Source: Pseudomonadota bacterium
GTDB lineage: Bacteria > Pseudomonadota > Gammaproteobacteria > Burkholderiales > JAKAFK01
Length of the DNA: 64,000 nt
Assembly (NCBI GenBank): GCA_021817985.1
Contig: JAKAFK010000006.1
Coordinates: 1 to 64,000, forward strand
Reading direction: 5' to 3'
The notes below the pieces were generated by a model, which saw nothing but the letters and a program-made list of their open reading frames with translations, searched no databases and was not told where the DNA came from. Below, piece by piece: positions 1 through 64,000 of this stretch (positions are counted from its first letter, which is position 1; the number at the start of each line of letters is the position of its first letter). The translations under genes and the position numbers were made by a program.

Positions 1-162
1 TCAAGATATGCGCGCCTCTCGCTCTTTCCCATTGATGGCCACCTCTGTTCCTTTGGTAACCATCAATTTGATGCAACGATCCTTTTTCCCACCCCGCTTC
101 GGTAACATTATTTGTGATGCAATTCGCTGTAAGGCGCATCCCGATACGCGCACCTGATTCAG
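1..162. other. Window edge, no gene recognised
   Basis: I see no supportable coding region before the arn operon. A short open frame from about 34 to 156 has no ribosome binding site and no recognisable product. The stretch is less GC-rich than the genes that follow, as expected for a promoter region. Confidence 0.5.
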
Positions 163-171
163 TGCTATAAT
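163..171 (+). promoter_or_regulatory. Extended -10 promoter of the arn operon
   Basis: TGCTATAAT is a perfect extended -10 element (TGn plus TATAAT at 166-171). No good -35 hexamer sits 17 bases upstream, which is usual for extended -10 promoters. Predicted transcription start is near 178, giving a leader of roughly 30 bases before arnT. No PhoP or PmrA box was recognised. Confidence 0.6.
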
Positions 172-210
172 CCCGTCCATTTTGACGCCGCCTTTCCCTT
201 CGCCCGCCCC

Positions 211-1863
211 ATGAATTGGTCATCCGCTCCTTCGCGCCGCAGCTTGCTGCTCCTGCTCCTGATCGGCGCACTGCTTTGGTTCGGCAATCTCAACTATCGC
301 AAGCTCATCAACCCCGACGAGGGGCGCTACGCCGAGATTCCTCGCGAGATGGTCGCCACCGGCGAGTGGATCACGCCGCGCCTTGACGGCATCAAGTACT
401 TCGAAAAACCGGCGCTGCAGTACTGGGCGACGGCAACCGCCTATGAGGCCTTCGGCGAGCATCAGTGGACGGCGCGCCTGTGGAGCGCGCTGACGGGGTT
501 CCTGGGGATCCTCCTCACCTATTATGCCGGCGTGCGCCTCTTTGGCCGGGATGCGGGTCTTTTCGGTGCGCTGGTGCTCGGTTCCAGCGTACTCTATGCC
601 GCCATTGCCCATATCAACACCCTCGACATGGGCGTGACGTTCTTCATGGGGGCGACGCTCGAATGCTTCCTGCTCGCCCAACGCTCCGGGGCGAGCCCGC
701 CGGAGGCCCGCTTCTGGATGCTGAGCACCTGGGTCGCCATGGCCCTGGCCATGCTCAGCAAGGGCCTCATCGGCATCGTGCTGCCGGGGGGCGTGCTCGT
801 GATCTACACCCTCGTGTCACGCGACTGGGCCTTGTGGCGGCGCGTGCAGATCGGCCTCGGGAGCCTGCTCTTCTTCCTGATCGCGGCGCCCTGGTTCATC
901 GCGGTCACCTGGAAGAACCCTGAATTCTTTCATTTCTTCTTCATTCACGAACATTTTGAACGCTTTCTCACCAAGGAAGCGCACCGCTACCATCCGTGGT
1001 ACACGTTCATCCCCATTCTGCTGCTCGGGATCCTGCCCTGGCTTGCGCCTTTTTTCGCGGCCCTGCGCTCGGGACTGGCCGCCGATGGCAATGGCAAGGG
1101 CCTCCAGGCGCGGCGCCTGTTGTTGATCTGGTCGGTCTTCATCTTCGTCTTCTTCTCGATTTCGGACTCGAAGCTGCCCTCCTACATCCTGCCCATATTT
1201 CCGGCGCTGGCGCTGCTCATTGGCGACGTCCTGGCCCGCACTCGACCGCGCACCTTCTTCTGGCAGTCCCTGCCCTTGGGTGCGCTGTCGGTGGCAGGCC
1301 TCATCTACTCGCCCTTCGTCACGCATCTGGCGAGCGACGACGTTCCCAAGGTCCTGTACGCCCACTACGTGCCCTGGCTCATCGCCGCCTTCTCGGTGTG
1401 GACGCTTTCCATCGTCGCGACCCTGGTGTTCGCTCGTCGCGACGCACTCCGGCCCGCGGTGCTCACCCTCGCCCTCGGGAGCTTCGTGGCAGGGCAATTG
1501 GGCATGATGGGCCACAATTCGCTGGCCCCGGCCAACTCGACCTATTATCTCGCCCGGGCGATCAAACCGTATCTTCGCCCCGGCGTGCCCTTCTATAGCG
1601 TCGGCATGTACGAACAGACGCTCCCGTACTACATCAACCGCACGGTGACGCTGGTCGCCCACCGCGGCGAACTCGGCTTCGGGCTTGACCAGCAGCCCTC
1701 CTTGTGGATCCCCACCATCGCCGGATTCGAACGCATCTGGCCGAAGCAGCCTTATGCGCTGGCCATCATGCCACGAGGCCAACTCGCCCCCTTCCTGCAC
1801 GACGGCCTCAAAATGACCGTCATCGCGCGCAACTCCCGCTGGATCATCGTCAAAACGCCATGA
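211..1863 (+). CDS. arnT: Undecaprenyl phosphate-Ara4N: lipid A Ara4N transferase ArnT
   Basis: Inner-membrane GT83 glycosyltransferase that moves 4-amino-4-deoxy-L-arabinose from its undecaprenyl phosphate carrier to lipid A phosphates on the periplasmic face, lowering the negative surface charge. The 550-residue protein matches the usual ArnT length. It has many hydrophobic helices and the PMT/ArnT first-loop motif NPDEGRYAEIPREM near residue 33, which carries the essential acidic residues. The start is the first ATG after the TATAAT promoter; no strong Shine-Dalgarno is visible. Its stop overlaps the next start in an ATGA, so the two are translationally coupled. In Escherichia coli arnT follows arnD; here it leads the operon. 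Confidence 0.9.
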   Translation: MNWSSAPSRRSLLLLLLIGALLWFGNLNYRKLINPDEGRYAEIPREMVATGEWITPRLDGIKYFEKPALQYWATATAYEAFGEHQWTARLWSALTGFLGILLTYYAGVRLFGRDAGLFGALVLGSSVLYAAIAHINTLDMGVTFFMGATLECFLLAQRSGASPPEARFWMLSTWVAMALAMLSKGLIGIVLPGGVLVIYTLVSRDWALWRRVQIGLGSLLFFLIAAPWFIAVTWKNPEFFHFFFIHEHFERFLTKEAHRYHPWYTFIPILLLGILPWLAPFFAALRSGLAADGNGKGLQARRLLLIWSVFIFVFFSISDSKLPSYILPIFPALALLIGDVLARTRPRTFFWQSLPLGALSVAGLIYSPFVTHLASDDVPKVLYAHYVPWLIAAFSVWTLSIVATLVFARRDALRPAVLTLALGSFVAGQLGMMGHNSLAPANSTYYLARAIKPYLRPGVPFYSVGMYEQTLPYYINRTVTLVAHRGELGFGLDQQPSLWIPTIAGFERIWPKQPYALAIMPRGQLAPFLHDGLKMTVIARNSRWIIVKTP

Positions 1864-2231
1864 GCCTCATCGCCGCTTCCCTCATTCTGCTGGGCGTCCT
1901 CCTCAACGCGACCGCGCAGCTGCTCCTCAAGGCAGGGACCAATGCCGTGGGCGCCTTCGCCTTCAGCCGGGCCAACATCCTGCCCGTCGGACTCAAGCTT
2001 GCGACCGATTACCACATCCTGGGGGGCCTCGGATGCTACGCGATCAGCGTGGTCGTCTGGATCATGGCGCTCTCCCGCGTCGAGGTCAGCGTGGCCTACC
2101 CGATGCTCTCCATCGGCTACATCGTGAATGCGCTCGCCGCCTGGTACCTGTTCGGGGAGCCGGTGAGCCTTGGCAAGCTGGCAGGCATCGGCGTTATAAT
2201 CGTAGGCGTCTACATGGTTGCCAGAAACTGA
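1860..2231 (+). CDS. SMR-family Ara4N-phosphoundecaprenol flippase subunit (ArnE/ArnF-like)
   Basis: A 123-residue protein with four predicted membrane helices and the fold of the small multidrug resistance (EmrE) family. By position inside the Arn operon it is the candidate flippase that turns undecaprenyl phosphate-Ara4N to the periplasmic face. In enterobacteria this takes two proteins, ArnE and ArnF; only one is present here, so it may act as a homodimer or with an SMR protein coded elsewhere. The start ATG lies in the arnT stop (ATGA overlap). A longer frame opening at 1704 is only read-through inside arnT and was not used. Confidence 0.8.
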   Translation: MSLIAASLILLGVLLNATAQLLLKAGTNAVGAFAFSRANILPVGLKLATDYHILGGLGCYAISVVVWIMALSRVEVSVAYPMLSIGYIVNALAAWYLFGEPVSLGKLAGIGVIIVGVYMVARN

Positions 2232-2301
2232 CCGACTCCCGCCCTCCACGCGTTGAGCGATCGCCGCTTTCGCCCGAAATGCCGATAGGATCCTGCTGCT
2301 T

Positions 2302-3426
2302 ATGAGCTTCCTGCCCTTTACCCGCCCGAGCATCGACGAGGACACCATCGCGGGCGTCGCGGACGTCCTGCGCAGCGGCTGGATCACGAGCGGTCCCCAG
2401 GTCAAAGCCTTTGAAGAGCAGCTCTCGGCCTACCTGGACGGGCGCACGGTCAAGGCCGTGAGCTCCGGCACCGCCGCGCTGGAGATCGCGCTGCAGCTGT
2501 GCGGTGTCGGCCCCGGGGATGAAGTCATCACGACGCCCATTTCCTGGGTGGCCACCGCCAACAGCATTCTCCATGTCGGCGCCACGCCGGTCTTCGTGGA
2601 CGTGGACATCGGCACGCGCAACATCGATCTCGGGAAAGTCGAGGCGGCGATCACCCCCCGCACCAAGGCCATCATTCCCGTCGATCTCGCCGGCCTTCCG
2701 GTCGACCGGGAACGCCTGTACCAGATTGCCCGGCGCCATGACCTGCGCGTCGTGGAAGACGCCGCCCAATCCATGGGCGCGCGCTACCGCGGGCAGCGTA
2801 TCGGCGCTTTCGGGGACCTCGTGGCCATCAGCTTCCATGCCAACAAGAACATGACCACCGGCGAAGGCGGCGCCTTGGTGCTGCCTGATCCCGCGGACGC
2901 CCCGCTCTTCGAGAAGCTGCGCCTGCAAGGGGTGGTACGGCTTCCCGACGGCACGATGGAAGTCGATGTGGCGGGCGGCAAAGCCAACCTCACCGACATC
3001 GCCGCCCGCATCGGGATCGGTCAGCTCGCGCGCGTGGAGGCATTCAATGCGCGCCGGCGGGAGCTCGCCCGCCACTATTTTGCCTGCCTCGACCGGGACC
3101 TCCGGTGCGCGCTGCCTGTGGACGATTTCGCGCAGTCCAACTGGCACATGTTCCAAGTGCTGCTTCCCCTGAATGAACTCACCCTGAGCCGCGGCGAGTT
3201 CATTGCCCAGATGCGCGCGCGGGAGATCGGGATCGGCGTCCATTATCCGGCCATTCACCTTTATGCGCTCTATCGCAAGCTGGGATTCCGTGAAGGCCAG
3301 TTCCCCCATGCCGAGCGCATCGGCCACGAGACCGTGACGCTCCCCCTGTTTCCGGCCATGACCCTCGAAGACGTCGAGCGCGTCTGCGAAGCGATGGCCT
3401 CGGTCTTGCGACCCGCCCTCCGATGA
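2302..3426 (+). CDS. arnB: UDP-4-amino-4-deoxy-L-arabinose aminotransferase ArnB
   Basis: PLP enzyme of the DegT/DnrJ/EryC1 family that aminates UDP-4-keto-pentose to UDP-Ara4N using glutamate. At 374 residues it has the usual length. SFHANKNMTTGEGG places the Schiff-base lysine at about residue 182, and VVEDAAQSMGARY is the typical PLP-ring aspartate region. The N-terminal PFTRPSIDEDT agrees closely with enterobacterial ArnB, which supports the start chosen. It lies 70 bases after the flippase gene and 37 before arnC, on the same strand. Confidence 0.93.
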   Translation: MSFLPFTRPSIDEDTIAGVADVLRSGWITSGPQVKAFEEQLSAYLDGRTVKAVSSGTAALEIALQLCGVGPGDEVITTPISWVATANSILHVGATPVFVDVDIGTRNIDLGKVEAAITPRTKAIIPVDLAGLPVDRERLYQIARRHDLRVVEDAAQSMGARYRGQRIGAFGDLVAISFHANKNMTTGEGGALVLPDPADAPLFEKLRLQGVVRLPDGTMEVDVAGGKANLTDIAARIGIGQLARVEAFNARRRELARHYFACLDRDLRCALPVDDFAQSNWHMFQVLLPLNELTLSRGEFIAQMRAREIGIGVHYPAIHLYALYRKLGFREGQFPHAERIGHETVTLPLFPAMTLEDVERVCEAMASVLRPALR

Positions 3427-3463
3427 GGGACCCCGAATTCCCCTTAAGGCCAGGCTCGAACTC

Positions 3464-4399
3464 ATGACCCCCGACCTCTCCGTGGTGATCCCCGTGTACA
3501 ACGAGGAGCGAGGACTCCCGGCGCTCTTCGCGCGCCTCTATCCCGCTCTTGACCGCCTGGGCCTGACCTACGAGCTCATCTTTGTCAACGACGGCAGCCA
3601 TGACCGTTCCGTGGCCCTGCTGCGCGAACAGTTCGCGCAGCGTCCGGAGGTGACGCGCGTCATTCTTCTGAACGGCAATTTTGGGCAGCACATGGCCATC
3701 ATGGCCGGTTTCGAACGCACCCGAGGGCGCCGTGTCGTGACCCTCGACGCGGACCTGCAGAACCCCCCTGAGGAAATCGGCAAGCTCCTCGCCAAGATGG
3801 ACGAGGGCTACGACTATGTGGGCAGCATCCGGATGCGCCGCGCGGACCAGTGGTGGCGCCGTTCCGCCTCGAGGGCGATGAATCGCCTGCGCGAACGCCT
3901 CACAAGCATCAAGATGACCGACCAGGGATGCATGCTGCGGGCCTACGACCGGCATATCATCGATGCCATCAACGAGACCAAGGAAGTCAGCACCTTCATT
4001 CCGGCTCTCGCCTATACCTACGCCGCCAACCCGACCGAGATTCCGGTGGCCCACGAGGAGCGAGCCCATGGGGAATCCAAGTATTCGCTATACCGCCTCA
4101 TTCGCCTGAATTTCGACCTCGTCACGGGTTTTTCCGTGGTGCCGCTGCAATGGTTCTCCTTCACCGGCATCGTGATCTCCCTGTTGTCCGGCCTGTTCGT
4201 GATCTACCTGATGTTGCGGCGCCTGATCATCGGGCCCGAAGTGCAGGGCGTGTTCACCCTGTTCGCGATCGCGTTCTTCTTCATCGGCGTCATGCTCTTC
4301 GGCATCGGCTTGCTCGGCGAATATGTCGGACGCATTTACCAGCAGGTCCGCCATCGGCCGCGCTACCTCATCCAGGCGGTCCTGGAACGGACCGAATGA
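3464..4399 (+). CDS. arnC: Undecaprenyl-phosphate 4-deoxy-4-formamido-L-arabinose transferase ArnC
   Basis: GT2 glycosyltransferase that attaches formylated Ara4N (Ara4FN) to undecaprenyl phosphate on the cytoplasmic face. The N-terminal half is a GT-A domain with SVVIPVYNEERG and the DADLQNPPEE metal/nucleotide motif. Two hydrophobic helices at roughly residues 225-290 anchor it in the membrane. The 311 residues are close to the 322 of E. coli ArnC. It is followed 7 bases later by the formyltransferase gene, so these two steps are probably co-translated. Confidence 0.93.
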   Translation: MTPDLSVVIPVYNEERGLPALFARLYPALDRLGLTYELIFVNDGSHDRSVALLREQFAQRPEVTRVILLNGNFGQHMAIMAGFERTRGRRVVTLDADLQNPPEEIGKLLAKMDEGYDYVGSIRMRRADQWWRRSASRAMNRLRERLTSIKMTDQGCMLRAYDRHIIDAINETKEVSTFIPALAYTYAANPTEIPVAHEERAHGESKYSLYRLIRLNFDLVTGFSVVPLQWFSFTGIVISLLSGLFVIYLMLRRLIIGPEVQGVFTLFAIAFFFIGVMLFGIGLLGEYVGRIYQQVRHRPRYLIQAVLERTE

Positions 4400-4406
4400 T
4401 GCGCCC

Positions 4407-5333
4407 ATGACTCGCGCCGTCGTCTTCGCCTATCACAATGTGGGCTGCCGCTGCCTGTCGGTGCTGCTCGCCCACGGGGTCGACATCCCTCTCGTGCTCA
4501 CCCACGAGGATAGCCCGACGGAAACCATATGGTTCGACAGCGTGGCTGCGCTTGCCGCCGAGCACGACATCCCGGTGCTCAAGACGCTCGACCCGAATGC
4601 CCCCGAGATCGTCGCGCGCATCGCCGACCTCGCGCCGGATTTCCTGTTCTCGTTTTATTACCGCCTGATGCTGAAGAGCGAGCTTCTCGCACTGCCCCGC
4701 CTCGGGGCGCTCAACATGCACGGCTCGCTGTTGCCGAAATACCGCGGCCGCGTGCCCGTCAACTGGGCCATCATCAGGGGCGAAAGACAGACCGGCGCGA
4801 CGCTGCATTACATGACGGCAAAGCCCGATGCGGGGGCCATCGTCGGTGCCCAGGCGGTGCCCATCCTGCCCGAAGACAGCGCGCTCACGGTCTTCCACAA
4901 GGTGACCTGGGCCGCGGAACTGACCTTGGACCGGGCATTGCCCGCGCTGATGGCGGGCACGGCCACACCGCGCGCCCAACATCTTGAGCAGGGTTCATAT
5001 TTTGGCGGGCGGCGAGCCGAAGATGGTAAAATCGACTGGACGAAGGATGCCTGGTCGATACACAATCTGGTCCGCGCCGTGGCCCCTCCCTACCCGGGGG
5101 CGTTCACCACGTTGCAGGGACAAACCTTGCGCCTCCTTCGCACCCGGGTCGAGCCGGACCTGCGCGCGCCTGAGCCCGGCGCCCATTTGTTCTGCACGGG
5201 CGGCCGCTGCTACTGCTCATGTGGCGACGGCGGCGTGCTGCGCGTGTTCGAGTGCACGCTCGGCGGGCGTGTCATGACGCCCGCGGACTTCGTCGCGCGT
5301 TTCGGCGAAGCGCGTTGCCCCCTGGGGATATAG
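4407..5333 (+). CDS. arnA: UDP-Ara4N N-formyltransferase (stand-alone ArnA N-terminal domain)
   Basis: Transfers a formyl group from N10-formyltetrahydrofolate to UDP-Ara4N. The 308-residue protein corresponds to residues 1-305 of E. coli ArnA. The catalytic Asn and His lie in NMHGSLLPKYRGR and the Asp in HYMTAKPDAGA, the formyltransferase triad. E. coli ArnA fuses this domain to the dehydrogenase; here a stop codon and about 177 bases separate them. The frame also opens earlier, at 4323, but that start lies within arnC; ATG 4407 gives the family N-terminus. Confidence 0.9.
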   Translation: MTRAVVFAYHNVGCRCLSVLLAHGVDIPLVLTHEDSPTETIWFDSVAALAAEHDIPVLKTLDPNAPEIVARIADLAPDFLFSFYYRLMLKSELLALPRLGALNMHGSLLPKYRGRVPVNWAIIRGERQTGATLHYMTAKPDAGAIVGAQAVPILPEDSALTVFHKVTWAAELTLDRALPALMAGTATPRAQHLEQGSYFGGRRAEDGKIDWTKDAWSIHNLVRAVAPPYPGAFTTLQGQTLRLLRTRVEPDLRAPEPGAHLFCTGGRCYCSCGDGGVLRVFECTLGGRVMTPADFVARFGEARCPLGI

Positions 5334-5343
5334 ACGCAAAGCA

Positions 5344-5363
5344 GGGCACGCTGCGGCGTGCCC
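5344..5363 (+). promoter_or_regulatory. Perfect 8-bp hairpin between the two arnA genes
   Basis: GGGCACGC, a four-base loop TGCG, then GCGTGCCC form a perfect stem 10 bases after the formyltransferase stop. No T-run follows, so it is not a standard intrinsic terminator. It could protect the upstream message or tune the ratio of the two arnA products. A strong purine-rich AGGAAAGGAG at 5422-5431 lies between it and the next gene. Confidence 0.5.
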
Positions 5364-5510
5364 AAGGGTGCCCTGTGAGGGCTTGGGGTGGCAGGCCACC
5401 TCGTTTAATTTGGATAGCATCAGGAAAGGAGTAGCGGGAACCGGTCATGTCGCCTCGGCATGGCGCGCTATCCCACCTCGGCTCGAGGGCCGGGGCTCCC
5501 GCGCATGTGG

Positions 5511-6554
5511 ATGAGAAAGATTCTGATCCTTGGGGTCAATGGATTCATCGGACACCATTTGAGCCAACGCATCCTGGAGACGACCGATTGGGAAGTCTAC
5601 GGCATGGACATGATGCGCGACCGGCTTACGGATCTCATGGCCTCCCCCCGGTTTCATTTCTTCGAGGGCGACATCACCATCAACAAGGAATGGATCGAGT
5701 ACCACATCAAGAAGTGCGACACGGTCATCCCGCTCGTGGCCATTGCCACCCCGGCGACCTACGTCAAAGAGCCGCTCAAGGTCTTCGAGCTCGACTTCGA
5801 GGCGAATTTGCCCATCGTCCGGCAATGCGTCAAATACGGCAAGCGCATCCTCTTCCCCTCCACCTCGGAAGTCTACGGGATGTGCAAGGACAGCGAATTC
5901 GATCCGGACGCGTCCGACCTCGTCCTTGGCCCCATCAACAAGCCGCGCTGGATCTATTCCTGCAGCAAGCAGCTGATGGATCGGGTGATCTGGGCCTATG
6001 GCATGCAGGGTGCGCTCGACTTCACGCTCTTTCGCCCCTTCAACTGGATCGGGTCAGGCCTTGACAGCATCTACACCCCCAAGGAAGGCAGCTCGCGCGT
6101 CATCACGCAGTTCCTGGGGCACATCGTGCGCGGCGAGGAGATCAAGCTCGTCGACGGCGGCACGCAGAAGCGAGCGTTCACCTACGTCGATGACGGAGTG
6201 GGTGCGCTGATGAAGATCATCGAGAATCCCGAGGGAATCGCCAGCGGAAAAATCTACAACATCGGCAATCCCCGCAACAATTACTCGGTCCGCGAACTGG
6301 CGCAGATGATGCTCGATCTGGCGATGACCTATCCGGAATACCGCGAGACGGCCGCCAAGGTGCGTGTGGTGGAGACCACCTCCGCCGCCTATTACGGCGC
6401 GGGCTATCAAGACGTCCAGAACCGTGTGCCGAAGATCGACAACACCTGCCAGGACCTTGGCTGGTCGCCCACCGTCAGCATGGAACAGGCGCTCAAGTTT
6501 ATCTTCGATGCCTACCGGGGACAGGTTGCGGAGGCCAGACGCCTGGTGGAATAG
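5511..6554 (+). CDS. arnA: UDP-glucuronate decarboxylating dehydrogenase (stand-alone ArnA C-terminal domain)
   Basis: Oxidises and decarboxylates UDP-glucuronic acid to UDP-4-keto-pentose, the substrate of ArnB. It is a short-chain dehydrogenase of the extended (SDR) type: NAD-binding GVNGFIGHHL at the N-terminus, catalytic Thr/Ser in PSTSEVYGMC, and the Tyr-Lys pair in YSCSKQLMDR. The 347 residues match the C-terminal domain of E. coli ArnA. ATG 5511 is preferred because MRKILILGVNGFIG aligns with the family; in-frame ATGs at 5505 and 5460 would add 2 or 17 unrelated residues. The ribosome binding site is unclear. Confidence 0.9.
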   Translation: MRKILILGVNGFIGHHLSQRILETTDWEVYGMDMMRDRLTDLMASPRFHFFEGDITINKEWIEYHIKKCDTVIPLVAIATPATYVKEPLKVFELDFEANLPIVRQCVKYGKRILFPSTSEVYGMCKDSEFDPDASDLVLGPINKPRWIYSCSKQLMDRVIWAYGMQGALDFTLFRPFNWIGSGLDSIYTPKEGSSRVITQFLGHIVRGEEIKLVDGGTQKRAFTYVDDGVGALMKIIENPEGIASGKIYNIGNPRNNYSVRELAQMMLDLAMTYPEYRETAAKVRVVETTSAAYYGAGYQDVQNRVPKIDNTCQDLGWSPTVSMEQALKFIFDAYRGQVAEARRLVE

Positions 6555-6636
6555 CCTGCGCGGCACGACGCCGGCCCGCTGCGGAAAACGGCCGCCCTTG
6601 GAGCTGGCCGATACGGCCGACGCCACACGGTAAACC

Positions 6637-7554
6637 ATGAAGCTTGCCCTTAAGATCGACGTCGACACGCTGCGCGGCACGCGAGAAGGCGTGCCGCGGC
6701 TCGTCGAGCTCCTGCGCCGGCACCAAGCCGGCGCCACCTTCCTTTTCAGCCTGGGCCCGGACCATACGGGGCGCGCCATCCGCAGGGCCCTCCGGCCGGG
6801 GTTCATGCGCAAGGTCTCGCGCACCTCCGTGGCCTCGCACTACGGCCTGAGGACCTTGCTCTACGGCACGCTGCTGCCCGGTCCGGACATTGGCAAACGC
6901 TGCGCCGCGACGATGCGCGCGGTGCGGGATGCCGGGTTCGAAGTCGGCATCCATTGCTACGATCACGTCCGCTGGCAAGACTACGTGGCCTCGCGCGATG
7001 CCCAGTGGACGGCGGATGAGCTGCAAAAGGCCTTCGATCGCTTCGAGACGATCTTCGGCGTCCGGCCGCGCACCCACGGGGCTGCGGGATGGCAGATCAA
7101 TATCCACGCGTTGCGCCTCGAACAGCGGCTGGGCTTCGCCTATTGCAGCGATACGCGGGGGCGCTCTCCGTTCATCCCGGTACGCCATGCCGAGGCCGTC
7201 CTCTGCCCCCAGCTGCCCACGACGCTGCCGACGCTGGACGAACTGATCGGCCGCGATGGGATCACCGAGCAAAACGTCGCCCAGCACCTCCTCGCCTTGA
7301 GCGAGGAAGGCGGCGCGCAGGGGCACGTCTACACCCTGCATGCCGAACTGGAGGGCATGAAGCTCGCCCCGGTGCTGGAAGCGCTCCTCGCCGGCTGGCG
7401 CGACCGCGGCTTCGAACTCGTGTCGCTGGAAGACTATTTTCGGTCCCTCGACAAGGCGGCGCTGCCGTATCACGAGATCGTCATGGGCGAAGTCCCTGGA
7501 CGCGCGGGACTGCTCGCCCTCCAGGGCCCCCCTTTTCCGGACGAGGCCCGCTAG
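6637..7554 (+). CDS. arnD: 4-deoxy-4-formamido-L-arabinose-phosphoundecaprenol deformylase ArnD
   Basis: Removes the formyl group from Ara4FN-phosphoundecaprenol so that free Ara4N can be flipped and transferred. It belongs to the NodB polysaccharide-deacetylase family. KIDVDTLRGTREGVPRL at the N-terminus closely follows enterobacterial ArnD, and the metal-binding motif appears in GIHCYDHVRWQD. Length (305) is normal. It is the last recognisable arn gene, 82 bases after the dehydrogenase. No PmrA/PmrB regulators are nearby, so control of the operon is unknown. Confidence 0.92.
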   Translation: MKLALKIDVDTLRGTREGVPRLVELLRRHQAGATFLFSLGPDHTGRAIRRALRPGFMRKVSRTSVASHYGLRTLLYGTLLPGPDIGKRCAATMRAVRDAGFEVGIHCYDHVRWQDYVASRDAQWTADELQKAFDRFETIFGVRPRTHGAAGWQINIHALRLEQRLGFAYCSDTRGRSPFIPVRHAEAVLCPQLPTTLPTLDELIGRDGITEQNVAQHLLALSEEGGAQGHVYTLHAELEGMKLAPVLEALLAGWRDRGFELVSLEDYFRSLDKAALPYHEIVMGEVPGRAGLLALQGPPFPDEAR

Positions 7555-7645
7555 GCGTGCGAGCGCCCGTGCACACAGCGTCCCTGGCGCTTCCCGCGCA
7601 TCACGGGGCATCCCTTGCCACCCGACGAGAGAAAGGCTTTTCCCT

Positions 7646-8116
7646 ATGACGCCAGGCACCCCGATGCCTCCCCTGGACCTGCCGGCGACGGGCGGCCGAC
7701 AGGTCCATTTCCCGCTGGCCGGCGGCACGCCTTTCGTGCTCTACTTCTACCCGAAGGACGATACGCCCGGCTGCACGACCGAGGCGCGCGCCTTCCGGGA
7801 TCTTTATCCCGACTTCGTGCGGCTGGGCGTCCCGGTGTTTGGCATCTCGCGCGACAGCCTCAAATCCCACGAAAGCTTCAAGGCGAAATGGCAACTGCCG
7901 TTCGATCTCCTAAGCGATGCGGACGAGAAGGCATGCGAGATCTTCCAGGTCATCAAGCTCAAGAACATGTACGGCAAGAGCGTCCGCGGCATCGAGCGCA
8001 GCACGTTTGTCTTCGATGGCCAGGGCGTCCTCCGCCGCGCGTGGAGAGGGGTCAAGGTGCCAGGCCATGTGAACGAGGTCCTGGCATTCATTCAAGGTGA
8101 ATTGGCTCGCCCCTAG
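7646..8116 (+). CDS. bcp: Peroxiredoxin of the BCP/PrxQ family
   Basis: Thiol peroxidase that reduces hydrogen peroxide and organic hydroperoxides in the cytoplasm. The 156-residue protein has the family signature FYPKDDTPGCTTEA with the peroxidatic Cys at residue 43. The resolving Cys normally five residues later (position 48) is Arg here; the only other Cys, C97, matches a position generally regarded as non-essential in E. coli Bcp. The enzyme is therefore probably of the 1-Cys type, or resolved by a partner thiol. It sits 35 bases before the phoH-like gene, likely co-transcribed. Confidence 0.88.
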   Translation: MTPGTPMPPLDLPATGGRQVHFPLAGGTPFVLYFYPKDDTPGCTTEARAFRDLYPDFVRLGVPVFGISRDSLKSHESFKAKWQLPFDLLSDADEKACEIFQVIKLKNMYGKSVRGIERSTFVFDGQGVLRRAWRGVKVPGHVNEVLAFIQGELARP

Positions 8117-8151
8117 CATCGACCCAACGACAACGACAGAGGGACTTACCC

Positions 8152-9552
8152 ATGGCGCAAGCCGCCCGTGTGCGCAGAAAGCTATTCGTATTGGACACCA
8201 ACGTGCTGATGCACGATCCGTCCAGCCTCTTCCGCTTCGAGGAGCACGACATCTATATCCCGATGGCGACCCTGGAGGAGCTCGATCACAACAAGAAGGG
8301 GATGTCCGAAGTCGCCCGCAACGCACGCCAAGCCAGCCGCTTTCTGGACGAGATCGTGCGCACCTTCGACGGGCGCATCGAGCAGGGGATCCCGCTGAGC
8401 ACCCATAGCCACGGCAGCGCCGCGGGCCACCTGTTCCTTCAGACCAGCGCCCTGAGCTCGGAGATCCCGGCGACTTTGCCGAACAGCAAGGTCGACAACC
8501 AGATCCTCGGCGTCGTCCTCCACCTGAAGGGGCAGCAGCCCAAGCGCCAGGTCACCCTGGTCAGCAAAGACATCAACATGCGGATCAAGGCGCGCGCCCT
8601 GGGGATCGCCGCGGAGGACTATTTCAGCGACAAGGTGCTGGAAGATACCGATCTGCTCTACGCAGGCCTGCGGGAACTGCCGGACGGCTTTTGGGAGACC
8701 CACGGCAAGGGGATCGAGTCATGGACCGAGGCCGGACGCACGTATTACCGCGTGAAGGGCCCGCTGTGCGCAAGCCTGCTGGTCAACGAGTTCGTCTATC
8801 AGGAAAGCGGCAAGCCCTTCCATGCCATGGTGCGCGAGGTGAAAGGCGGCACCGCGCTCTTCGAAACCGTCAAGGATTATACCCACCAGAAGAACAACAT
8901 CTGGGGTATCACGGCCCGCAATCGCGAACAGAATTTCGCGCTGAACGTCCTCATGAACCCGGACATCGATTTCGTCACCCTGGTGGGACAGGCCGGTACC
9001 GGCAAGACCCTCCTCACCCTCGCCGCGGGTCTCATGCAGACACTCGAGCACAAGCTCTACAGCGAGATCATCATGACCCGCGTCACCGTGCCGGTCGGTG
9101 AAGACATCGGTTTCCTTCCCGGGACCGAGGAGGAAAAGATGACCCCCTGGATGGGCGCGCTGGAAGACAACCTTGATGTCTTGAACCACACGGACGAGGA
9201 GGCAGGCGACTGGGGACGCGCGGCGACCCAGGACCTCATCCGGACGCGGATCAAGATCAAGTCCCTCAACTTCATGCGCGGACGGACGTTCCTCAACAAG
9301 TACCTCATCATCGACGAGGCCCAGAACCTGACGCCCAAGCAGATGAAGACCCTGATCACGCGGGCAGGGCCGGGAACCAAGGTGGTCTGCCTGGGGAACA
9401 TCTCCCAGATCGACACGCCCTACCTGACGGAAGGCAGCTCAGGGCTGACCTATGTCGTCGACCGCTTCAAGAACTGGCCGCACAGCGGGCACGTGATGCT
9501 CCAGCGCGGGGAGCGCTCGCGCCTGGCCGACTATGCGGCGGAGACGCTCTGA
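8152..9552 (+). CDS. PIN domain - PhoH-family ATPase
   Basis: A 466-residue two-domain protein. Residues 1-150 form a PIN ribonuclease-type domain starting RKLFVLDTNVLMHDP, with the acidic metal ligands. The C-terminal half is a PhoH/RecD-like ATPase with Walker A GQAGTGKTLLTL and Walker B YLIIDEAQNLTP. This architecture (YlaK/PhoH2 type) is linked to RNA unwinding and cleavage, though the cellular substrate is not settled. The downstream gene is convergent, its last base next to this stop (9552/9553), so no terminator space remains. Confidence 0.88.
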   Translation: MAQAARVRRKLFVLDTNVLMHDPSSLFRFEEHDIYIPMATLEELDHNKKGMSEVARNARQASRFLDEIVRTFDGRIEQGIPLSTHSHGSAAGHLFLQTSALSSEIPATLPNSKVDNQILGVVLHLKGQQPKRQVTLVSKDINMRIKARALGIAAEDYFSDKVLEDTDLLYAGLRELPDGFWETHGKGIESWTEAGRTYYRVKGPLCASLLVNEFVYQESGKPFHAMVREVKGGTALFETVKDYTHQKNNIWGITARNREQNFALNVLMNPDIDFVTLVGQAGTGKTLLTLAAGLMQTLEHKLYSEIIMTRVTVPVGEDIGFLPGTEEEKMTPWMGALEDNLDVLNHTDEEAGDWGRAATQDLIRTRIKIKSLNFMRGRTFLNKYLIIDEAQNLTPKQMKTLITRAGPGTKVVCLGNISQIDTPYLTEGSSGLTYVVDRFKNWPHSGHVMLQRGERSRLADYAAETL

Positions 9553-9921
9553 TCAGGCATCGCCCGGCTTTGCCGCCTCTTCCGGCTGCGTGAGCCGCTC
9601 GTAATGCCGCGCGAACACGACCTCGAGTTCGTCGATGACTTCCTTGGCGGGCTTGCCCTGCATCACATGCTGGGACATATAGTGCGATGTCTCGTGCAGC
9701 AGCTTCGAGGCGTCCACCATCGGATAGGTGGCCCGCAGCCGCTTGATCGCCTTGACGACGCTCTCCTCCACCGGACGCGCAAGCGCAACCGGCGAGCCCA
9801 CGAGTTCCGGCGCGGCCACCTCGTGGCGGCCCGCCAGAAATTCCGCGAACGCCAGCAGCGTCTCCCGCTGCGCGGACGGGAGTCCCCGGAAGTACTTCAG
9901 CAGGCGCTTCTCGTCACTCAT
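9553..9921 (-). CDS. Conserved hypothetical protein, helical, 122 aa
   Basis: I do not recognise a named family. The protein is predicted all-helical: a charged N-terminus (DEKRLLKYFRGLPSAQRETL), a short variable linker, then KAIKRLRATYPMVDAS and a C-terminal helix ending in an acidic tail. It has no membrane segment or signal peptide. Its ATG overlaps the stop of the amidotransferase-like gene by four bases (ATGA), so the two are almost certainly made together and may form a complex. It ends directly against the stop of the phoH-like gene. Confidence 0.7.
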   Translation of the reverse strand: MSDEKRLLKYFRGLPSAQRETLLAFAEFLAGRHEVAAPELVGSPVALARPVEESVVKAIKRLRATYPMVDASKLLHETSHYMSQHVMQGKPAKEVIDELEVVFARHYERLTQPEEAAKPGDA

Positions 9922-10682
9922 TCAGTGTCTCCTCGCTTGTCCGCGGGACGCACGGCCAGGGCGATGACCGGGCGCTTGCGCTGTTCCCTCATCAGGCCGA
10001 GGGCGCCCACCAGCGCCCCCGCAACCCGGTCCGCCGTCGCCTGCCAGTCCGCCCAGCGGCGTCTCGATTCTTCCAGCAATTCTCCGATATCGTCCGGCAA
10101 CTCCCGTCCGTCCTCCATGATCATGTCTTCGATCATGCCCGGCTTGACTTCGGGCCGGAACAGCAAGCCGTAGGTTATGGCATCCGGCCGAATCGCCAGC
10201 CAGCGGCCCGCCTCGTCCACCACGAGGGGCGGGATGCCCGGGGGAAGCGCCATCGTACCTTCGTGCATCACGAGCACCGGCCGGCCATCGACCACCTGGG
10301 CCAGCGGGTCGTCGCGTCCGGCCGGCGCCATTCGCGCCGTCGTCCAATAGGCATGGTGCAGGCGCGGCCCACATGGCGTTGCGCCCGCCGCCCAGGCCAC
10401 GAGGAGCCCCCCGAACCCCAGGCCCACCACGGGGCGCCGCGCACGCTGGAAACTCTGGAGGAGCCGCCGCTCGCTTTTCACCCAGGGACAATGGAGCTCG
10501 TCATCGACGGCGAAGGCGCCGCCGAGCAGCCACAGCGCATCGAAGGCCAGCGCGCCCGCAGGCAACGCCTCGCCGGCGAACGGGCGGCAATAGACGAAGC
10601 CGATGTCGCGCGAGTGGAGCTGATTTTCCACGAGCCCCAAGAATTCAGAATAGCTGTGCTGGACCACCAGAAACGTCTTCAT
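9918..10682 (-). CDS. Class I glutamine amidotransferase-like protein lacking catalytic residues
   Basis: A 254-residue protein with the flavodoxin-like fold of GMP-synthase-type glutaminase domains: TFLVVQHSYSE, then WLLGGAFAVDDE, then PVVGLGFGGLLVA, then GLLFRPEVKPGM. In active members the third motif holds the nucleophilic Cys (GICLGAQL type) and the fourth the His-Pro-Glu dyad. Here the Cys position is Gly89 and the His position is Arg176, so glutaminase activity is not expected. It may be a binding or regulatory pseudo-enzyme. It is coupled to the downstream helical protein by an ATGA overlap. Confidence 0.8.
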   Translation of the reverse strand: MKTFLVVQHSYSEFLGLVENQLHSRDIGFVYCRPFAGEALPAGALAFDALWLLGGAFAVDDELHCPWVKSERRLLQSFQRARRPVVGLGFGGLLVAWAAGATPCGPRLHHAYWTTARMAPAGRDDPLAQVVDGRPVLVMHEGTMALPPGIPPLVVDEAGRWLAIRPDAITYGLLFRPEVKPGMIEDMIMEDGRELPDDIGELLEESRRRWADWQATADRVAGALVGALGLMREQRKRPVIALAVRPADKRGDTE

Positions 10683-10730
10683 GGCAGGTGTCGCTCACGA
10701 GGCCCGTGCCAACCCGCCCGAGGATCTCCG

Positions 10731-11657
10731 TCAGGAGGACCGGTCGATGGTCAATTGCGCGGGCGTTTGGGGCGGGGCGTCCTTCAGGAAATCGAGGAAC
10801 GTCTGCAAGAGCTTCGAACGAAATTTCTCGCCTAGGTAGACCAGGGACAAGGGTCTGATGAGCCGGGGAGCCAGTGGCACCGCGACCAGATCGCCCAGCT
10901 TCAATTCTCGCGTGATGGTCGAGCTGGAGACGATGGCGATGCCCAGTCCCGCCTCGACGGCCCCCTTGATCGCCTCGCGGCTGCCCAGTTCCATCGCGAC
11001 GTCCAGATCATCCGGCAGGATGCCCGCCGCCCGGAAATAGCGATCGATGACCTCTCGCGTGCCCGATCCCAGCTCTCGCCCCACATAAGGCTGCTCCGCC
11101 ACTTCCTCGGCGGTGACGGACGACAGGCCGGCGAAGGGATGGGACGGGGCGCAGATCATGACGAGCTCGTCGTCACAGCACACTTCGGTGCTCAGGTTCG
11201 GGTGATGGGAGGGCGACTCGATCAATCCGATGTCCAGGGTATGGTCGCTGATCTTGTTTTCGATCGTCTCGGAGTTCGCCACGGTCAGGCGCGCTTGCAC
11301 CTGCGGATAGCGCGCCTTGAACTGGCCCAGGATTTTGGGCAACAGGTACTCGGCAATCGTGGTGCTCGCCCCGATCATCAGCGGCCCGCTGACCTGCCCG
11401 GTCATCTCGCCCAGGCGCGTCTCCATCTCCCTTGAGAGGTCGAGGATCCGCTCGGCATAGGCCAGCGCGAGTTCGCCCGCGGGGGTGAGGGTGATGCGGC
11501 CGTGGGTACGTTCAAAGAGCCGCGCATTGAAATGCTCCTCGAGCTGCTTGACTTGGAACGTCACGGCCGGCTGCGTCATGTATAAAAGCTCAGCAGCCTT
11601 GGTAAAGCTCAGCTGCTTGGCCACTGTGTGAAAAACCTGAAGGCGTCGATCTGCCAT
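10731..11657 (-). CDS. LysR-family transcriptional regulator (YeiE/CysL/CbbR group)
   Basis: A 308-residue LysR-type regulator. Residues 1-62 are the winged helix-turn-helix (LQVFHTVAKQLSFTKAAELL, then TQPAVTFQVKQLEEHF). The rest is the periplasmic-binding-like effector domain. The segments DIGLIESPSH, RELGSGTREVID and MELGSREAIKGAVEAGLGIA resemble E. coli YeiE and the CysL/CbbR group, which respond to sulfur- or carbon-related signals; the effector here is unknown. The frame extends to 11702, but ATG 11657 gives the family N-terminus. It is divergent from the next gene across an operator-like palindrome at 11710-11730. Confidence 0.85.
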   Translation of the reverse strand: MADRRLQVFHTVAKQLSFTKAAELLYMTQPAVTFQVKQLEEHFNARLFERTHGRITLTPAGELALAYAERILDLSREMETRLGEMTGQVSGPLMIGASTTIAEYLLPKILGQFKARYPQVQARLTVANSETIENKISDHTLDIGLIESPSHHPNLSTEVCCDDELVMICAPSHPFAGLSSVTAEEVAEQPYVGRELGSGTREVIDRYFRAAGILPDDLDVAMELGSREAIKGAVEAGLGIAIVSSSTITRELKLGDLVAVPLAPRLIRPLSLVYLGEKFRSKLLQTFLDFLKDAPPQTPAQLTIDRSS

Positions 11658-11709
11658 AATTGAAGGCCACCGGGGGAAAATGAAGGCGGCATCCCGACGC
11701 AACGGCCGG

Positions 11710-11730
11710 CATGTGTTAACATTTTACATG
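11710..11730. promoter_or_regulatory. Candidate LysR operator, CATGT-N11-ACATG
   Basis: A 21-base interrupted palindrome with the T-N11-A core typical of LysR-type binding sites. It lies 53 bases upstream of the LysR gene start and about 90 upstream of the divergent gene, the usual place for self-regulation and control of a divergent target. Confidence 0.55.
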
Positions 11731-11822
11731 GATTTGCGGCAATCGGGACATCCCGTCTGCCCATGCTGCAGGCAACCGGGCGCGAGGCGAACATGAACGC
11801 GCCCGATCCAGAGAGGTCCGGA

Positions 11823-12377
11823 ATGACGCGAGCGACCTGGAAACGCCTCGATCTCGACGGCGGGGGGCTGCAAAGCGCGAACATGGCCTTTGCACGCCTG
11901 AGAAAGCGGCGCCTTCTTGGATTCGTCTTGCTGCTCCTCTTTCCTCTGGGCTTGCATCGCGCCTATCTGGAAGACCGCCAGGGCGCATGGGCCTATCGCC
12001 TGGCGAGTCTCCTGGCCATGGGCGCCTATTTTGCGGGCTATCCCGCCTTGGCCCTCATCCTCTGCCTCGGACTATGCGTCTACGCGCTCTATGATCTGCG
12101 CTGGATCGACCGGCAGGTCGTCCGCCTGAACAAGGCCTTGCGCCTGCGCGTGTGCCTGAAGCCCGGGCCGGGGATCCCGCCCGGATTCAAGGGGCGGCCG
12201 GGCGAGGTCGATGCCGTCCTGGCGGACTACCTGCGGCAAAAGGAACAAGAGCGCGCGGGCCAAGGACCAGTCGCGGGCGAGCAGGCGGCGGACCCGCCGG
12301 TTCGGCATGCGCCGTCGTTCGCCGAGCAGGAGGCATGGCTTAAGGGCGTGTCGCCCGCCAAGCGGCCCCCACGCTAG
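11823..12377 (+). CDS. TM2-like small membrane protein, 184 aa
   Basis: Function unknown. After a short charged N-terminus the protein shows KRRLLGFVLLLLFPLGLHRAYLED, a second hydrophobic stretch at about residues 58-85, then YDLRWIDRQVVRLNK. This resembles a TM2 domain, two membrane helices with a tight turn. The last 70 residues are charged and Pro/Ala-rich and probably cytoplasmic. ATG 11823 has GAGAGG six bases upstream; in-frame ATG 11793 is also possible and would add 10 residues. It is transcribed away from the LysR gene and may be its target. Confidence 0.65.
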   Translation: MTRATWKRLDLDGGGLQSANMAFARLRKRRLLGFVLLLLFPLGLHRAYLEDRQGAWAYRLASLLAMGAYFAGYPALALILCLGLCVYALYDLRWIDRQVVRLNKALRLRVCLKPGPGIPPGFKGRPGEVDAVLADYLRQKEQERAGQGPVAGEQAADPPVRHAPSFAEQEAWLKGVSPAKRPPR

Positions 12378-12470
12378 GATTTCGCCTGGCGGCAGGCGCC
12401 GTTTCGTGATATAAAGCAAGCCAAGAGCTCATGGCCAAACGACGGGACCCCCTCGGGATACGCATTTGTT

Positions 12471-13736
12471 TTGACAAATAATCGTGCCTTCTACACTACC
12501 GTCACTGCGCAGTTTCTGTCCGCGCTCGCGGACAATGCCTTGCTCTTCGTCGCCATCGCACTCCTTGCGTTTCTGAAGGCACCGAGCTGGCATACCCCCC
12601 TGCTCCAAGAGTTCTTCGTCTTCGCCTACATCCTGCTCGCGCCGGTGGTCGGCGTCTTTTCCGATGCGCTGCCCAAGGGCCGCGTCATGTTCGTCGCCAA
12701 TGCCATCAAGTTCGCCGGGTGCATGGCCATGCTCACGGGCATCGATCCCTTGTACGCCTATGGCATCGTCGGCATTGGGGCGGCCGCGTATTCGCCGGCA
12801 AAATACGGCATCCTCACCGAACTCTTGCCGCCGCAGGAGCTGGTGGCCGCAAACAGCTGGATGGAAGCCTCCACGGTCGCCGCGATCATTCTGGGATCCA
12901 TTTGCGGCGGCATGCTGGTCGATCCGAAGCTGGTGCCGGCGATGCTGCGCTTCGCCCCCACCCTGAATATCGTCAGCGCGCCGCAAGTGGGTATCCTGGC
13001 CGTCGGATTGATGTACCTGCTCGCCGCCCTCGTCAATCTCTATATCCCGCGCGTCGCGATCGATCACCGCACGCCGCGCAAGAACCCGACCTATCTCCTG
13101 CACGATTTCCGACACGCCTTCGCGCTGCTGTGGCGCGACCCGCAGGGGCGCGTGTCGCTCGCCGTCACCACCTTGTTCTGGGGCGTCGGCGCCACGCTGC
13201 GCCTGGTCGTCATCACGTGGTCGGCCCTCGCGCTCAAATTCTCCCTCGGCCAGGCGACGCAGCTTACGGCCGTGGTGGCCATCGGTATCGCCACCGGCGC
13301 GTTCTTTGCCGGCCGCTATGTGCTCCTCGAGAACGCCATCAAGGTACTTCCGGCGGGCATCGCCGTCGGATTCCTGGTCATCAGCATGGTGTTCGTCCAG
13401 CACTGGTGGACCGCCTTCATCGTCATGTTCGCCATCGGAACCCTCGGCGGATTCTTCGTGGTTCCCCTGAACGCGCTGCTGCAGCATCGCGGACACCTTC
13501 TGATGGGCGCAGGCCACTCCATTGCCGTGCAGAACTTCAACGAGAACATCGGTATCTTGCTCCTTCTGGGCGCCTACACGCTGATGATGAAAACGCAGAT
13601 CAACATCAATGCCGTCATTACGATGTTCGGCCTGTTCGTGAGCGGCTCGATGGCCGTCATCTATCGTCGTTGCCGCCAGATCCTGCCCGACCTCGCGCCC
13701 ACCAAACCCATCACGGTGCGCGGCGCCGGCGACTAG
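12471..13736 (+). CDS. lplT: Lysophospholipid transporter LplT-like (MFS)
   Basis: A 421-residue major-facilitator membrane protein. The N-terminal AQFLSALADNALLFVAIALL and the loop GAAAYSPAKYGILTELLPP are strongly LplT-like. In enterobacteria LplT flips lysophospholipids inward for reacylation by Aas; no acyltransferase gene is adjacent here. The apparent start is TTG at 12471, because no in-frame ATG or GTG gives the conserved N-terminus. The ATG at 12431 is in another frame. It ends 41 bases before a convergent deacetylase gene. Confidence 0.85.
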   Translation: MTNNRAFYTTVTAQFLSALADNALLFVAIALLAFLKAPSWHTPLLQEFFVFAYILLAPVVGVFSDALPKGRVMFVANAIKFAGCMAMLTGIDPLYAYGIVGIGAAAYSPAKYGILTELLPPQELVAANSWMEASTVAAIILGSICGGMLVDPKLVPAMLRFAPTLNIVSAPQVGILAVGLMYLLAALVNLYIPRVAIDHRTPRKNPTYLLHDFRHAFALLWRDPQGRVSLAVTTLFWGVGATLRLVVITWSALALKFSLGQATQLTAVVAIGIATGAFFAGRYVLLENAIKVLPAGIAVGFLVISMVFVQHWWTAFIVMFAIGTLGGFFVVPLNALLQHRGHLLMGAGHSIAVQNFNENIGILLLLGAYTLMMKTQININAVITMFGLFVSGSMAVIYRRCRQILPDLAPTKPITVRGAGD

Positions 13737-13777
13737 CCCGGCGCCGGCGCCCCCCGTCGCGGCAGCCGTCCGGGCCT

Positions 13778-14941
13778 TCACGCCCGCAAGAAAGGATGTC
13801 CCGCGATCCGCTCGGCGAGCCGTTCGATTTCAGGGCGGATCGTCCTCTCCTGGGGTTCGTCGATGCGCGATGCGAAAAGGCGACCGGCGGCGGGCTCCTC
13901 CTCATCCCGATCCCAAGGCACGGCCTGCAGGCAGGCCCTGCCTTTCTCGGGAATCTCGTGCGGCAGGCAGCGGCCGGACAGCAGACCCCAAAGGCCGGCC
14001 CAAGCGCGCGCCAGCGCGAGGGGATGATAGCCTCCGCCTCCGGTCACCATGAGGCACGGCGTGCCATCCGCATGCCGGGGCGAGGCGCTCATCACCTTTG
14101 CGGCGGTCTCAAGGAAACCCTGGGTCGAGAGCCTGAACTTGCCCAGAGGGTCGAGGGCCAACCCGTCCGTGCCGGCCTGCAACACCACGGCATCGGGCGC
14201 GAACCGGCGGTTCGCGGGCGCCCACGCCGCATCGAAGACGAGCGCGTACTCCGCATCGTTGACGCCGTCGGGCAATGGCACATTGAGCGTCGTGAACCCT
14301 GCCCCGGGCGCGCCCGCATCCTCGAACCGCCCGCCGGAGAAGGGATAGGCATGACGGCTGTCCATATGAAGCGACAGCGTCAGGACCGAGTCGTCCCGCC
14401 AGAACGCGCTCTCGACGCCATCCCCATGATGGGCGTCGATGTCCACGTAGAGCACACGCAGGCCCGCCTGGCGCAGCCTCAGAATCGCGAGGACCGGGTC
14501 GTTGAAATAGCAAAAGCCGCGCGCCTGGTTGGCCCGCGCGTGATGCATCCCCCCCGCCGGATTGAAGGCGATGCGCCCGTTCAGCAGCGCTTCGGCGGCC
14601 TGGATGCTCGCACCCGCCGCGCGCGCGGGCAGCGTGAAGAGGCCGTCAAAATAGGGATTCTCGGACGTCCCGAGCCCGTGGCGCGCTCGCCAGGCGCGCG
14701 GGACCCTGCCCAGCGCCTCGGAGCGCCGGACGGCGTGCACGTATTCGGGCGTATGGAACCCCTCGAGCTCGTCCACCGTTGCTTCGCGGGCCGACAAGAA
14801 CTCCTCCGGCTCGAGCGCGCCGAAGGCCCGGATGAGATCGAACGTGAGCGACACGCGGGGAATGGCGAGCGGATGGTGCGCCCCGTACATGCTGCGGCGA
14901 TAGGCCCGGCTCCCGACAAAGGTCGCCTTCTGGGCCGGCAT
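13778..14941 (-). CDS. Histone-deacetylase-family protein, AcuC type
   Basis: A 387-residue zinc-dependent deacetylase of the arginase/HDAC superfamily, class I (AcuC) type. The metal site is visible in YVDIDAHHGDGVESAFW; the substrate tunnel in FNPAGGMHHARANQARGFCY; and the C-terminal TGGGGYHP loop carries glycine and tyrosine residues. AcuC-type enzymes deacetylate proteins such as acetyl-CoA synthetase in Bacillus; the target here is unknown. Met at 14941 is preferred over the frame start at 14971. A second member, class II, lies at 47856-48779. Confidence 0.85.
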   Translation of the reverse strand: MPAQKATFVGSRAYRRSMYGAHHPLAIPRVSLTFDLIRAFGALEPEEFLSAREATVDELEGFHTPEYVHAVRRSEALGRVPRAWRARHGLGTSENPYFDGLFTLPARAAGASIQAAEALLNGRIAFNPAGGMHHARANQARGFCYFNDPVLAILRLRQAGLRVLYVDIDAHHGDGVESAFWRDDSVLTLSLHMDSRHAYPFSGGRFEDAGAPGAGFTTLNVPLPDGVNDAEYALVFDAAWAPANRRFAPDAVVLQAGTDGLALDPLGKFRLSTQGFLETAAKVMSASPRHADGTPCLMVTGGGGYHPLALARAWAGLWGLLSGRCLPHEIPEKGRACLQAVPWDRDEEEPAAGRLFASRIDEPQERTIRPEIERLAERIAGHPFLRA

Positions 14942-15032
14942 GGCGCTCGGGGCCGTCGATGCCTCGTACATCCCGAATGCCCCTCCTTCAACGCCCCTTC
15001 AGGGCAAGGTCCGAGCCCGGCCAGACGCGGGG

Positions 15033-15875
15033 TCAGCCAAACTGCCCGGCGACAATCTCCAGCAAGGCATCGGCCAGATCCGGGTCATCCGTCACCGGGT
15101 TGATCATCGCCACGCGGCACGCCTCCTCGGGCGAGACCCCCACGCTCATCATGGCCGCAGCATAGACCAGCGCACGGGTCGAAGTGGCCTCGTCCAGCCC
15201 GTGATCCTTGAGCGTGCGCGCCTTGCGCCCTGCCGCCACCAAGCGTTCGATGACATCGGCCGCAAGCTCGGGAACCTCAGTCTTGACGATCTTGCGCTCG
15301 ATGTCTTCGCGCGGGAAATCGAAGTTGATGCCGATGAAGCGCTGTTTGGTCGCGGGCCTCAGGTCCCTACCCATGCCCTGAAGGCCCGGGTTGTAGGAAA
15401 TCACCAGCATGAAGTCCTCGTGCGCCTCGATCACCGTCCCGCGCTTCTCGAGCGGCAGCCGCCGCCGATGATCGGTGAGCGAGTGGATGACCGCCGTGCT
15501 GTCGGTGTGCGCCTCGGCAACGTCGTCCAGATAGCAGATGGCCCCGGCCTTGACGGCCCGGGTCAGCGGTCCGTCCTGCCACAGCGTCTGCTCCCCTTCG
15601 CACAGGAAGGAGCCGATCAGATCCCCGGCGGTCAAGTCCTCATGGCAGCGCACCGTGACCAGCGGGCGGCCCAACCGGTGGGCCATATATTCGAGAAAGC
15701 GCGTCTTCCCGCAGCCGGCCGGTCCTTTGAGCATGACGGGCAGGCGCTTCTTGTACGCGGCTTCGAAGATGGCAATCTCGGTGCCTTGCGACTCATAGTA
15801 GGGAAAATCGGCGTCGGAAGGCGGCTGGATGATATCGCGCTCGACGCCCCGCAGGCGGCTCAATAGGCTCTTCAT
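15033..15875 (-). CDS. CbbQ/NorQ-type MoxR AAA+ ATPase
   Basis: A 280-residue AAA+ ATPase with Walker A GPAGCGKT at residues 51-58, followed by the signature region RPLVTVRCHEDLTAGDLIG of the CbbQ/NirQ/NorQ branch. Walker B is YLDDVAEA. These ATPases work with a von Willebrand (VWA) partner, CbbO or NorD, to activate RuBisCO or nitric oxide reductase. No VWA gene lies in this window, so this is an orphan copy or has a distant partner. The gene ends about 90 bases from the AcuC-type gene on the same strand. Confidence 0.85.
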   Translation of the reverse strand: MKSLLSRLRGVERDIIQPPSDADFPYYESQGTEIAIFEAAYKKRLPVMLKGPAGCGKTRFLEYMAHRLGRPLVTVRCHEDLTAGDLIGSFLCEGEQTLWQDGPLTRAVKAGAICYLDDVAEAHTDSTAVIHSLTDHRRRLPLEKRGTVIEAHEDFMLVISYNPGLQGMGRDLRPATKQRFIGINFDFPREDIERKIVKTEVPELAADVIERLVAAGRKARTLKDHGLDEATSTRALVYAAAMMSVGVSPEEACRVAMINPVTDDPDLADALLEIVAGQFG

Positions 15876-15979
15876 TCAGAAAAATTCCTCAATATCGGCA
15901 AACAGGGAGGGTCGGAAAAACAGGCGATCGCACCGTCTCTCGGGGAGATCGTCCGCCGGCTCCGCATGGCAGGCCGTCG

Positions 15980-16384
15980 CTAGATGGGGACACGCCCTTC
16001 GCGAAGGCATCGGGTTTTAATGAGCAGGTAGAGATGACGCACGGTCCGGACCGTCATGGTGTCGGGCAGAGGGGGCAATGCATCGGACCGCCCCATTGCG
16101 ATACAGTTCCGGTAATAGACGAGTTCGCGCAGGCTGTCGCGCACCGTGTGCCAGCTCGGATCGCCCTTGACCAGCGCGCGGAAGACGGCCAGAACATCGT
16201 CTGCCTCATTGGGCGCCTTCTTGCCGACGGCGGCGATGTAGGCCGCCATCAGGTGCGTGGCGATCGCAATCGCGCGTGAAACCGTTTCGCCCAAAGGCAG
16301 CGCGGTGTGCGCAATGGACGCCTCGAGCGCAGCGATCTCGCGACCGGCGCGCTCAAATGCCAGCAACAACGCATCGGCATCCAT
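15980..16384 (-). CDS. Hypothetical helical protein, 134 aa
   Basis: Not recognised. The frame opens at 16426, but ATG 16384 has a GAGAGGAT ribosome binding site about nine bases upstream. The protein looks all-helical and soluble (MDADALLLAFERAGREIAAL, then TVRDSLRELVYYRNCIAMGR). It lies about 100 bases upstream of the CbbQ-like gene on the same strand, and the two could be one transcript; whether it serves that ATPase is a guess. It is divergent from the small gene at 16476. Confidence 0.6.
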   Translation of the reverse strand: MDADALLLAFERAGREIAALEASIAHTALPLGETVSRAIAIATHLMAAYIAAVGKKAPNEADDVLAVFRALVKGDPSWHTVRDSLRELVYYRNCIAMGRSDALPPLPDTMTVRTVRHLYLLIKTRCLREGRVPI

Positions 16385-16475
16385 GACGTGGATCCTCTCG
16401 CAGGATCGGCCTAGAATGGACAACAAGGATACTTGACTATTCTAGTCAACTTGGGGCGAGAAAGGGAATCCGGTC

Positions 16476-16799
16476 ATGCAGAAACTCGTCAAGGCGATCA
16501 AGCTCAACAACCTGCAATACAACGCCAACCGCGATCCGCAAGCCTATCGCCGATGCGTCGACGAGACCTTCCGGATCCAGGCCGTGCTCCAAGGTTCGGG
16601 CACGGCGACCTGCGCGCTCATGGATGCGGCCGGGCATCGCCTTGCGGAGGGCGCGCTGGCGCTGCCCGGGACCTTCAGCGCCACGGTCTCCTTCCCGACC
16701 CCCGGGGCGCGGGTCGTGACGCTGGACATCGCGGCCGACGGCGAAAGGGTGTGCGAGAATCTCCTGCTGGATGTGATGGAACACCCATGGGCGGGCTAA
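16476..16799 (+). CDS. Hypothetical small beta-rich protein, 107 aa
   Basis: Not recognised. After KLVKAIKLNNLQYNANRD the sequence alternates short hydrophobic strands (TATCALMDAAGHRLAEG, then GTFSATVSFPTPGARVVTLD), suggesting a small immunoglobulin-like fold. It has no signal peptide. Two cysteines are present (C27 and C46) with a third near the C-terminus. It is convergent with udg, whose stop lies 31 bases away. Confidence 0.55.
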   Translation: MQKLVKAIKLNNLQYNANRDPQAYRRCVDETFRIQAVLQGSGTATCALMDAAGHRLAEGALALPGTFSATVSFPTPGARVVTLDIAADGERVCENLLLDVMEHPWAG

Positions 16800-16830
16800 G
16801 CCCGAGACCTTTTGCGCAAGCCTCGGGCCT

Positions 16831-17535
16831 TCAGTTGCCCGCCAAGGCTTGCCGGGCGAGACACAGATCTTCCCAGGCACGCGCCTTGTCCGGGAGATTG
16901 CGCAGCAAATACGCCGGGTGGTAGGTGACGATCACCGGAATGTCGCCGCAGCGGTGCATGCGCCCGCGCAGGCTCCCCACGCTGTCCGTCGTCTGCAGCA
17001 CGGTCTGCGCGGCGAACCGGCCGAGCGTCACGATGACCTTGGGGGAAATCAGCGCGATCTGTCGCATCAGGTACGGCGCACAATGGGCGATCTCGTCGGG
17101 CAGCGGGTTTCGGTTCTGCGGCGGACGGCATTTCAGGACATTGGCGATATAGACATTGTCGCCGCGGCGAAGCTTCAGGGCGGCGAGCATGTTGTCGAGG
17201 AGCTTCCCCGCCTGTCCCACGAAGGGCTCACCGCGTTGGTCTTCTTCCGCGCCCGGGGCCTCCCCGATGAACAGCCAATCGCCCTGCCGGTCGCCGACCC
17301 CGAGGACGGCTTGCTGCCGGCTTGCGTGGAGCGGGCAGGCGCTGCACGCGCCGACCGCCTCGCCGAGCCGCTCCCAGTCCATCCTTGCGATCGCACCCTG
17401 CCCTTCGCAAGGCGACTCGCCCCGTCCGGCCGACTCCAAAGCGGGGGGCACCGAGGGCGAGGCATCCGGGCTCCCACGCCTGCGCCACAGCGGCCACAGG
17501 CCGAGTTCTTTCAGCGCGGCTTGATCGAAGCTCAA
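16831..17535 (-). CDS. Type 4 uracil-DNA glycosylase
   Basis: Removes uracil from DNA. The family is heat-stable and carries a 4Fe-4S cluster. Residues about 62-67 give the first cluster cysteines (CSACPLH). The catalytic and binding motifs are GEAPGAEEDQRGEPFVG, NVLKCRPPQNRNP and the C-terminal TYHPAYLLRN. The 234 residues include a 50-residue N-terminal extension absent from minimal members. The ATG overlaps the rimI stop by four bases, making it the third gene of the tsaB-rimI-udg operon. Confidence 0.92.
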   Translation of the reverse strand: MSFDQAALKELGLWPLWRRRGSPDASPSVPPALESAGRGESPCEGQGAIARMDWERLGEAVGACSACPLHASRQQAVLGVGDRQGDWLFIGEAPGAEEDQRGEPFVGQAGKLLDNMLAALKLRRGDNVYIANVLKCRPPQNRNPLPDEIAHCAPYLMRQIALISPKVIVTLGRFAAQTVLQTTDSVGSLRGRMHRCGDIPVIVTYHPAYLLRNLPDKARAWEDLCLARQALAGN

Positions 17536-17984
17536 AGCTGCAGTCCCATCACGATCGCGTCTTCCCGCCCTTTGGCGGCCGGGTAATAATTCTTGCGCAC
17601 GCCGATCTCGTTGAACCCCATGCGTTCGTAAAGCCGCAGGGCCGGCCCATTGCTCGGCCGGACCTCCAGAAAAACGGTGGCGGCGCCATAGTCGCGCGCC
17701 ACGCCCACGAGGTGCTCCATCAAGGCACGCCCGATGCCACGGCGCTGCCAGTCCCGTGCGACGCCGATATTGAGCACATGGGCCTCATCCGCCGCCAGCA
17801 TGACGACACCATAGGCCACCACCGGGCCCGCCTTCTCGCACACCCAGCAGCTATAGCCGCTCAACAGCGAGTCCCGGAAGTTCCCGGACGTCCAGGGGAA
17901 GGGATAAATCTCCCGCTCGATGCCGATGACCGTCTCGAGATCGCGCAGCTGCATGGGACGAAGCCGGAGATCCGGAAGGGTCAC
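17532..17984 (-). CDS. rimI: Ribosomal protein S18 alanine N-acetyltransferase RimI
   Basis: GNAT acetyltransferase that modifies the N-terminal alanine of ribosomal protein S18. The acetyl-CoA pyrophosphate loop appears as VARDWQRRGIGRALMEHL, and the C-terminal YERMGFNEIGVRKNYYP is characteristic of RimI. Length is 150 residues. It sits between tsaB and udg with four-base overlaps on both sides, the common gammaproteobacterial arrangement. Confidence 0.92.
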   Translation of the reverse strand: MTLPDLRLRPMQLRDLETVIGIEREIYPFPWTSGNFRDSLLSGYSCWVCEKAGPVVAYGVVMLAADEAHVLNIGVARDWQRRGIGRALMEHLVGVARDYGAATVFLEVRPSNGPALRLYERMGFNEIGVRKNYYPAAKGREDAIVMGLQL

Positions 17985-18661
17985 CCTGCGCCTCGCTCAT
18001 GGGTCTTGAGCGCCACGCGATCCCGCACATAGAGGGGCCGTGCCTCCCAGGCGGGAACGCCTTCTCCCCGTTGGAAGATGGGTTCGGCCAGGCAGGCAAT
18101 GGCCGCCGCGTGCGGGGAGGCCTCCTCGATCACGGCCGCAAGACGGGACCCCAAGCGCGCGCCGAGGGCATCCCGATAGGCGCGGAAAGCCGAGCCGCAG
18201 CCTACCCAGCCGGAGCCGTCGACGAGAGGGGCTTGTGCCGCCAGGCACAACGAAGGCGCGCATACCGTGCGCCAACCGGCCGCGCCCCGCTCGAAGGCGG
18301 CGTGGTACATCTCCCCCATGCGCGCGTCCAGGCCGGCAATCACGCGCGGCCCTGCGGCCCCTTCGGCCAGCGCCAACAGGGTGCCGATGCCCGCAACAGG
18401 GATATCGTGAGCGAACGCCAGCCCCTGTGCGACGCCGCAGCCGATGCGAAGCCCGGTGAACGATCCCGGGCCCTCGCCGAAGGCAATGCCGTCCAATGCG
18501 CTCAAGGCCACCCCGCCGGTTGCCAGCAGATCCGCCACCATGGCCAAGATCATGTGGGAATGGCGTTGCCCCGCCAGCACGTGGCGCTCCACGCACTCGC
18601 CGTCCATCGCGAGCGCGACGGAACAAAATTCAGTGGAAGTGTCCAGTGCGAGAATCTTCAT
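17981..18661 (-). CDS. tsaB: tRNA threonylcarbamoyladenosine (t6A) biosynthesis protein TsaB
   Basis: Partner of TsaD in making t6A at position 37 of ANN-decoding tRNAs. It has an ASKHA fold, with ILALDTSTEFCSVAL at the N-terminus and GEGPGSFTGLRIG, the phosphate-loop motif. Length is 226 residues from ATG 18661; a GTG at 18667 is also in frame. It overlaps rimI by four bases and follows the helicase gene by about 87 bases on the same strand. Confidence 0.92.
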   Translation of the reverse strand: MKILALDTSTEFCSVALAMDGECVERHVLAGQRHSHMILAMVADLLATGGVALSALDGIAFGEGPGSFTGLRIGCGVAQGLAFAHDIPVAGIGTLLALAEGAAGPRVIAGLDARMGEMYHAAFERGAAGWRTVCAPSLCLAAQAPLVDGSGWVGCGSAFRAYRDALGARLGSRLAAVIEEASPHAAAIACLAEPIFQRGEGVPAWEARPLYVRDRVALKTHERGAG

Positions 18662-18748
18662 GACCACCGACCCATTGCGACAGCGCCATTATACGGGACG
18701 CGCGGCGCGCGCCCAATGGCCAGCGACGCCCAGGGCCCAAAGCCGCGC

Positions 18749-20719
18749 TCATGGGGTGCCCCCCTGTCCGGCGGCACCTGGATGGGTAAGGTCCGCCTCC
18801 GGACGGAAGAACCCTTCGACGACTGCGCGATCCCGCGTACGCCCCATCGGCGGAAGGCTTTGCCAGATGCGGCCGCCATAGGGCTTGGACAGCAGGCGCG
18901 GATCGCAGATCATCAAGACGCCGCGGTCTTCCGGGCCGCGGATGAGCCGGCCCGCCCCTTGCTTGAGCGAGATGACGGCCCGAGGAAGCTGATACTCCAT
19001 GAATGCGTTGCGCCCGGCCCGATTGATGCGGGCAATGCGGGCGGCCAGAACCGGATCATCGGGCGGGGCGAACGGCAAGCGGTCGATGATGACGAGCGAG
19101 AGCGCTTCCCCGCGCACGTCCACGCCTTCCCAGAACGTCTGGCTTCCCAGCAGCACGGCGTGGCCGTGGGCACGAAATTGCGCGAGGAGTTCGCCGCGCG
19201 AGCGCTCGCCCTGAACCAGCAAGGGGTAGTCCAGCCCCTGCGCCGTGAAGGCCTCCTTGAGCAGGTCATGGGCTTCCTTCATCGCCTTGAGCGAGGTAAA
19301 CAAGAAAAAAGCGCGACCACGGCTCGCCTTGAGGATCGGCAACGCGGCATCGACCGCCGCGCGCGTATACGCCGACGTATTGGGGTCCGGCAGTCCCGTG
19401 GGCACATACAGAAGCGCCTGGCGGCCAAAATCGAAAGGGCTTTCCCAGCATGCCGTCTCGGCCGCGGCCAGTCCCATCTCGCTCTGATAGTGCCGGAAGT
19501 CCCTCTTGACGGACAAGGTGGCCGAGGTGAAGATCCAGGCGCGCGCGGCCGCGCTCACACTCTTCTCGAAGATCTCGGCGACGGACAGCGGGGTCGCATT
19601 GAGCTGCACGGACTGGCTGAAGATTTCGATCCAGCGCACATGGGTGCCTTCGTCCTCTGACCGCCAGGACTCCAGCTGACCGAGCAGCGCGAGCGCCCGC
19701 TGGTGGCAGTTCTCGAGACCGGGGCTGCGCTCGCTTTGGGCGGCGAGCAGATTGACGAGGGCCCGCGTTGCGCGGACTGCGCCGTCCAGTGCATCGGCGA
19801 AGCCTGCGACGGCCAGCGCCGCCTGTGCCGGCAGGCGTCCTGTCATTCCCACGACGCTCAGGCGCCAGTCGGCGGCCACTTTCGCCAGCGCATCGCACGC
19901 CGGCGGGAGCTCGGCAAAATCCTTCGCCCCGATGGCCGCCTCCTCTCCGGCATCGCGCGCCAACTCAAGCAGCTGACTGCTCGACACGCGATCGCCGAAG
20001 AACAGGCTCGCCGTTTCAGGCAATTGGTGGGCTTCATCGAAGATGACCGTGTTGCACGCCGGCAGGAGCTCCCCGACCCCTTCGTCGCGCAGCCAGAGAT
20101 CCGCGAAGAACAGATGGTGGTTGACCACCACCACGTCGGCCTGCTGCGCCTCGGCACGGGCGCCCATGACGAAGCACTCCTTGAGGTGCGGACACTCTTG
20201 CCCCAGGCAGTTCTCCCGCGTGGAGGTCACCTGAGGCCAGATCGGCGCCCCTTCCGGCACGTCTTTGAGCAGGCCCTTGTCGCCGGAGGTCGTGGTTCGC
20301 GCAAAGCGGCGGATCGCGGCAAGGTGCTGGACGTCCTCCCGGCTGGCGAAACGCCCCTCGGAGGCTTGACGTTCCAGGTGGTAATGGCACACGTAATTCG
20401 CGCGCCCCTTGAGAAGGGCAATGGTGACAGGGACTTTGAGCGCCTGCCGAACGACCGGCAGATCCCGGGAAAAGAGCTGGTCCTGCAGCATCTTGGTGCC
20501 GGTGGAAATAATGACTTTGCCGCCGGAGAGCAAGGCCGGCACCAAGTACGCGAACGTCTTTCCGGTCCCGGTACCGGCTTCGGCGATGAGGCAGCCTTGC
20601 CGCTCGATGGCGCGGGAGATGGCCTGCGCCATCTCGATCTGGCCGGGGCGCAGCCGATAGCCTTGAATCGCCTGCGCCAGGGGGCCGCTGTCACCGAAGA
20701 GGGCATCGAGGCTGAGCAT
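18749..20719 (-). CDS. DinG/YoaA-family Fe-S DNA helicase
   Basis: A 656-residue superfamily 2 helicase of the XPD-like branch, probably a 5'-3' DNA helicase in repair. Walker A is AEAGTGTGKTFAYLVPA and the DEAH box is VIFDEAHQLPE. Four cysteines between them (one in NYVCHYHLE and three in CLGQECPHLKECF) would hold a 4Fe-4S cluster. The C-terminal motif VI is QGAGRLIRGPED. The linkage to tsaB is as for E. coli yoaA, so YoaA is the better name match than DinG. Confidence 0.9.
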   Translation of the reverse strand: MLSLDALFGDSGPLAQAIQGYRLRPGQIEMAQAISRAIERQGCLIAEAGTGTGKTFAYLVPALLSGGKVIISTGTKMLQDQLFSRDLPVVRQALKVPVTIALLKGRANYVCHYHLERQASEGRFASREDVQHLAAIRRFARTTTSGDKGLLKDVPEGAPIWPQVTSTRENCLGQECPHLKECFVMGARAEAQQADVVVVNHHLFFADLWLRDEGVGELLPACNTVIFDEAHQLPETASLFFGDRVSSSQLLELARDAGEEAAIGAKDFAELPPACDALAKVAADWRLSVVGMTGRLPAQAALAVAGFADALDGAVRATRALVNLLAAQSERSPGLENCHQRALALLGQLESWRSEDEGTHVRWIEIFSQSVQLNATPLSVAEIFEKSVSAAARAWIFTSATLSVKRDFRHYQSEMGLAAAETACWESPFDFGRQALLYVPTGLPDPNTSAYTRAAVDAALPILKASRGRAFFLFTSLKAMKEAHDLLKEAFTAQGLDYPLLVQGERSRGELLAQFRAHGHAVLLGSQTFWEGVDVRGEALSLVIIDRLPFAPPDDPVLAARIARINRAGRNAFMEYQLPRAVISLKQGAGRLIRGPEDRGVLMICDPRLLSKPYGGRIWQSLPPMGRTRDRAVVEGFFRPEADLTHPGAAGQGGTP

Positions 20720-20801
20720 GATGTCGCCGTCAAATCGGCAAGTTTAGCACCGATGGCACCGCGCGATCGATCAAAAAGTCCCTCGCGCGGACGCGCCCGG
20801 C

Positions 20802-21848
20802 CTATGCCTCGGCCGCGATCGGGATCAGGTCGGCAATCGCGCGCGCTGCGTCCTCCGGGGCTGCGGCGTAGCCCTCGAGGATCTGCTGCCCGGCCTGCGT
20901 CCAGTGCGCCATCCCCTCACGCACGCATTCATTCAGGTGGGCGAGCCGCCCGTCTTGCACCCAGTCGGCATAAGCCGCCGACAATTCCGGAAAAATCGCA
21001 CGGCGCATGCCGGTCAGGTTGGCGAAATAAAAGTGCAGTCCGGCGCGATTGTCGGCGGCCAGCAGGCGCGGCAAGGTGGTGGTGCAGTCCGCCACGTGAT
21101 CGCGGACCGCGCGCGCCGTGATCTCCGAGCGCGTGCCGGCGACCGCGGCCAGCATGTCCCGCCAGGCATGGCCGAAAATCTCTTCGGCCCGACACTCCCC
21201 CACCTCGTGCAGGACCACCGAGGCGGTCTCGTTTTCGGTCATCGCCTCCAGCGCGGCGGCGAAATCGCCGTCGAAATCATAATGCGCCATCGCACGGGCC
21301 ATCGCGCTGCCCTGCTTCTTCCAACTCCATTCCTCGATCTTCTCCCAGACCATGCGGCGCACGGACTCCTGGCGCACGCAGATGGCCCCGTCCTGCATCA
21401 TCGCCGGCGGGGCGGCAAGATCCCGCGCATATTCCCGTCCGGCCACCCGTACGCGGTAGCCGTCATGGTCCTCGACGCGCAGCAGTTCGGCGAGAAAGAA
21501 GTGCGGCACCATCCCCAGCCCCAGTCCGCCCCCATAGAGCAGCCCTTCCGGGTGCAGCGCCTCGTTGATGGCGGACGACTCGAGGGCCGGGTAGTTCTCC
21601 CCGTTGACCCTCAACGAGGCGTAGGAGGCCCTGCGCAGGCGCTCCCACCGTTTCTCGCGCTCGTCCAGCCATGCGCCGAGCTCCTGCTTGGGCAGCGCGG
21701 TCGAGAAGGGATAGGCGCGCTCCCAGCGGAAGAGCTCGCGCATCTTGAGCAGGAAAATGCACATCGAATAGTCCTGGGCATGCCGTGCGTCGGTGATGTC
21801 GCAGTTGTGCTGCACCACCGCCTTCAGCTCATCCAAGCTTTCCACCAT
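20802..21848 (-). CDS. Conserved hypothetical protein (Sfum_1244-like), 348 aa
   Basis: I recall similar proteins annotated as the Sfum_1244 family, function unknown; this rests on memory. The N-terminal NCDITDARHAQDYSMCIFLL is the most conserved-looking part, and a histidine/glutamate-rich core (VVLHEVGECRAEEIFG) could bind metal. It is soluble, without a signal peptide. It is transcribed divergently from two small genes at 22073 and 22316, with about 220 bases between. Confidence 0.65.
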   Translation of the reverse strand: MVESLDELKAVVQHNCDITDARHAQDYSMCIFLLKMRELFRWERAYPFSTALPKQELGAWLDEREKRWERLRRASYASLRVNGENYPALESSAINEALHPEGLLYGGGLGLGMVPHFFLAELLRVEDHDGYRVRVAGREYARDLAAPPAMMQDGAICVRQESVRRMVWEKIEEWSWKKQGSAMARAMAHYDFDGDFAAALEAMTENETASVVLHEVGECRAEEIFGHAWRDMLAAVAGTRSEITARAVRDHVADCTTTLPRLLAADNRAGLHFYFANLTGMRRAIFPELSAAYADWVQDGRLAHLNECVREGMAHWTQAGQQILEGYAAAPEDAARAIADLIPIAAEA

Positions 21849-22072
21849 GACCGACCCCCATCCCAGTACGCGCCCCGTTACCGGAGCGAGCCCAACGCGC
21901 CCTTCCCATTTCTAGACTGGCTGTTCCGCGCGCAGATTGCAAGCCTGATGCGGAAGGAGGCGGCGCCGGCAATGCGGCCCACGACGCTTCCCGACGACAC
22001 TGGAGCTATGATACGCTTTAAACTCATTCTAATTTAGTTTTCTTTGCAGCACCACGCCATGCGGAGGCTACA

Positions 22073-22300
22073 ATGCCCTACTATGTGTATAAGATTGGCC
22101 AACCCTTGCGCACCTTGGAAAAGATCGCGCAATTCGATTCCTTCAAGGAAGCCAGCCAGTTCGCCAAGGCCCGGCGCACGGCCGACGGCCCCGTCACGAC
22201 GCATCGCGTGCGCGTGATGTTCGCCGCCAACGAGATCCAGGCCGAAGAGCTCCTCTCAGAAGTGCGGGAGCGCGAGCCGATGACGGGGGAAGACTACTGA
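22073..22300 (+). CDS. Conserved hypothetical small protein, 75 aa
   Basis: Not recognised by function. The compact sequence MPYYVYKIGQPLRTLEKI, then FDSFKEASQFAKARR, then VRVMFAANEIQAEELL, suggests a small alpha/beta fold. The region just upstream is AT-rich (around 22010-22045) and is the likely promoter. Only 15 bases separate it from the next gene, so they are probably co-transcribed. Confidence 0.7.
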   Translation: MPYYVYKIGQPLRTLEKIAQFDSFKEASQFAKARRTADGPVTTHRVRVMFAANEIQAEELLSEVREREPMTGEDY

Positions 22301-22315
22301 CGAGGCGAGCGTCCC

Positions 22316-22759
22316 ATGCTTGACGAAGAGGCGTACCAGGATGCGCGCGCAGCCCACGCCCAGTGCCCCTGCATATTCGAGCGGGCCTTGCTGCGGGGGT
22401 GCGCCCAATGCGACGCGAGCGCCCGGCACCTGCTGGCCGAGCGGGAGGTCGTTGCCTGCGGCGCGCCGCAGGCTCAGGTGCGGTGCGCGAAACTCAGGCA
22501 GCTCCTGCTCGAGAATGCGCTCTTTGCCCTGAAACTGACGCACAGCATGGCCGCGCTACCCTATGCCAAAGAAATCAAGGTGCAATGCGGGGGGCTGCAG
22601 GGGCTTCAGCTCGCGCTTTCACCGGACGCGCCGGGCACGCCGATCAATATCCAAGGTCTCGTCTTGCAAGCGCTGGAACGCTATCATGATCTGGCCCTGC
22701 TGCCCTTTCCCGACATTCTCAAGGCCCTCGCCAAGTTCGAGCCCCGGCCCCGCCGCTAG
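22316..22759 (+). CDS. Cysteine-rich conserved hypothetical protein, 147 aa
   Basis: Not recognised by function. Seven cysteines lie at residues 17, 19, 29, 32, 48, 57 and 81; the CPC and CAQC pairs near the N-terminus could bind zinc or an iron-sulfur cluster. The C-terminal half is helical and ends in a basic tail. It has no signal peptide. It follows the 75-aa gene and is divergent from the Sfum_1244-like gene; the three may belong together. Confidence 0.65.
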   Translation: MLDEEAYQDARAAHAQCPCIFERALLRGCAQCDASARHLLAEREVVACGAPQAQVRCAKLRQLLLENALFALKLTHSMAALPYAKEIKVQCGGLQGLQLALSPDAPGTPINIQGLVLQALERYHDLALLPFPDILKALAKFEPRPRR

Positions 22760-22862
22760 GCCCAAGGCGATGCCACGGCCTATACTTGAGGCATGCTGAT
22801 AGCGCGTTCGGTGGTGACGCAGGCCGCACACTCCCGGCGTTGCCGCGCAGAAGGGACCGCCC

Positions 22863-23423
22863 ATGGGGCCACTGCGCGATAGCGCCGGCGCATGGGGCTC
22901 GGTCTCCAAAAGCTTGCACTGGGGGAGCGCCCTCCTCATTCTGGCCCAGTTCCCCCTCGGATGGGTCGCGGTGCACTGGCCTTTGTCGCCCACCGAGATC
23001 ACCCTCTACACATGGCACAAGTCGCTTGGGCTGCTGATCCTGTTGCTGACCTGCCTGCGGGTGGGCTGGCGCGGCATCAGCACGCCTCCCCAACTGCCGG
23101 CCCCGGCGGCCGCCTGGGAGCGGGCCGCCGCCCGCATCGGCCACCGTGCCCTTTACGTGCTGATTCTCGCCCTATCGCTATCCGGCTGGGCGATTGCGTC
23201 CAGTTCCCACATCCCGTTCAAGGTATTCTGGGCGTTCGACCTGCCCCCCATCACCCCCCCCGATCATGCCCTCGAACAGGCCATGAAGCATGCCCACCTG
23301 TGGCTTGCGATCGTCCTCGGCGGCGCCTTGGTGGTCCACGTCGCCGCCGCTTTCTGGCATCATTTCGCGCGCCGCGACGAGGTCCTGTCGCGCATGCTGC
23401 CCCGCCGGGGCGATCCCTCATGA
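22863..23423 (+). CDS. Cytochrome b561 (CybB-like)
   Basis: A 186-residue di-haem membrane cytochrome that carries electrons between the quinone pool and a periplasmic acceptor. Four hydrophobic helices hold the expected histidines: KSLHWGSALL, TWHKSLGLL, the third helix near GHRALYVLIL, and KHAHLWLAIV. Its stop overlaps the following YceI gene (ATGA). Linkage of b561 to yceI is common, and YceI proteins bind isoprenoid quinones or related lipids. Confidence 0.92.
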   Translation: MGPLRDSAGAWGSVSKSLHWGSALLILAQFPLGWVAVHWPLSPTEITLYTWHKSLGLLILLLTCLRVGWRGISTPPQLPAPAAAWERAAARIGHRALYVLILALSLSGWAIASSSHIPFKVFWAFDLPPITPPDHALEQAMKHAHLWLAIVLGGALVVHVAAAFWHHFARRDEVLSRMLPRRGDPS

Positions 23424-23995
23424 GCGCATTGCGCGCCGTTCTCGCGGCCGGCCTCCTTGCCGGCCATCCGCTTGCGCACGCCAGTGCGTGGCTTTCCGTA
23501 CCGGCACGAAGCACCCTTCAATTCAGCGCCACCTATCAGGGTCTGCCGGTGCGGGGCACTTTCCATCGCTTCGACGTGCGATGGTCGTTCCGTCCATCGC
23601 GGCCCCGGCGCGATACCCTGTGGGTTCAGGTCTTCGTGACGAGCGCCGATATGGAGAGCCATGACATCAACCGGACCATCGAAGGGCCGATCTGGTTCGA
23701 TGCCCGGGCATTTCCGCAAGCGGTCTACATCGCCCATTCGATCACCCAACCCCGGCCCGGGCATTACCTCGCCAGCGGAATCCTTCGTTTGAAGGGCATT
23801 TCCAAACCGGTGCGCATCCCATTCACCTGGCGCGAGTCAGGGGACTCTGGCACGCTCGCCGGCACCCTCACGCTTCGCCGCACCGAGTTCGGGATCGGCA
23901 CCGGTCAGTGGGCCAGCAACGATCCGATCGGGCTCGATGTCGTGGTGACCTTCCATGTTCGCCTCCGGCATGCGACATCTGCACCGCGGCCTTGA
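23420..23995 (+). CDS. YceI-family periplasmic protein
   Basis: A 191-residue lipocalin-like protein. A signal peptide is seen at the N-terminus (SALRAVLAAGLLAGHPLAHASA). The family pattern follows: STLQFSATYQGLPVRGTF, then MESHDINRTI, then GILRLKGISKPVRIPF and RTEFGIGTGQWAS. YceI proteins hold long isoprenoid chains in a beta-barrel. It is translationally coupled to cytochrome b561. The frame runs upstream through cybB, but ATG 23420 gives the signal peptide. Confidence 0.9.
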   Translation: MSALRAVLAAGLLAGHPLAHASAWLSVPARSTLQFSATYQGLPVRGTFHRFDVRWSFRPSRPRRDTLWVQVFVTSADMESHDINRTIEGPIWFDARAFPQAVYIAHSITQPRPGHYLASGILRLKGISKPVRIPFTWRESGDSGTLAGTLTLRRTEFGIGTGQWASNDPIGLDVVVTFHVRLRHATSAPRP

Positions 23996-24719
23996 GGCGG
24001 CGGGTCTCGCCTTCCTGCTGGGGCTCGCCGGGTGCATGCCGGCGCGCGTGCCGCAAGCGCCAACTGCGAGGCAATCGGGCGCACCGCCGGGTTTCCCGGC
24101 AGCGGTCTACCAGCGGGCGGCCGCCCACGGCGCCGCCGTCTTCGTCCTCGATCCCAACCGTTCCGTGATCCTGATTCATGTCTTTCCGGCCGGCCCGCTG
24201 GCGCGCCTTGGTCACCAACACATCGTGTCCAGCCGCGATGCGCACGGATTCGTTCTGGAGCGTTCCGGCCACGCGCCCGGTCGCACCGATCTGTATTTCC
24301 CTGTCCAATCGCTCCAGGTCGACAACCCGCAGGACATGCGGCGGTTTCATCTGACCGAGCGCTTGTCCCCGCGGGATATTGCGGCGACCCGCGCCCACAT
24401 GCTCGACGCCGTTCTCGATGCCTCGCGCTACCCTTACGTGCGCATCGAAGCCGTGTGCCGGGGGAAGGCCGATCCCTGCCGGAGCCTCAAAGCGCGGATC
24501 TGGCTGCACGGGCGTTCGCGCACCGTCACCCTTCCCGTGAGGGTGGAACGCGCCGGGCGCCGCCTGACGGCCACAGGACGCTTCACGCTGCGACAGACCC
24601 CATTCGGCATCACGCCGTACGAGATTCTTGGCGGCTCACTTCGCGTGGCTGACCGTCTGACCCTGCGCTTCCGGCTCCGGGGCCGACTGGACGTCTCCCC
24701 TCCCACCGCCGTCCGGTGA
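23955..24719 (+). CDS. YceI-like lipoprotein
   Basis: A 254-residue protein with a lipoprotein signal (FLLGLAGC, cleaved before the cysteine) and a diverged YceI-like domain (LFFPVQSL-like region, then FTLRQTPFGITPYEILGG). It overlaps the preceding yceI by 41 bases; ATG 23970 is an alternative start. It would be an envelope lipoprotein partner of the two upstream genes. Its last 84 bases overlap the 3' end of the convergent GH57 gene. Confidence 0.8.
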   Translation: MFASGMRHLHRGLEAAGLAFLLGLAGCMPARVPQAPTARQSGAPPGFPAAVYQRAAAHGAAVFVLDPNRSVILIHVFPAGPLARLGHQHIVSSRDAHGFVLERSGHAPGRTDLYFPVQSLQVDNPQDMRRFHLTERLSPRDIAATRAHMLDAVLDASRYPYVRIEAVCRGKADPCRSLKARIWLHGRSRTVTLPVRVERAGRRLTATGRFTLRQTPFGITPYEILGGSLRVADRLTLRFRLRGRLDVSPPTAVR

Positions 24720-25982
24720 GGCGCCCGCCCGACCCTGATCGGCCTGCATCGTCTCCCGCGACGCAGCCGCAGCCCTCCCGGGAAGCGCATTCGCGCCCCC
24801 CGGACGCGTCAGGGCCTCTTCCACGGCGGCGAACGCGGCCCCCGCAGCAGCCAGTTCCGCGTCGCACCGAGACACCCAGGCATCGCCCCAATAGAAATGA
24901 CAGCTCGTCTGGGCACGCAGGATATGCCAGCACGTCTCCTCGATCGCCCGCCCGAGGGCGGGATCCTGGGCCCTGTCCCCGAGCCGCGTCCTCGCCTCGG
25001 CCAGGCGCCCGCTCGCCGCGGCCGCGTTCGCCAGGGCCTCGCGCTGCGGCGCCGAGCCCGTCCATTGCACGAACCCCACCCCGTCATGCCAGCCCGTATT
25101 CCAGGCGCCGGTCTCGACGTGAACGCGTCCGTGCGCCCCATGCTCATCGAGATAGTCATCGATAAAGGTCGGACGAACCGAGGCGTTCTCGCCACGGGCC
25201 TGCTCCAGGAATTCGCGGTAGAACACCCCCCAGAAGTTGCCGTGCGCGTTGGTATTGCGGAACCACCCGCCGTTGTCGCCATCGGTACAGGTGGTGACGA
25301 GCGGCGCGAAGTCGCACCCCTTGGTCCGCTCCCTCACCTCATTGTGAAACCATCCGAAGTCCATCCCCGATTCCTGGGCATCCGACAGCTCACGATCCCG
25401 CACGATCACGACGATCTCCTCCCCGCCCCAACGCGCGATATGAGGCCGGTAACGAAGGGCCTGCCAGCTCATGGGCTCGAGCGGTCTCACGTGCGCGCTG
25501 TCGACCAGCACATAGCGGTAGCCGAAGCGCTTGAGCAGGGGAATGAGCTCCATGCAAAACCCCATCTCCGGCGGCCAGAACCCGGAAAACCCCGGCCGCC
25601 AGAAAAGATGGCGGCCGATGCCCAGCCACCGGGCGATGTGCTGCTCGCGATCGCCCTCCGGAATCAGTGGCAGCACCGGATGGTAGTAGCCCGTTCCGAG
25701 GACCCGGAAAAGGCGCTCGTTCTGCAAGTGCCACAACAAGGCGCCGCAGTCGACGACCCCGTAGACCCGGCTCTGAAATGCGGGATCGGACAGCGTTTCC
25801 AAGAGCGTTCCGGACAAGGAAAGATGCACCCGGGCCACGTCCTCATAGCCCCACAGCGCCCGCGGCATGCGGTCCAATGCGTAGAGGATCTCGCGTGCCG
25901 CCCACTCGTCCTGGGCGAGCAAGTGCTCGAGGTTGCCGTGAGGCTGGTGCAAGTTCAACACGAGCGCATGATAAGTCGTCAT
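24636..25982 (-). CDS. Glycoside hydrolase family 57 protein
   Basis: A 448-residue retaining alpha-glucan-type hydrolase. The N-terminal YHALVLNLHQPHGNLEHLL is the GH57 opening motif with the conserved His. GFWPPEMGFCMELIPLLKRFG and RGENASVRPTFIDDYLDEHG carry conserved family regions; the catalytic Glu is not certain to me. GH57 members act on glycogen or branch it, or are uncharacterised. The last 60 residues are low-complexity Ala/Gly/Glu-rich. ATG 25982 gives the family start; the frame opens at 26057. No other glycogen gene is nearby. Confidence 0.85.
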   Translation of the reverse strand: MTTYHALVLNLHQPHGNLEHLLAQDEWAAREILYALDRMPRALWGYEDVARVHLSLSGTLLETLSDPAFQSRVYGVVDCGALLWHLQNERLFRVLGTGYYHPVLPLIPEGDREQHIARWLGIGRHLFWRPGFSGFWPPEMGFCMELIPLLKRFGYRYVLVDSAHVRPLEPMSWQALRYRPHIARWGGEEIVVIVRDRELSDAQESGMDFGWFHNEVRERTKGCDFAPLVTTCTDGDNGGWFRNTNAHGNFWGVFYREFLEQARGENASVRPTFIDDYLDEHGAHGRVHVETGAWNTGWHDGVGFVQWTGSAPQREALANAAAASGRLAEARTRLGDRAQDPALGRAIEETCWHILRAQTSCHFYWGDAWVSRCDAELAAAGAAFAAVEEALTRPGGANALPGRAAAASRETMQADQGRAGASPDGGGRGDVQSAPEPEAQGQTVSHAK

Positions 25983-26057
25983 CCCTGAAGCCCCCCATGC
26001 CTGGCGGCGAAGGGTTCGAAGGGCGAACCCGCCAAGATCTCCCGAAGCGCGTGCCAC

Positions 26058-26328
26058 GCCGTGCGATCAGACATTTTTGTGTGTTCCATGTCCTGTTTGC
26101 GCGCAGTGCGCGCCCAACCTCGTCATCGATGGCGAGGAAGGAAAGCCCGGCTTGCGAAGCAAGCCTTCCCTGCCTATATTTGAAGCGCCTTGGCGTCCCC
26201 TACCCTTTCGCTCGGCCAAGCGGGTGGGGCAAATCCAAGGTGCGACACCCCCCTGCCTTCCATGGCGACTTCGGCAAACAGACCCGGGACGCTCCGGACT
26301 TAAGGCCCGGGGAGCAGTCACGACGTCC
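26058..26328. other. Non-coding stretch upstream of the GH57 gene
   Basis: No supportable gene. Several short overlapping frames here lack ribosome binding sites or family resemblance. A small perfect inverted repeat (GCGCGC, three-base loop, GCGCGC) spans 26100-26114. Confidence 0.5.
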
Positions 26329-26690
26329 TAAAGATGCGCCGCCCGCAGTCGAGGCGAAATGACCGTTTGTCCGTAGTGACGGCAGGTGCATCCGCCACCT
26401 GCGATCCTGCCGCAGCAATCGCGACGCGTCCCTTAAGGTGCGTTGGACAGGGTTTGCGGCACCGTATTGCGGATCGACCTGCACCCGAAAACGGATGCGA
26501 TCAGACGTCGCTTCCATTTCGGGAACCTCGGCATTTGTCTCGTCGAACACGTTCCGGACAATCTGCGCCAAACGCACGTCCGCTTGCCCTTCAGCATGTC
26601 GCAACGACACGTCGGGCACCCGGCGATGCGGTATTTGCCGGAATGGGCCATGCGTTGTTCGACTCGCGTCGTACCTTGCAGGCGCCCATG
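26329..26690 (-). pseudogene. Decayed IS200/IS605-family transposase TnpA
   Basis: A minus-strand frame reads DVRLAQIVRNVFDETNAEV, then RVQVDPQYGAANPVQR, then MHLPSLRTNGHFASTAGGAS. This follows the order of IS200/IS605 TnpA Y1 transposases, whose equivalents read DHVHL followed by VDPQYG, then LPSLWTNSYFVSTVGGAP. Both histidines of the HUH metal motif are replaced (SDRIRF), the catalytic tyrosine helix is missing, and the N-terminal part lies in another frame. It is inactive. The coding limits are approximate. A CCCGC/GCGGG hairpin at 26700-26714 might be a remnant of an element end. Confidence 0.7.
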
Positions 26691-26714
26691 CCGACAGAAC
26701 CCGCCCCTAGCGGG

Positions 26715-27059
26715 CGCTCGCGCGGCATGAGCGGTCCCGCAAAGGCCCGCGGCAGGGCAACAGGGAGCGCATGACATCTCTATAGCAGAATCTCATCGAA
26801 AATGACAAACGCGAGCACAGCCGTCTTTCATCGACCCGCCGGTTGACCCCGACCTCGCCCCCGGGTCCGAGGAAACGCACGGCCCGGCTTCGATTTGCGT
26901 CACCCGCCGGCGCACCCGTGCTGGCCGTTCCAACTATACTAGGAAGTGACGCGCCCGGCATGATCGCAGGAAGGACGGTGGAAGGCGCGCGAACGGCTGC
27001 CCGGCGAGTGCGAAGATTCTCGTCCGCGCGCTTCTTCTTGTACTCTGGAGAATACGCCC
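26715..27059. other. Non-coding stretch before the CBS-protein gene
   Basis: No gene seen. The last 15 bases carry the TGGAGAA ribosome binding site of the CBS-domain gene. It probably holds that gene's promoter, but no confident -10/-35 pair was picked. Confidence 0.45.
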
Positions 27060-27512
27060 ATGCCCATCGGCGAAGTATGCACGCGCGAAGTGGTGATCGT
27101 CGAGAAAAGCGCATCGATTCAGGATGCGGCCCATCTCATGCGCCAGTACCACGTGGGCGATCTGGTCGTCGTGGCGCCCGACGCGGAGGAGCGGCGCGTC
27201 CCGGTCGGCATCCTGACCGATCGCGACATCATCGTCGAACTGATCGCCGAAGGGGTCGATCCCGCGAAGGTCGTCGTCGGCGATGTCATGAGCACAGATC
27301 TTCTGCTCGTGCGCGAACACGATGGCATTTGGGAAACGCTACAGTATATGCGCACCAAGGGCGTGCGCCGCGCGCCGGTCGTCGATGCCGGCGGCGGCCT
27401 GGTCGGCATCATCTCCGCCGACGACATGCTGGAACTGCTGGCCGACGAACTGAACGCCTTGGCGAGCATCATCCGGCGCGAACAGATCAAGGAAAACAAG
27501 ACCCGCCGCTGA
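27060..27512 (+). CDS. CBS-domain-pair protein, 150 aa
   Basis: A stand-alone pair of CBS domains (Bateman module), which usually binds adenosine nucleotides. The first domain starts MPIGEVCTREVVIVEKSA and the second VGDVMSTDLLLVREHDG. Length is 150 residues. A ribosome binding site (GGAGAA) precedes the ATG. Only five bases separate it from dgkA, so the two are co-transcribed. Its regulatory partner is unknown. Confidence 0.85.
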   Translation: MPIGEVCTREVVIVEKSASIQDAAHLMRQYHVGDLVVVAPDAEERRVPVGILTDRDIIVELIAEGVDPAKVVVGDVMSTDLLLVREHDGIWETLQYMRTKGVRRAPVVDAGGGLVGIISADDMLELLADELNALASIIRREQIKENKTRR

Positions 27513-27517
27513 CCCGC

Positions 27518-27904
27518 ATGCGTGGCGTGTTCATGAACCGCCCTGATTGGCGCGCCCGGGCGCGCAGCTTCGTTTACGCCCTGCGAGGCGTGCGCATCCT
27601 GCTGTCCACCGAACCGAATGCGCGCGTGCATCTCGCCGCGACCCTCATCGTCGTCGGGCTCGGCGCCTACTTCCCCTTCTCGCGTGCGGACTGGTGCTGG
27701 GTGACGATCGCCCTGACGGCCGTATGGGTCGCCGAAGCGCTCAATACGGCCATCGAGTGTCTTGGCGATGCCCTCTCGCCGGATTTCAACCCGCACATCG
27801 GCCGGGCCAAGGATGTGGCGGCCGGTGCCGTGCTCATGGCAGCCGCAGGAGCGCTGGTCGTCGGGGCGCTCGTCATCCTGCCGCACCTCGCATCGTCCGG
27901 CTGA
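27518..27904 (+). CDS. dgkA: Diacylglycerol/undecaprenol kinase DgkA-like
   Basis: A 128-residue integral membrane kinase that phosphorylates diacylglycerol or undecaprenol. The signature EALNTAIECLGDAL and GRAKDVAAGAVL is clear, with three membrane helices. A second in-frame ATG at 27533 would give 123 residues with MNRPDW; either is possible. It follows the CBS gene by five bases. UppP, at 53638, acts in the same lipid-carrier pool. Confidence 0.9.
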   Translation: MRGVFMNRPDWRARARSFVYALRGVRILLSTEPNARVHLAATLIVVGLGAYFPFSRADWCWVTIALTAVWVAEALNTAIECLGDALSPDFNPHIGRAKDVAAGAVLMAAAGALVVGALVILPHLASSG

Positions 27905-28267
27905 GCGGCGAACAGGCGCGCTTTGCGGAAGTCCCGCACCGCCAATGGGTGCCCTTTCATCGATTCGCCTGACACCAGCGACGCCGCCATGGGCGGGATA
28001 CGCATGTCAACCCTGTGCGTGGGTCCGGCAGGGCGTTGCAGAACGTGGGCCTGTCTTCGACGCGGCGTCGCGGGGTTTCGGCGTTGACGTGGATGATACG
28101 GCAGGACCTTGCGACCCTGACCGACAGGGCGATGGTGGAACGCCCGTACGGTGGGGGTCGGCCGATGCAACGGATGCGCGCCATCGCGCGGGCTTTCCCC
28201 GCGGCAGGTGCGAACTGTCCGCCGATCGCCTGCAGCGAAGGTTCCATGCCACCCCCGAAGCTCGCCT
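27905..28267. other. Intergenic region between convergent genes
   Basis: Between dgkA and the diguanylate cyclase gene. Open frames run through on both strands, but none has a ribosome binding site with a recognisable product. No intrinsic terminator was seen. Confidence 0.45.
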
Positions 28268-29194
28268 CTAATCCGCCGTTTTATAGCGGTCGCGACCTTC
28301 GCGCTTGGCCTCGTAGAGCACCGCATCGGCGCGCAGGATCAACGCATGGCCGTTCTCGCTGTCCTTGAGTTCCGCCAGGCCTGCGCTGCAGGTGACGGCA
28401 ATCTTCTTGCCGTCGTAGATCAGGGGCGACTTGTGAATGACCTGATTGAGGCGTTCGATCACGAAACGCGCACCCTCCATGTCCGAATCCGGGAGGATCA
28501 GCAGGAATTCCTCGCCCCCGTAGCGCACCAGCACGTCGCTCTCGCGCAGCACGGAGCGTGCGATAAAGGCGAGGTGGCTCAGCAGATTATCGCCCGCATC
28601 ATGTCCGTATGTGTCGTTGACCGTCTTGAAATGATCGATGTCCATCATGATCACGGACAGCTTTCCGTGATGCGCCCGCGCGCGCGCCACTTCCTGCGCC
28701 AGAATCGCATCCATGGCGCGGCGGTTCTGCGCGCCGGTCAGGTGATCCTCGTGCAGCAGTGCGCGCGTTTGCTGAAGATCCACCCGAATGTTCTTCAGCG
28801 TCTCGGACGTGGAAACCAGATCGGCCCGACTGTCTTCCACCGTGGAGCGGATCGCGTTGGCGATGCTCACGATGCCCACCAGGACTTGCCGGATTTCCTC
28901 TTTTTCCGTGGCGCGGTTGAGCTCGCGCACCGATGACTCCATCTCGCGCGAACGCTCTCCCATGCTGACGGCCAACTGGTCCGTCTTGTCCGTGATGGCG
29001 GCCACCAATGCCTTGGCTACGGGCAACAGTTCCGCGCAGGCGTCGTAGGCGAGCTCGTCGGACAGCATACTGCCTTCCGCGCCCGCGAGCTCGCGATAGA
29101 TCCGCGTGTAGTTCTCCGGTGTCGGCGGCAGCTCGAGGCGCGCGAGCCTATGCAACGTCGCCCTGGCCAGCTGCGCAGCTGTATGTTCTGTCAC
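28268..29194 (-). CDS. GGDEF diguanylate cyclase, soluble
   Basis: A 308-residue protein expected to make cyclic di-GMP. The N-terminal 140 residues are helical with LPPTPENYTRIYRELAG, a region found in related betaproteobacterial and gammaproteobacterial cyclases. The GGDEF domain has DIDHFKTVNDTYGHDAGD and RYGGEEFLLILP, and the inhibitory I-site is RESD just before it. The start is taken as GTG 29194 because AAAGGGGGGAG lies at a proper distance; the frame opens at 29236. It lies downstream of ubiB on the same strand. Confidence 0.88.
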   Translation of the reverse strand: MTEHTAAQLARATLHRLARLELPPTPENYTRIYRELAGAEGSMLSDELAYDACAELLPVAKALVAAITDKTDQLAVSMGERSREMESSVRELNRATEKEEIRQVLVGIVSIANAIRSTVEDSRADLVSTSETLKNIRVDLQQTRALLHEDHLTGAQNRRAMDAILAQEVARARAHHGKLSVIMMDIDHFKTVNDTYGHDAGDNLLSHLAFIARSVLRESDVLVRYGGEEFLLILPDSDMEGARFVIERLNQVIHKSPLIYDGKKIAVTCSAGLAELKDSENGHALILRADAVLYEAKREGRDRYKTAD

Positions 29195-29451
29195 GTCCAG
29201 CTCCCCCCTTTCCCATTTCAGGCAGCGCCCCACCAACGGCGAATGCGGGCCTCCCGCCGTTCACCCGAGCGCGGCCCCTGTCCGGACGATGACGACGACC
29301 GTGTTCCTTCTGCCTGTTATTATTGTTCCGGTGGCAAACGCAAGGGGGGCTTGGCGCACACGACGCGAAGGCGCCCCAGGCATTCGGATCGGCACCACCC
29401 GAGATCGACTCCAGGAAGTATACACCAAACCCCTGGTCGTCTTACCTGGCC

Positions 29452-29481
29452 TCGGCGCGCCCACCGTCGTGGGCGCGCCGA
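29452..29481 (-). terminator. Strong 13-bp hairpin after ubiB
   Basis: A perfect 13-base stem (starting TCGGCGCGCCCAC on the plus strand) with a four-base loop, 23 bases after the ubiB stop. There is no T-run on either side. It can stop or slow transcription or stabilise the 3' end; classed as a possible terminator only. Confidence 0.5.
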
Positions 29482-29503
29482 TGAGCCCGATGGGGCAAAC
29501 CCG

Positions 29504-31204
29504 TCAGTCTTTTCCCGAACGCCAGATGGACAGAATGAGCCACATGCTGTTCAAGAAAGCGACCAGAAACCCCAGCAGCCCGAACAAGGGCAGGCCGAGC
29601 AGTGACGGCCCGCCCTTGACCGTCATGACGATGGAGGAGCCCACCACCAGGGAGGCGGTCAGGATCCCCAAGGTCAGCCGGCTCGTGCTCTTGTCGAGCT
29701 GGTGTCCGAAATGATCCAGGCGCTTGAGATCCAGGTCGATGCGCATGCCGCCCCGGCGCGCGTCCTTGACGAGGCGCGCGAAATCGCGCGGAATGTCGAT
29801 GACGGCGCCGAGCAGATCCGTCAGGCTGTGTCGGCCCCGCGCCACGAGGGCCGCGGGCGCATAGCGTTCCTTCACGACCCGCTCGATGAAGGGGGTGAGG
29901 TGATCGAGCATCTGGAAGGCCGGGTCGAGCTGCCGTCCGAGCCCTTCCAGCGTGATGAGCGTCTTGAACAGCAACGTCAGGTCCGGGGGAAGCACGAGGG
30001 AGTTTTCCCGGATGATCACGGTGATTTCTCGAAGCAGCAGGCCGAAGTTGATGTCCTTGAGCGGCAGGTTCTCGTAGTTGAAGACGAATTCGCCGACGTC
30101 TGCGGCCAGTTTCCCCTCGTCGATGCCACGATCGTCGGTCCAATTGAGCAGCACGTCGATCATGGCGCGCTCATCCTTGCGCACGAGCCCCGTCAGGAGG
30201 TCCACGATCTCGTTTCGCCGCGGATTGGACAAGCGCCCGACCATGCCGAAATCGACCATTCCCAGTCGCTCCCCCGGCAGATAGAAGACGTTTCCGGGGT
30301 GGGGGTCGGCGTGAAAGTAGCCGTCGACCAGGATCATCTTGAGAACGGCATCGGCCCCGCGCGCGGCGAGCAGGCGCCGATCGAGGCCGGCGCGGTCCAC
30401 GGCCGCCAGGTCCGTGCCGGCAATGCCTTGAATCGCCTGCTGAACGTTGACCGTTTCGCGAGTCCACTCCCAATAGACCCGGGGGATGAGCACGGTCGGA
30501 TCCTGAGCGAAATTCTGCGAGAAGCGCTCGATGTTGCGCGCCTCCATGGCGAAATCGAGCTCACGCCGCAAGGAGCGCTTGAACTGCGCGACCACCTGGG
30601 TCGGCCGATAGCGTCTCACTTCCGGAATTTCGAGCTCGAGCAGGCGTGCGATGTGGGCGAGAATGCGCAGGTCCGCCTCGATCTTGGGCACGACCCCGGG
30701 CCGGCGCACCTTGAGCACGACGGGCGTCCCGTCCGCCAATTCGGCGGTGTGGACCTGGGCGATCGAGGCGGCCGCCACCGCCACCGGGTTTAGGTGGCGA
30801 AAGATCTGCTCGGGATCCCCCCCGAGCGCCTTCTCCAGTTCGGGCCGCAACTCCTCGAAGGCGACCGCAGGCACCTTGCTTTGCAGCTTCTCGAATTCGG
30901 CGATCCAGTCCGGCGGAAAAATGTCCACCCGGGTGGCGAGGACCTGCCCCAGCTTCACGAAGGTGGGTCCCAGCGCTTCCAGCGCCAGGCGCACACGTTC
31001 GGGAGTCTCGAGCTGCTTGTGTGCCTCCGATTCCTTCCAGCGCAAAATGCGGCCCGCACGCTTGAGCACGTTGATGATGCCAAGACGCTTCATCAAATCG
31101 CCCAAACCATAGCGCACGAGCACCGAGGCGATTTCTTGCAGGCGCGGGAGATCCCGCATCGCGCTCAAGGTTTCCCAGATCATGCCGATGCTTTTGTCAT
31201 GCAA
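29504..31204 (-). CDS. ubiB: UbiB/ADCK (ABC1) atypical kinase
   Basis: A 566-residue atypical kinase/ATPase required for ubiquinone synthesis in the family. The KxGQ helix is PTFVKLGQVLATR, the Ala-rich nucleotide loop is AAASIAQVH, and the metal-binding DFG-type motif is MVDFGMVGRL. Two C-terminal hydrophobic helices (near residues 505-560) anchor it to the membrane. The start is ATG 31204; ATG 31183 is in frame. No ubiE or ubiJ is adjacent, so placement is unlike the E. coli ubiEJB operon, and another ABC1 kinase is possible. Confidence 0.85.
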   Translation of the reverse strand: MHDKSIGMIWETLSAMRDLPRLQEIASVLVRYGLGDLMKRLGIINVLKRAGRILRWKESEAHKQLETPERVRLALEALGPTFVKLGQVLATRVDIFPPDWIAEFEKLQSKVPAVAFEELRPELEKALGGDPEQIFRHLNPVAVAAASIAQVHTAELADGTPVVLKVRRPGVVPKIEADLRILAHIARLLELEIPEVRRYRPTQVVAQFKRSLRRELDFAMEARNIERFSQNFAQDPTVLIPRVYWEWTRETVNVQQAIQGIAGTDLAAVDRAGLDRRLLAARGADAVLKMILVDGYFHADPHPGNVFYLPGERLGMVDFGMVGRLSNPRRNEIVDLLTGLVRKDERAMIDVLLNWTDDRGIDEGKLAADVGEFVFNYENLPLKDINFGLLLREITVIIRENSLVLPPDLTLLFKTLITLEGLGRQLDPAFQMLDHLTPFIERVVKERYAPAALVARGRHSLTDLLGAVIDIPRDFARLVKDARRGGMRIDLDLKRLDHFGHQLDKSTSRLTLGILTASLVVGSSIVMTVKGGPSLLGLPLFGLLGFLVAFLNSMWLILSIWRSGKD

Positions 31205-31434
31205 GGTTCTCGATGGACTGTCCGGATCGTGGCGCAGCCGGCCAACGGACTGCCTCGCTTGACGCCAGGAAACGCCCGTGTATCATGGCCTCCCTGCGAC
31301 GAAACGCGGGCCGTCCCCGGCTCGCCGCAGCGCCGTCCCCTCCGTCATTCGGCCTTGCTTCGTGCCGGGAATTCGCCTGAGCGCAAGGACGTATCGCTGT
31401 ACAAATTCGCAACGCCTGGGTTAGATTAGCAGAT

Positions 31435-32004
31435 ATGCGGACCTACGAAATTGTTTTTATTGCCTGTTTGGCGGTTGTCCTGAGTTTCCCCGCACGCGCA
31501 GACACCAACGCGACCGCATCCGCCGCGTCCCCGTCGGGGACGCAGCCGCTCGCCACCGCGCCCGCCGGGCCCTCGCGCCACCTCGCGTCTGACTTGGTTA
31601 TATACGCCCTCGGGCTGCTCGGTGTCAATTACAAGTATGGCGGCGATTCGATCGAGACCGGCCTGGACTGCAGCGGCTTCGTGCGGTATGTCTTCGGCCA
31701 TGCGGCAGGGCTCGATCTTCCCCACAACGCCTACGCCATGAGCCGCCTCGGCCGCAGGATCCGCCGCGACGACCTCAAGCCGGGCGACCTGGTTTTTTTC
31801 CGCACCTTGCGCAACGCCTTCTCCCATGTCGGCATCTACCTCGGCCAAAACCGCTTCATCGACGCGCCGAGACCGGGGCAAACGGTGCGGATCGAAGATT
31901 TTACCGACACCTACTGGGCGCGGCGATTCGAGGAGGCGAGGCGTCTTCTGGCGCCGAAAGCCGCCGACGCCGCGAGCAGCCGGAGCCCGTCGGGCACGCC
32001 TTAG
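31435..32004 (+). CDS. NlpC/P60 peptidoglycan endopeptidase, secreted
   Basis: A 189-residue cell-wall cysteine peptidase. A signal peptide (EIVFIACLAVVLSFPARA) precedes a 40-residue Ala/Pro linker. The NlpC/P60 domain has the catalytic Cys in GLDCSGFVRYVF and the His in AFSHVGIYLG. It probably cuts stem peptides in the periplasm. It is divergent from ubiB, 230 bases away. Confidence 0.9.
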   Translation: MRTYEIVFIACLAVVLSFPARADTNATASAASPSGTQPLATAPAGPSRHLASDLVIYALGLLGVNYKYGGDSIETGLDCSGFVRYVFGHAAGLDLPHNAYAMSRLGRRIRRDDLKPGDLVFFRTLRNAFSHVGIYLGQNRFIDAPRPGQTVRIEDFTDTYWARRFEEARRLLAPKAADAASSRSPSGTP

Positions 32005-32050
32005 GCAAGCGCTCTGACCCGGAACGCCAGGCTTGCATTTTCCACGATTG

Positions 32051-32078
32051 TGAATGATAATCGGTCGCATTCGCATTC
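32051..32078. promoter_or_regulatory. Possible Fur box
   Basis: GAATGATAAT followed by GCATTCGCATTC about 20 bases before the ribosome binding site of the next gene. It shares the GATAAT hexamer and general layout of Fur sites but matches the 19-bp consensus only partly. It would predict repression by iron. Confidence 0.4.
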
Positions 32079-32097
32079 AACAACCGTGGGAGGTCGC

Positions 32098-32898
32098 ATG
32101 ACAAGATATTCCGAATCCAGCCGCTGGTGGCTCGTGGGCGCGGCGATGCTGACGGCAGCAAGCGCATGGGGACAGCCTTGCGATATCGACGACTATGTCA
32201 CCCGGGCGATCGGCATCGAGGAGCCCTGGATGGAGAACGGGGCCTATCTCTTTACCCAGAGCACCAACAACGCCAGCCCGCAGTCCATCACCGTGGCCCC
32301 GGAAATCGAGGGCCGCTTCGGCGATCGCCTCGGCATGGAGCTCGACCTGCCCGCATACACCGCGCAGGCGCCGCTCGGCCGGGCGCCCGGCGCCTTCGGC
32401 CCCCTGGCCGCAGGCCTGAAATGGGGCGCCGTGCAGCGCTGCGACTCGAGCGACCGGCGCGCCACGCTGGTGACCGGCGAGATCGAGGGACAGTACTGGG
32501 CCGACCGGCGCCCCTCGGTGCTCCCCGATGAGGGCAACGCCGCAACGGCACAAGGGATGTGGGCCCAACTGTGGTATCCCTGGTTCAACCAGGGGGAGGT
32601 CGGCTACACCCAGCGCATTGGCCCCGGCGTGACCAGCGGGTGGTTCCTCAACACCGCCGTCGGCCGGTCCCTGAACACCGCCTGGTCGGCCCAAGTCGAG
32701 ATTGAGCTCGACAACCAACTGCCCCTGGACGGCGGGGGCCACGGCATCGAAGGCAGTATCATGCCGCAGATCGGCTACCGCCCCGCGCGGCACTGGCTGG
32801 TCGCCCTCGGCGAACAGGCTTCGCGCCAGCAGGGCACGCGGCAAACCGGTTGGTCGACGTGGCTCATGATCGAGCACGAGTTTGCCGATCGGGACTAG
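32098..32898 (+). CDS. Predicted outer-membrane beta-barrel protein
   Basis: A 266-residue protein with signal peptide ([16 protein letters not shown]). After it come alternating beta strands with aromatic ends ([51 protein letters not shown]). It resembles barrels of the phenol-degradation MetA-like transporter group only loosely. A GGGAGG ribosome binding site precedes ATG 32098. A Fur-like sequence lies just upstream, hinting at iron regulation. The substrate is unknown. Confidence 0.65.
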
Positions 32899-33116
32899 CG
32901 TGCGCCCGCCTGCGCGCGGGCGACACCGCCCTTCTCTGGCCTACTTGCCCGCCTGACCGTCCGAAGGCGCCATCCCCGTGCCCCTGGGGCGAGCCATCGC
33001 CCCGCGAGGGGACGCCCACGACGATCCCCCGCGCAGCGGACGGGGCGTGTCCGGCCGAAAAAACCTCTTCGTGCCAAGCTATTGCGGTTTATCGGTGCGC
33101 GGTATTAAATGGGGGG

Positions 33117-36100
33117 ATGGCCTTGCACAACTCTCATTGGCGCCCGTGGCATTCCGGCGGAGCACACGACTCGGACGCTTTCGCGAGCGACATGAAGCTC
33201 ACGGTGGGCATGGGCTTTGCCATGGTCCTCGTCCTCATGGTCGCACTGACCGGGGTCACCCTGAAGCAGATGGCCGCCATGGACAGCCGCCTCGAGGGCA
33301 TCGTCAACCAGAACAACGCCAAGACCCGTCTGGCCACGGTGATGCGCGACACGCTGCGCGACCGCGTCATCACCACCTACAACATTCTGATCCTGCAAAA
33401 TCCCTTCGCCAAGGATGCCGAGCGCATGCACTTCTATGCGCTCGGCGAAACCTATGCCGAGGCGCATAACCAACTCGCCGGCATGGTCAGTTCTCCCGCG
33501 GAAAAGACTCTGCTGCGGCAGGTCGATGCGATCACCGCCGTCACCGAGCCCGTGGTGCTGCGCACGATCTCGCTCGCCATGGATGGCCACGACAGCCAGG
33601 CACTGGAACTGCTGCTTCAAGACACCATGCCCATGCAACGCAAAGCCATGGCGAAATTGAATGCCCTCGTCGCCCTTCAGCAGTCGGCCACCCGCACCGC
33701 GGCGCAGCAGGCACGCGCAGCCTATCGCGAGACCCGGCTGCTGCTCGTCATCCTGGGCGGGGCGGCGGCCGTCATCGGGATTGCCATCGCCAGCATCGTC
33801 ATCCGCCGGACCTCCGCCCAAACCCACGAGATCGAAAAAGAAAAGCTCAAGTACAAGACGCTGTTCGAGACCAACTCCGACGGCATCGTCATCTTCGACG
33901 AAACGGGGTTCGTCGATTGCAACCGCGCCGCGCTCAGGATGTTCGGCATGGAGAACGTCGAGGCCTTCGTGGGCAAGAAACCTGGGGAACTGGGGCCGCC
34001 CGTGCAGCCCGGCGGCGCCCCCTCCACGCGCTACGCCGCCGAGCGGATGGAAGAAGCCGTCCGCAGGGGCCATGCCTTCTTCGAATGGATGGGCCGGCGT
34101 GCCGATGGAAGCGCCTTCCCCACGGAAATCGCCCTGGACGCCATGCCCCTCGATGGCCGCATCGTCGTCCAGGCGATCGTGCGCGACATCACCGAGCGCA
34201 AACAGGCGGAACAAGAACTCAAGACGGCCTACGATGCCGCCCTGGAGGCCTCGCGGGTCAAGTCGGAATTCGTCGCCAACGTGAGTCACGAATTGCGCAC
34301 CCCGATGAACGGCATCATCGGCATGATCGAACTGCTGGCGACCACCCCGCTGACCGCCCAGCAACGGGACTATGCGCAGACCGTGCGCACTTCCGCGGAG
34401 TCCTTGCTCGCGATTATCAACCGCATCCTCGATTTCTCCAAGATCGAGGCCGGCAAGCTCGAGCTCGAGACGATTCCTTTCGATCTGTGCGAGACGGCGG
34501 AGGAAGTCGCCGAACTGCTCGGTCGTCCGGCGCAGCTCAAGGGACTCACCCTGCTGTGCGAAGTCGACCCCCGCCTGCCCTGCCAACTCAAGGGAGACCC
34601 GACGCGGTTGCGACAGGTTTTGATCAATCTGGTCGACAACGCGATCAAGTTCACCGAACAAGGACACGTACGCCTGCGCATCACCCCACGCAAGGCGAGC
34701 GCCTCGAACGCGGAACTCCTGTTCGAGGTGAGCGACACCGGGATCGGGATTCCACCCGAGGGCCGTTCACGCCTCTTCAAATCCTTCTCCCAGGCGGACG
34801 GCTCCACCACCCGCAAGTATGGAGGCACCGGCCTCGGCCTCGTGATTTCCAAGGAGATCATCGAAGCGATGGGCGGCGCCATGACCGTCGACAGCACGCC
34901 CGGCCATGGCACGACCTTTTCCTTCGGCCTGACCTTGGAGAGGAACCCACTCCCCGCCGCCCCCGCCGCACCGGAGGAGAATTCCCTCGCCGGCCATCGG
35001 GCATTGCTCCTCGGCGACGATCCCGAGACCTGCCGCATCCTCGGCGAACGGCTGACCTACTGGGGCCTGCGCCTGGTCCAGGCAGATCGCATCGAGCAGG
35101 CGCGCGATATCCTGCAGGCCGCGGCCGCCGAAAAGTCGCCCTTCGATTTCCTCCTCGTGATGAGCGAACTGCCGGTCCGCGGCTCCCGCGCGCTCGAGCG
35201 ATCCCTCCCCGAGGCAGCCGCCGGCGCCCGCCGGACCATCCTTCTGCGTGCCATGACGGCAGACCGGCGCACCGCCAGCGCGGTCCCTGCCGGCGTCGCC
35301 GCCTGCCTCAACCGGCCGGTACGTTCCCGGCGCCTGTGGCAGACCCTGACCGAGCTCACGCGCGAGGACACTCCCCCCGGGATCCCCCTTGACGCCACTC
35401 CCATGAGGGTGGCGGCCGCCGAGTCGGACCGTGTCTTGCTGGTCGAAGACAACGCCGTCAACCAGAAAGTCATGGTCCATATGCTGGAGCGCCTGGGCCT
35501 TTCCTGCGATCTCGCGCTCACTGGACTGGAGGCCATACGGGCTGCCGCCGGCAGCCCGTACGCGCTGATTCTTATGGATTGTCAGATGCCGGAAATGGAC
35601 GGCTTCGAAGCGACCCGCCACCTGCGTTCGGAGGAACAGGCACGCTCACGGCAACGCACCCCGGTGATCGCCATGACCGCCAATGCCATGCCCGGCGACC
35701 GCGAGAAATGCTTGGCGGCGGGTATGGACGGCTATCTGCAAAAACCCGTCAAGCTGCAGGAACTCGCGGCGCTGGTGGCGCAGTGGCTGCCGCAGCGTCA
35801 ATCGGACATGCCGCCGGAGGCGCCGCCGATCGACCGGGATCATCTGGATCACATGTTTCGCCATGATGCCAAAGTCGTCCAGGAGATGATCGCACTCTTC
35901 CTGTCCAGCACCGACGAGGCCTTGGGCCGATTGCACGCCAGCCTCGAGGCCAAGGATGCCCGGCGCGTGGCGGCGATCGCCCACGAGATCAAGGGTGCGT
36001 CGCTTTACATCGGCGCGTCGCAGTGCGCCGAGAGCGCGCGCGCCCTTGAACAGGCGGCGAAGCGCGAGGACTGGCCCGAGATCGCGACGGCCCAGGCGAT

Positions 36101-36203
36101 CCTCCGCGCGGCCTTCGCCCGTGCCCACGAGTGCGGCACCCCCGCCCAGATCGGCGATCAGACGGCCACGCTGGATCCAGGCACTTCGCTGGAGGCGCGC
36201 TAG
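33117..36203 (+). CDS. Hybrid sensor histidine kinase, BarA-like architecture
   Basis: A 1028-residue kinase. Order of domains: membrane helix near residues 32-50, periplasmic four-helix sensor of the chemoreceptor type, second helix near 205-225, PAS, HisKA with [19 protein letters not shown] (phosphorylated His391), HATPase with the DNAIKF N-box, a degenerate receiver, an intact receiver ([10 protein letters not shown], Asp821) and a C-terminal Hpt domain ([10 protein letters not shown], His956). The phosphorelay is thus His391 to Asp821 to His956. No response regulator is adjacent. The start is ATG 33117 after GGGGGG; ATG 33192 (MKLTV) is also possible. Confidence 0.88.
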
Positions 36204-36755
36204 TCTTTTGCCCTCGCAAGCGCGCGCCCGGGGGCGAGTCCGGCCCGGGCTTGCAAGGCGGCCGCGTGTTCGCGCCTGCGACCCGACGCTAACCAAGGAT
36301 GCCGTCCACCGGCAGCCCTTCCCCATGGCGCGTGGAAATGCATTTCCCTTGCCCCCGGCTCGCCTGCGCGGGGAGCCTCCATCACGCACGAGCGCCGCTG
36401 TGCGCTCAAGCGCAAGACGCGTGCTGGCGGAGGCCGGGCGCATCGAGAGCCCTTCGTGCAACCGATTGGCCTGGCGGTTTCGTAAGCGCCAGACCAATGC
36501 TATAACGAGGTTACGGCGATGTAATCCGGCCGTCCGGTCGGACGACGCGCTGATCGTGTGAGCACTGGTGCAACAGGGGGAACGATGGAACGCTCATGCC
36601 GATCCCTGATCGGCGCAACCTGACGAGCCCAGACAAGAACGCCGCTCCTCCCAGGACAAGGGTTCGCCCTGCCTCGGTGTTTCGTCCCCAGCGAAAATCT
36701 CGGCCGGCCTCGGAGCGGACGCGTCATCGCGCATTACAACACAGGAGAACTGCAG
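36204..36755. other. Intergenic region, no gene recognised
   Basis: 550 bases between the kinase and a small gene. Overlapping frames are low in ribosome binding sites and have no family likeness. A GC-rich repeat (GCCCGGG and CCCGGGC with flanking GCAAG/CTTGC) lies around 36217-36255 just after the kinase stop but has no T-run. Confidence 0.5.
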
Positions 36756-37046
36756 ATGCCTGAAGTAGATACGGACAGGGTGCAAGCTTCTCTCCAGACA
36801 ACCGAAGATGGCCTGGATCGCGTCCTTATTTCGTTTTCCTTGCCCCACCGCCAGCCTCTCCGCCTTTCACCGGAGGAAGCGCGGCGACTCGCCATCCAGC
36901 TCGTCGAACTGGTCCAGAAGTCGGAAGTACGAAGGCGCCTTCAGCATGCCACGCGCCCACAGGCGGCCACCGACGCCCAAGCCGCGGACGCCTTATGGCA
37001 CGTCTCGCCGGGTACGCACCCCGTGCCGAAGCCGTCCGCGAGCTGA
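36756..37046 (+). CDS. Hypothetical small protein, 96 aa
   Basis: Not recognised. A good ribosome binding site (AGGAGA) lies upstream of the ATG, which makes it likely to be real. The sequence VLISFSLPHRQPLRLSPEEARRLAIQLVELVQKSEV has a beta strand pair then a helix; the C-terminal 35 residues are polar and perhaps disordered. It stands alone between the kinase and clpB. Confidence 0.55.
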   Translation: MPEVDTDRVQASLQTTEDGLDRVLISFSLPHRQPLRLSPEEARRLAIQLVELVQKSEVRRRLQHATRPQAATDAQAADALWHVSPGTHPVPKPSAS

Positions 37047-37236
37047 CGGCGCAAAGGACGCGCATGAAAGGACAGGGGCCTGCTTTCATTGGGGGGGGGC
37101 CAAGCCGGAGCGGCGCCTGGCGCGACGGGCCGGCAGGGCGCCCCGGCAAGCGCTGCCGCCGACCGATCGCGGGGGACAAGGCCCGAACCCCGCCACGCCG
37201 CAGCGCCATGACGCCTTGAGCCGACGGGGATCCCGC

Positions 37237-39816
<2,580 letters not shown>

Positions 39817-39854
39817 GATTTTCCCCGCTCGTCTCAAAAGAGGTTGTTATCCCA

Positions 39855-39884
39855 TAAATGGGGGGGCTGGCGACGATTTCAACC
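39855..39884 (-). promoter_or_regulatory. Sigma-32 heat-shock promoter of clpB
   Basis: On the minus strand GGTTGAAA, then 13 bases, then CCCCATTTA. This is close to the sigma-32 consensus (CTTGAAA-N13-CCCCAT). It ends about 40 bases before clpB and fits its known control by RpoH. Confidence 0.75.
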
Positions 39885-40450
39885 GGGATGCCGCCCGAAA
39901 AACCCGGCCGCCACCGACCCAGGAGCCAGGGAGGGCCCCCTTGCGTGGCGAAGCCTGGTCGCCTTGACAGCCTGCCATGCATGAACTATCACTGAAATTT
40001 TCGGCGCGAGATGCGCATGGCATGACTGCGTGCACCGCGCGGACGCACGCCCGCCGCCAGGATCCGGCAGAATCCACCCCAAGGGCATCACGACGATGTT
40101 GCGGATGCTAATGCGAATTAATTGATATAGTATTAATATACCACTTGGCATTCGCGTCTATGCGCGCGATTCAAGCCAAGCCGGGCGCACACGGCGGCCG
40201 GATCCGGCGTCAACGGCCAACACGGCCGCGAGGCGGGTGATGAAAAAACTCTTCAAATTTCGGTTTTGGCTCTGATTTACGACCTTCGGTGACGGATCGA
40301 CGGCTTTGCGACAATTGCAAATCAAGGGATTACAAACGTACCGCGTGCAACAAGCGGCCGGGCTCGGGTGACTTTGCGAGTCTTTCATCAGCCTGCTAGC
40401 CGTCGCGGAACATTATAAGAAGCAACAAGCCAATCAAGGGGGAGGGTGCC
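39885..40450. other. Intergenic region with AT-rich island
   Basis: 570 bases between clpB and a divergent diguanylate cyclase gene. The stretch 40105-40145 is very AT-rich compared with its surroundings (GAATTAATTGATATAG, then TATTAATATA) and is flanked by GCGAAT (40113-40118) and ATTCGC (40150-40155). Otherwise I see no gene. It may hold a promoter or be a former insertion point. Confidence 0.5.
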
Positions 40451-41602
40451 GTGTTGTTTTCACCGCTCAGGCCTACCCGCGCATCGCCGAGCACACGGCG
40501 CGTGCGTCGACTCGGCCAGGACCGCCCGGCGGCTCGCCCAAGCGCGCCCCCGCTCACCGAAGGCCCGGGGCGCAAGGGGCTCCTCGACGATCCCCATGGG
40601 GTGCTGACGGTGAACATGGCGTGGGCGGCGCTCGCCGTTCATGCGGTTCTGGGCGTCTTCTTTCTCGCCGCCGGCGCGAAGACGTTGGTCCTCTTCAATG
40701 CGGGCAGCATCGCGTTATATTTTTCGTTGCCCCCGATGGTGCGCCGAGGCTGGGTGACGGCCGCCCTCCTTCTCGCGACGGCCGAGGTCATCACCCATAC
40801 GGCACTGGCTGTTCGGTTCTTCGGCGCGCAGGCGGACTTCCAGTACTATATTTTCGCGCTGGCCCTTCTTTCCTTTCTTCACGACGGCTGGGCGGTTGGC
40901 GCCAAGATCGGTTACCTCGCATTCATTTGTGCAGCCTACCTCGCCCTGAGCGAATGGAGCCTCACCCACGCGCCCGCCACACTGCTCGCGCCGGACCTTC
41001 TGCGCGTCGTCCGCTCGTTCAATACCGTCATCACCTTCGGCTTCGTCGCCTATCTTGCCCACCATCACGCGGTCCTCGCCGACCGCGCCCAAACCGAACT
41101 CGGCCGCCTCGCCACCTCCGACGCGCTCACAGGGCTGTATAATCGCCGTGGGCTGTTGGACCGCCTCGACCAGGAACTCACCAAGTGCGAGCGAAGCGGC
41201 AAACCGCTCTCGCTGCTGTTGGCCGATGTCGACAATTTCAAGCGCATCAACGATACTTTCGGGCACGAATACGGGGACCAGGCATTGCAGGCGATCGCGA
41301 ACTGCCTGCGTGCAACGGTGCGCGCGCAGGATCTCGTGGCCCGATGGGGCGGAGAGGAATTTCTCCTGCTCATGCCCGACACGCCGCTCGAAGGCGCCCG
41401 ATCGCTGGCCGAGAAATTGCGGCAGGCCGTGTCGAGCGCGTCGCTGGTTCACGACGGGCAGAGGCTGACCATCACCTTTACCGCCGCCCTCATGGAATTT
41501 CCCGCGCAGGGCAGCTTCCACCACGTGCTCGGGCGCGTCGACGACGCCCTGCGGGCCGGGAAGCACGCAGGTAAGGACCGCATCATGGCGATCCCCGCTT
41601 GA
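40451..41602 (+). CDS. Membrane-anchored GGDEF diguanylate cyclase
   Basis: A 383-residue protein. Residues about 55-205 form five to six membrane helices (WAALAVHAVLGVFFLAAG first). The GGDEF domain begins DALTGLYNRRGLLDRL, with ADVDNFKRINDTFGHEYGD and RWGGEEFLLLMP. The inhibitory I-site is RAQD. The start is GTG 40451, with GGGGGAGGG just upstream. It is divergent from clpB. The signal sensed by the membrane part is unknown. Confidence 0.85.
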   Translation: MLFSPLRPTRASPSTRRVRRLGQDRPAARPSAPPLTEGPGRKGLLDDPHGVLTVNMAWAALAVHAVLGVFFLAAGAKTLVLFNAGSIALYFSLPPMVRRGWVTAALLLATAEVITHTALAVRFFGAQADFQYYIFALALLSFLHDGWAVGAKIGYLAFICAAYLALSEWSLTHAPATLLAPDLLRVVRSFNTVITFGFVAYLAHHHAVLADRAQTELGRLATSDALTGLYNRRGLLDRLDQELTKCERSGKPLSLLLADVDNFKRINDTFGHEYGDQALQAIANCLRATVRAQDLVARWGGEEFLLLMPDTPLEGARSLAEKLRQAVSSASLVHDGQRLTITFTAALMEFPAQGSFHHVLGRVDDALRAGKHAGKDRIMAIPA

Positions 41603-41672
41603 GTCGGCGCTCGCCCAGGACCGGCCGACGGCTCCTTGAGTGGGGTCTGAACGACACATAGGCAGGACAATT

Positions 41673-42500
41673 TTGGACAATTCCGTCATCGAACAAAACG
41701 TCTCCGTGGCCCTGGCCGAAGATCTCGGGACAGGGGACCTGACCGCCCAACTGATCGCCGCCGGGGCCTTGGCCCGTGCGCAAGTGATCAGCCGCGAAAC
41801 CGGCATCCTGTGCGGCAGCGCGTGGTTCGAATCGTGCTTCAGAAGGCTGGATCCCACGGTCCGCGTGAGATGGCAGGTAGGCGACGGGGAGGCCATGGCC
41901 CCGATGCAGCCGCTGTGCGAGATCGAAGGTCGCGCACGGGCGATGCTCTCCGCCGAGCGGCCTGCCCTCAATTTCTTGCAGTGCCTGTCCGCGACCGCCA
42001 CGAACACGCACCGCTACGTGCAGGCCATCCAGGGGACGCGGGCACGGATCTATGACACCCGCAAGACCTTGCCGGGGCTGCGCCAGGCGCAGAAATATGC
42101 GGTCCGGATGGGGGGAGGGGAAAATCAGCGCATCGGGTTGTTCGACGGCGTCTTGATCAAGGAAAACCACATCCTCGCCGCAGGCGGCATCGCGCCTGCC
42201 CTCGCCGCTGCCCGGCGCTTGTCCCCGGCGGGCACGCCGATTCAGATTGAGGTCGAAAACCTGGCTGAACTCGAGGAAGCGCTCGAGGGCGGCGCCGAGT
42301 TGGTCCTCCTCGACAACTTCGCGCTCACGCACTTGCGCGAGGCCGTGCACGCGACCGGACAGCGGGCTGTGCTGGAGGCTTCAGGCGGCATCACGCTGGA
42401 GAACGTCCGCACGATCGCAGAAACCGGCGTCGAGCGCATCTCGATCGGAAGCCTGACCAAGGACATCAAGGCCATCGATCTTTCGCTGCGCTTCGCATAG
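41673..42500 (+). CDS. nadC: Nicotinate-nucleotide pyrophosphorylase NadC
   Basis: Quinolinate phosphoribosyltransferase of de novo NAD synthesis. The motif DTRKTLPGLRQAQKYAVRMG and the phosphate-binding EASGGITLENV are characteristic. The start appears to be TTG 41673 with AGGA about six bases upstream, giving 275 residues; GTG 41640 would add 11 residues of poor likeness. It is convergent with thrC, 16 bases away. Confidence 0.92.
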   Translation: MDNSVIEQNVSVALAEDLGTGDLTAQLIAAGALARAQVISRETGILCGSAWFESCFRRLDPTVRVRWQVGDGEAMAPMQPLCEIEGRARAMLSAERPALNFLQCLSATATNTHRYVQAIQGTRARIYDTRKTLPGLRQAQKYAVRMGGGENQRIGLFDGVLIKENHILAAGGIAPALAAARRLSPAGTPIQIEVENLAELEEALEGGAELVLLDNFALTHLREAVHATGQRAVLEASGGITLENVRTIAETGVERISIGSLTKDIKAIDLSLRFA

Positions 42501-42516
42501 GGGCCGCCCCTGCCCC

Positions 42517-43641
42517 CTAGCCCGCCATGTTGCGGCTGATCACCTGCTCGATGGCCGACCGGCTCGCCTCCACAGTGACGGGGCGGGTACTTTGCGCGAT
42601 GGCCGTGTCGGGATCCTTCAACCCATGACCGGTGAGCGTGCACACGATCGTCGATCCCTCCGGGATGCGGCCTTGTGCGAGATTCTTGAGGACGCCCGCC
42701 ACCGAGGTGGCCGACGCCGGCTCGCAAAAGACGCCCTCCGTGCGCGCGAGCAGCGCCTGCGCGGCGAGGATCTCTTCATCGCTGCACTCGTCGAACCAGC
42801 CGCCTGACTCTTCCGTCACCGTCCAGGCCTGCTTCCACGACATGGGATGCCCAATGCGGATGGCGGTTGCAACGGTTTCGGGATGGTCCACCATGGCGCC
42901 GCGAAGGAACGGGGCCGACCCGGCGGCTTGGTAGCCGAGCATCACGGGGCGCTTCGCTGCGCCCCCGCCTTGGTAGTAAGCGCACTCACCCTGGCAAAAC
43001 GCACATGCTTTCGTATTCTGACCGGCGTACTCGCTGTAGCCGATCCAGTGGGCCGTGATGTTGCCCGCATTGCCCACCGGCAACGCGTGGAAATCCGGGG
43101 CCTGTCCGAGTTCCTCGACGATCTCGAAGGCTGCCGTCTTCTGCCCCTGCAGGCGGAATGGATTGATGGAATTGACGATGGTGACCGGCATGCTTTCGGC
43201 CACCTCCTGCACGAGGCGCATGCCGGCGTCGAAGTTGCCCTTGATCTGGATCACCACGGACCCGTGCATCATCGCCTGGGAAAGCTTGCCGAGGGCGATC
43301 TTGCCTTCGGGAATCAGAACGAAGGAGGTGATGCCGGCCCGTGCGGCGTAGGCGGCAGCCGCCGCCGAGGTGTTGCCGGTCGAGGCGCAGATGATCGCCT
43401 TGGAGCCCGCCTCCACGGCCTTCGTGACCGCCATGGTCATCCCGCGATCTTTGAAGGAGCCGGTCGGATTGAGCCCCTCGAACTTGACCAGAAGGCGCAC
43501 GTCCTTGCCGATGCGCTTGGGCAGATTCACAAGCTCGATCAAAGGGGTCGCGCCCTCTCCCAGAGAAATGATGGGCGTGTTTTCGCCCACCGGAAGACGG
43601 CTGCGGTAACGCTCAATCAGTCCTGTGTAGTGTGTTGTCAT
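42517..43641 (-). CDS. thrC: Threonine synthase ThrC with a three-cysteine insertion
   Basis: PLP enzyme that converts O-phosphohomoserine to threonine. GLNPTGSFKDRG holds the PLP lysine K64; ASTGNTSAAAAAYAA and the LPVGNAGNITAHW phosphate loop are normal. Between residues about 207 and 226 there is an insertion, NTKACAFCQGECAYYQGG, with Cys213, Cys216 and Cys220, where most family members have a short charged loop. It could bind zinc or a cluster. It is the last gene of an operon with hom and the alaC-like gene. Confidence 0.92.
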   Translation of the reverse strand: MTTHYTGLIERYRSRLPVGENTPIISLGEGATPLIELVNLPKRIGKDVRLLVKFEGLNPTGSFKDRGMTMAVTKAVEAGSKAIICASTGNTSAAAAAYAARAGITSFVLIPEGKIALGKLSQAMMHGSVVIQIKGNFDAGMRLVQEVAESMPVTIVNSINPFRLQGQKTAAFEIVEELGQAPDFHALPVGNAGNITAHWIGYSEYAGQNTKACAFCQGECAYYQGGGAAKRPVMLGYQAAGSAPFLRGAMVDHPETVATAIRIGHPMSWKQAWTVTEESGGWFDECSDEEILAAQALLARTEGVFCEPASATSVAGVLKNLAQGRIPEGSTIVCTLTGHGLKDPDTAIAQSTRPVTVEASRSAIEQVISRNMAG

Positions 43642-43688
43642 CGCTCTTCCTAACGTTTACGCGTGAGCGGCCACCGGTGACCGCTGAT

Positions 43689-45005
43689 CTAATGGCTGTT
43701 CAGCTCTTCCAGGCGAATGCGGGTCACGGGCCCCAAGACCGACGAGAGCGCCTCGATGCGGCCGATGGCCGCATCGATGTGCTTCTCGAGCGTGATGTGG
43801 GTGAGCATGATGACATCCACCTGCTCCTGTGCGGCCTGCGGCTCCTTCTGAATCATGGCATCGATGGAAATATCCAGATCCGCCAGGATGCGGGTGACGT
43901 CCGCCAGCACGCCGGGCTTGTCGAAGGCCTTGAGCCGCAGATAATAGGCCGTCCGCACCTCCGCCATCGGCAGGATGGGTTCGCTGGACAAGGCGTCCGG
44001 CTGGAAGGCCAGATGGGGCACCCGGTTCCCCGGATCCGCGGTGTGCATGCGCGTGACGTCGACCAGATCGGCGACCACCGCCGAGGCCGTCGGTTCGGCG
44101 CCGGCACCGGCGCCGTAGTACAAGGTCGCGCCGACCGCATCCCCTTTCACCAGGATCGCGTTCATGACGCCGTCGACGTTCGCGATCAGACGCCGCGCGG
44201 GGATCAGCGTCGGGTGCACGCGAAGCTCGATGCCGTGCGCCGTGCGCCGGGTGATTCCAAGCAGCTTGATCCGGTAGCCCAATTCTTCCGCATAGCGGAT
44301 GTCTTCGCGCGTGAGCGCCCCGATCCCCTCGGTGTAAGCCTTGTCGAACTGCATCGGGATTCCGAAGCCGATCGCCGACATGATCGTCAGCTTGTGAGCG
44401 GCGTCGATGCCCTCGATATCGAAGGTCGGGTCGGCTTCCGCATAGCCTAGCCGCTGCGCCTCGCTCAGGACGGCTTCAAAACTCGCCCCCTTGTCGCGCA
44501 TTTCGGTCAGGATGAAGTTGCTGGTGCCGTTGATGATCCCGGCGATCCATTCGATGCGGTTGGCGGTCAGTCCCTCGCGCAATGCCTTGATGATCGGGAT
44601 GCCGCCCGCCACTGCAGCCTCGAATGCGACCATGACGCCCCGCTTCTGCGCAGCGGCGAAGATCTCATTGCCATGAAGGGCCACCAGCGCCTTGTTCGCG
44701 GTCACCACGTGCTTGCCGTTCTCGATCGCCGCAAGCACGAGTGCCTTGGCCGGATCCAGCCCGCCGATCAGCTCCACGACGATGTCGATGTCCGGATTAT
44801 CCACCACATCGAGCGGGTTGTCCGTGATCGTCAACCCGTCCCCGGCATGCTTCTGGGCCTTCTCAAGGCTGCGCACGACGGCATTCTTGACGACGATCTC
44901 GCGCCCCGCGCGCCGCGCAATCTCCGCGCGGTTGCGCCGCAAGACCGTGAGTGCGCCGCCTCCCACCGTACCTAACCCCAACAAACCTACATGAATTGGT
45001 TTCAT
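43689..45005 (-). CDS. hom: Homoserine dehydrogenase (monofunctional, ACT domain)
   Basis: Reduces aspartate semialdehyde to homoserine for threonine and methionine synthesis. VGLLGLGTVGGGALTVL is the NAD(P)-binding motif, and the catalytic region is GIINGTSNFILTEM. A C-terminal ACT domain (from about residue 350, VLADVTRILADLDISIDAMI) allows threonine feedback. The Met at 45005 matches the family; the frame opens at 45026. It is 33 bases after the alaC-like gene and 47 before thrC. Confidence 0.95.
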   Translation of the reverse strand: MKPIHVGLLGLGTVGGGALTVLRRNRAEIARRAGREIVVKNAVVRSLEKAQKHAGDGLTITDNPLDVVDNPDIDIVVELIGGLDPAKALVLAAIENGKHVVTANKALVALHGNEIFAAAQKRGVMVAFEAAVAGGIPIIKALREGLTANRIEWIAGIINGTSNFILTEMRDKGASFEAVLSEAQRLGYAEADPTFDIEGIDAAHKLTIMSAIGFGIPMQFDKAYTEGIGALTREDIRYAEELGYRIKLLGITRRTAHGIELRVHPTLIPARRLIANVDGVMNAILVKGDAVGATLYYGAGAGAEPTASAVVADLVDVTRMHTADPGNRVPHLAFQPDALSSEPILPMAEVRTAYYLRLKAFDKPGVLADVTRILADLDISIDAMIQKEPQAAQEQVDVIMLTHITLEKHIDAAIGRIEALSSVLGPVTRIRLEELNSH

Positions 45006-45038
45006 CTTGAGTCCCGGATCTCCCATGCGCTCAAACGA

Positions 45039-46223
45039 TCAGAGCACGCCATCCTTTCGAAACATCTCTTTCAGCCCCTTGATCGCTTGCCGGGTACGCG
45101 CTTCGTTCTCGATCAAGGAAAAGCGCACATGGTCGTCCCCATGCTCGCCGAAGCCGATGCCCGGGGAAACCGCGACCTTCGCATCGGCCAGCAGGCGCTT
45201 GGAGAATTCCAGCGAGCCCAATCCCGCATAAGGCTCGGGGATCGGCGCCCAGACGAACATGGTGGCCTTCGGCACCTCGACTTGCCATCCCGCGCTGTGC
45301 AACCCCTTGCACAGCGCGTTTCTCCGGGTCTGGTACATGAGGCGAATCTGCTCCACGCAATCCTGCGGGCCTTCCAACGCCAGAATCGACGCCACCTGAA
45401 TGGGCGTGAACGTCCCGTAGTCATGGTAGCTCTTCATGCGCGCAAGCGCCGCGACGAGCCGCGGGTTGCCGACCATGAAGCCCACCCGCCAGCCGGGCAT
45501 GTTGTAGCTCTTCGACAAGGTGAAGAACTCGACCGCCACGTCCTTGGCCCCCGGAACCTGCAGGATGGACGGCGCCTTGTAGCCGTCGAAGACGATGTCG
45601 GCATAGGCAATGTCATGCACCAGAAGGATGCCGAACTCCCGCGCGAAGGCGACGATTCGCTCGAAAAACGACAGATCCACGCACTGCGTGGTCGGATTGC
45701 TCGGAAAATTCAGGATCAGCATCTTGGGCTTGGGGTAGAGGTCCCGCAACGCCGCTTCCAGCTCCTCGAAGAAATCCGACCCCGCGCGCATGGGGACATG
45801 CCGAATATCGGCCCCGGCGATCACGGGTCCATAGATATGGATCGGGTAGCTCGGGTTAGGCACCAGCACGATGTCGCCGCGATCCAGGGTGGCCAGACAC
45901 AGGTGGGCGATGCCCTCCTTGGAGCCGATCGTCACGATCGCCTCGCGATCCGGATCGAGGTCGACGTCGTAGCGCATCTTGTACCAGTTGCAGATCGCCT
46001 TGCGCAGCCGCGGGATGCCCTTGGAGACCGAATACCGGTGCGTATCTCCCCGCCGGGCGGTCTCGACCAGTTTATCGACGATATGTCGCGGCGTCGGCTG
46101 GTCAGGATTGCCCATGCCGAAGTCGATGATGTCCTCGCCGCGCTTGCGCGCGGCAGCCTTCAATTCGCCGGTGATGTTGAAAACGTAAGGAGGCAGACGC
46201 TGGATGCGGGGAAACTCTTCCAT
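45039..46223 (-). CDS. alaC: Alanine-forming aminotransferase AlaC-like
   Basis: Class I PLP aminotransferase, 394 residues. [20 protein letters not shown] at the N-terminus, [12 protein letters not shown] and the PLP lysine in [17 protein letters not shown] agree with AlaC (YfdZ). It probably makes alanine from pyruvate, although the hom linkage is common in many proteobacteria and may serve amino-acid balance. The frame continues upstream to 46715 without a stop, but ATG 46223 is the family start. Confidence 0.9.
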
Positions 46224-46298
46224 GGGGGCAACGATCAAATGTTCCGGACGTCCACTCGCCTGCGCACCGCGCGCAGCCAAGGAAAATCCCAAAAAATG

Positions 46299-46304
46299 TA
46301 TAAT
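46299..46304 (+). promoter_or_regulatory. Likely -10 of the Mth938-like gene
   Basis: TATAAT about 40 bases before the start codon in the divergent region after alaC. No good -35 was found. The gene's GGAG ribosome binding site lies at 46337-46340. Confidence 0.45.
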
Positions 46305-46346
46305 CTTACCTGAGCCCGGAATGGCCCGCAATTTTTGGAGCGATCG

Positions 46347-46718
46347 ATGAAACTGGATCTCGTGGGCGGCGCAGGCAAGCTTTTTTTCACGGGCTACGGC
46401 GAAGGCTACGTCACGATCAATCATCAGCGCTTTGATCGGAGCCTCGTCGTATTGCCCGACCGTCTGGACGACTGGCGGGTCACGACCTTCGAAGCGCTCA
46501 CCGGCGCCGACTTCGAACCCTTGGCGGGGCTCGGCGCGGAAATCGTGCTGCTGGGAACCGGCCGGCGCCTGCGATTCCCTCATCCAAGCCTGACCGAATC
46601 CCTTGCACGGGCGCATGTCGGCTTGGAGGTCATGGACCTCTTCGCCGCCTGCCGGACCTACAACATCCTGGCATCGGAAGGCCGCACCGTGGCGGCGGCG
46701 CTGCTGCTCGAACACTGA
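46347..46718 (+). CDS. Mth938-like (DUF498) domain protein
   Basis: A 123-residue protein of the Mth938/NDUFAF3-like family, function unknown in bacteria; the eukaryotic relative is an assembly factor of respiratory complex I. The pattern [19 protein letters not shown], then [14 protein letters not shown], then [18 protein letters not shown] is characteristic. GGAG precedes ATG 46347. It is convergent with the VOC gene and divergent from alaC. Confidence 0.85.
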
Positions 46719-46736
46719 AGGCTTGCGCGCAAGACG

Positions 46737-47132
46737 TCAGCCGTTTTCTTCGATCCGATTGGCCACCTCGATCAGGTTGCCGTCCGGATCACGAAAATAG
46801 ACCGACAGCAAGCGCCCGGCAGCCCCGCTGCGCTCGACCGGCCCTGCGATCACGGCCACCTGGCATGCACCCAGATGATCAAGCACGTCCGCCATCGACA
46901 CCGGCGTCAGAAAACACAGGTCGGCCGAACCGGGCGTGGGCCGCTGCGCCTTGGGCTCATATTCGCCTCCCCAAGGATGCAGATTGATGCGCTGCGCACC
47001 GAAGCATAACGTCGTGCGGCCATTTTCCAAGCGTCTGGCCTCCATACCCAGGACCTCCGTATAGAAGGCCGCACTCGCCTCCAAATCGGCGACGGTCAGC
47101 ACGCAATGATCCAGGCGATCCACGGTGATCAC
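46737..47132 (-). CDS. VOC (glyoxalase/bleomycin resistance) family protein
   Basis: A 131-residue vicinal oxygen chelate protein, usually a dimeric metal enzyme. RLDHCVLTVADLEASAAFYT has the first metal His, and YFRDPDGNLIEVANR the Glu. The substrate is unknown. It overlaps the yrfG-like stop by four bases (ATGA), so it is coupled to the nucleotidase upstream. Confidence 0.85.
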   Translation of the reverse strand: MITVDRLDHCVLTVADLEASAAFYTEVLGMEARRLENGRTTLCFGAQRINLHPWGGEYEPKAQRPTPGSADLCFLTPVSMADVLDHLGACQVAVIAGPVERSGAAGRLLSVYFRDPDGNLIEVANRIEENG

Positions 47133-47800
47133 CGTCCCAGCGCCCCCGGCAGAAGTTCGCCGAAGTCGGCGAGTGCGATAAACTCTTCCGGCGCCTTGGG
47201 CGGCTGCCTGGAATCGGGTCGCCGCACCGAGCGCAGGTGAGCGATTCCATACGCCTGCGCGGAGCGCAACACGGGGAGGCTATCGTCGATGAACAAGGTG
47301 CGCTCGGGCACGAACGGCTCGACCGAGCGCAGGCGTCCCCAGAACTCCGGATGCTCCTTGGGCAAGCCCAGCGCATGCGCGCAGAAAACCGCGTCGAAAT
47401 GCGGCGCAAGGCCGGTGCAGTCCATCTTGAGCGACAGGCTTTTCGCATGCGCATTGGTGACCAGCGCAATGCGCTTGCCGGCACGGCGCAAGAACGCCAG
47501 GAAGTCATGTACATGGGGATGGACGGCGATGAGGTGACGGACCTCCGCCTTGAGCGCCGCGATGTCCAGATCCAGCTGCTCGCTCCAATAGTCGACGCAG
47601 TACCACTGCATGGTCCCGGCCACGCGCGCATAGCGCCCCTTGAGGTCAGCCTGCGCGGCCTCCAGCGGCAAGCCGTGGCGCTCCGCATAGCGAACCGGCA
47701 CGTGAGACAGCCAGAAGTGGTTGTCAAAATGCAGATCAAGCAGTGTTCCGTCCATATCGAGAAACACGCTTTCAATCGCCGCCCAATCGACCATACTCAT
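47129..47800 (-). CDS. yrfG: GMP/IMP 5'-nucleotidase YrfG-like (HAD)
   Basis: A 223-residue haloacid dehalogenase hydrolase. The nucleophile and acid/base are in FLDMDGTLLDLHFDNHFW, which is specific to the YrfG type; motif II is LVTNAHAKSL and motif III/IV is FIDDSLPVL. The start is ATG 47800, with a second ATG at 47794; the frame opens further upstream at 47956. It overlaps the VOC gene. Confidence 0.9.
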   Translation of the reverse strand: MSMVDWAAIESVFLDMDGTLLDLHFDNHFWLSHVPVRYAERHGLPLEAAQADLKGRYARVAGTMQWYCVDYWSEQLDLDIAALKAEVRHLIAVHPHVHDFLAFLRRAGKRIALVTNAHAKSLSLKMDCTGLAPHFDAVFCAHALGLPKEHPEFWGRLRSVEPFVPERTLFIDDSLPVLRSAQAYGIAHLRSVRRPDSRQPPKAPEEFIALADFGELLPGALGR

Positions 47801-47855
47801 GTTTCCCCCGTGCGCCGCGCCTTCGAGGACGCCGCCGATCTCATCAGAATGTCTT

Positions 47856-48779
47856 TCACAGTCCCGCGAGCACCTTGATGTGCGCCGCCGCGCTTCGTCC
47901 CAGCGCATCCAGCGCGTAGCCCCCCTCCAGCGACGATACGATGCGCCCCTGGGCATGCCGCACGGCCACGTCCTTGAGCTGCTCGGTCACCCAGGCATAG
48001 TCCGCCTCGACCAGCCCGAAGGATGCCATGTCGTCCTCGCGGTGCCCATCGAAGCCTGCGGAGATGAACAGCATCTCGGGCCGGAACGCTTCCAGGGCCG
48101 GCAGCCAACGGCCTGCCACGGCCTCGCGAAATGCCGTCCCTGCCGTTCCCGCCGGCAGCGGGACGTGGATGAGGTGCTCGTTGCCCGTCTGTGCCCCAGA
48201 GTACGGGTAGAAGGGATGCTGGAAGGTGGACAGCAGCATGACCCGCGTCTCGTCCCGGAATATGTCCTCCGTCCCGTTGCCGTGATGCACGTCGAAGTCG
48301 GCGATCGCCACGCGCCGCAGTCCATGGGCGTGGATCGCGTGCGCCACGCCGACCGCGACGTTGTTGAAAATGCAAAAGCCCATGGCGCGCGAGCGCGTGG
48401 CATGATGCCCTGGGGGGCGAACGCTGCAGAAGGCATTTTCCACCTCGCGCGCCATGACCAGGTCTGTGGCCAGCACCACGCTCCCGGCCGCCCGCAAGGC
48501 GGCCTCCAGCGAGTGGGGATTCATGGCCGTGTCGGGATCGAGACGGGTCAGGCCCTGCGCGGGTGCCGCCCGCCGGATCTCCGCCACGTAACCCGCCGAA
48601 TGCACCCGCAGCAGCTGCGCGGGACTCGCCAGGGGCGCCTCGAAGCGCCTCAGGCGATCGAAAAGGCCGGCCGCGATCAACTGATCCTGTATGGCGCCCA
48701 GCCGTTCCGGACACTCCGGGTGCCCGGCGCCCATGTCGTGTCTCTCACACGCGGGATGAGAAATGAATGCCGTCTGCAC
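47856..48779 (-). CDS. Histone-deacetylase-family protein, class II (APAH-like)
   Basis: A 307-residue zinc-dependent amidohydrolase. MQTAFISHPACERHDMGAGHPECPERL is the class II-like N-terminus; the active site is VRPPGHHATRSRAMGFCIFNN and the metal site is IADFDVHHGNGTEDIF. This branch includes acetylpolyamine amidohydrolases and HdaH. The substrate may be acetylated polyamines or proteins. It is the second such deacetylase in the window and of a different class. It is divergent from the decayed acetyltransferase gene that follows. Confidence 0.9.
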   Translation of the reverse strand: MQTAFISHPACERHDMGAGHPECPERLGAIQDQLIAAGLFDRLRRFEAPLASPAQLLRVHSAGYVAEIRRAAPAQGLTRLDPDTAMNPHSLEAALRAAGSVVLATDLVMAREVENAFCSVRPPGHHATRSRAMGFCIFNNVAVGVAHAIHAHGLRRVAIADFDVHHGNGTEDIFRDETRVMLLSTFQHPFYPYSGAQTGNEHLIHVPLPAGTAGTAFREAVAGRWLPALEAFRPEMLFISAGFDGHREDDMASFGLVEADYAWVTEQLKDVAVRHAQGRIVSSLEGGYALDALGRSAAAHIKVLAGL

Positions 48780-48947
48780 GGTTGTTCGAGCCTGTCGTGC
48801 AAGAAAACGCCACTATAGCAAAACTGGACCGCCCCAAGGGGCCTGCGCGCATTCGGATTAGGCCTGGACCAAACCGAACTTTGAAAGCCGGTAAACACCA
48901 ACAAATTGATTTAACGAAACTTTTTTTATCACCCGTGACAGCGTCTT

Positions 48948-49657
48948 CGGCCCAGTTCTCGCCATCGGCCCGGGCGGGACCGGTGTGGAAGCGGCAAAGG
49001 CAGGCGGGTGCGCGCTGCCGCGGCTTCAGGAAATGGACGTCAATCCGCTCGTCGTCGACGACCACGGCGCGCTGGCCGCCGACGCGCGCATCGTTGTCGA
49101 CCTTGCGTCGCCCCCGAAACGCCTTGTGCGCAGATGGCCATCCACCCCTGTCCCCGGCATCGGGTGAACAGTGGGCAGATGCCAGACGGCACGGAAATCG
49201 TGATTCGCCCGGAGGAGGCAAAAATCCAGCAGGCATTCGTACGCGGGCTATCGGAGCAGACGCGCCAGTTCCGATTCATGGACCCTCCAGCAGCTGACCG
49301 ACACCATGCTGGCGCGCTTCACCCAAATCGATGACGAGCGCGAAACGGCCCTTGTGGCGATTCTGCCGGCTGGCGCCCAGGAAACCGAGTCAGGGGTCGC
49401 GCGACGCCATCATCCCGGATGAGGAAAGTTGCGGGTCCGCGATCGCCGTCGGCGACGCCTGGCAACGCAAAGGGGTCGGTCACCGGCTGATGAGCGCTCT
49501 CTTGCACACAGCCCGGGAACGCCGGCTCAAGATGATGGAAGGCGAGGTGCTGGCCGCCAATCACCGCATATTGGCGTTGCCCGAGCGACTGAGCTTCACG
49601 GCCGCAGCCGATGCGACCGATCCTTCCATCAGGCGAATCGCCAAGCGACTCGCCTGA
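48948..49657 (+). pseudogene. Remnant of a Pat-type acyl-CoA synthetase/GNAT protein
   Basis: Fragments of one gene in at least three frames. First, the end of an ATP-grasp (ADP-forming acyl-CoA synthetase) domain: LQEMDVNPLVVDDHGALAADARIVVD (49024-49101). Then the start of a GNAT domain: EIVIRPEEAKIQQAFVRGLSEQTRQFRF (from about 49195). After a frameshift, LTDTMLARFTQIDDERETALVAIL. After another, AIAVGDAWQRKGVGHRLMSALL and EGEVLAANHRILALPERLSF. This order is that of PatZ/YfiQ lysine acetyltransferases. Most of the N-terminal region is missing. It ends four bases before the rpoS stop. Confidence 0.75.
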
Positions 49658-49661
49658 CGCA

Positions 49662-50609
49662 TCACAAGAGCACATCCTTGTAAACGCCCACCCGTTTCAG
49701 GACGCGCCTCAGGCTTTGCAGGGCTTCCACCTGGATCTGGCGCACGCGCTCCCTCGTGAGGGCCAGCTGGTCCGCCAGTTCCTCCAAGGTCGCGATTTCC
49801 TGACCATTGAGACCGAAACGGCGCTCGATGATCCAGCGCTGCTTCTCGCTCAGCTCGCGCAGCCATGCCTGCACCCGGTATCGGCGTTCGCCCTCCTGAA
49901 ACACCTCTTCCGGCATCAAGGACGCCTCGTCCGGAATCGCTTCGCCGACCGACAGCATGGGGTCGACATCCAGCGGGGCGTCAAGGGAAGCCATCCGTTC
50001 GTTGAAGCTCAGGAGCTCGCGCACCTCCTCGACTGGTTTTTGCATCAGGTGAGCGACATCCTCGACCGTGGGATCGGTCCCGCCCTGCCCCTCCAGATGC
50101 CGCATGGCGCGCAAACAGGTGTTGAGCTCCTTGATGATATGCACCGGCAACCGGATGGTGCGTGACTGATTCATGATGGCCCGCTCGATGTTTTGGCGGA
50201 TCCACCACGTCGCGTAGGTCGAAAACCGAAAGCCGCGCTCCGGATCAAACTTCTCCAGCGCATGGATGAGTCCGAGATTGCCCTCTTCGACCAAGTCGAG
50301 CAACGGCATGCCTCGATTCGTGTAATGCTTCGCGATGTTCACGACCAAACGCAGATTGTGCTCGATCATCTTCTGCCGCGCAGGAAAATCACCCTGGCGG
50401 ACGCGCCGCGCGAGCGCCAACTCCTCGCCCGCCGTCAAGAGCCGGTTATGGCCGATTTCCGCCAAATACGTTTGGGTGACATCGACGTGGAAGTCGGCCG
50501 CACGCTCGTCTTCCCGCTCTGGCTGCTCGCCCTGCAGTCCCCACAAGGGGGAGGCGAGCTCTTCATCGAATGACCGCTCAAGCTCATCGGGAGAGTGTTC
50601 TCGAGTCAT
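49662..50609 (-). CDS. rpoS: Stationary-phase sigma factor RpoS
   Basis: Sigma-70 group 2 factor directing general-stress and stationary-phase transcription. The 315-residue protein has region 1.2 ([11 protein letters not shown]), region 2 ([42 protein letters not shown], with [16 protein letters not shown]), and region 4 ([29 protein letters not shown]). Identity is supported by linkage to nlpD upstream. It is probably read both from nlpD and from its own promoter at 51069-51098. Confidence 0.95.
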
Positions 50610-51062
50610 AGTCCCGTCCTCCAGACTTGGCCCGCGACGACCGTCCGCTCCGATGGACGGGACCGACCACCGCCTGCGGCGGCGCTCCTGCGCATCTCAC
50701 AATCCCGTACAACGGCGAAGTCGTCGGCGAGCCGGATTATCTTGCCCATGATCTTCGAGCATGGCGCAAATCGTCAGCCAGGCGCGGTGACACTCGCGCC
50801 ATGTCCGGAAGGAAACCCCTTTAGAGGTCAGGAGCCGGCATTCCACGGAAGCGGAAGGTTTGCCGCGCATCCCGATCAGTCCATTCGCGAAAGCCTCGCG
50901 CAGAACCGTCCCTGTAGCCCGTCGCCTCGTTTGGAATCGTTCTTGTGATGGACGCTCTTGGCGTCGGTGATCCTCTGCTGACACATGCTGCGACATAAGG
51001 GAATACCGGAGCCCCCAGGGCGACGACTGTGCCTAGATCCTTGCTCGCGCGGGGGGACCCCT
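50610..51062 (-). promoter_or_regulatory. Long leader region of rpoS
   Basis: About 450 bases between the predicted promoter and the rpoS start carry no supportable gene. A long untranslated leader of this kind is the site of small-RNA and structure control in E. coli rpoS. No specific base-pairing element was worked out. Confidence 0.45.
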
Positions 51063-51068
51063 TCTCTC

Positions 51069-51098
51069 TTTATAGCAAATGGCCCGACATTGGAGCAA
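51069..51098 (-). promoter_or_regulatory. Candidate rpoS promoter just after nlpD
   Basis: On the minus strand TTGCTC, 18 bases, then TGCTATAAA: an extended -10 (TGC plus TATAAA at 51069-51074) with a modest -35 (51093-51098). It lies 70 bases past the nlpD stop, unlike E. coli, where the main rpoS promoter is inside nlpD. Confidence 0.55.
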
Positions 51099-51144
51099 GA
51101 CGCATTATCGCCGGAGCATCCGGCAGGCCGGGGACGCTTCGCCG

Positions 51145-51990
51145 CTATTGATTGAGCGCAAGGGGGGGCTTGGGCAGATAGTCGAGGGGATTCACCGGCT
51201 GTCCGAACCGACGAATCTCGAAATGCAGTTCGACGTGCTGGGCCCCGGAGTCGCCCATCTCCGCAATTTCCTGCCCCTTGGCCACACGCTGCCCCTCGGC
51301 GACGAGCAGCTTGCTGTTATGGGCGTAGGCGCTCAGATAGGCGTTGTTGTGCTTGATGATGACCAGGTTCCCATAGCCGTGGAGCCCGTCTCCGCAGTAC
51401 ACGACGTAGCCTGCGGCCGAGGCGTAGACGGGCTCGCCCGTGGTGCCTGCGATGTCGATGCCCTTGTGCCCTTGCGCCGCGTCGAATCCCCCAATGATCT
51501 TGCCTTGGGCCGGCCATTGCCATCCGAGCGCCGCATCGGTCGCTGCCGCAGTCCCTGGCGCAGGCGCCTGCGGCACACTGGACGGCGGCCTGGACGCTTC
51601 GGTCCTCGCGGCGCGCTGCGCGGTGGCCTGCGGCAATGCGCGCCTTGAAGCCCGGCGCCTGCGCTTTGGTCCCAGCCGCAAGCGTTGCCCGACCCGGATC
51701 ATGTACCCAGGGCCGATTCCATTCCACCTCGCGAGGTCCTTGTAATCGAGTCCGTGATCCAGCGCGATCCCGTACAGCGTATCCCCCGCCTTGACCACAT
51801 AGACGCCTCCGCCGGCCGCCCCATACGCGGGCGGACCCAGGTGCAGCGGCCGTATGCCCATGCTGTTCGTCACCGGCGCGGGCAAGGAGGCGGCGCAGCC
51901 CGCCAGCAGCCCAGCCAACGCGGCGAGCAAGAGCGTCCCGCGCAGGCCGAGGAGCGCGCCGTACCACGATGACCGGCGCGAGAAGTTCAC
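51145..51990 (-). CDS. nlpD: NlpD, LysM/degenerate M23 lipoprotein
   Basis: Envelope lipoprotein that activates cell-separation amidases. The 281-residue protein has a lipobox (LAGLLAGC), a LysM peptidoglycan-binding domain ([18 protein letters not shown]) and a C-terminal LytM domain ([20 protein letters not shown]). Within LytM the first His of the HxH zinc motif is replaced (VELHFEIRR), as in E. coli NlpD, so it is an activator rather than a peptidase. It starts in the pcm stop and lies before rpoS. Confidence 0.93.
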
Positions 51991-52643
51991 GAGACCCCCG
52001 GGATCAGCGGGACGAACTTCACCGCTTCCAGATCGCTTTCCTTGAACCCATGCGCCGTTCGCTCGATCAGCCGCAACCGTTGCTCGCCCGCCCCGAAGGG
52101 CACCACCATGCGTCCGCCGGGCACCAGCTGGTCCAATAATTCAGGGGCAATCATGGTTGCGGCGGCGGCCACCACGATGCCGTCGAAGGGTCCAAACTCG
52201 CCCCACCCGAGGCTTCCGTCGGCATGCTTCAGCCGCACGTTCAGCGCACGAATTTCGCGCAGGGACTTGCGGGCCCGGCTGAGCAGCGGAGCGATCCTCT
52301 CCACCGAATAGACCTCGCGCGCAACGCGGGCGAGGATGGCCGCTTGATAGCCGCACCCGGTGCCGATCTCGAGCACCTTGTCGAGGCTGCTTCCCGCCCG
52401 CAGCACTTCCAGCATCCGCGCAACGATGTACGGATTCGAGATCGTCTGCCCATAGCCGATGGGCAAGGCGATATCCTCATAGGCGCGACTCGCCAGCGCC
52501 TCATCGACAAAGATATGCCGGGGCACCGCGTTCAGGGCCGCCAGCACGGCCTCGTCCTGCACCCCTTGTTGCCGCAAGCGCTCGACCATGCGAACCCGCG
52601 TGCGCTGCGACGTCATGCCGATGCCGGTATGTCGAATACTCAT
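51987..52643 (-). CDS. pcm: Protein-L-isoaspartate O-methyltransferase Pcm
   Basis: Repairs isoaspartyl residues in aged proteins using S-adenosylmethionine. The SAM motif is [36 protein letters not shown] is the family signature. ATG 52643 overlaps the surE stop (ATGA) and gives 218 residues; the frame opens at 52655. It overlaps nlpD in the same way, a tight surE-pcm-nlpD operon. Confidence 0.95.
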
Positions 52644-53383
52644 GCTTGCAACCATGCCTTCAAAGCACCCAGATTCCCGTAGTGCGTGAGGTCGACTTGC
52701 AGCGGCGTCACCGATACGGCATGCCGCGCCACGGCATGGAAATCGGTCCCCTCGCCCGCGTCCTGTGCACGTCCCGCTGCACCCACCCAGTAAACGGTCT
52801 GCCCCCTGGGATTTTGCGACTTCACCACGGGTTCCGCCTTATGCCTGCGCCCAAGCCGCGTCACTTCGACCCCGGTGAGTTGATCGAAAGGCACGTCGGG
52901 CACATTGAGGTTGAGCAAGGCAGGGGCGGACAAGGGGGTCTTGCGGAAGCGGTCCACCAACTGGGCGGCGACCCGCGCGGCGGTCTCGAAATGCTCCCCT
53001 GCCCCGCCGGCCAGCGACACTGCGAGGGCGGGGATCCCGAACAGGAACCCCTCCATCGCGGCCGCGACGGTTCCCGAATAGATGGTGTCGTCTCCCATGT
53101 TCGCACCGTGGTTGATGCCGGAGATCACCATGTCCGGCAACGCGTCGAGCATGCCGGTGAGGGCGAGATGCACGCAATCGGTCGGCGTGCCGTTCACGAA
53201 GTGGAAGCCGGCGGCGGATTGCCGCAACAGCAGCGGTCGGTCCAGGGTCAGGGAGTTGCTCGCACCACTGCGGTCACGCTCCGGGGCCACCACGACGACC
53301 TCGGCCCGCTCGGAAAGCGTCTGAGCCAGCATGGCCAATCCCGGCGCGAAGTATCCGTCGTCATTGCTTAACAGAATTCGCAT
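52640..53383 (-). CDS. surE: 5'/3'-nucleotidase SurE
   Basis: Nucleotidase and exopolyphosphatase of stationary phase. [20 protein letters not shown] holds the metal-binding Asp pair; [23 protein letters not shown] is characteristic. The Met at 53383 matches the family; the frame opens at 53395. Length is 247. First gene of the surE-pcm-nlpD block. Confidence 0.95.
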
Positions 53384-53637
53384 CGGATGGTCCAAATAGG
53401 CTCATTAACGTCGGGCGGCACTCAAGACGCGCGGTGGAACTGTGTCCACGGGGGGCCTCCCTCCCCCGCAGCACGCACACGAAATGCCAATGTCAAGTCG
53501 CGTGCAACGCACGGAGGGTCCGTTCCATCGTCCCTCACGGTGCGGTTCCTGGTCTTGGGCCGCAGTGCTCGGCTGGATGGAATTATCTGCCAGATGCGGG
53601 GAATTAGGCAAGGCCAAGGCGCCGCCGCGCGCCTTCG

Positions 53638-54480
53638 TCACGCCACAAAATGAAGCGCAGTGGCGCCCACGCCGGCCAGCACGCAATAAAGGCCGAACGG
53701 CCGCAAGGCGGCTACCTCATGGTCCTTGAAATAGTGCATGAGGAACCAGGTGCTGAGAAAGGCAAACACGCCGGAAAGCCCCCCCGCCGCGAGGATCGCC
53801 CCCAACGGGGCGGCGTGGCCGGCAGCCGCATGGTGGAACAGCAGTTTCGGAACCTCGAGAATGCCCGCCGCACCGATGATGGGCGTGGCCAGCAGGAACG
53901 AAAAGCGCGCCGCCGCTTCGTAGTCGAGTCCGACCGACAACCCCGCCACCACCGTCGCCCCTGACCGGGACATGCCGGGGATGAGCGCCATCGCCTGCGC
54001 CAGTCCGATGGCCACCGCCCGCTTGAAGCTGAGGCGTTCGAGCCCGTGCTGCGCCGCTCGTTTCTTCAGGCGATCGCCCCAGATCAGCATTACGCCATTC
54101 AGGATGAGGAAGATGGCAACAATCATGAATCCGCCGAACAAGCGCTTCAGGGCATGTTCGAACATCAAGCCGAGAAGGCCTGCCGGAATGGAACCGGCGA
54201 CGAGCAGCCATAACAGGCGCGCCTGAGGGTCGGCGAGGCTCCCGCGCGAGCGCACGGTCGCCCCGATGATGCGCGCCCAATCCCGCCAGAAATAAAGCAG
54301 CATCGCGCTGGCGGTGCCCAGGTGCAAGACCACGACGAAGGGCAGGAACCAGAACGCATCCCGGTTAATGGACCATCGCAGCAGGGCCGGGACAAGCACG
54401 CTGTGTCCTAGGCTGCTGACGGGAAAAAGCTCGGTCACGCCTTGCATGATCGCAAGGAGATACAGGTGCAAGGTGTTCAT
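53638..54480 (-). CDS. uppP: Undecaprenyl-diphosphatase UppP (BacA)
   Basis: Membrane enzyme that recycles undecaprenyl diphosphate to the monophosphate, needed for wall and Ara4N assembly; overexpression gives bacitracin resistance. GVTELFPVSSLGHSVL holds the catalytic Glu and Ser, and PGMSRSGATVVAGL the second active motif. The 280 residues contain eight membrane helices. It is separated from surE by 255 bases on the same strand. Confidence 0.93.
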   Translation of the reverse strand: MNTLHLYLLAIMQGVTELFPVSSLGHSVLVPALLRWSINRDAFWFLPFVVVLHLGTASAMLLYFWRDWARIIGATVRSRGSLADPQARLLWLLVAGSIPAGLLGLMFEHALKRLFGGFMIVAIFLILNGVMLIWGDRLKKRAAQHGLERLSFKRAVAIGLAQAMALIPGMSRSGATVVAGLSVGLDYEAAARFSFLLATPIIGAAGILEVPKLLFHHAAAGHAAPLGAILAAGGLSGVFAFLSTWFLMHYFKDHEVAALRPFGLYCVLAGVGATALHFVA

Positions 54481-54689
54481 GGGAGTTCAGTTTCAGTCCT
54501 CGCCGGGACCACGAAGGACCGGCGTCAGATGATGCAAGGAGGTAGGGCGCGGTGTTGTTGCAACACGACGGGTACCCGCACAGGCCCTGTGCGAGGTCAA
54601 GCGTTGACGTCACGTTCGGGCCGACACCGGATTTTAGCAGGTCAAGATGCCGGACGCACTCCCCCTGCCCCTGACCGCGCCCCCGAGGC

Positions 54690-55037
54690 TCACGATGCGT
54701 GCTTGGCCGGTTTCGCCTCGCGCTCCATGTCATCGAGCGCCTTGCCCAAGTCCCTCAAGGCTGCCGTGAGGGCCACCAGGGATCCGCGCAGAATGCGTTC
54801 GATCGACTGGTAGCCGGCGGCCGCGTTGCGGGCACGCACTCTTTCGACGTCGATCGCGCACTGCAGCGCGACGGCCGATACCTCTCCTTCCGTCGGTCTG
54901 CTCATGAACGGCTCGAGGATTTGTCGCCGCCGCTGCTCGAAGGCGGCGGGATCCGTCGTCGCGAGGTGGGCCAGTTCCTCGAAAATGCCTTGGTAACTTT
55001 TCGGCTCCACGGACAACGGCGCTCCTCCCAGAGACAC
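54690..55037 (-). CDS. DUF3135-family hypothetical protein
   Basis: A 115-residue helical protein with the family pattern IFEELAHLATTDPAAFEQRRRQILE. The function is unknown. It ends in a basic, polar tail. It lies alone between uppP and tRNA-Pro, on the same strand. Family assignment is from memory. Confidence 0.7.
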   Translation of the reverse strand: MSLGGAPLSVEPKSYQGIFEELAHLATTDPAAFEQRRRQILEPFMSRPTEGEVSAVALQCAIDVERVRARNAAAGYQSIERILRGSLVALTAALRDLGKALDDMEREAKPAKHAS

Positions 55038-55285
55038 GGCGCACGGTGCGCGGCATCCTTACGATTCCCCTCGATCGCCGAGGGATCCATCCCCGGGACT
55101 CGCCCGTCGAGCGCCGATATGCCCCCTTGGGCGGCGCGTCATTTGCGGGTGGCGGGAAACAATACCGGACAGACGTGAGAGGATCGTAACAGGAGCAGGC
55201 GGGCACGACGGCGCCGAAGTCAGGCGAAGCCGGGCCAGAAAGAAAAAACGCGGGTTGAGGATGTCTCCAAAACCCGCGTCGTTAC

Positions 55286-55362
<77 letters not shown>

Positions 55363-55371
55363 AAAACGTGC

Positions 55372-55380
55372 ATTATAGCA
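55372..55380 (-). promoter_or_regulatory. tRNA-Pro promoter -10
   Basis: On the minus strand TGCTATAAT, a perfect extended -10, nine bases before the tRNA. An ATGACG hexamer 18 bases upstream may act as -35. Confidence 0.65.
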
Positions 55381-55440
55381 GAACCCTTTCGACAGCGTCA
55401 TCTCCCGCGTGCCGGCCGTCGCGCGAAGCCGGTGCCCCGG

Positions 55441-55863
55441 TCACCCCGTGGCCCCCTCACCCAGCACGGCCGGGCTGGGCAGCGGATCCGCCTGGAGGAT
55501 CTCCAGCAGATCCTCTATCTCGGCACGCAAAGACCCGACGTCGAATCCGTCCGGCGCCGGCGGAACCGCCGCCAGCCGGGGGGCGCCGGGGACCATCGTG
55601 TCTCCCAGCCGGTTTCGCGCCCCGTTGATGGTGAACCCTTGCTCGTAGAGGAGTTCCCGGATTCTGCGAATCAGAAGGACTTCGTGATGCTGATAGTAGC
55701 GGCGGTTGCCCCGCCGCTTGACGGGCTTGAGCTGCGTGAACTCCTGTTCCCAGTAGCGCAGCACATGCGGCTTCACGCCGCACAGCTCGCTGACTTCGCC
55801 GATGGCGAAGTAGCGTTTCGCCGGGATGGGCGGCAACTCATCCTTCGGAACGATGTCCGGCAT
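55441..55863 (-). CDS. MerR-family transcriptional regulator
   Basis: A 140-residue MerR-type regulator linked to ihfA in many gammaproteobacteria. The N-terminal helix-turn-helix is [25 protein letters not shown] with the winged part [16 protein letters not shown]. The effector is unknown and the C-terminal part is short. It overlaps the end of ihfA by 26 bases. Confidence 0.9.
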
Positions 55864-56146
55864 AATTGACTTCCACCAAGGCTTTCAACTTCTGGCTGGC
55901 ATGGAACGTCACGACGCGCCGTGCCGTAATGGGGATCTCTTCGCCCGTCTTCGGATTGCGTCCCGGCCGCTGGGGCTTGTTGCGCAATTGGAAGTTGCCG
56001 AACCCGGAGAGCTTCACACTGTCCCCGTTTTCCAAGGCGGCACGGATTTCTTCGAAAAACGATTCCACCATGTCCTTCGCTTCACGCTTGTTGAGGCCCA
56101 CGGTCTCGAACAACAGGTCCGCCAGTTCGGCTTTTGTTAGTGTCAT
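55838..56146 (-). CDS. ihfA: Integration host factor subunit alpha
   Basis: DNA-bending nucleoid protein. The 102 residues read [20 protein letters not shown], then [20 protein letters not shown] (DNA-inserting proline arm). The start is ATG 56146, with GGGGAGAGGG upstream; the frame opens at 56179. It lies 10 bases after the pheT stop, as in E. coli. Confidence 0.95.
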
Positions 56147-56156
56147 GCCCTCTCCC

Positions 56157-58541
56157 CTAGGTCCGCAATTTCGCATCAAAACGCGTGCACAGCAAATCTG
56201 TCAGCGAAGCCATCGCTTCGTCCACCTGGCGCTCCGTCAGCGTCTTATGAGTATCTTGCATCAACACGCGGAATGCAAGGCTTTTTTTATCTGAATCAAT
56301 ACCTTTCCCACGGTAGACGTCGAAAAGGTCGACCGCCGTGACGATCTCGGGCCGGGCGTCCCGCAGGCACTCCAGCAGGACTCCAACGGCGATTCGCTCA
56401 TCGACCGTCACTGCCAGGTCCCGCCTGACCTGGGGCATCCGCGAGATCTCCGCAAAGGCCGGCAAGGCTCGACCCTTCAAGGCTTCGAGCGAAAGCTCGA
56501 ATATCACCGCGGGCCGCGGCAGCGCGTACTTTTGTTGCCACTCGGGATGGATCTGGCCCACCCAGCCGACAAGCTCCTGCCCCAAGAACACCTGAGCCGA
56601 TTGCCCGGGATGAAGCGCGGGGTGCGGCGCGGCCGCGAAGCGCGGCCTGTGCGGCCAGAACAAGGCCTCCACGTCGCCCTTGATGTCGTAGAAGTCCACC
56701 TCCCGCGCAGGCACCCCCCACTGTTCCGCCTTGGCTGAACCATAGCACAAGCCTGCGATCCGGATGGGCTGCGAAAACGTTCCCTCGCCGGCATCTTCGC
56801 CGTCCCGCCTTCTCAGGAAGCAGCGACCCACTTCGAAGATGCGCACGCGCTCCTGCGAGCGGTTGAGGTTGCAGCGCAAGGTCTCGATGAGTCCGCCCAT
56901 CAGATTGGAGCGCATGACCGCCAAGTGGCTCGCGATGGGATTGCGCAGCCGAACCGGGTCGGGCTGGTGGGCAAAATCGGCTTCCCACTCCGGCGCCACG
57001 AAGCTGTAGTTGATCACTTCCTGGTAGTCGCGGGCGACGAGCAGGCCCCTCAGCTCCGCGGTCTGCCGCACCGATTCGGGCATGGGCCGCATGTGCGATG
57101 CCCCGCGAGCGGCGCCGCTCGGCAACCGGTCATAGCCATAAAGCCGCGCGAGCTCTTCGATCAGATCGACCTCGAGGGCGAGATCGAAGCGCGCGCTGGG
57201 CGGCAAGACGAAGAATGCCCCATCCCGCACGTCGAACGCCAGGCCCTCGCGTGCCAGCAGCGCGGCCATCTCCGTATCGTCCAGGCTCACGCCCAGGACG
57301 CGCCGTACGCGCTCCGGCCGCAGCCGGATCGGGTCACGGGCGGGCAGCGTGCCCACCCATTCGGTGATCTCGCCGCAGCGCGCGCCCGCCCCGCCCAAGC
57401 TCACGAGGAGTCTCGTGGCATACTCGAGCGCCGCGCGGGGGCCTTCGAAGTCGACCCCTCGCTCGAAGCGGTACGCGGAGTCCGAAGCCAATCCCAGGCG
57501 GCGCGCGCGTCCGGCCAGCGCACCCGGGGTGAAGAAGGCGCCTTCCAGGAAGATGTCGGTGGTCGCGCCGTCCACGGCACTGTCCTCGCCGCCCATGATC
57601 CCGGCGAGCGCCAACACCCGCCGATCATCCGCGATCACCAGCATGTCGGCCTCCAACGACACCGTCTGCCCATTGAGCAGCATCAGCTTCTCGGCCTCGC
57701 GCGCCAGGCGCACCGTGATCGTCCCTTCCAGTTTCGCCCAGTCGAAGGCGTGCAACGGCTGCCCCCATTCGAGCATGACGTAGTTCGTCACATCCACGAT
57801 GAGATTGACGGCGCGCAGCCCACTGCGCTCCAACCGGCGCACCATCCACGCCGGCGTCGCCGCCTGCGGATCGATGCCCCGGACGACCCGCCCGCAATAG
57901 CGCAAACAGGCGTGCGGCGCCGCCACGACGACCGGCATGGCCGCTTCCTCCTCGGCCCTGACCGGGGGGCGCTCCGGCAGCGCAAGCGCGGCGCCAGTGA
58001 GCGCCGCAACCTCCCGCGCCACGCCGACGACGCCCAAGCAGTCGCTGCGGTTGGGCGTGACCTTGAGCGTGAACAGGGTGTCATCCAGATCGAGATACCG
58101 GCGCAGATCCTCCCCCACCGGGGCCTCAGGGCCAAGCAGCCAAAGCCCGTCGGCACTCTCCGCCATGCCCAGTTCCTGCGCGGAGCACAGCATGCCGAAC
58201 GAACTCACGCCGCGCACCTTGGCCTCCTTGATGGTGATGGCCGGCAGACGCGCCCCGACGCGGGCGCACGGCACCTTCGCCCCCACGTGGACGTTCTTGG
58301 CGCCGCACACGATGGTGAGCGGCGCATCGGCGCCTGCCGCCACTTGGGCGACCTGAAGGCGATCGGCGTTCGGATGCGGGGCCAGGGCCAGCACTTCGCC
58401 CACGACGACTCCATCGAAAGCGGGTGCGGCCGGCTCGAGCGCCTCCACCTCCACGCCGCCCAGGGTGAGCCGCTGGGCCAACTCGCCACTGGTCAGAGGC
58501 GGGTTGACGAAAGTCCGGAGCCAGTTTTCGGAGAATTTCAT
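56157..58541 (-). CDS. pheT: Phenylalanyl-tRNA synthetase beta chain PheT
   Basis: Large subunit of the alpha2-beta2 enzyme; holds the editing site. The 794 residues start [21 protein letters not shown]; the tRNA-binding domain, B3/B4 editing region (residues about 200-400) and the C-terminal ferredoxin-like anticodon domain ([18 protein letters not shown]) are present. A terminator-like hairpin lies 13 bases before its start, and pheS is 265 bases upstream, an unusually wide gap. Confidence 0.95.
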
Positions 58542-58553
58542 ACGATCTCACAC

Positions 58554-58579
58554 AAAAACTCCTGCCGGTGCGGCAGGAG
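58554..58579 (-). terminator. Hairpin with T-run just before pheT
   Basis: On the minus strand CTCCTGCCG, three-base loop, CGGCAGGAG then TTTTTG. The stem is a perfect nine base pairs. This has the form of an intrinsic terminator and lies between pheS and pheT, so it may reduce or regulate read-through to pheT. Confidence 0.65.
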
Positions 58580-58806
58580 ACGAATTGCGGGCTTGCGACA
58601 CAAGGCATCCCGGCGATTTAAGAGACCATTCTGCACCGACGTCGGCGCCACGGCGGCTGTGCCCTCGCCACGGAATCGATCGCCCGCTCCCGACAAGGCG
58701 CACGGGTCGGCGAATCGTCGCGGCAACCGGCCTCGCCCGTGTCCGGACGGTCGGACAAGTTCCCATGTCCGAGACGACCTCGACCGAGGGGGATCGGGCC
58801 CCAGGT

Positions 58807-59901
<1,095 letters not shown>

Positions 59902-59979
59902 TCAACTTAGGACCACGCGCGAGGGACTGCCTTGAGGCAGGCGGGCGCCTCCCCCGGGACTCCGCTCGCCGGCGGAAGC

Positions 59980-60007
59980 AAAAAAAGGAGGCCGAAGAGC
60001 CTCCTTT
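59980..60007 (-). terminator. Intrinsic terminator after rplT
   Basis: On the minus strand AAAGGAGGC, six-base loop, GCCTCCTTT followed by four more T, 17 bases past the rplT stop. A standard rho-independent terminator ending the thrS-infC-rpmI-rplT operon. Confidence 0.85.
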
Positions 60008-60024
60008 CGTTCCCTCGACGCTCG

Positions 60025-60384
60025 TCAGGCCTGGAGACTGGCCTTCGCCCTTTCGGCGATTTTCGCGAAGGCGTCCTTGTCGAACACGGCGAGATCGGCC
60101 AGGACCTTGCGGTCGATGTCGATCATCCCCTTCTTGAGGCCGTTCATGAAGGCGCTGTAGGTCAGGCCACACTCGCGCGCCGCCGCATTGATCCGGGCAA
60201 TCCAGAGGGCGCGAAACTGACGTTTTCTTTGCCGGCGATCGCGATAGGCATATTGCCCCGCCTTCATGACCGCTTCTTTGGCGATGCGATAGACATTGCC
60301 GCGGCGACCGCGGAACCCCTTGGCCTGGTCGAGCACCTTCTTGTGGCGGGCGTGCGCTGTCACCCCGCGTTTGACTCGTGGCAT
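60025..60384 (-). CDS. rplT: Ribosomal protein L20
   Basis: Large-subunit assembly protein, 119 residues ([20 protein letters not shown], highly basic). It also represses rpmI-rplT translation in E. coli. It lies 12 bases after rpmI and is followed by a strong terminator. Confidence 0.97.
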
Positions 60385-60396
60385 GCTGGTTCCCCC

Positions 60397-60594
60397 TTAC
60401 GCGTACGGCAACATGGAACGGACGCGACGCTTGTCGGTCGCATCGAGCATCGCGGTGCCGCGCAGATTGCGCTTCCGTTTCGTGGACTTCTTGGTCAGGA
60501 TGTGCCGCAGGAACGCATGCGTGCGCTTGACCCCACCGCCGCCCAGGGTGCGAAACCGCTTCGCCGCACCACTCTTGGTCTTCATCTTTGGCAT
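60397..60594 (-). CDS. rpmI: Ribosomal protein L35
   Basis: Small basic protein of the large subunit, 65 residues ([20 protein letters not shown]). A good ribosome binding site (AAGGAG) precedes it. It is 178 bases after infC. Confidence 0.96.
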
Positions 60595-60665
60595 TTCAAA
60601 CTCCTTATTTATAGCCTGACGCCAGGTGCCCCGGTTGAGGCTTTGACCGACCTGACATCACTTAT

Positions 60666-60730
60666 CGGGGGCACGCAAACCTGCCCGTGCCCCGCACGAA
60701 CCGCCCCGTTCAACAGCCCATCACGGGGCG
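60666..60730 (-). promoter_or_regulatory. Two hairpins in the infC-rpmI spacer
   Basis: CGGGGGCACG pairs with CGTGCCCCG (60666-60694), and CGCCCCG with CGGGGCG (60702-60730). In E. coli this spacer forms an L20-binding structure that represses rpmI-rplT, so these may be the equivalent. TATAAA just before rpmI may also be a promoter element. Confidence 0.4.
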
Positions 60731-60772
60731 AATCGATCCTGCGCGCCCTGCGCGCGCCGGGAATCGCGCCGC

Positions 60773-61294
60773 CTACTGCCGCTTCTTGGGGGCCAGCACC
60801 ATCACCATCTGGCGCCCTTCCATCTTGGGAAACTGCTCGACGATCCCTTGCTCCAGCAAGTCGGCCTCGACGCGCTTGAGCAGGTTATATCCCAGCTCCT
60901 GGTGGGCCAACTCGCGTCCGCGGAAGCGCAAAGTGATCTTGGTCTTGTCGCCCTCTTCCAAAAAGCGCTTCAGGTTGCGCAACTTGACCTGATAGTCCCC
61001 CTCGTCGGTGCCAGGGCGGAATTTGACCTCTTTGACCTGAATCTGCTTCTGCTTCAGCTTCGCTTCATGCTGCTTCTTGCTCTCACGGTATTTGTATTTG
61101 CCGTAATCCATCAGCCGGCATACGGGCGGCTCGGCGGTCGGCGCAATCTCCACCAGATCCACCTCCGCTTCCTCCGCCATCTTGAGGGCTTGCACCGTGT
61201 TCACAATGCCGATCTGCTCCCCCTCCACACCAATTAAGCGCACCTCCGGCACCGTGATTTCACCGTTAAGTCGCAGATCTTTGCTCTGAGCGAT
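60773..61294 (-). CDS. infC: Translation initiation factor IF-3, probable ATC start
   Basis: Prevents subunit joining and proofreads initiation. The 173 residues continue [21 protein letters not shown], then the linker ([21 protein letters not shown]) and the C-terminal domain ([20 protein letters not shown]). No ATG or GTG gives the family N-terminus, but ATC at 61294 does, with GGAGG at 61302-61306, seven bases upstream. IF-3 genes typically start with such rare codons, which lets IF-3 repress its own translation. GTG 61252 would cut off conserved residues. Confidence 0.9.
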
Positions 61295-61364
61295 CGCAAA
61301 ACCTCCAAGTCACATGAAATAAAAAACGCGGAGCATACGAACACCCCACGTCCCAGAATACCGT

Positions 61365-63281
61365 TCAGGCCGCACGACCCTTCTGCAGCGCCTCGGCCCG
61401 CACACGTTCCATGAACGCTTCCAAAGGCATCTGCCCGAGATCCTCGCCCTTGCGGGTCCGCACAGCGACCAGGCCAGCCGCCACCTCCTTGTCGCCGAGA
61501 ATCAGCTGGTAGGGCAGCCTCCGCATACTATGTTCTCGAATTTTATAGGTTATCTTCTCATTTCTCAAGTCCGTCTCGACGCGCACGCCTTCCCGCGACA
61601 AGGTTTCGGCCACCGTGCGGACATAGGCCGCCTGGGCATCCGAGATATTCATCACGACGACCTGCACGGGCGCCAGCCATACCGGCATCGCACCCGCATA
61701 ATGCTCAATCAGGATCCCGATGAAGCGCTCCATGGAGCCGAGGATGGCACGATGGAGCATCACCGGGACCTGGCGGGAATTGTCCTCGGCGACAAACGTC
61801 GCGTCCAGGCGCGCCGGCAGCGAGAAGTCCACCTGGATGGTGCCGCATTGCCACACGCGGCCCAAGCAATCCTTCAAGGAGAACTCGATCTTCGGCCCAT
61901 AGAACGCCCCTTCCCCGGGCTGCTCCTGCCACTGCAGCCCCTTGTGGTCCAGCGCGAGGGCCAGGGCGCGTTCCGCCTTGTCCCAGGTTTCGTCCGTGCC
62001 CACCCGCTTCTCGGGACGGGTCGACAGCCGAACGATGATCTCGTTGAAGCCAAAGTCGGCATAAACCCTTTGCAGCAGCTCGATGAAGGCCGTGACTTCG
62101 CCTTCGATCTGTCCCTCGGTGCAGAAGATGTGGGCATCATCCTGCGTGAAGCCCCGCACCCGCATCAGGCCATGCAGCGCGCCGGAGGGCTCGAATCGGT
62201 GGCATGAGCCGAACTCCGCGAGCCGCAAGGGCAAATCCCGGTAGCTCTTCAGTCCCTGATTGAAGATCTGGATGTGGCCCGGGCAATTCATCGGCTTCAC
62301 CGCGAAGTCGCGCGACTCCGCGTGCGTCGTGAACATGTTCTCGCGGTAGTTTTCCCAATGGCCCGACTTCTCCCACAGCAGGCGATCCATCACCATCGGC
62401 GTACGCACCTCGCGGTAGCCGTGCTCGCCCAGCACGCCGCGCAGGTACTGTTCGATAACCTGCCAAATGGTCCATCCCGGCGGATGCCAGAAGACCATCC
62501 CCGGCGCCTCGTCCTGCGTATGGAAGAGGTCAAGCTGGCGCCCGAGACGCCGGTGATCGCGCTTTTCGGCTTCCTCGATGCGATGAAGATAGGCGTCCTG
62601 CTCGTCCTTCTTCGCCCACGCCGTGCCATAGATGCGCTGCAGCATCTCGTTGCGCGAATCGCCCCGCCAGTAGGCCCCCGCCACCTTCATCAGCTTGAAG
62701 ACCTTGAGCTTGCCCGTCGAAGGCACATGCGGCCCCCGGCAAAGATCGGTGAACTCCCCCTGCGTATAGAGCGAGACTTCGTCGCCCTCCGGGATGGATT
62801 CGATGATCTGCGCCTTGTAATGCTCGCCGATCCCCGCGAAGTACCGGATAGCCTCGCCGCGCTCGACCACCTTGCGCGTCACGGGCAGGTCGCGCCTGGC
62901 CAACTCCTGCATCTTCGCCTCGATGAGAGCCAGATCCTCGGGCGTGAAAGGGCGATTGAAGGAGAAGTCGTAGTAGAACCCGTCTTCGATGACCGGGCCG
63001 ATCGTGACCTGAGCGTCGGGGAAAAGCGTCTTCACCGCCTGCGCGAGCAGGTGGGCGCAGGAATGGCGGAGGACATCGAGCCCCTCGGCGTCGCGATCGG
63101 TGACAATCGAAACGCGCGCATCGTCCCGAATCAGGTAGGAGGTGTCCACCAACCGGCCGTCGACCTTCCCCGCAAGCGCGGCCCGGCCCAGACCCGCTCC
63201 AATGCTCTGGGCGAGCTCCGCTACCGTCACGGCGTGGCCGAATTCCCGCTGGGAGCCATCCGGCAGGTGAATGACAGGCAT
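61365..63281 (-). CDS. thrS: Threonyl-tRNA synthetase
   Basis: Class II synthetase, 638 residues, in order TGS domain ([19 protein letters not shown]), editing domain ([20 protein letters not shown]), catalytic core with [13 protein letters not shown] (zinc-binding Cys) and anticodon domain. Met at 63281 matches the family; the frame opens at 63326. It starts the operon thrS-infC-rpmI-rplT. Confidence 0.96.
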
Positions 63282-63461
63282 AATATTTCGCAAAATCGGC
63301 ACCGCTACGGGTGCCAAAACGTTCAAAATGGGAGGTCCGAGGCACGAGCCAAGACCGCGTTTCGCGAAGGTCAGCGCAAACGCACAAACCTTCCGCAGCC
63401 CCGGAAGCCGAGCCTCGATCAGCCACGCGGCACATCCGCGCGCATGGTCACAAGAAATACT

Positions 63462-63538
63462 TGGTAGGCGGTATAGGACTCGAACCTACGACCTTTGCCA
63501 TGTCAAGGCAACGCTCTAACCAGCTGAGCTAACCGCCT
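63462..63538 (-). tRNA. tRNA-Val, anticodon GAC
   Basis: 77 bases with encoded CCA. On the minus strand it begins AGGCGGTTAGCTCAGC; anticodon loop TTGACAT gives GAC, and the T arm is AGGTTCGAGTCC. It stands just upstream of thrS on the same strand. Confidence 0.95.
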
Positions 63539-63548
63539 AAATCGTGAA

Positions 63549-63577
63549 ATTCTAGCAGCGGGACGCTCCCCGCGCAA
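63549..63577 (-). promoter_or_regulatory. tRNA-Val promoter
   Basis: On the minus strand TTGCGC, 17 bases, TAGAAT with a TGC extension. Spacing is optimal and only ten bases separate the -10 from the tRNA. Confidence 0.65.
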
Positions 63578-63714
63578 GCGGCTTTTGATGGACGCCGACG
63601 CGCGCTGCCCGGTCGCGCACCCATTCCGATCCTGCCGCACCGCGGCACGAGGGCCCCAGTCGACCGCTCCCAATGCGAGACGCGTCCCCTCGCATGTCGA
63701 GGATCGCAGCCTCG

Positions 63715-63996
63715 CTAATGACTGTTTTTGTTCGAACTCGGGTTGACTTCGGAGGCCAGCCCCTCTGTCGCGCCGCGCCCTTCGCCCCGTTGCGCCCCGC
63801 ACGTTCGCGCCGGGCCCGAGGCCACTATCCAGTTCATCACCACGCCGTTTTCGACATAGGCCGTCACCGCGATGCCCTTCTTCGCGCACAGGTATTTCAC
63901 CAGACCGCTCGACTGGCGCCGCACGCGGGCTTGAAACTCCTCGAAACAAAAAGGACACAGACTCCGAATCTCCTCCACGCGCCAGCCCCCTTCCAC
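63715..63996 (-). CDS. Small zinc-ribbon-like hypothetical protein, near window end
   Basis: A 93-residue protein. RSLCPFCFEEFQARVRR and LVKYLCAKKGIAV contain three cysteines in a pattern like a small metal site. GTG 63996 is near the window edge; GTG 63978 is also possible. The last 30 residues are polar and low in pattern. Function unknown; it lies upstream of tRNA-Val on the same strand. Confidence 0.5.
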   Translation of the reverse strand: MEGGWRVEEIRSLCPFCFEEFQARVRRQSSGLVKYLCAKKGIAVTAYVENGVVMNWIVASGPARTCGAQRGEGRGATEGLASEVNPSSNKNSH

Positions 63997-64000
63997 ATCG

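Follow-up and report, generated by a model that had tools for sequence, protein, structure and literature searches.

A predicted pseudo-glutaminase and the membrane protein that co-occurs with it beside a LysR-linked operon of proteobacteria

In the window, that is the whole stretch of 64,000 nucleotides that was analysed, gene A encodes a protein with the predicted fold of class I glutaminases in which both the catalytic Cys and the catalytic His have been replaced. Judging from the sequences, glutaminase activity has almost certainly been lost, and the protein is probably now a sensor or scaffold without enzyme function. The gene whose presence matches that of A exactly from genome to genome is not its overlapping neighbour, gene B, but gene M, which encodes a membrane protein. 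The features of the locus are listed below.

9918-10682, minus strand: gene A, 254 aa, predicted class I glutaminase fold without catalytic Cys and His (pseudo-glutaminase); from the ORF, conservation and predicted structure
10416-10418, minus strand: codon of Gly89, the position of the nucleophilic Cys; from alignment, invariant in 57 orthologues
10155-10157, minus strand: codon of Arg176, which stands in for the catalytic His; Pro177 and the retained triad Glu178 come next; from alignment
10113-10145, minus strand: KPGMIEDMIME, residues 180-190, nearly invariant, adjoining the former active site and partly common to LipX; from alignment
9553-9921, minus strand: gene B, 122-aa helical protein, member of a wider LysR-B pair; from the ORF, conservation and predicted structure
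9918-9921, minus strand: ATGA overlap of the A stop codon and the B start codon; from the ORF coordinates
10731-11660, minus strand: LysR-type regulator, the gene just upstream of A; the start was placed at the conserved MADRRLQVF, and the open frame extends to 11702
11661-11822, no strand: divergent intergenic region between LysR and M, likely a shared regulatory region; from position only
11823-12377, plus strand: gene M, membrane protein with hydrophobic segments, found in the same genome set as A; the reading frame possibly begins at 11763

On the minus strand the order is LysR regulator, A, B, and M lies on the plus strand, transcribed away from the LysR gene. At the other end, a PhoH gene (8152-9552, plus strand) converges on B. 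The ORF coordinates and lengths of A and B, as well as the residues Gly89 and Arg176, were confirmed in the window as originally described, and so was the four-base overlap, which reads ATGA on the coding strand. Across loci the order LysR-A-B is kept with short gaps or overlaps, and in many of them the A-B junction is an overlap of 4-14 bases or a gap of 2-7 bases. Gene order and overlaps speak for joint production of A and B, probably with the LysR regulator as well.

A few other genes around the operon deserve mention. An LplT-type lysophospholipid transporter (window 12471-13736, NCBIfam PRK11195 above cut-off) adjoins M in many loci, and it adjoins the LysR gene in genomes that have neither A nor M. 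In loci L056, L080, L114, L149 and L150, which come from other families, a membrane protein that resembles AI-2E-type transporters (named by eye) stands directly or closely after B and takes the place of the PhoH gene of the window. Further, an AAA+ ATPase of the CbbQ/NirQ type, also named by eye, is found at 15033-15875 of the window, 4 kb from the operon; it shows 56% identity to a gene adjoining the RuBisCO gene in locus L203, and is present at the same place in a genome of the same genus.

The class I glutaminase fold that had been proposed for A is borne out by the predicted model (pLDDT 84). In a structure comparison with PDB the best match is 8khs (Z 27.1, rmsd 2.5, 226 residues), further matches are 7d54 (Z 24.4) and 1o1y (Z 24.2), and homoserine acyltransferases have the same fold too. 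The sequence of A also matches PDB entry 9xfs with an E-value of 1e-14. The best curated relatives are the glutamine amidotransferase models PRK07053 and PRK06490, both far below cut-off; for PRK07053 the match (E 4e-17, 62.5 bits, cut-off 250) describes a relation that is real but remote. A Pfam search with A gave nothing above threshold, and no GATase (PF00117) match.

Active class I glutamine amidotransferases of the PRK07053, TM1158 and DnfC type are like A in fold (8khs, 1o1y) and can be aligned over the full length, but they have Cys-His where A has Gly-Arg. When A is aligned with intact homologues from the same genomes, Gly89 falls on the column of the nucleophile and Arg176 on that of the catalytic His, in agreement with the original prediction. 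The intact homologues show G-x-C-x-G and H-x-E; in A the triad Glu178 is kept and the motif reads Arg176-Pro-Glu178 instead of His-x-Glu. According to the model, A has the superfamily fold over its full length, and of the features of an active enzyme it lacks both the nucleophilic Cys (Gly89) and His-x-Glu (His lost). Cys-His-Glu is kept in the other homologues aligned with A, except in LipX, discussed below, and in a more distant homologue in locus L131, which has Tyr at position 89. An intact glutaminase paralogue of A is encoded elsewhere in the same genome (locus L002).

The replacements are not a peculiarity of one genome. Gly89, Arg176, Pro177 and Glu178 are invariant in all 41 distinct orthologues of a first set, and Gly89, Arg176 and Glu178 in 16/16 further orthologues, which come from other families of the class. 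Taken together, 57/57 orthologues have Gly and Arg as the fixed residues, a number that may include a few species sampled in both collections, and the losses are not private. The family motif RPE-x-KPGMIEDMIME surrounds the former active site, with KPGMIEDMIME almost unchanged in the orthologues, and no part of A is more conserved than the pocket region. Compared with its same-genus orthologue, A has a dN of about 0.06 and a dS of about 0.32, indicating purifying selection. Because the residues are invariant in the orthologues, the motif is nearly unchanged and dN is far below dS, we conclude that the catalytic pair was lost long ago, and that its absence is fixed and under selection.

The nearest family of A is LipX. 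In Hyphomicrobium it is encoded in a cluster with the order lipS1-lipT-lipS2-slpl-lipX-dsrE, and lipX has been called a putative glutamine amidotransferase (PMC10332631, PMC10451225, PMC11582611). We found LipX-type relatives with Gly at the nucleophile four times in the order and once in the class, and a search at the level of the phylum added five more with LipX-like scores, three with Gly and two with Glu at this position. In other words, the nucleophilic Cys is absent in 10/10 LipX loci of sHdr/lipoate clusters (Gly in 8, Glu in 2; L105:8418-9107, L106:8133-8819, L107:8685-9407, L108:5323-6036, L126:1453-2193 and L205-L209). The triad Glu of LipX is replaced by Gly, and His at position 176 is kept in most. 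At the loci from the order and the class a lipoate ligase (sLpl, TIGR00545-like) is directly upstream and DsrE directly downstream, and radical-SAM-like, geranylgeranyl-reductase-like, sHdr-type and GcvH-like genes are further neighbours.

In a tree from which the catalytic columns were left out, a branch with support 100/99 sets A plus LipX apart from 25 other glutaminase homologues, and the two form separate clades side by side, each with full or near-full support. The sisterhood of A and LipX is well supported by these sequences but not final, because the tree has no root and LipX sits on a long branch; the shared motif argues in its favour. This motif is K-x-x-M-x-E-D-x-x-M-E, in LipX K-x-x-M-V/I-E-D-L-I-M-E, and the two families also have Q-H, E-x-L-G and E-x-x-L-E-x-R-x-I-x-F-x-Y-x-R-P in common. 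They belong to the same fold family, have N-terminal motifs in common and have both lost the nucleophile, and two marks of LipX, a non-Cys residue at the nucleophile and the motif, are present in A. However, A is distinguished by Arg-Pro-Glu, by an extra conserved C-terminal stretch and by a LysR-A-B operon adjoining M, while LipX has Gly at the triad Glu and sits between the genes for lipoate ligase and DsrE. None of the lipS1-lipT-lipS2-slpl-lipX-dsrE or sHdr genes was found near A, either in the window or in related loci. That A itself is LipX is ruled out by gene context and by the tree, where A falls outside the LipX clade.

Second matches in genomes G125, G270 and G254 were ruled out as LipX as well; their gene neighbourhoods are different, and they are ordinary homologues of glutaminases. 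A sixth, weaker match of the phylum search, in G371 (L210:1498-2205), adjoins a hemL-like gene, has Glu at the nucleophile and reads HPQ-x-KSALLEDMVMEYG. It is a third type, a further non-Cys branch of the same glutaminase group.

The description of B as a conserved helical protein was upheld: five helices are predicted, with a pLDDT of 75. Searches of Pfam and NCBIfam with B gave no family, and for the B model Foldseek listed no PDB entry with an E-value better than 1.5. B is present in 21/100 genomes of the order and 102/274 of the class (122/371 after the overlap is removed). In every class locus retrieved around B a LysR gene immediately precedes B, or precedes A where A intervenes. Ten of these genomes in the order and 85 in the class do not have A, 95 of the 122 overall. 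Because so many B genomes are without A, we regard B as the companion of LysR, and A as an insertion between them in some lineages. The LysR-B pair elsewhere is like the window locus in having the same LysR and B and, in many loci, flanking genes for PhoH, a peroxiredoxin and an LplT-type transporter; it is unlike it in that most members have neither A nor M.

The original prediction had coupled A to B, and one part of this holds. The genes appear to be co-transcribed in most loci, with short overlaps or gaps, and B is present in all 27 A genomes searched whole, so co-occurrence in this direction is complete. Neither of the outcomes named beforehand as fatal to the prediction, private and random losses or no co-occurrence, was found. 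However, B is not specific to A, as the many B genomes without A show. In addition, loci L070 and L084, which belong to one lineage, carry A and M with no B within reach, and in the partial locus L085 there is no B adjoining A either.

What tracks A exactly is M, a gene beyond the coordinates that the original prediction had considered, and the idea of B as the specific partner of A is given up. A is present in 11/100 genomes of the order and 17/274 of the class, 27/371 overall; M is found in exactly the same 11/100 and 17/274 genomes, with the exception of two weak M-like matches at 28-29 bits. In genome G321 A and M are on different contigs and M adjoins gpsA/secB-like genes. Because M is on another contig there, the match between the two is not only a by-product of gene order. 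On a quickly built tree of LysR, in which some branches are long, there are 14 changes in the state of A, and at least 6 of them are forced by starred branches. Within the same-genus pairs G089/G046, G245/G356 and G254/G364, A and M differ together. After removing the contribution of LysR the distance correlations are modest, 0.35 for A-B, 0.24 for A-M and 0.13 for B-M, and they fit weakly with A as a link that touches both B and M. The co-occurrence of A and M could also reflect a shared pathway rather than contact.

At its N-terminus M carries an invariant W/GLQ/N pattern and at its C-terminus an S-F-x-E-Q-E stretch, and the latter would suit docking. Searches of Pfam and NCBIfam with M gave no family; M was considered as a TM2-domain protein and this was rejected, with no Pfam or NCBIfam match. 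A perfect T-N11-A LysR box between LysR and M was found in only one genome, and there is none in the intergenic region of the window.

Carriers of A with a name include Sulfuriferula multivorans, Acidiferrobacter and a Competibacteraceae genome, and many carriers are metagenome bins. RuBisCO is present in 26/27 A genomes. In the class it is found in 91/102 genomes with B versus 38/172 without B, counts that are not corrected for phylogeny, and it may mark lifestyle or phylogeny rather than function. In the order, dsrA is present in 13/21 genomes with B versus 7/79 without. As the main trait behind A it is ruled out, being present in only 4/11 A genomes. The regulator cannot be called CbbR, for its 172.8 bits are far below the model cut-off of 450, and a different LysR-like fragment adjoins a RuBisCO gene on another contig. 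It is possible that the LysR-B pair is an uncharacterised regulator of autotrophs.

The reading that we favour, to which we give an even chance, is that A, without catalysis of its own, serves as a scaffold or ligand sensor and acts with M as an accessory of the autotrophy-linked LysR-B operon. With its glutaminase fold and neither nucleophile nor catalytic His, A would be unable to hydrolyse glutamine. The former active-site pocket, formed by Gly89, Arg176, Glu178 and the KPGMIEDMIME helix, may instead bind a small ligand or a partner protein, and M may hold A at the membrane. The A-M pair would then be an addition to an older LysR-B operon that is found mostly in RuBisCO-bearing proteobacteria. 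Most likely, the pair would relay a signal of autotrophic growth, metabolic or redox in nature, to LysR-B or from it, with LysR-B providing the output. One observation argues against a sensor: the sister family LipX sits in a biosynthetic cluster, which suits enzyme assembly rather than sensing.

Taken up as an explanation in its own right, this observation would make A a non-catalytic, LipX-like assembly factor that docks on a carrier protein of the lipoyl type, or on the ligase of that carrier, while a cofactor is assembled or sulfur is transferred. The closeness of the two families in the tree and in their motifs, the nucleophile lost in both, the position of lipX between sLpl and DsrE and the enrichment of dsrA in B genomes all fit this. 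However, none of the loci read has lip, sHdr or lbpA genes near A, no genome among the 100 relatives carries both LipX and A, and dsrA is missing from most A genomes of the order; we find this explanation possible but doubtful. We judge a dedicated complex of A with its helical neighbour B, the model of the original prediction, to be unlikely. The ATGA overlap or very short gaps, the presence of B in every A genome and the highest partial distance correlation, that of A-B, speak for such a complex, but B accompanies LysR with or without A, is without A in most of its genomes, and is out of reach of A and M in L070 and L084.

Another explanation is that A has kept or gained a Cys-independent catalysis through Arg176, Glu178, Lys180 and their neighbours. 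The strong conservation of the pocket would suit this, as would the fact that homoserine acyltransferases have the same fold. Against it, the known enzymes of the class I glutaminase/MetA fold use the Cys-His pair that A is missing, and no common alternative triad is seen, because LipX has HPG or NPG at the same place; we hold this to be improbable. A gene without function, decaying or wrongly annotated, would fit the loss of the catalytic residues taken alone, but this reading is contradicted by a motif invariant in many families, by low dN/dS and by long-kept synteny, which leaves it with hardly any likelihood.

Beyond the favoured scaffold or sensor reading, we put forward a wider picture only tentatively. 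A, M and LysR-B may form a membrane-linked sensory module of chemolithoautotrophic proteobacteria, in which the dead glutaminase reads a metabolite and controls LysR, and A and LipX may make up a wider pseudo-glutaminase clade where catalysis was lost once and the fold found new use in sulfur and carbon lithotrophy.

Pseudo-enzymes that have a glutaminase fold are already known. Mammalian CPS1, which is ammonia-dependent, has kept its glutaminase domain after loss of the Cys. In CPS1 the pseudo-glutaminase is a domain fused to the synthase, whereas A is free-standing with no synthase adjoining. In agreement with the original claim that the system had not been described, searches of the open-access literature found no description of A, B or M; neither the A family nor the A-M pairing nor the loss shared with LipX was found in open-access papers.

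A-type genes can be annotated as glutamine amidotransferases, as all responding NCBIfam models carry that name, and the sequences contradict it. LipX is likewise listed as a putative glutamine amidotransferase in an actively studied pathway, and the ten examined are all without the nucleophile. The exact co-occurrence with M gives A a concrete candidate partner, and the link of LysR-B to RuBisCO points to an unstudied regulator in autotrophic bacteria.

Follow-up and report, generated by a model that had tools for sequence, protein, structure and literature searches.

Here we report that positions 48928-49657 of a 64,000-nucleotide stretch from a draft Burkholderiales genome (positions 1 to 64,000 of contig JAKAFK010000006.1, hereafter the window) very probably hold a pseudogene, namely the decayed 3′ third of a gene for a type I Pat (CoA-binding, ligase, ATP-grasp and GNAT regions) that has been inactive since about the time its species split from a congener. 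The scar makes no product and is an ordinary pseudogene. The HDAC-type deacetylase gene beside it is kept intact by purifying selection, in a genome with two acetyl-CoA synthetases and with neither a Pat nor a sirtuin detected.

Alignment of the DNA, with frameshifts allowed, to a profile of 15 intact Pat proteins matched 48928 to about 49651-49654 on the forward strand with residues 621-915 of the reference, the 915-residue Pat of a relative (G015), numbered from its upstream stop codon. The homology runs through at least two domains, in order and on one strand. Three frameshifts interrupt it (near 49114, 49281 and 49405), the ATP-grasp domain lacks a single stretch of about 49 residues, and three more residues are missing where the GNAT domain begins. 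The pieces were recovered in the same order by tblastn with the 15 intact Pats (E down to 1.7e-40), and Pfam recognised ATP-grasp_5 (E 2e-7) and Acetyltransf_1 (E 3e-7), each in its own short frame; the third-frame part is about 41-52% identical to intact Pats over its last ~80 residues. A type I Pat carries its C-terminal GNAT domain in one open frame, whereas the GNAT sequence here is split over three, the ATP-grasp domain survives as fragments only, and the CoA-binding and ligase parts are absent from the site. Residues 1-620 are missing both here and from the rest of the genome. No plasmid record matched the stretch by DNA similarity. A first-pass annotation of the window, made from the sequence alone, had described a decayed Pat-type acetyltransferase gene beside rpoS, read in three successive frames from the end of an ATP-grasp domain into a GNAT domain with at least two frameshifts, and had predicted a frameshifted translated match to the C-terminal part of Pat; all of this is borne out, with a third frameshift and deletions besides. 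Its mention of a lysine acetyltransferase or an acyl-CoA synthetase fusion also proved apt, the family being type I Pat, in which an acyl-CoA-synthetase-like region is fused to GNAT. It had placed the gene at 48948-49657, which is correct for the end, where the stop codon closes at 49657 just short of the end of rpoS at 49662, but not for the start, as the remnant begins at 48928. It did not mention the divergent deacetylase gene, the downstream genes that relatives have and the window lacks, or the repeat end at the 5′ break.

Table. Features of the pat locus in the window and of related loci elsewhere (window coordinates unless a genome or contig is named)
Feature	Location	Strand	Remarks
HDAC-type (Zn-dependent) deacetylase gene, intact	47856..48779	-	frequent divergent neighbour of pat in relatives
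54-bp end of dispersed repeat	48874..48927	+	directly abuts the 5′ break of the pat remnant
pat remnant, frame 1	48928..49113	+	Pat residues 621-641, gap of ~49 residues, then end of ATP-grasp domain (CALPRLQEMDVNPLVVDDHGALAADARIVVDLASP)
pat remnant, frame 2	49116..49280	+	ATP-grasp/GNAT junction and GNAT start (MAIHPCPRH...MPDGTEIVIRP...FRFM)
pat remnant, frame 1 again	49282..49404	+	middle of GNAT domain (TLQQLTDTMLARFTQIDDERETALVA...GVAR)
pat remnant, third frame	49406..49657	+	acetyl-CoA-binding half of GNAT, to the stop codon
rpoS	49662..50609	-	convergent with the pat remnant
Two longer repeat copies	window's genome (G000), C178:12376-12937; C11:34688-35013		80-81% identical to the window end
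Divergent full-length pat beside the deacetylase gene	G015, G025, G029, G030, G031, G035, G042, G043, G047, G048
Stand-alone GNAT genes, ~195 aa	L122 (G024) 8146-8730; G152:C294:2879-3460; G113:C3:2976-3557
Further G045 contigs with the pre-pat repeat	C20, C32, C33, C35, C61, C63, C90, C103, C111, C118

That an intact gene was broken by sequencing or assembly error is next to impossible: although the genome is a 3.97-Mb draft in 184 contigs (96% complete), a few base errors cannot remove 620 codons and create an internal gap, and a second genome has an independently decayed remnant at the same site. This second genome, the single member of the same genus compared here (G001), is collinear with the window, and about 88% identical, over most of the 20 kb around the site; the alignment is interrupted between 48861 and 49393. 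Its remnant corresponds to Pat residues ~824-915 and contains a frameshift, and it retains further pieces matching residues 401-418 (E ~2e-4) and, weakly, the region near residues 290-336 (E 0.008 at best).

The comparison of the two remnants allows the loss to be dated. Over the 254 bases that can be aligned with this one congener, differences are uniform across codon positions 1, 2 and 3 (22/85, 16/85 and 21/84; p 0.58), and the overall divergence of 59/254 (0.232) is close to that at the fourfold sites of eight flanking genes (277/1321, or 0.210; Fisher p 0.45). The same eight genes differ at 150/2596, 85/2596 and 476/2596 of their first, second and third positions when pooled, rates that are slightly lowered because one flanking frame (45039-46715) probably extends beyond the true gene; at positions 1 and 2 together the remnants are far more divergent (38/170 vs 235/5192; p 2e-15). 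The even spread of differences over codon positions and a rate equal to that of fourfold sites point to neutral drift since about the species split, so that pat has escaped selection for roughly the whole time since the two lineages separated. Three frameshifts and large deletions occur in a sequence that bears no sign of selection.

These figures contradict the first-pass annotation on one point, its proposal of a recent loss. A gene that worked until shortly before the present and was lost in the window lineage only would agree with three frameshifted pieces that are still recognisable at the identities given above, and with frameshifts and deletions that differ from those of the congener. 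It is nevertheless very unlikely, because a decayed remnant occupies the corresponding site in the congener and because positions 1 and 2 have diverged at the pace of fourfold sites, where a recent loss would have left few differences. A stronger competitor is that the gene was inactivated independently in the two species, soon after the split. It is allowed by the lack of any common lesion in the overlap of the remnants (residues ~824-915), where the frameshift and deletions of one are not those of the other, and the pieces kept also differ, the window retaining residues 621-641 and ~691-915 and the congener ~401-418 and 824-915 with the weak match at ~290-336. Such a history would require two events where one suffices, and 0.232 differences per site leave little time under selection; we regard two early losses as possible but rather unlikely, and infer a single ancestral loss.

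The intact pat genes of relatives consist of a single frame of about 900 aa encoding CoA-binding, Succ_CoA_lig, ATP-grasp_5 and GNAT domains. One of their products (L024) can be aligned along almost all of its length with the PDB chains 9it0 and 9isq, named protein acetyltransferase; in the G015 reference, solved chains of that name match residues 24-906. The last frame of the window remnant was matched in 39 of 60 genomes searched, the window's own included, and ten of these 60 have, next to the deacetylase gene and divergent from it, a frame of 826-942 aa. In a wider set of 200 genomes of the order, 125 had a match to a GNAT query with E no higher than 1e-20, mostly within long frames. Fourteen of the 15 intact Pats have a methionine at the ATP-grasp/GNAT junction (HMAIYPYP), and the stand-alone GNAT frames of three genomes, 46-59% identical to the GNAT end of Pat, begin near that residue. 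The one in G024 adjoins the deacetylase gene, in the place of the full Pat of others, and resembles a Pat trimmed to the catalytic domain alone.

Given these stand-alone genes, one of them at the same locus, the last frame of the window (49331-49657, 108 aa) might be taken for a working small GNAT protein. We rejected this reading, which is extremely improbable: the first half of GNAT is missing from the 108-aa frame, the congener is frameshifted within the matching stretch, and codon-position bias is absent. Two other loci carry GNAT-only sequence. In a named betaproteobacterial MAG (L046, 5691-5876) the first ~60 residues of such a GNAT, ending in a stop, lie between the deacetylase gene and moxR, a further decayed copy at this locus. 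In G039 (L126, 9380-9889) a GNAT-only match to Pat lies beside the deacetylase gene and is followed by moxR and tgpA, in a frame open for 594 codons from stop to stop.

In relatives with an intact pat, the gene is divergent from that of the deacetylase and is followed by moxR and, further on, tgpA, with rpoS convergent at the far end (hdac<- ->pat-moxR-...-tgpA-> <-rpoS). The complete order of deacetylase, pat, moxR, tgpA-like transglutaminase and rpoS genes is seen in G048; G045 agrees with it between pat and rpoS and carries the deacetylase gene on a different contig, and G024 has this order with the GNAT-only gene replacing pat. The moxR-tgpA interval has space for one more gene, and two frames tried there gave no Pfam match. 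Among 80 named loci, Pat lies near the deacetylase in 21 (one cut by a contig end), a Pat fragment in one (that of the MAG described above), and no Pat in 58, some of which are short contigs; at 26 of the 80 the deacetylase gene is beside moxR and tgpA without pat, 8 of these also having rpoS in range. In G045, pat is preceded by a repeat (L022 1-140) that recurs in many places, contig ends among them; one of these is an end of the deacetylase contig.

In the window, the pat remnant alone remains of this block between the deacetylase gene and rpoS. No tgpA orthologue was found in the window's genome or in the congener, where the best matches had E values of 1.9e-5 and 2.4e-6 over about 80 residues; the comparison match in G015 had 3.5e-236. 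The remnant is probably the leftover of a larger lost block. Judging from the gene order in relatives, the ancestral pat would have stood divergently beside the deacetylase gene and would probably have been the first gene of a block, pat-moxR-(one gene)-tgpA, with rpoS at its far end; pat would already have been inactive at about the time of the species split, and the genes downstream of it may well have departed together with it.

The 5′ break of the remnant offers a candidate for the manner of the deletion. The segment at 48874-48927 resembles one end of an ancient insertion element. A short-repeat query with up to three mismatches returned the window copy only, and longer queries gave two more copies, which show 90% mutual identity across 238 bp and have a second, 45-bp end in common; both ends are common to the two copies, and by eye they look inverted (about AGCCCGAACTTTG). 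No transposase was identified with the repeat copies, and the searches made for the 54-bp end in the congener gave no match. The repeat end may have arrived after the split and taken part in the 5′ deletion in this lineage, an insertion followed by deletion being a plausible route to the loss of residues 1-620.

No second Pat turned up when the window's genome (96% complete) was searched with a full Pat protein and with the CoA-binding and ATP-grasp families; the only matches were SucC/SucD-like genes, a 154-aa CoA-binding protein and the pat remnant itself. The strong CoA-binding match at C148:11592 was rejected as another Pat, since its frame of 154 aa is that of a small CoA-binding protein, as were the SucC/SucD-like genes at 82-84 kb of C94, which occupy one frame of 301 aa and another of 499 aa. 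On C68, a distant 194-aa GNAT frame matches at E 7e-4 only. Both acetyl-CoA synthetase genes score above the family cut-off, and no sirtuin was found in this genome or in the congener.

The deacetylase gene presents a very different picture from its neighbour. Its product contains a full-length histone deacetylase domain (PF00850, 285.7 bits, profile positions 1-298 of 298) and matches solved deacetylases in the PDB, and its named relatives are mostly betaproteobacterial, from which the window's genome also appears to be that of a betaproteobacterium. The gene has 91% identity between the two species; over 307 codons there are 14 differences at first, 17 at second and 53 at third positions, and this concentration at third positions indicates purifying selection. 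A second, distant gene of the HDAC family, 30% identical, lies elsewhere in the window (13994-14926, reverse strand) in a frame of 406 codons. From what is known of the pathway, acetyl-CoA synthetase is expected no longer to be switched off by Pat once Pat is gone, and the deacetylase to act on lysines acetylated by other enzymes or non-enzymatically. We tentatively propose that the genus is a natural knock-out in which the deacetylase partner of Pat was kept after Pat was lost, and that the main job of this enzyme may be independent of Pat, such as the removal of non-enzymatic acetylation or action on another substrate; the 26 named loci with moxR and tgpA beside the deacetylase gene and no pat nearby point the same way. 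The locus can be used as a dated natural experiment, with a deacetylase under selection beside a drifting acetyltransferase partner, and it makes testable what an HDAC-type deacetylase does without Pat, which is the point of wider interest.

We found no literature that joins Pat, acetyl-CoA synthetase, a pseudogene and the deacetylase, and do not claim that such losses are unpublished; the portion of PMC11532494 consulted for the genomic context of Pat or deacylases contains nothing about Pat neighbours. In the type I layout, as set out in part of a review, the CoA-binding, ligase and ATP-grasp regions are joined to GNAT, with the Pat of E. coli and Salmonella as examples (PMC8556138). The window remnant resembles these Pat/PatZ proteins in its homology to the ATP-grasp end and C-terminal GNAT of relatives' intact Pats; unlike them, it lacks residues 1-620, has three frameshifts and cannot encode the enzyme. 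The GNAT-only gene of G024 (type IV layout) occupies the same place beside the deacetylase gene, but it and those of G152 and G113 are intact frames of ~195 aa, whereas the window keeps ATP-grasp pieces and is frameshifted. In the acuABC locus of B. subtilis, described in part of another source, the acetyltransferase AcuA is accompanied by the deacetylase AcuC (PMC13121692). The two loci are alike in placing an acetyltransferase gene adjacent to one for an HDAC-type deacetylase; they differ in that AcuA, a small GNAT, has no acyl-CoA-synthetase-like region, and in that the acetyltransferase gene of the window is dead.
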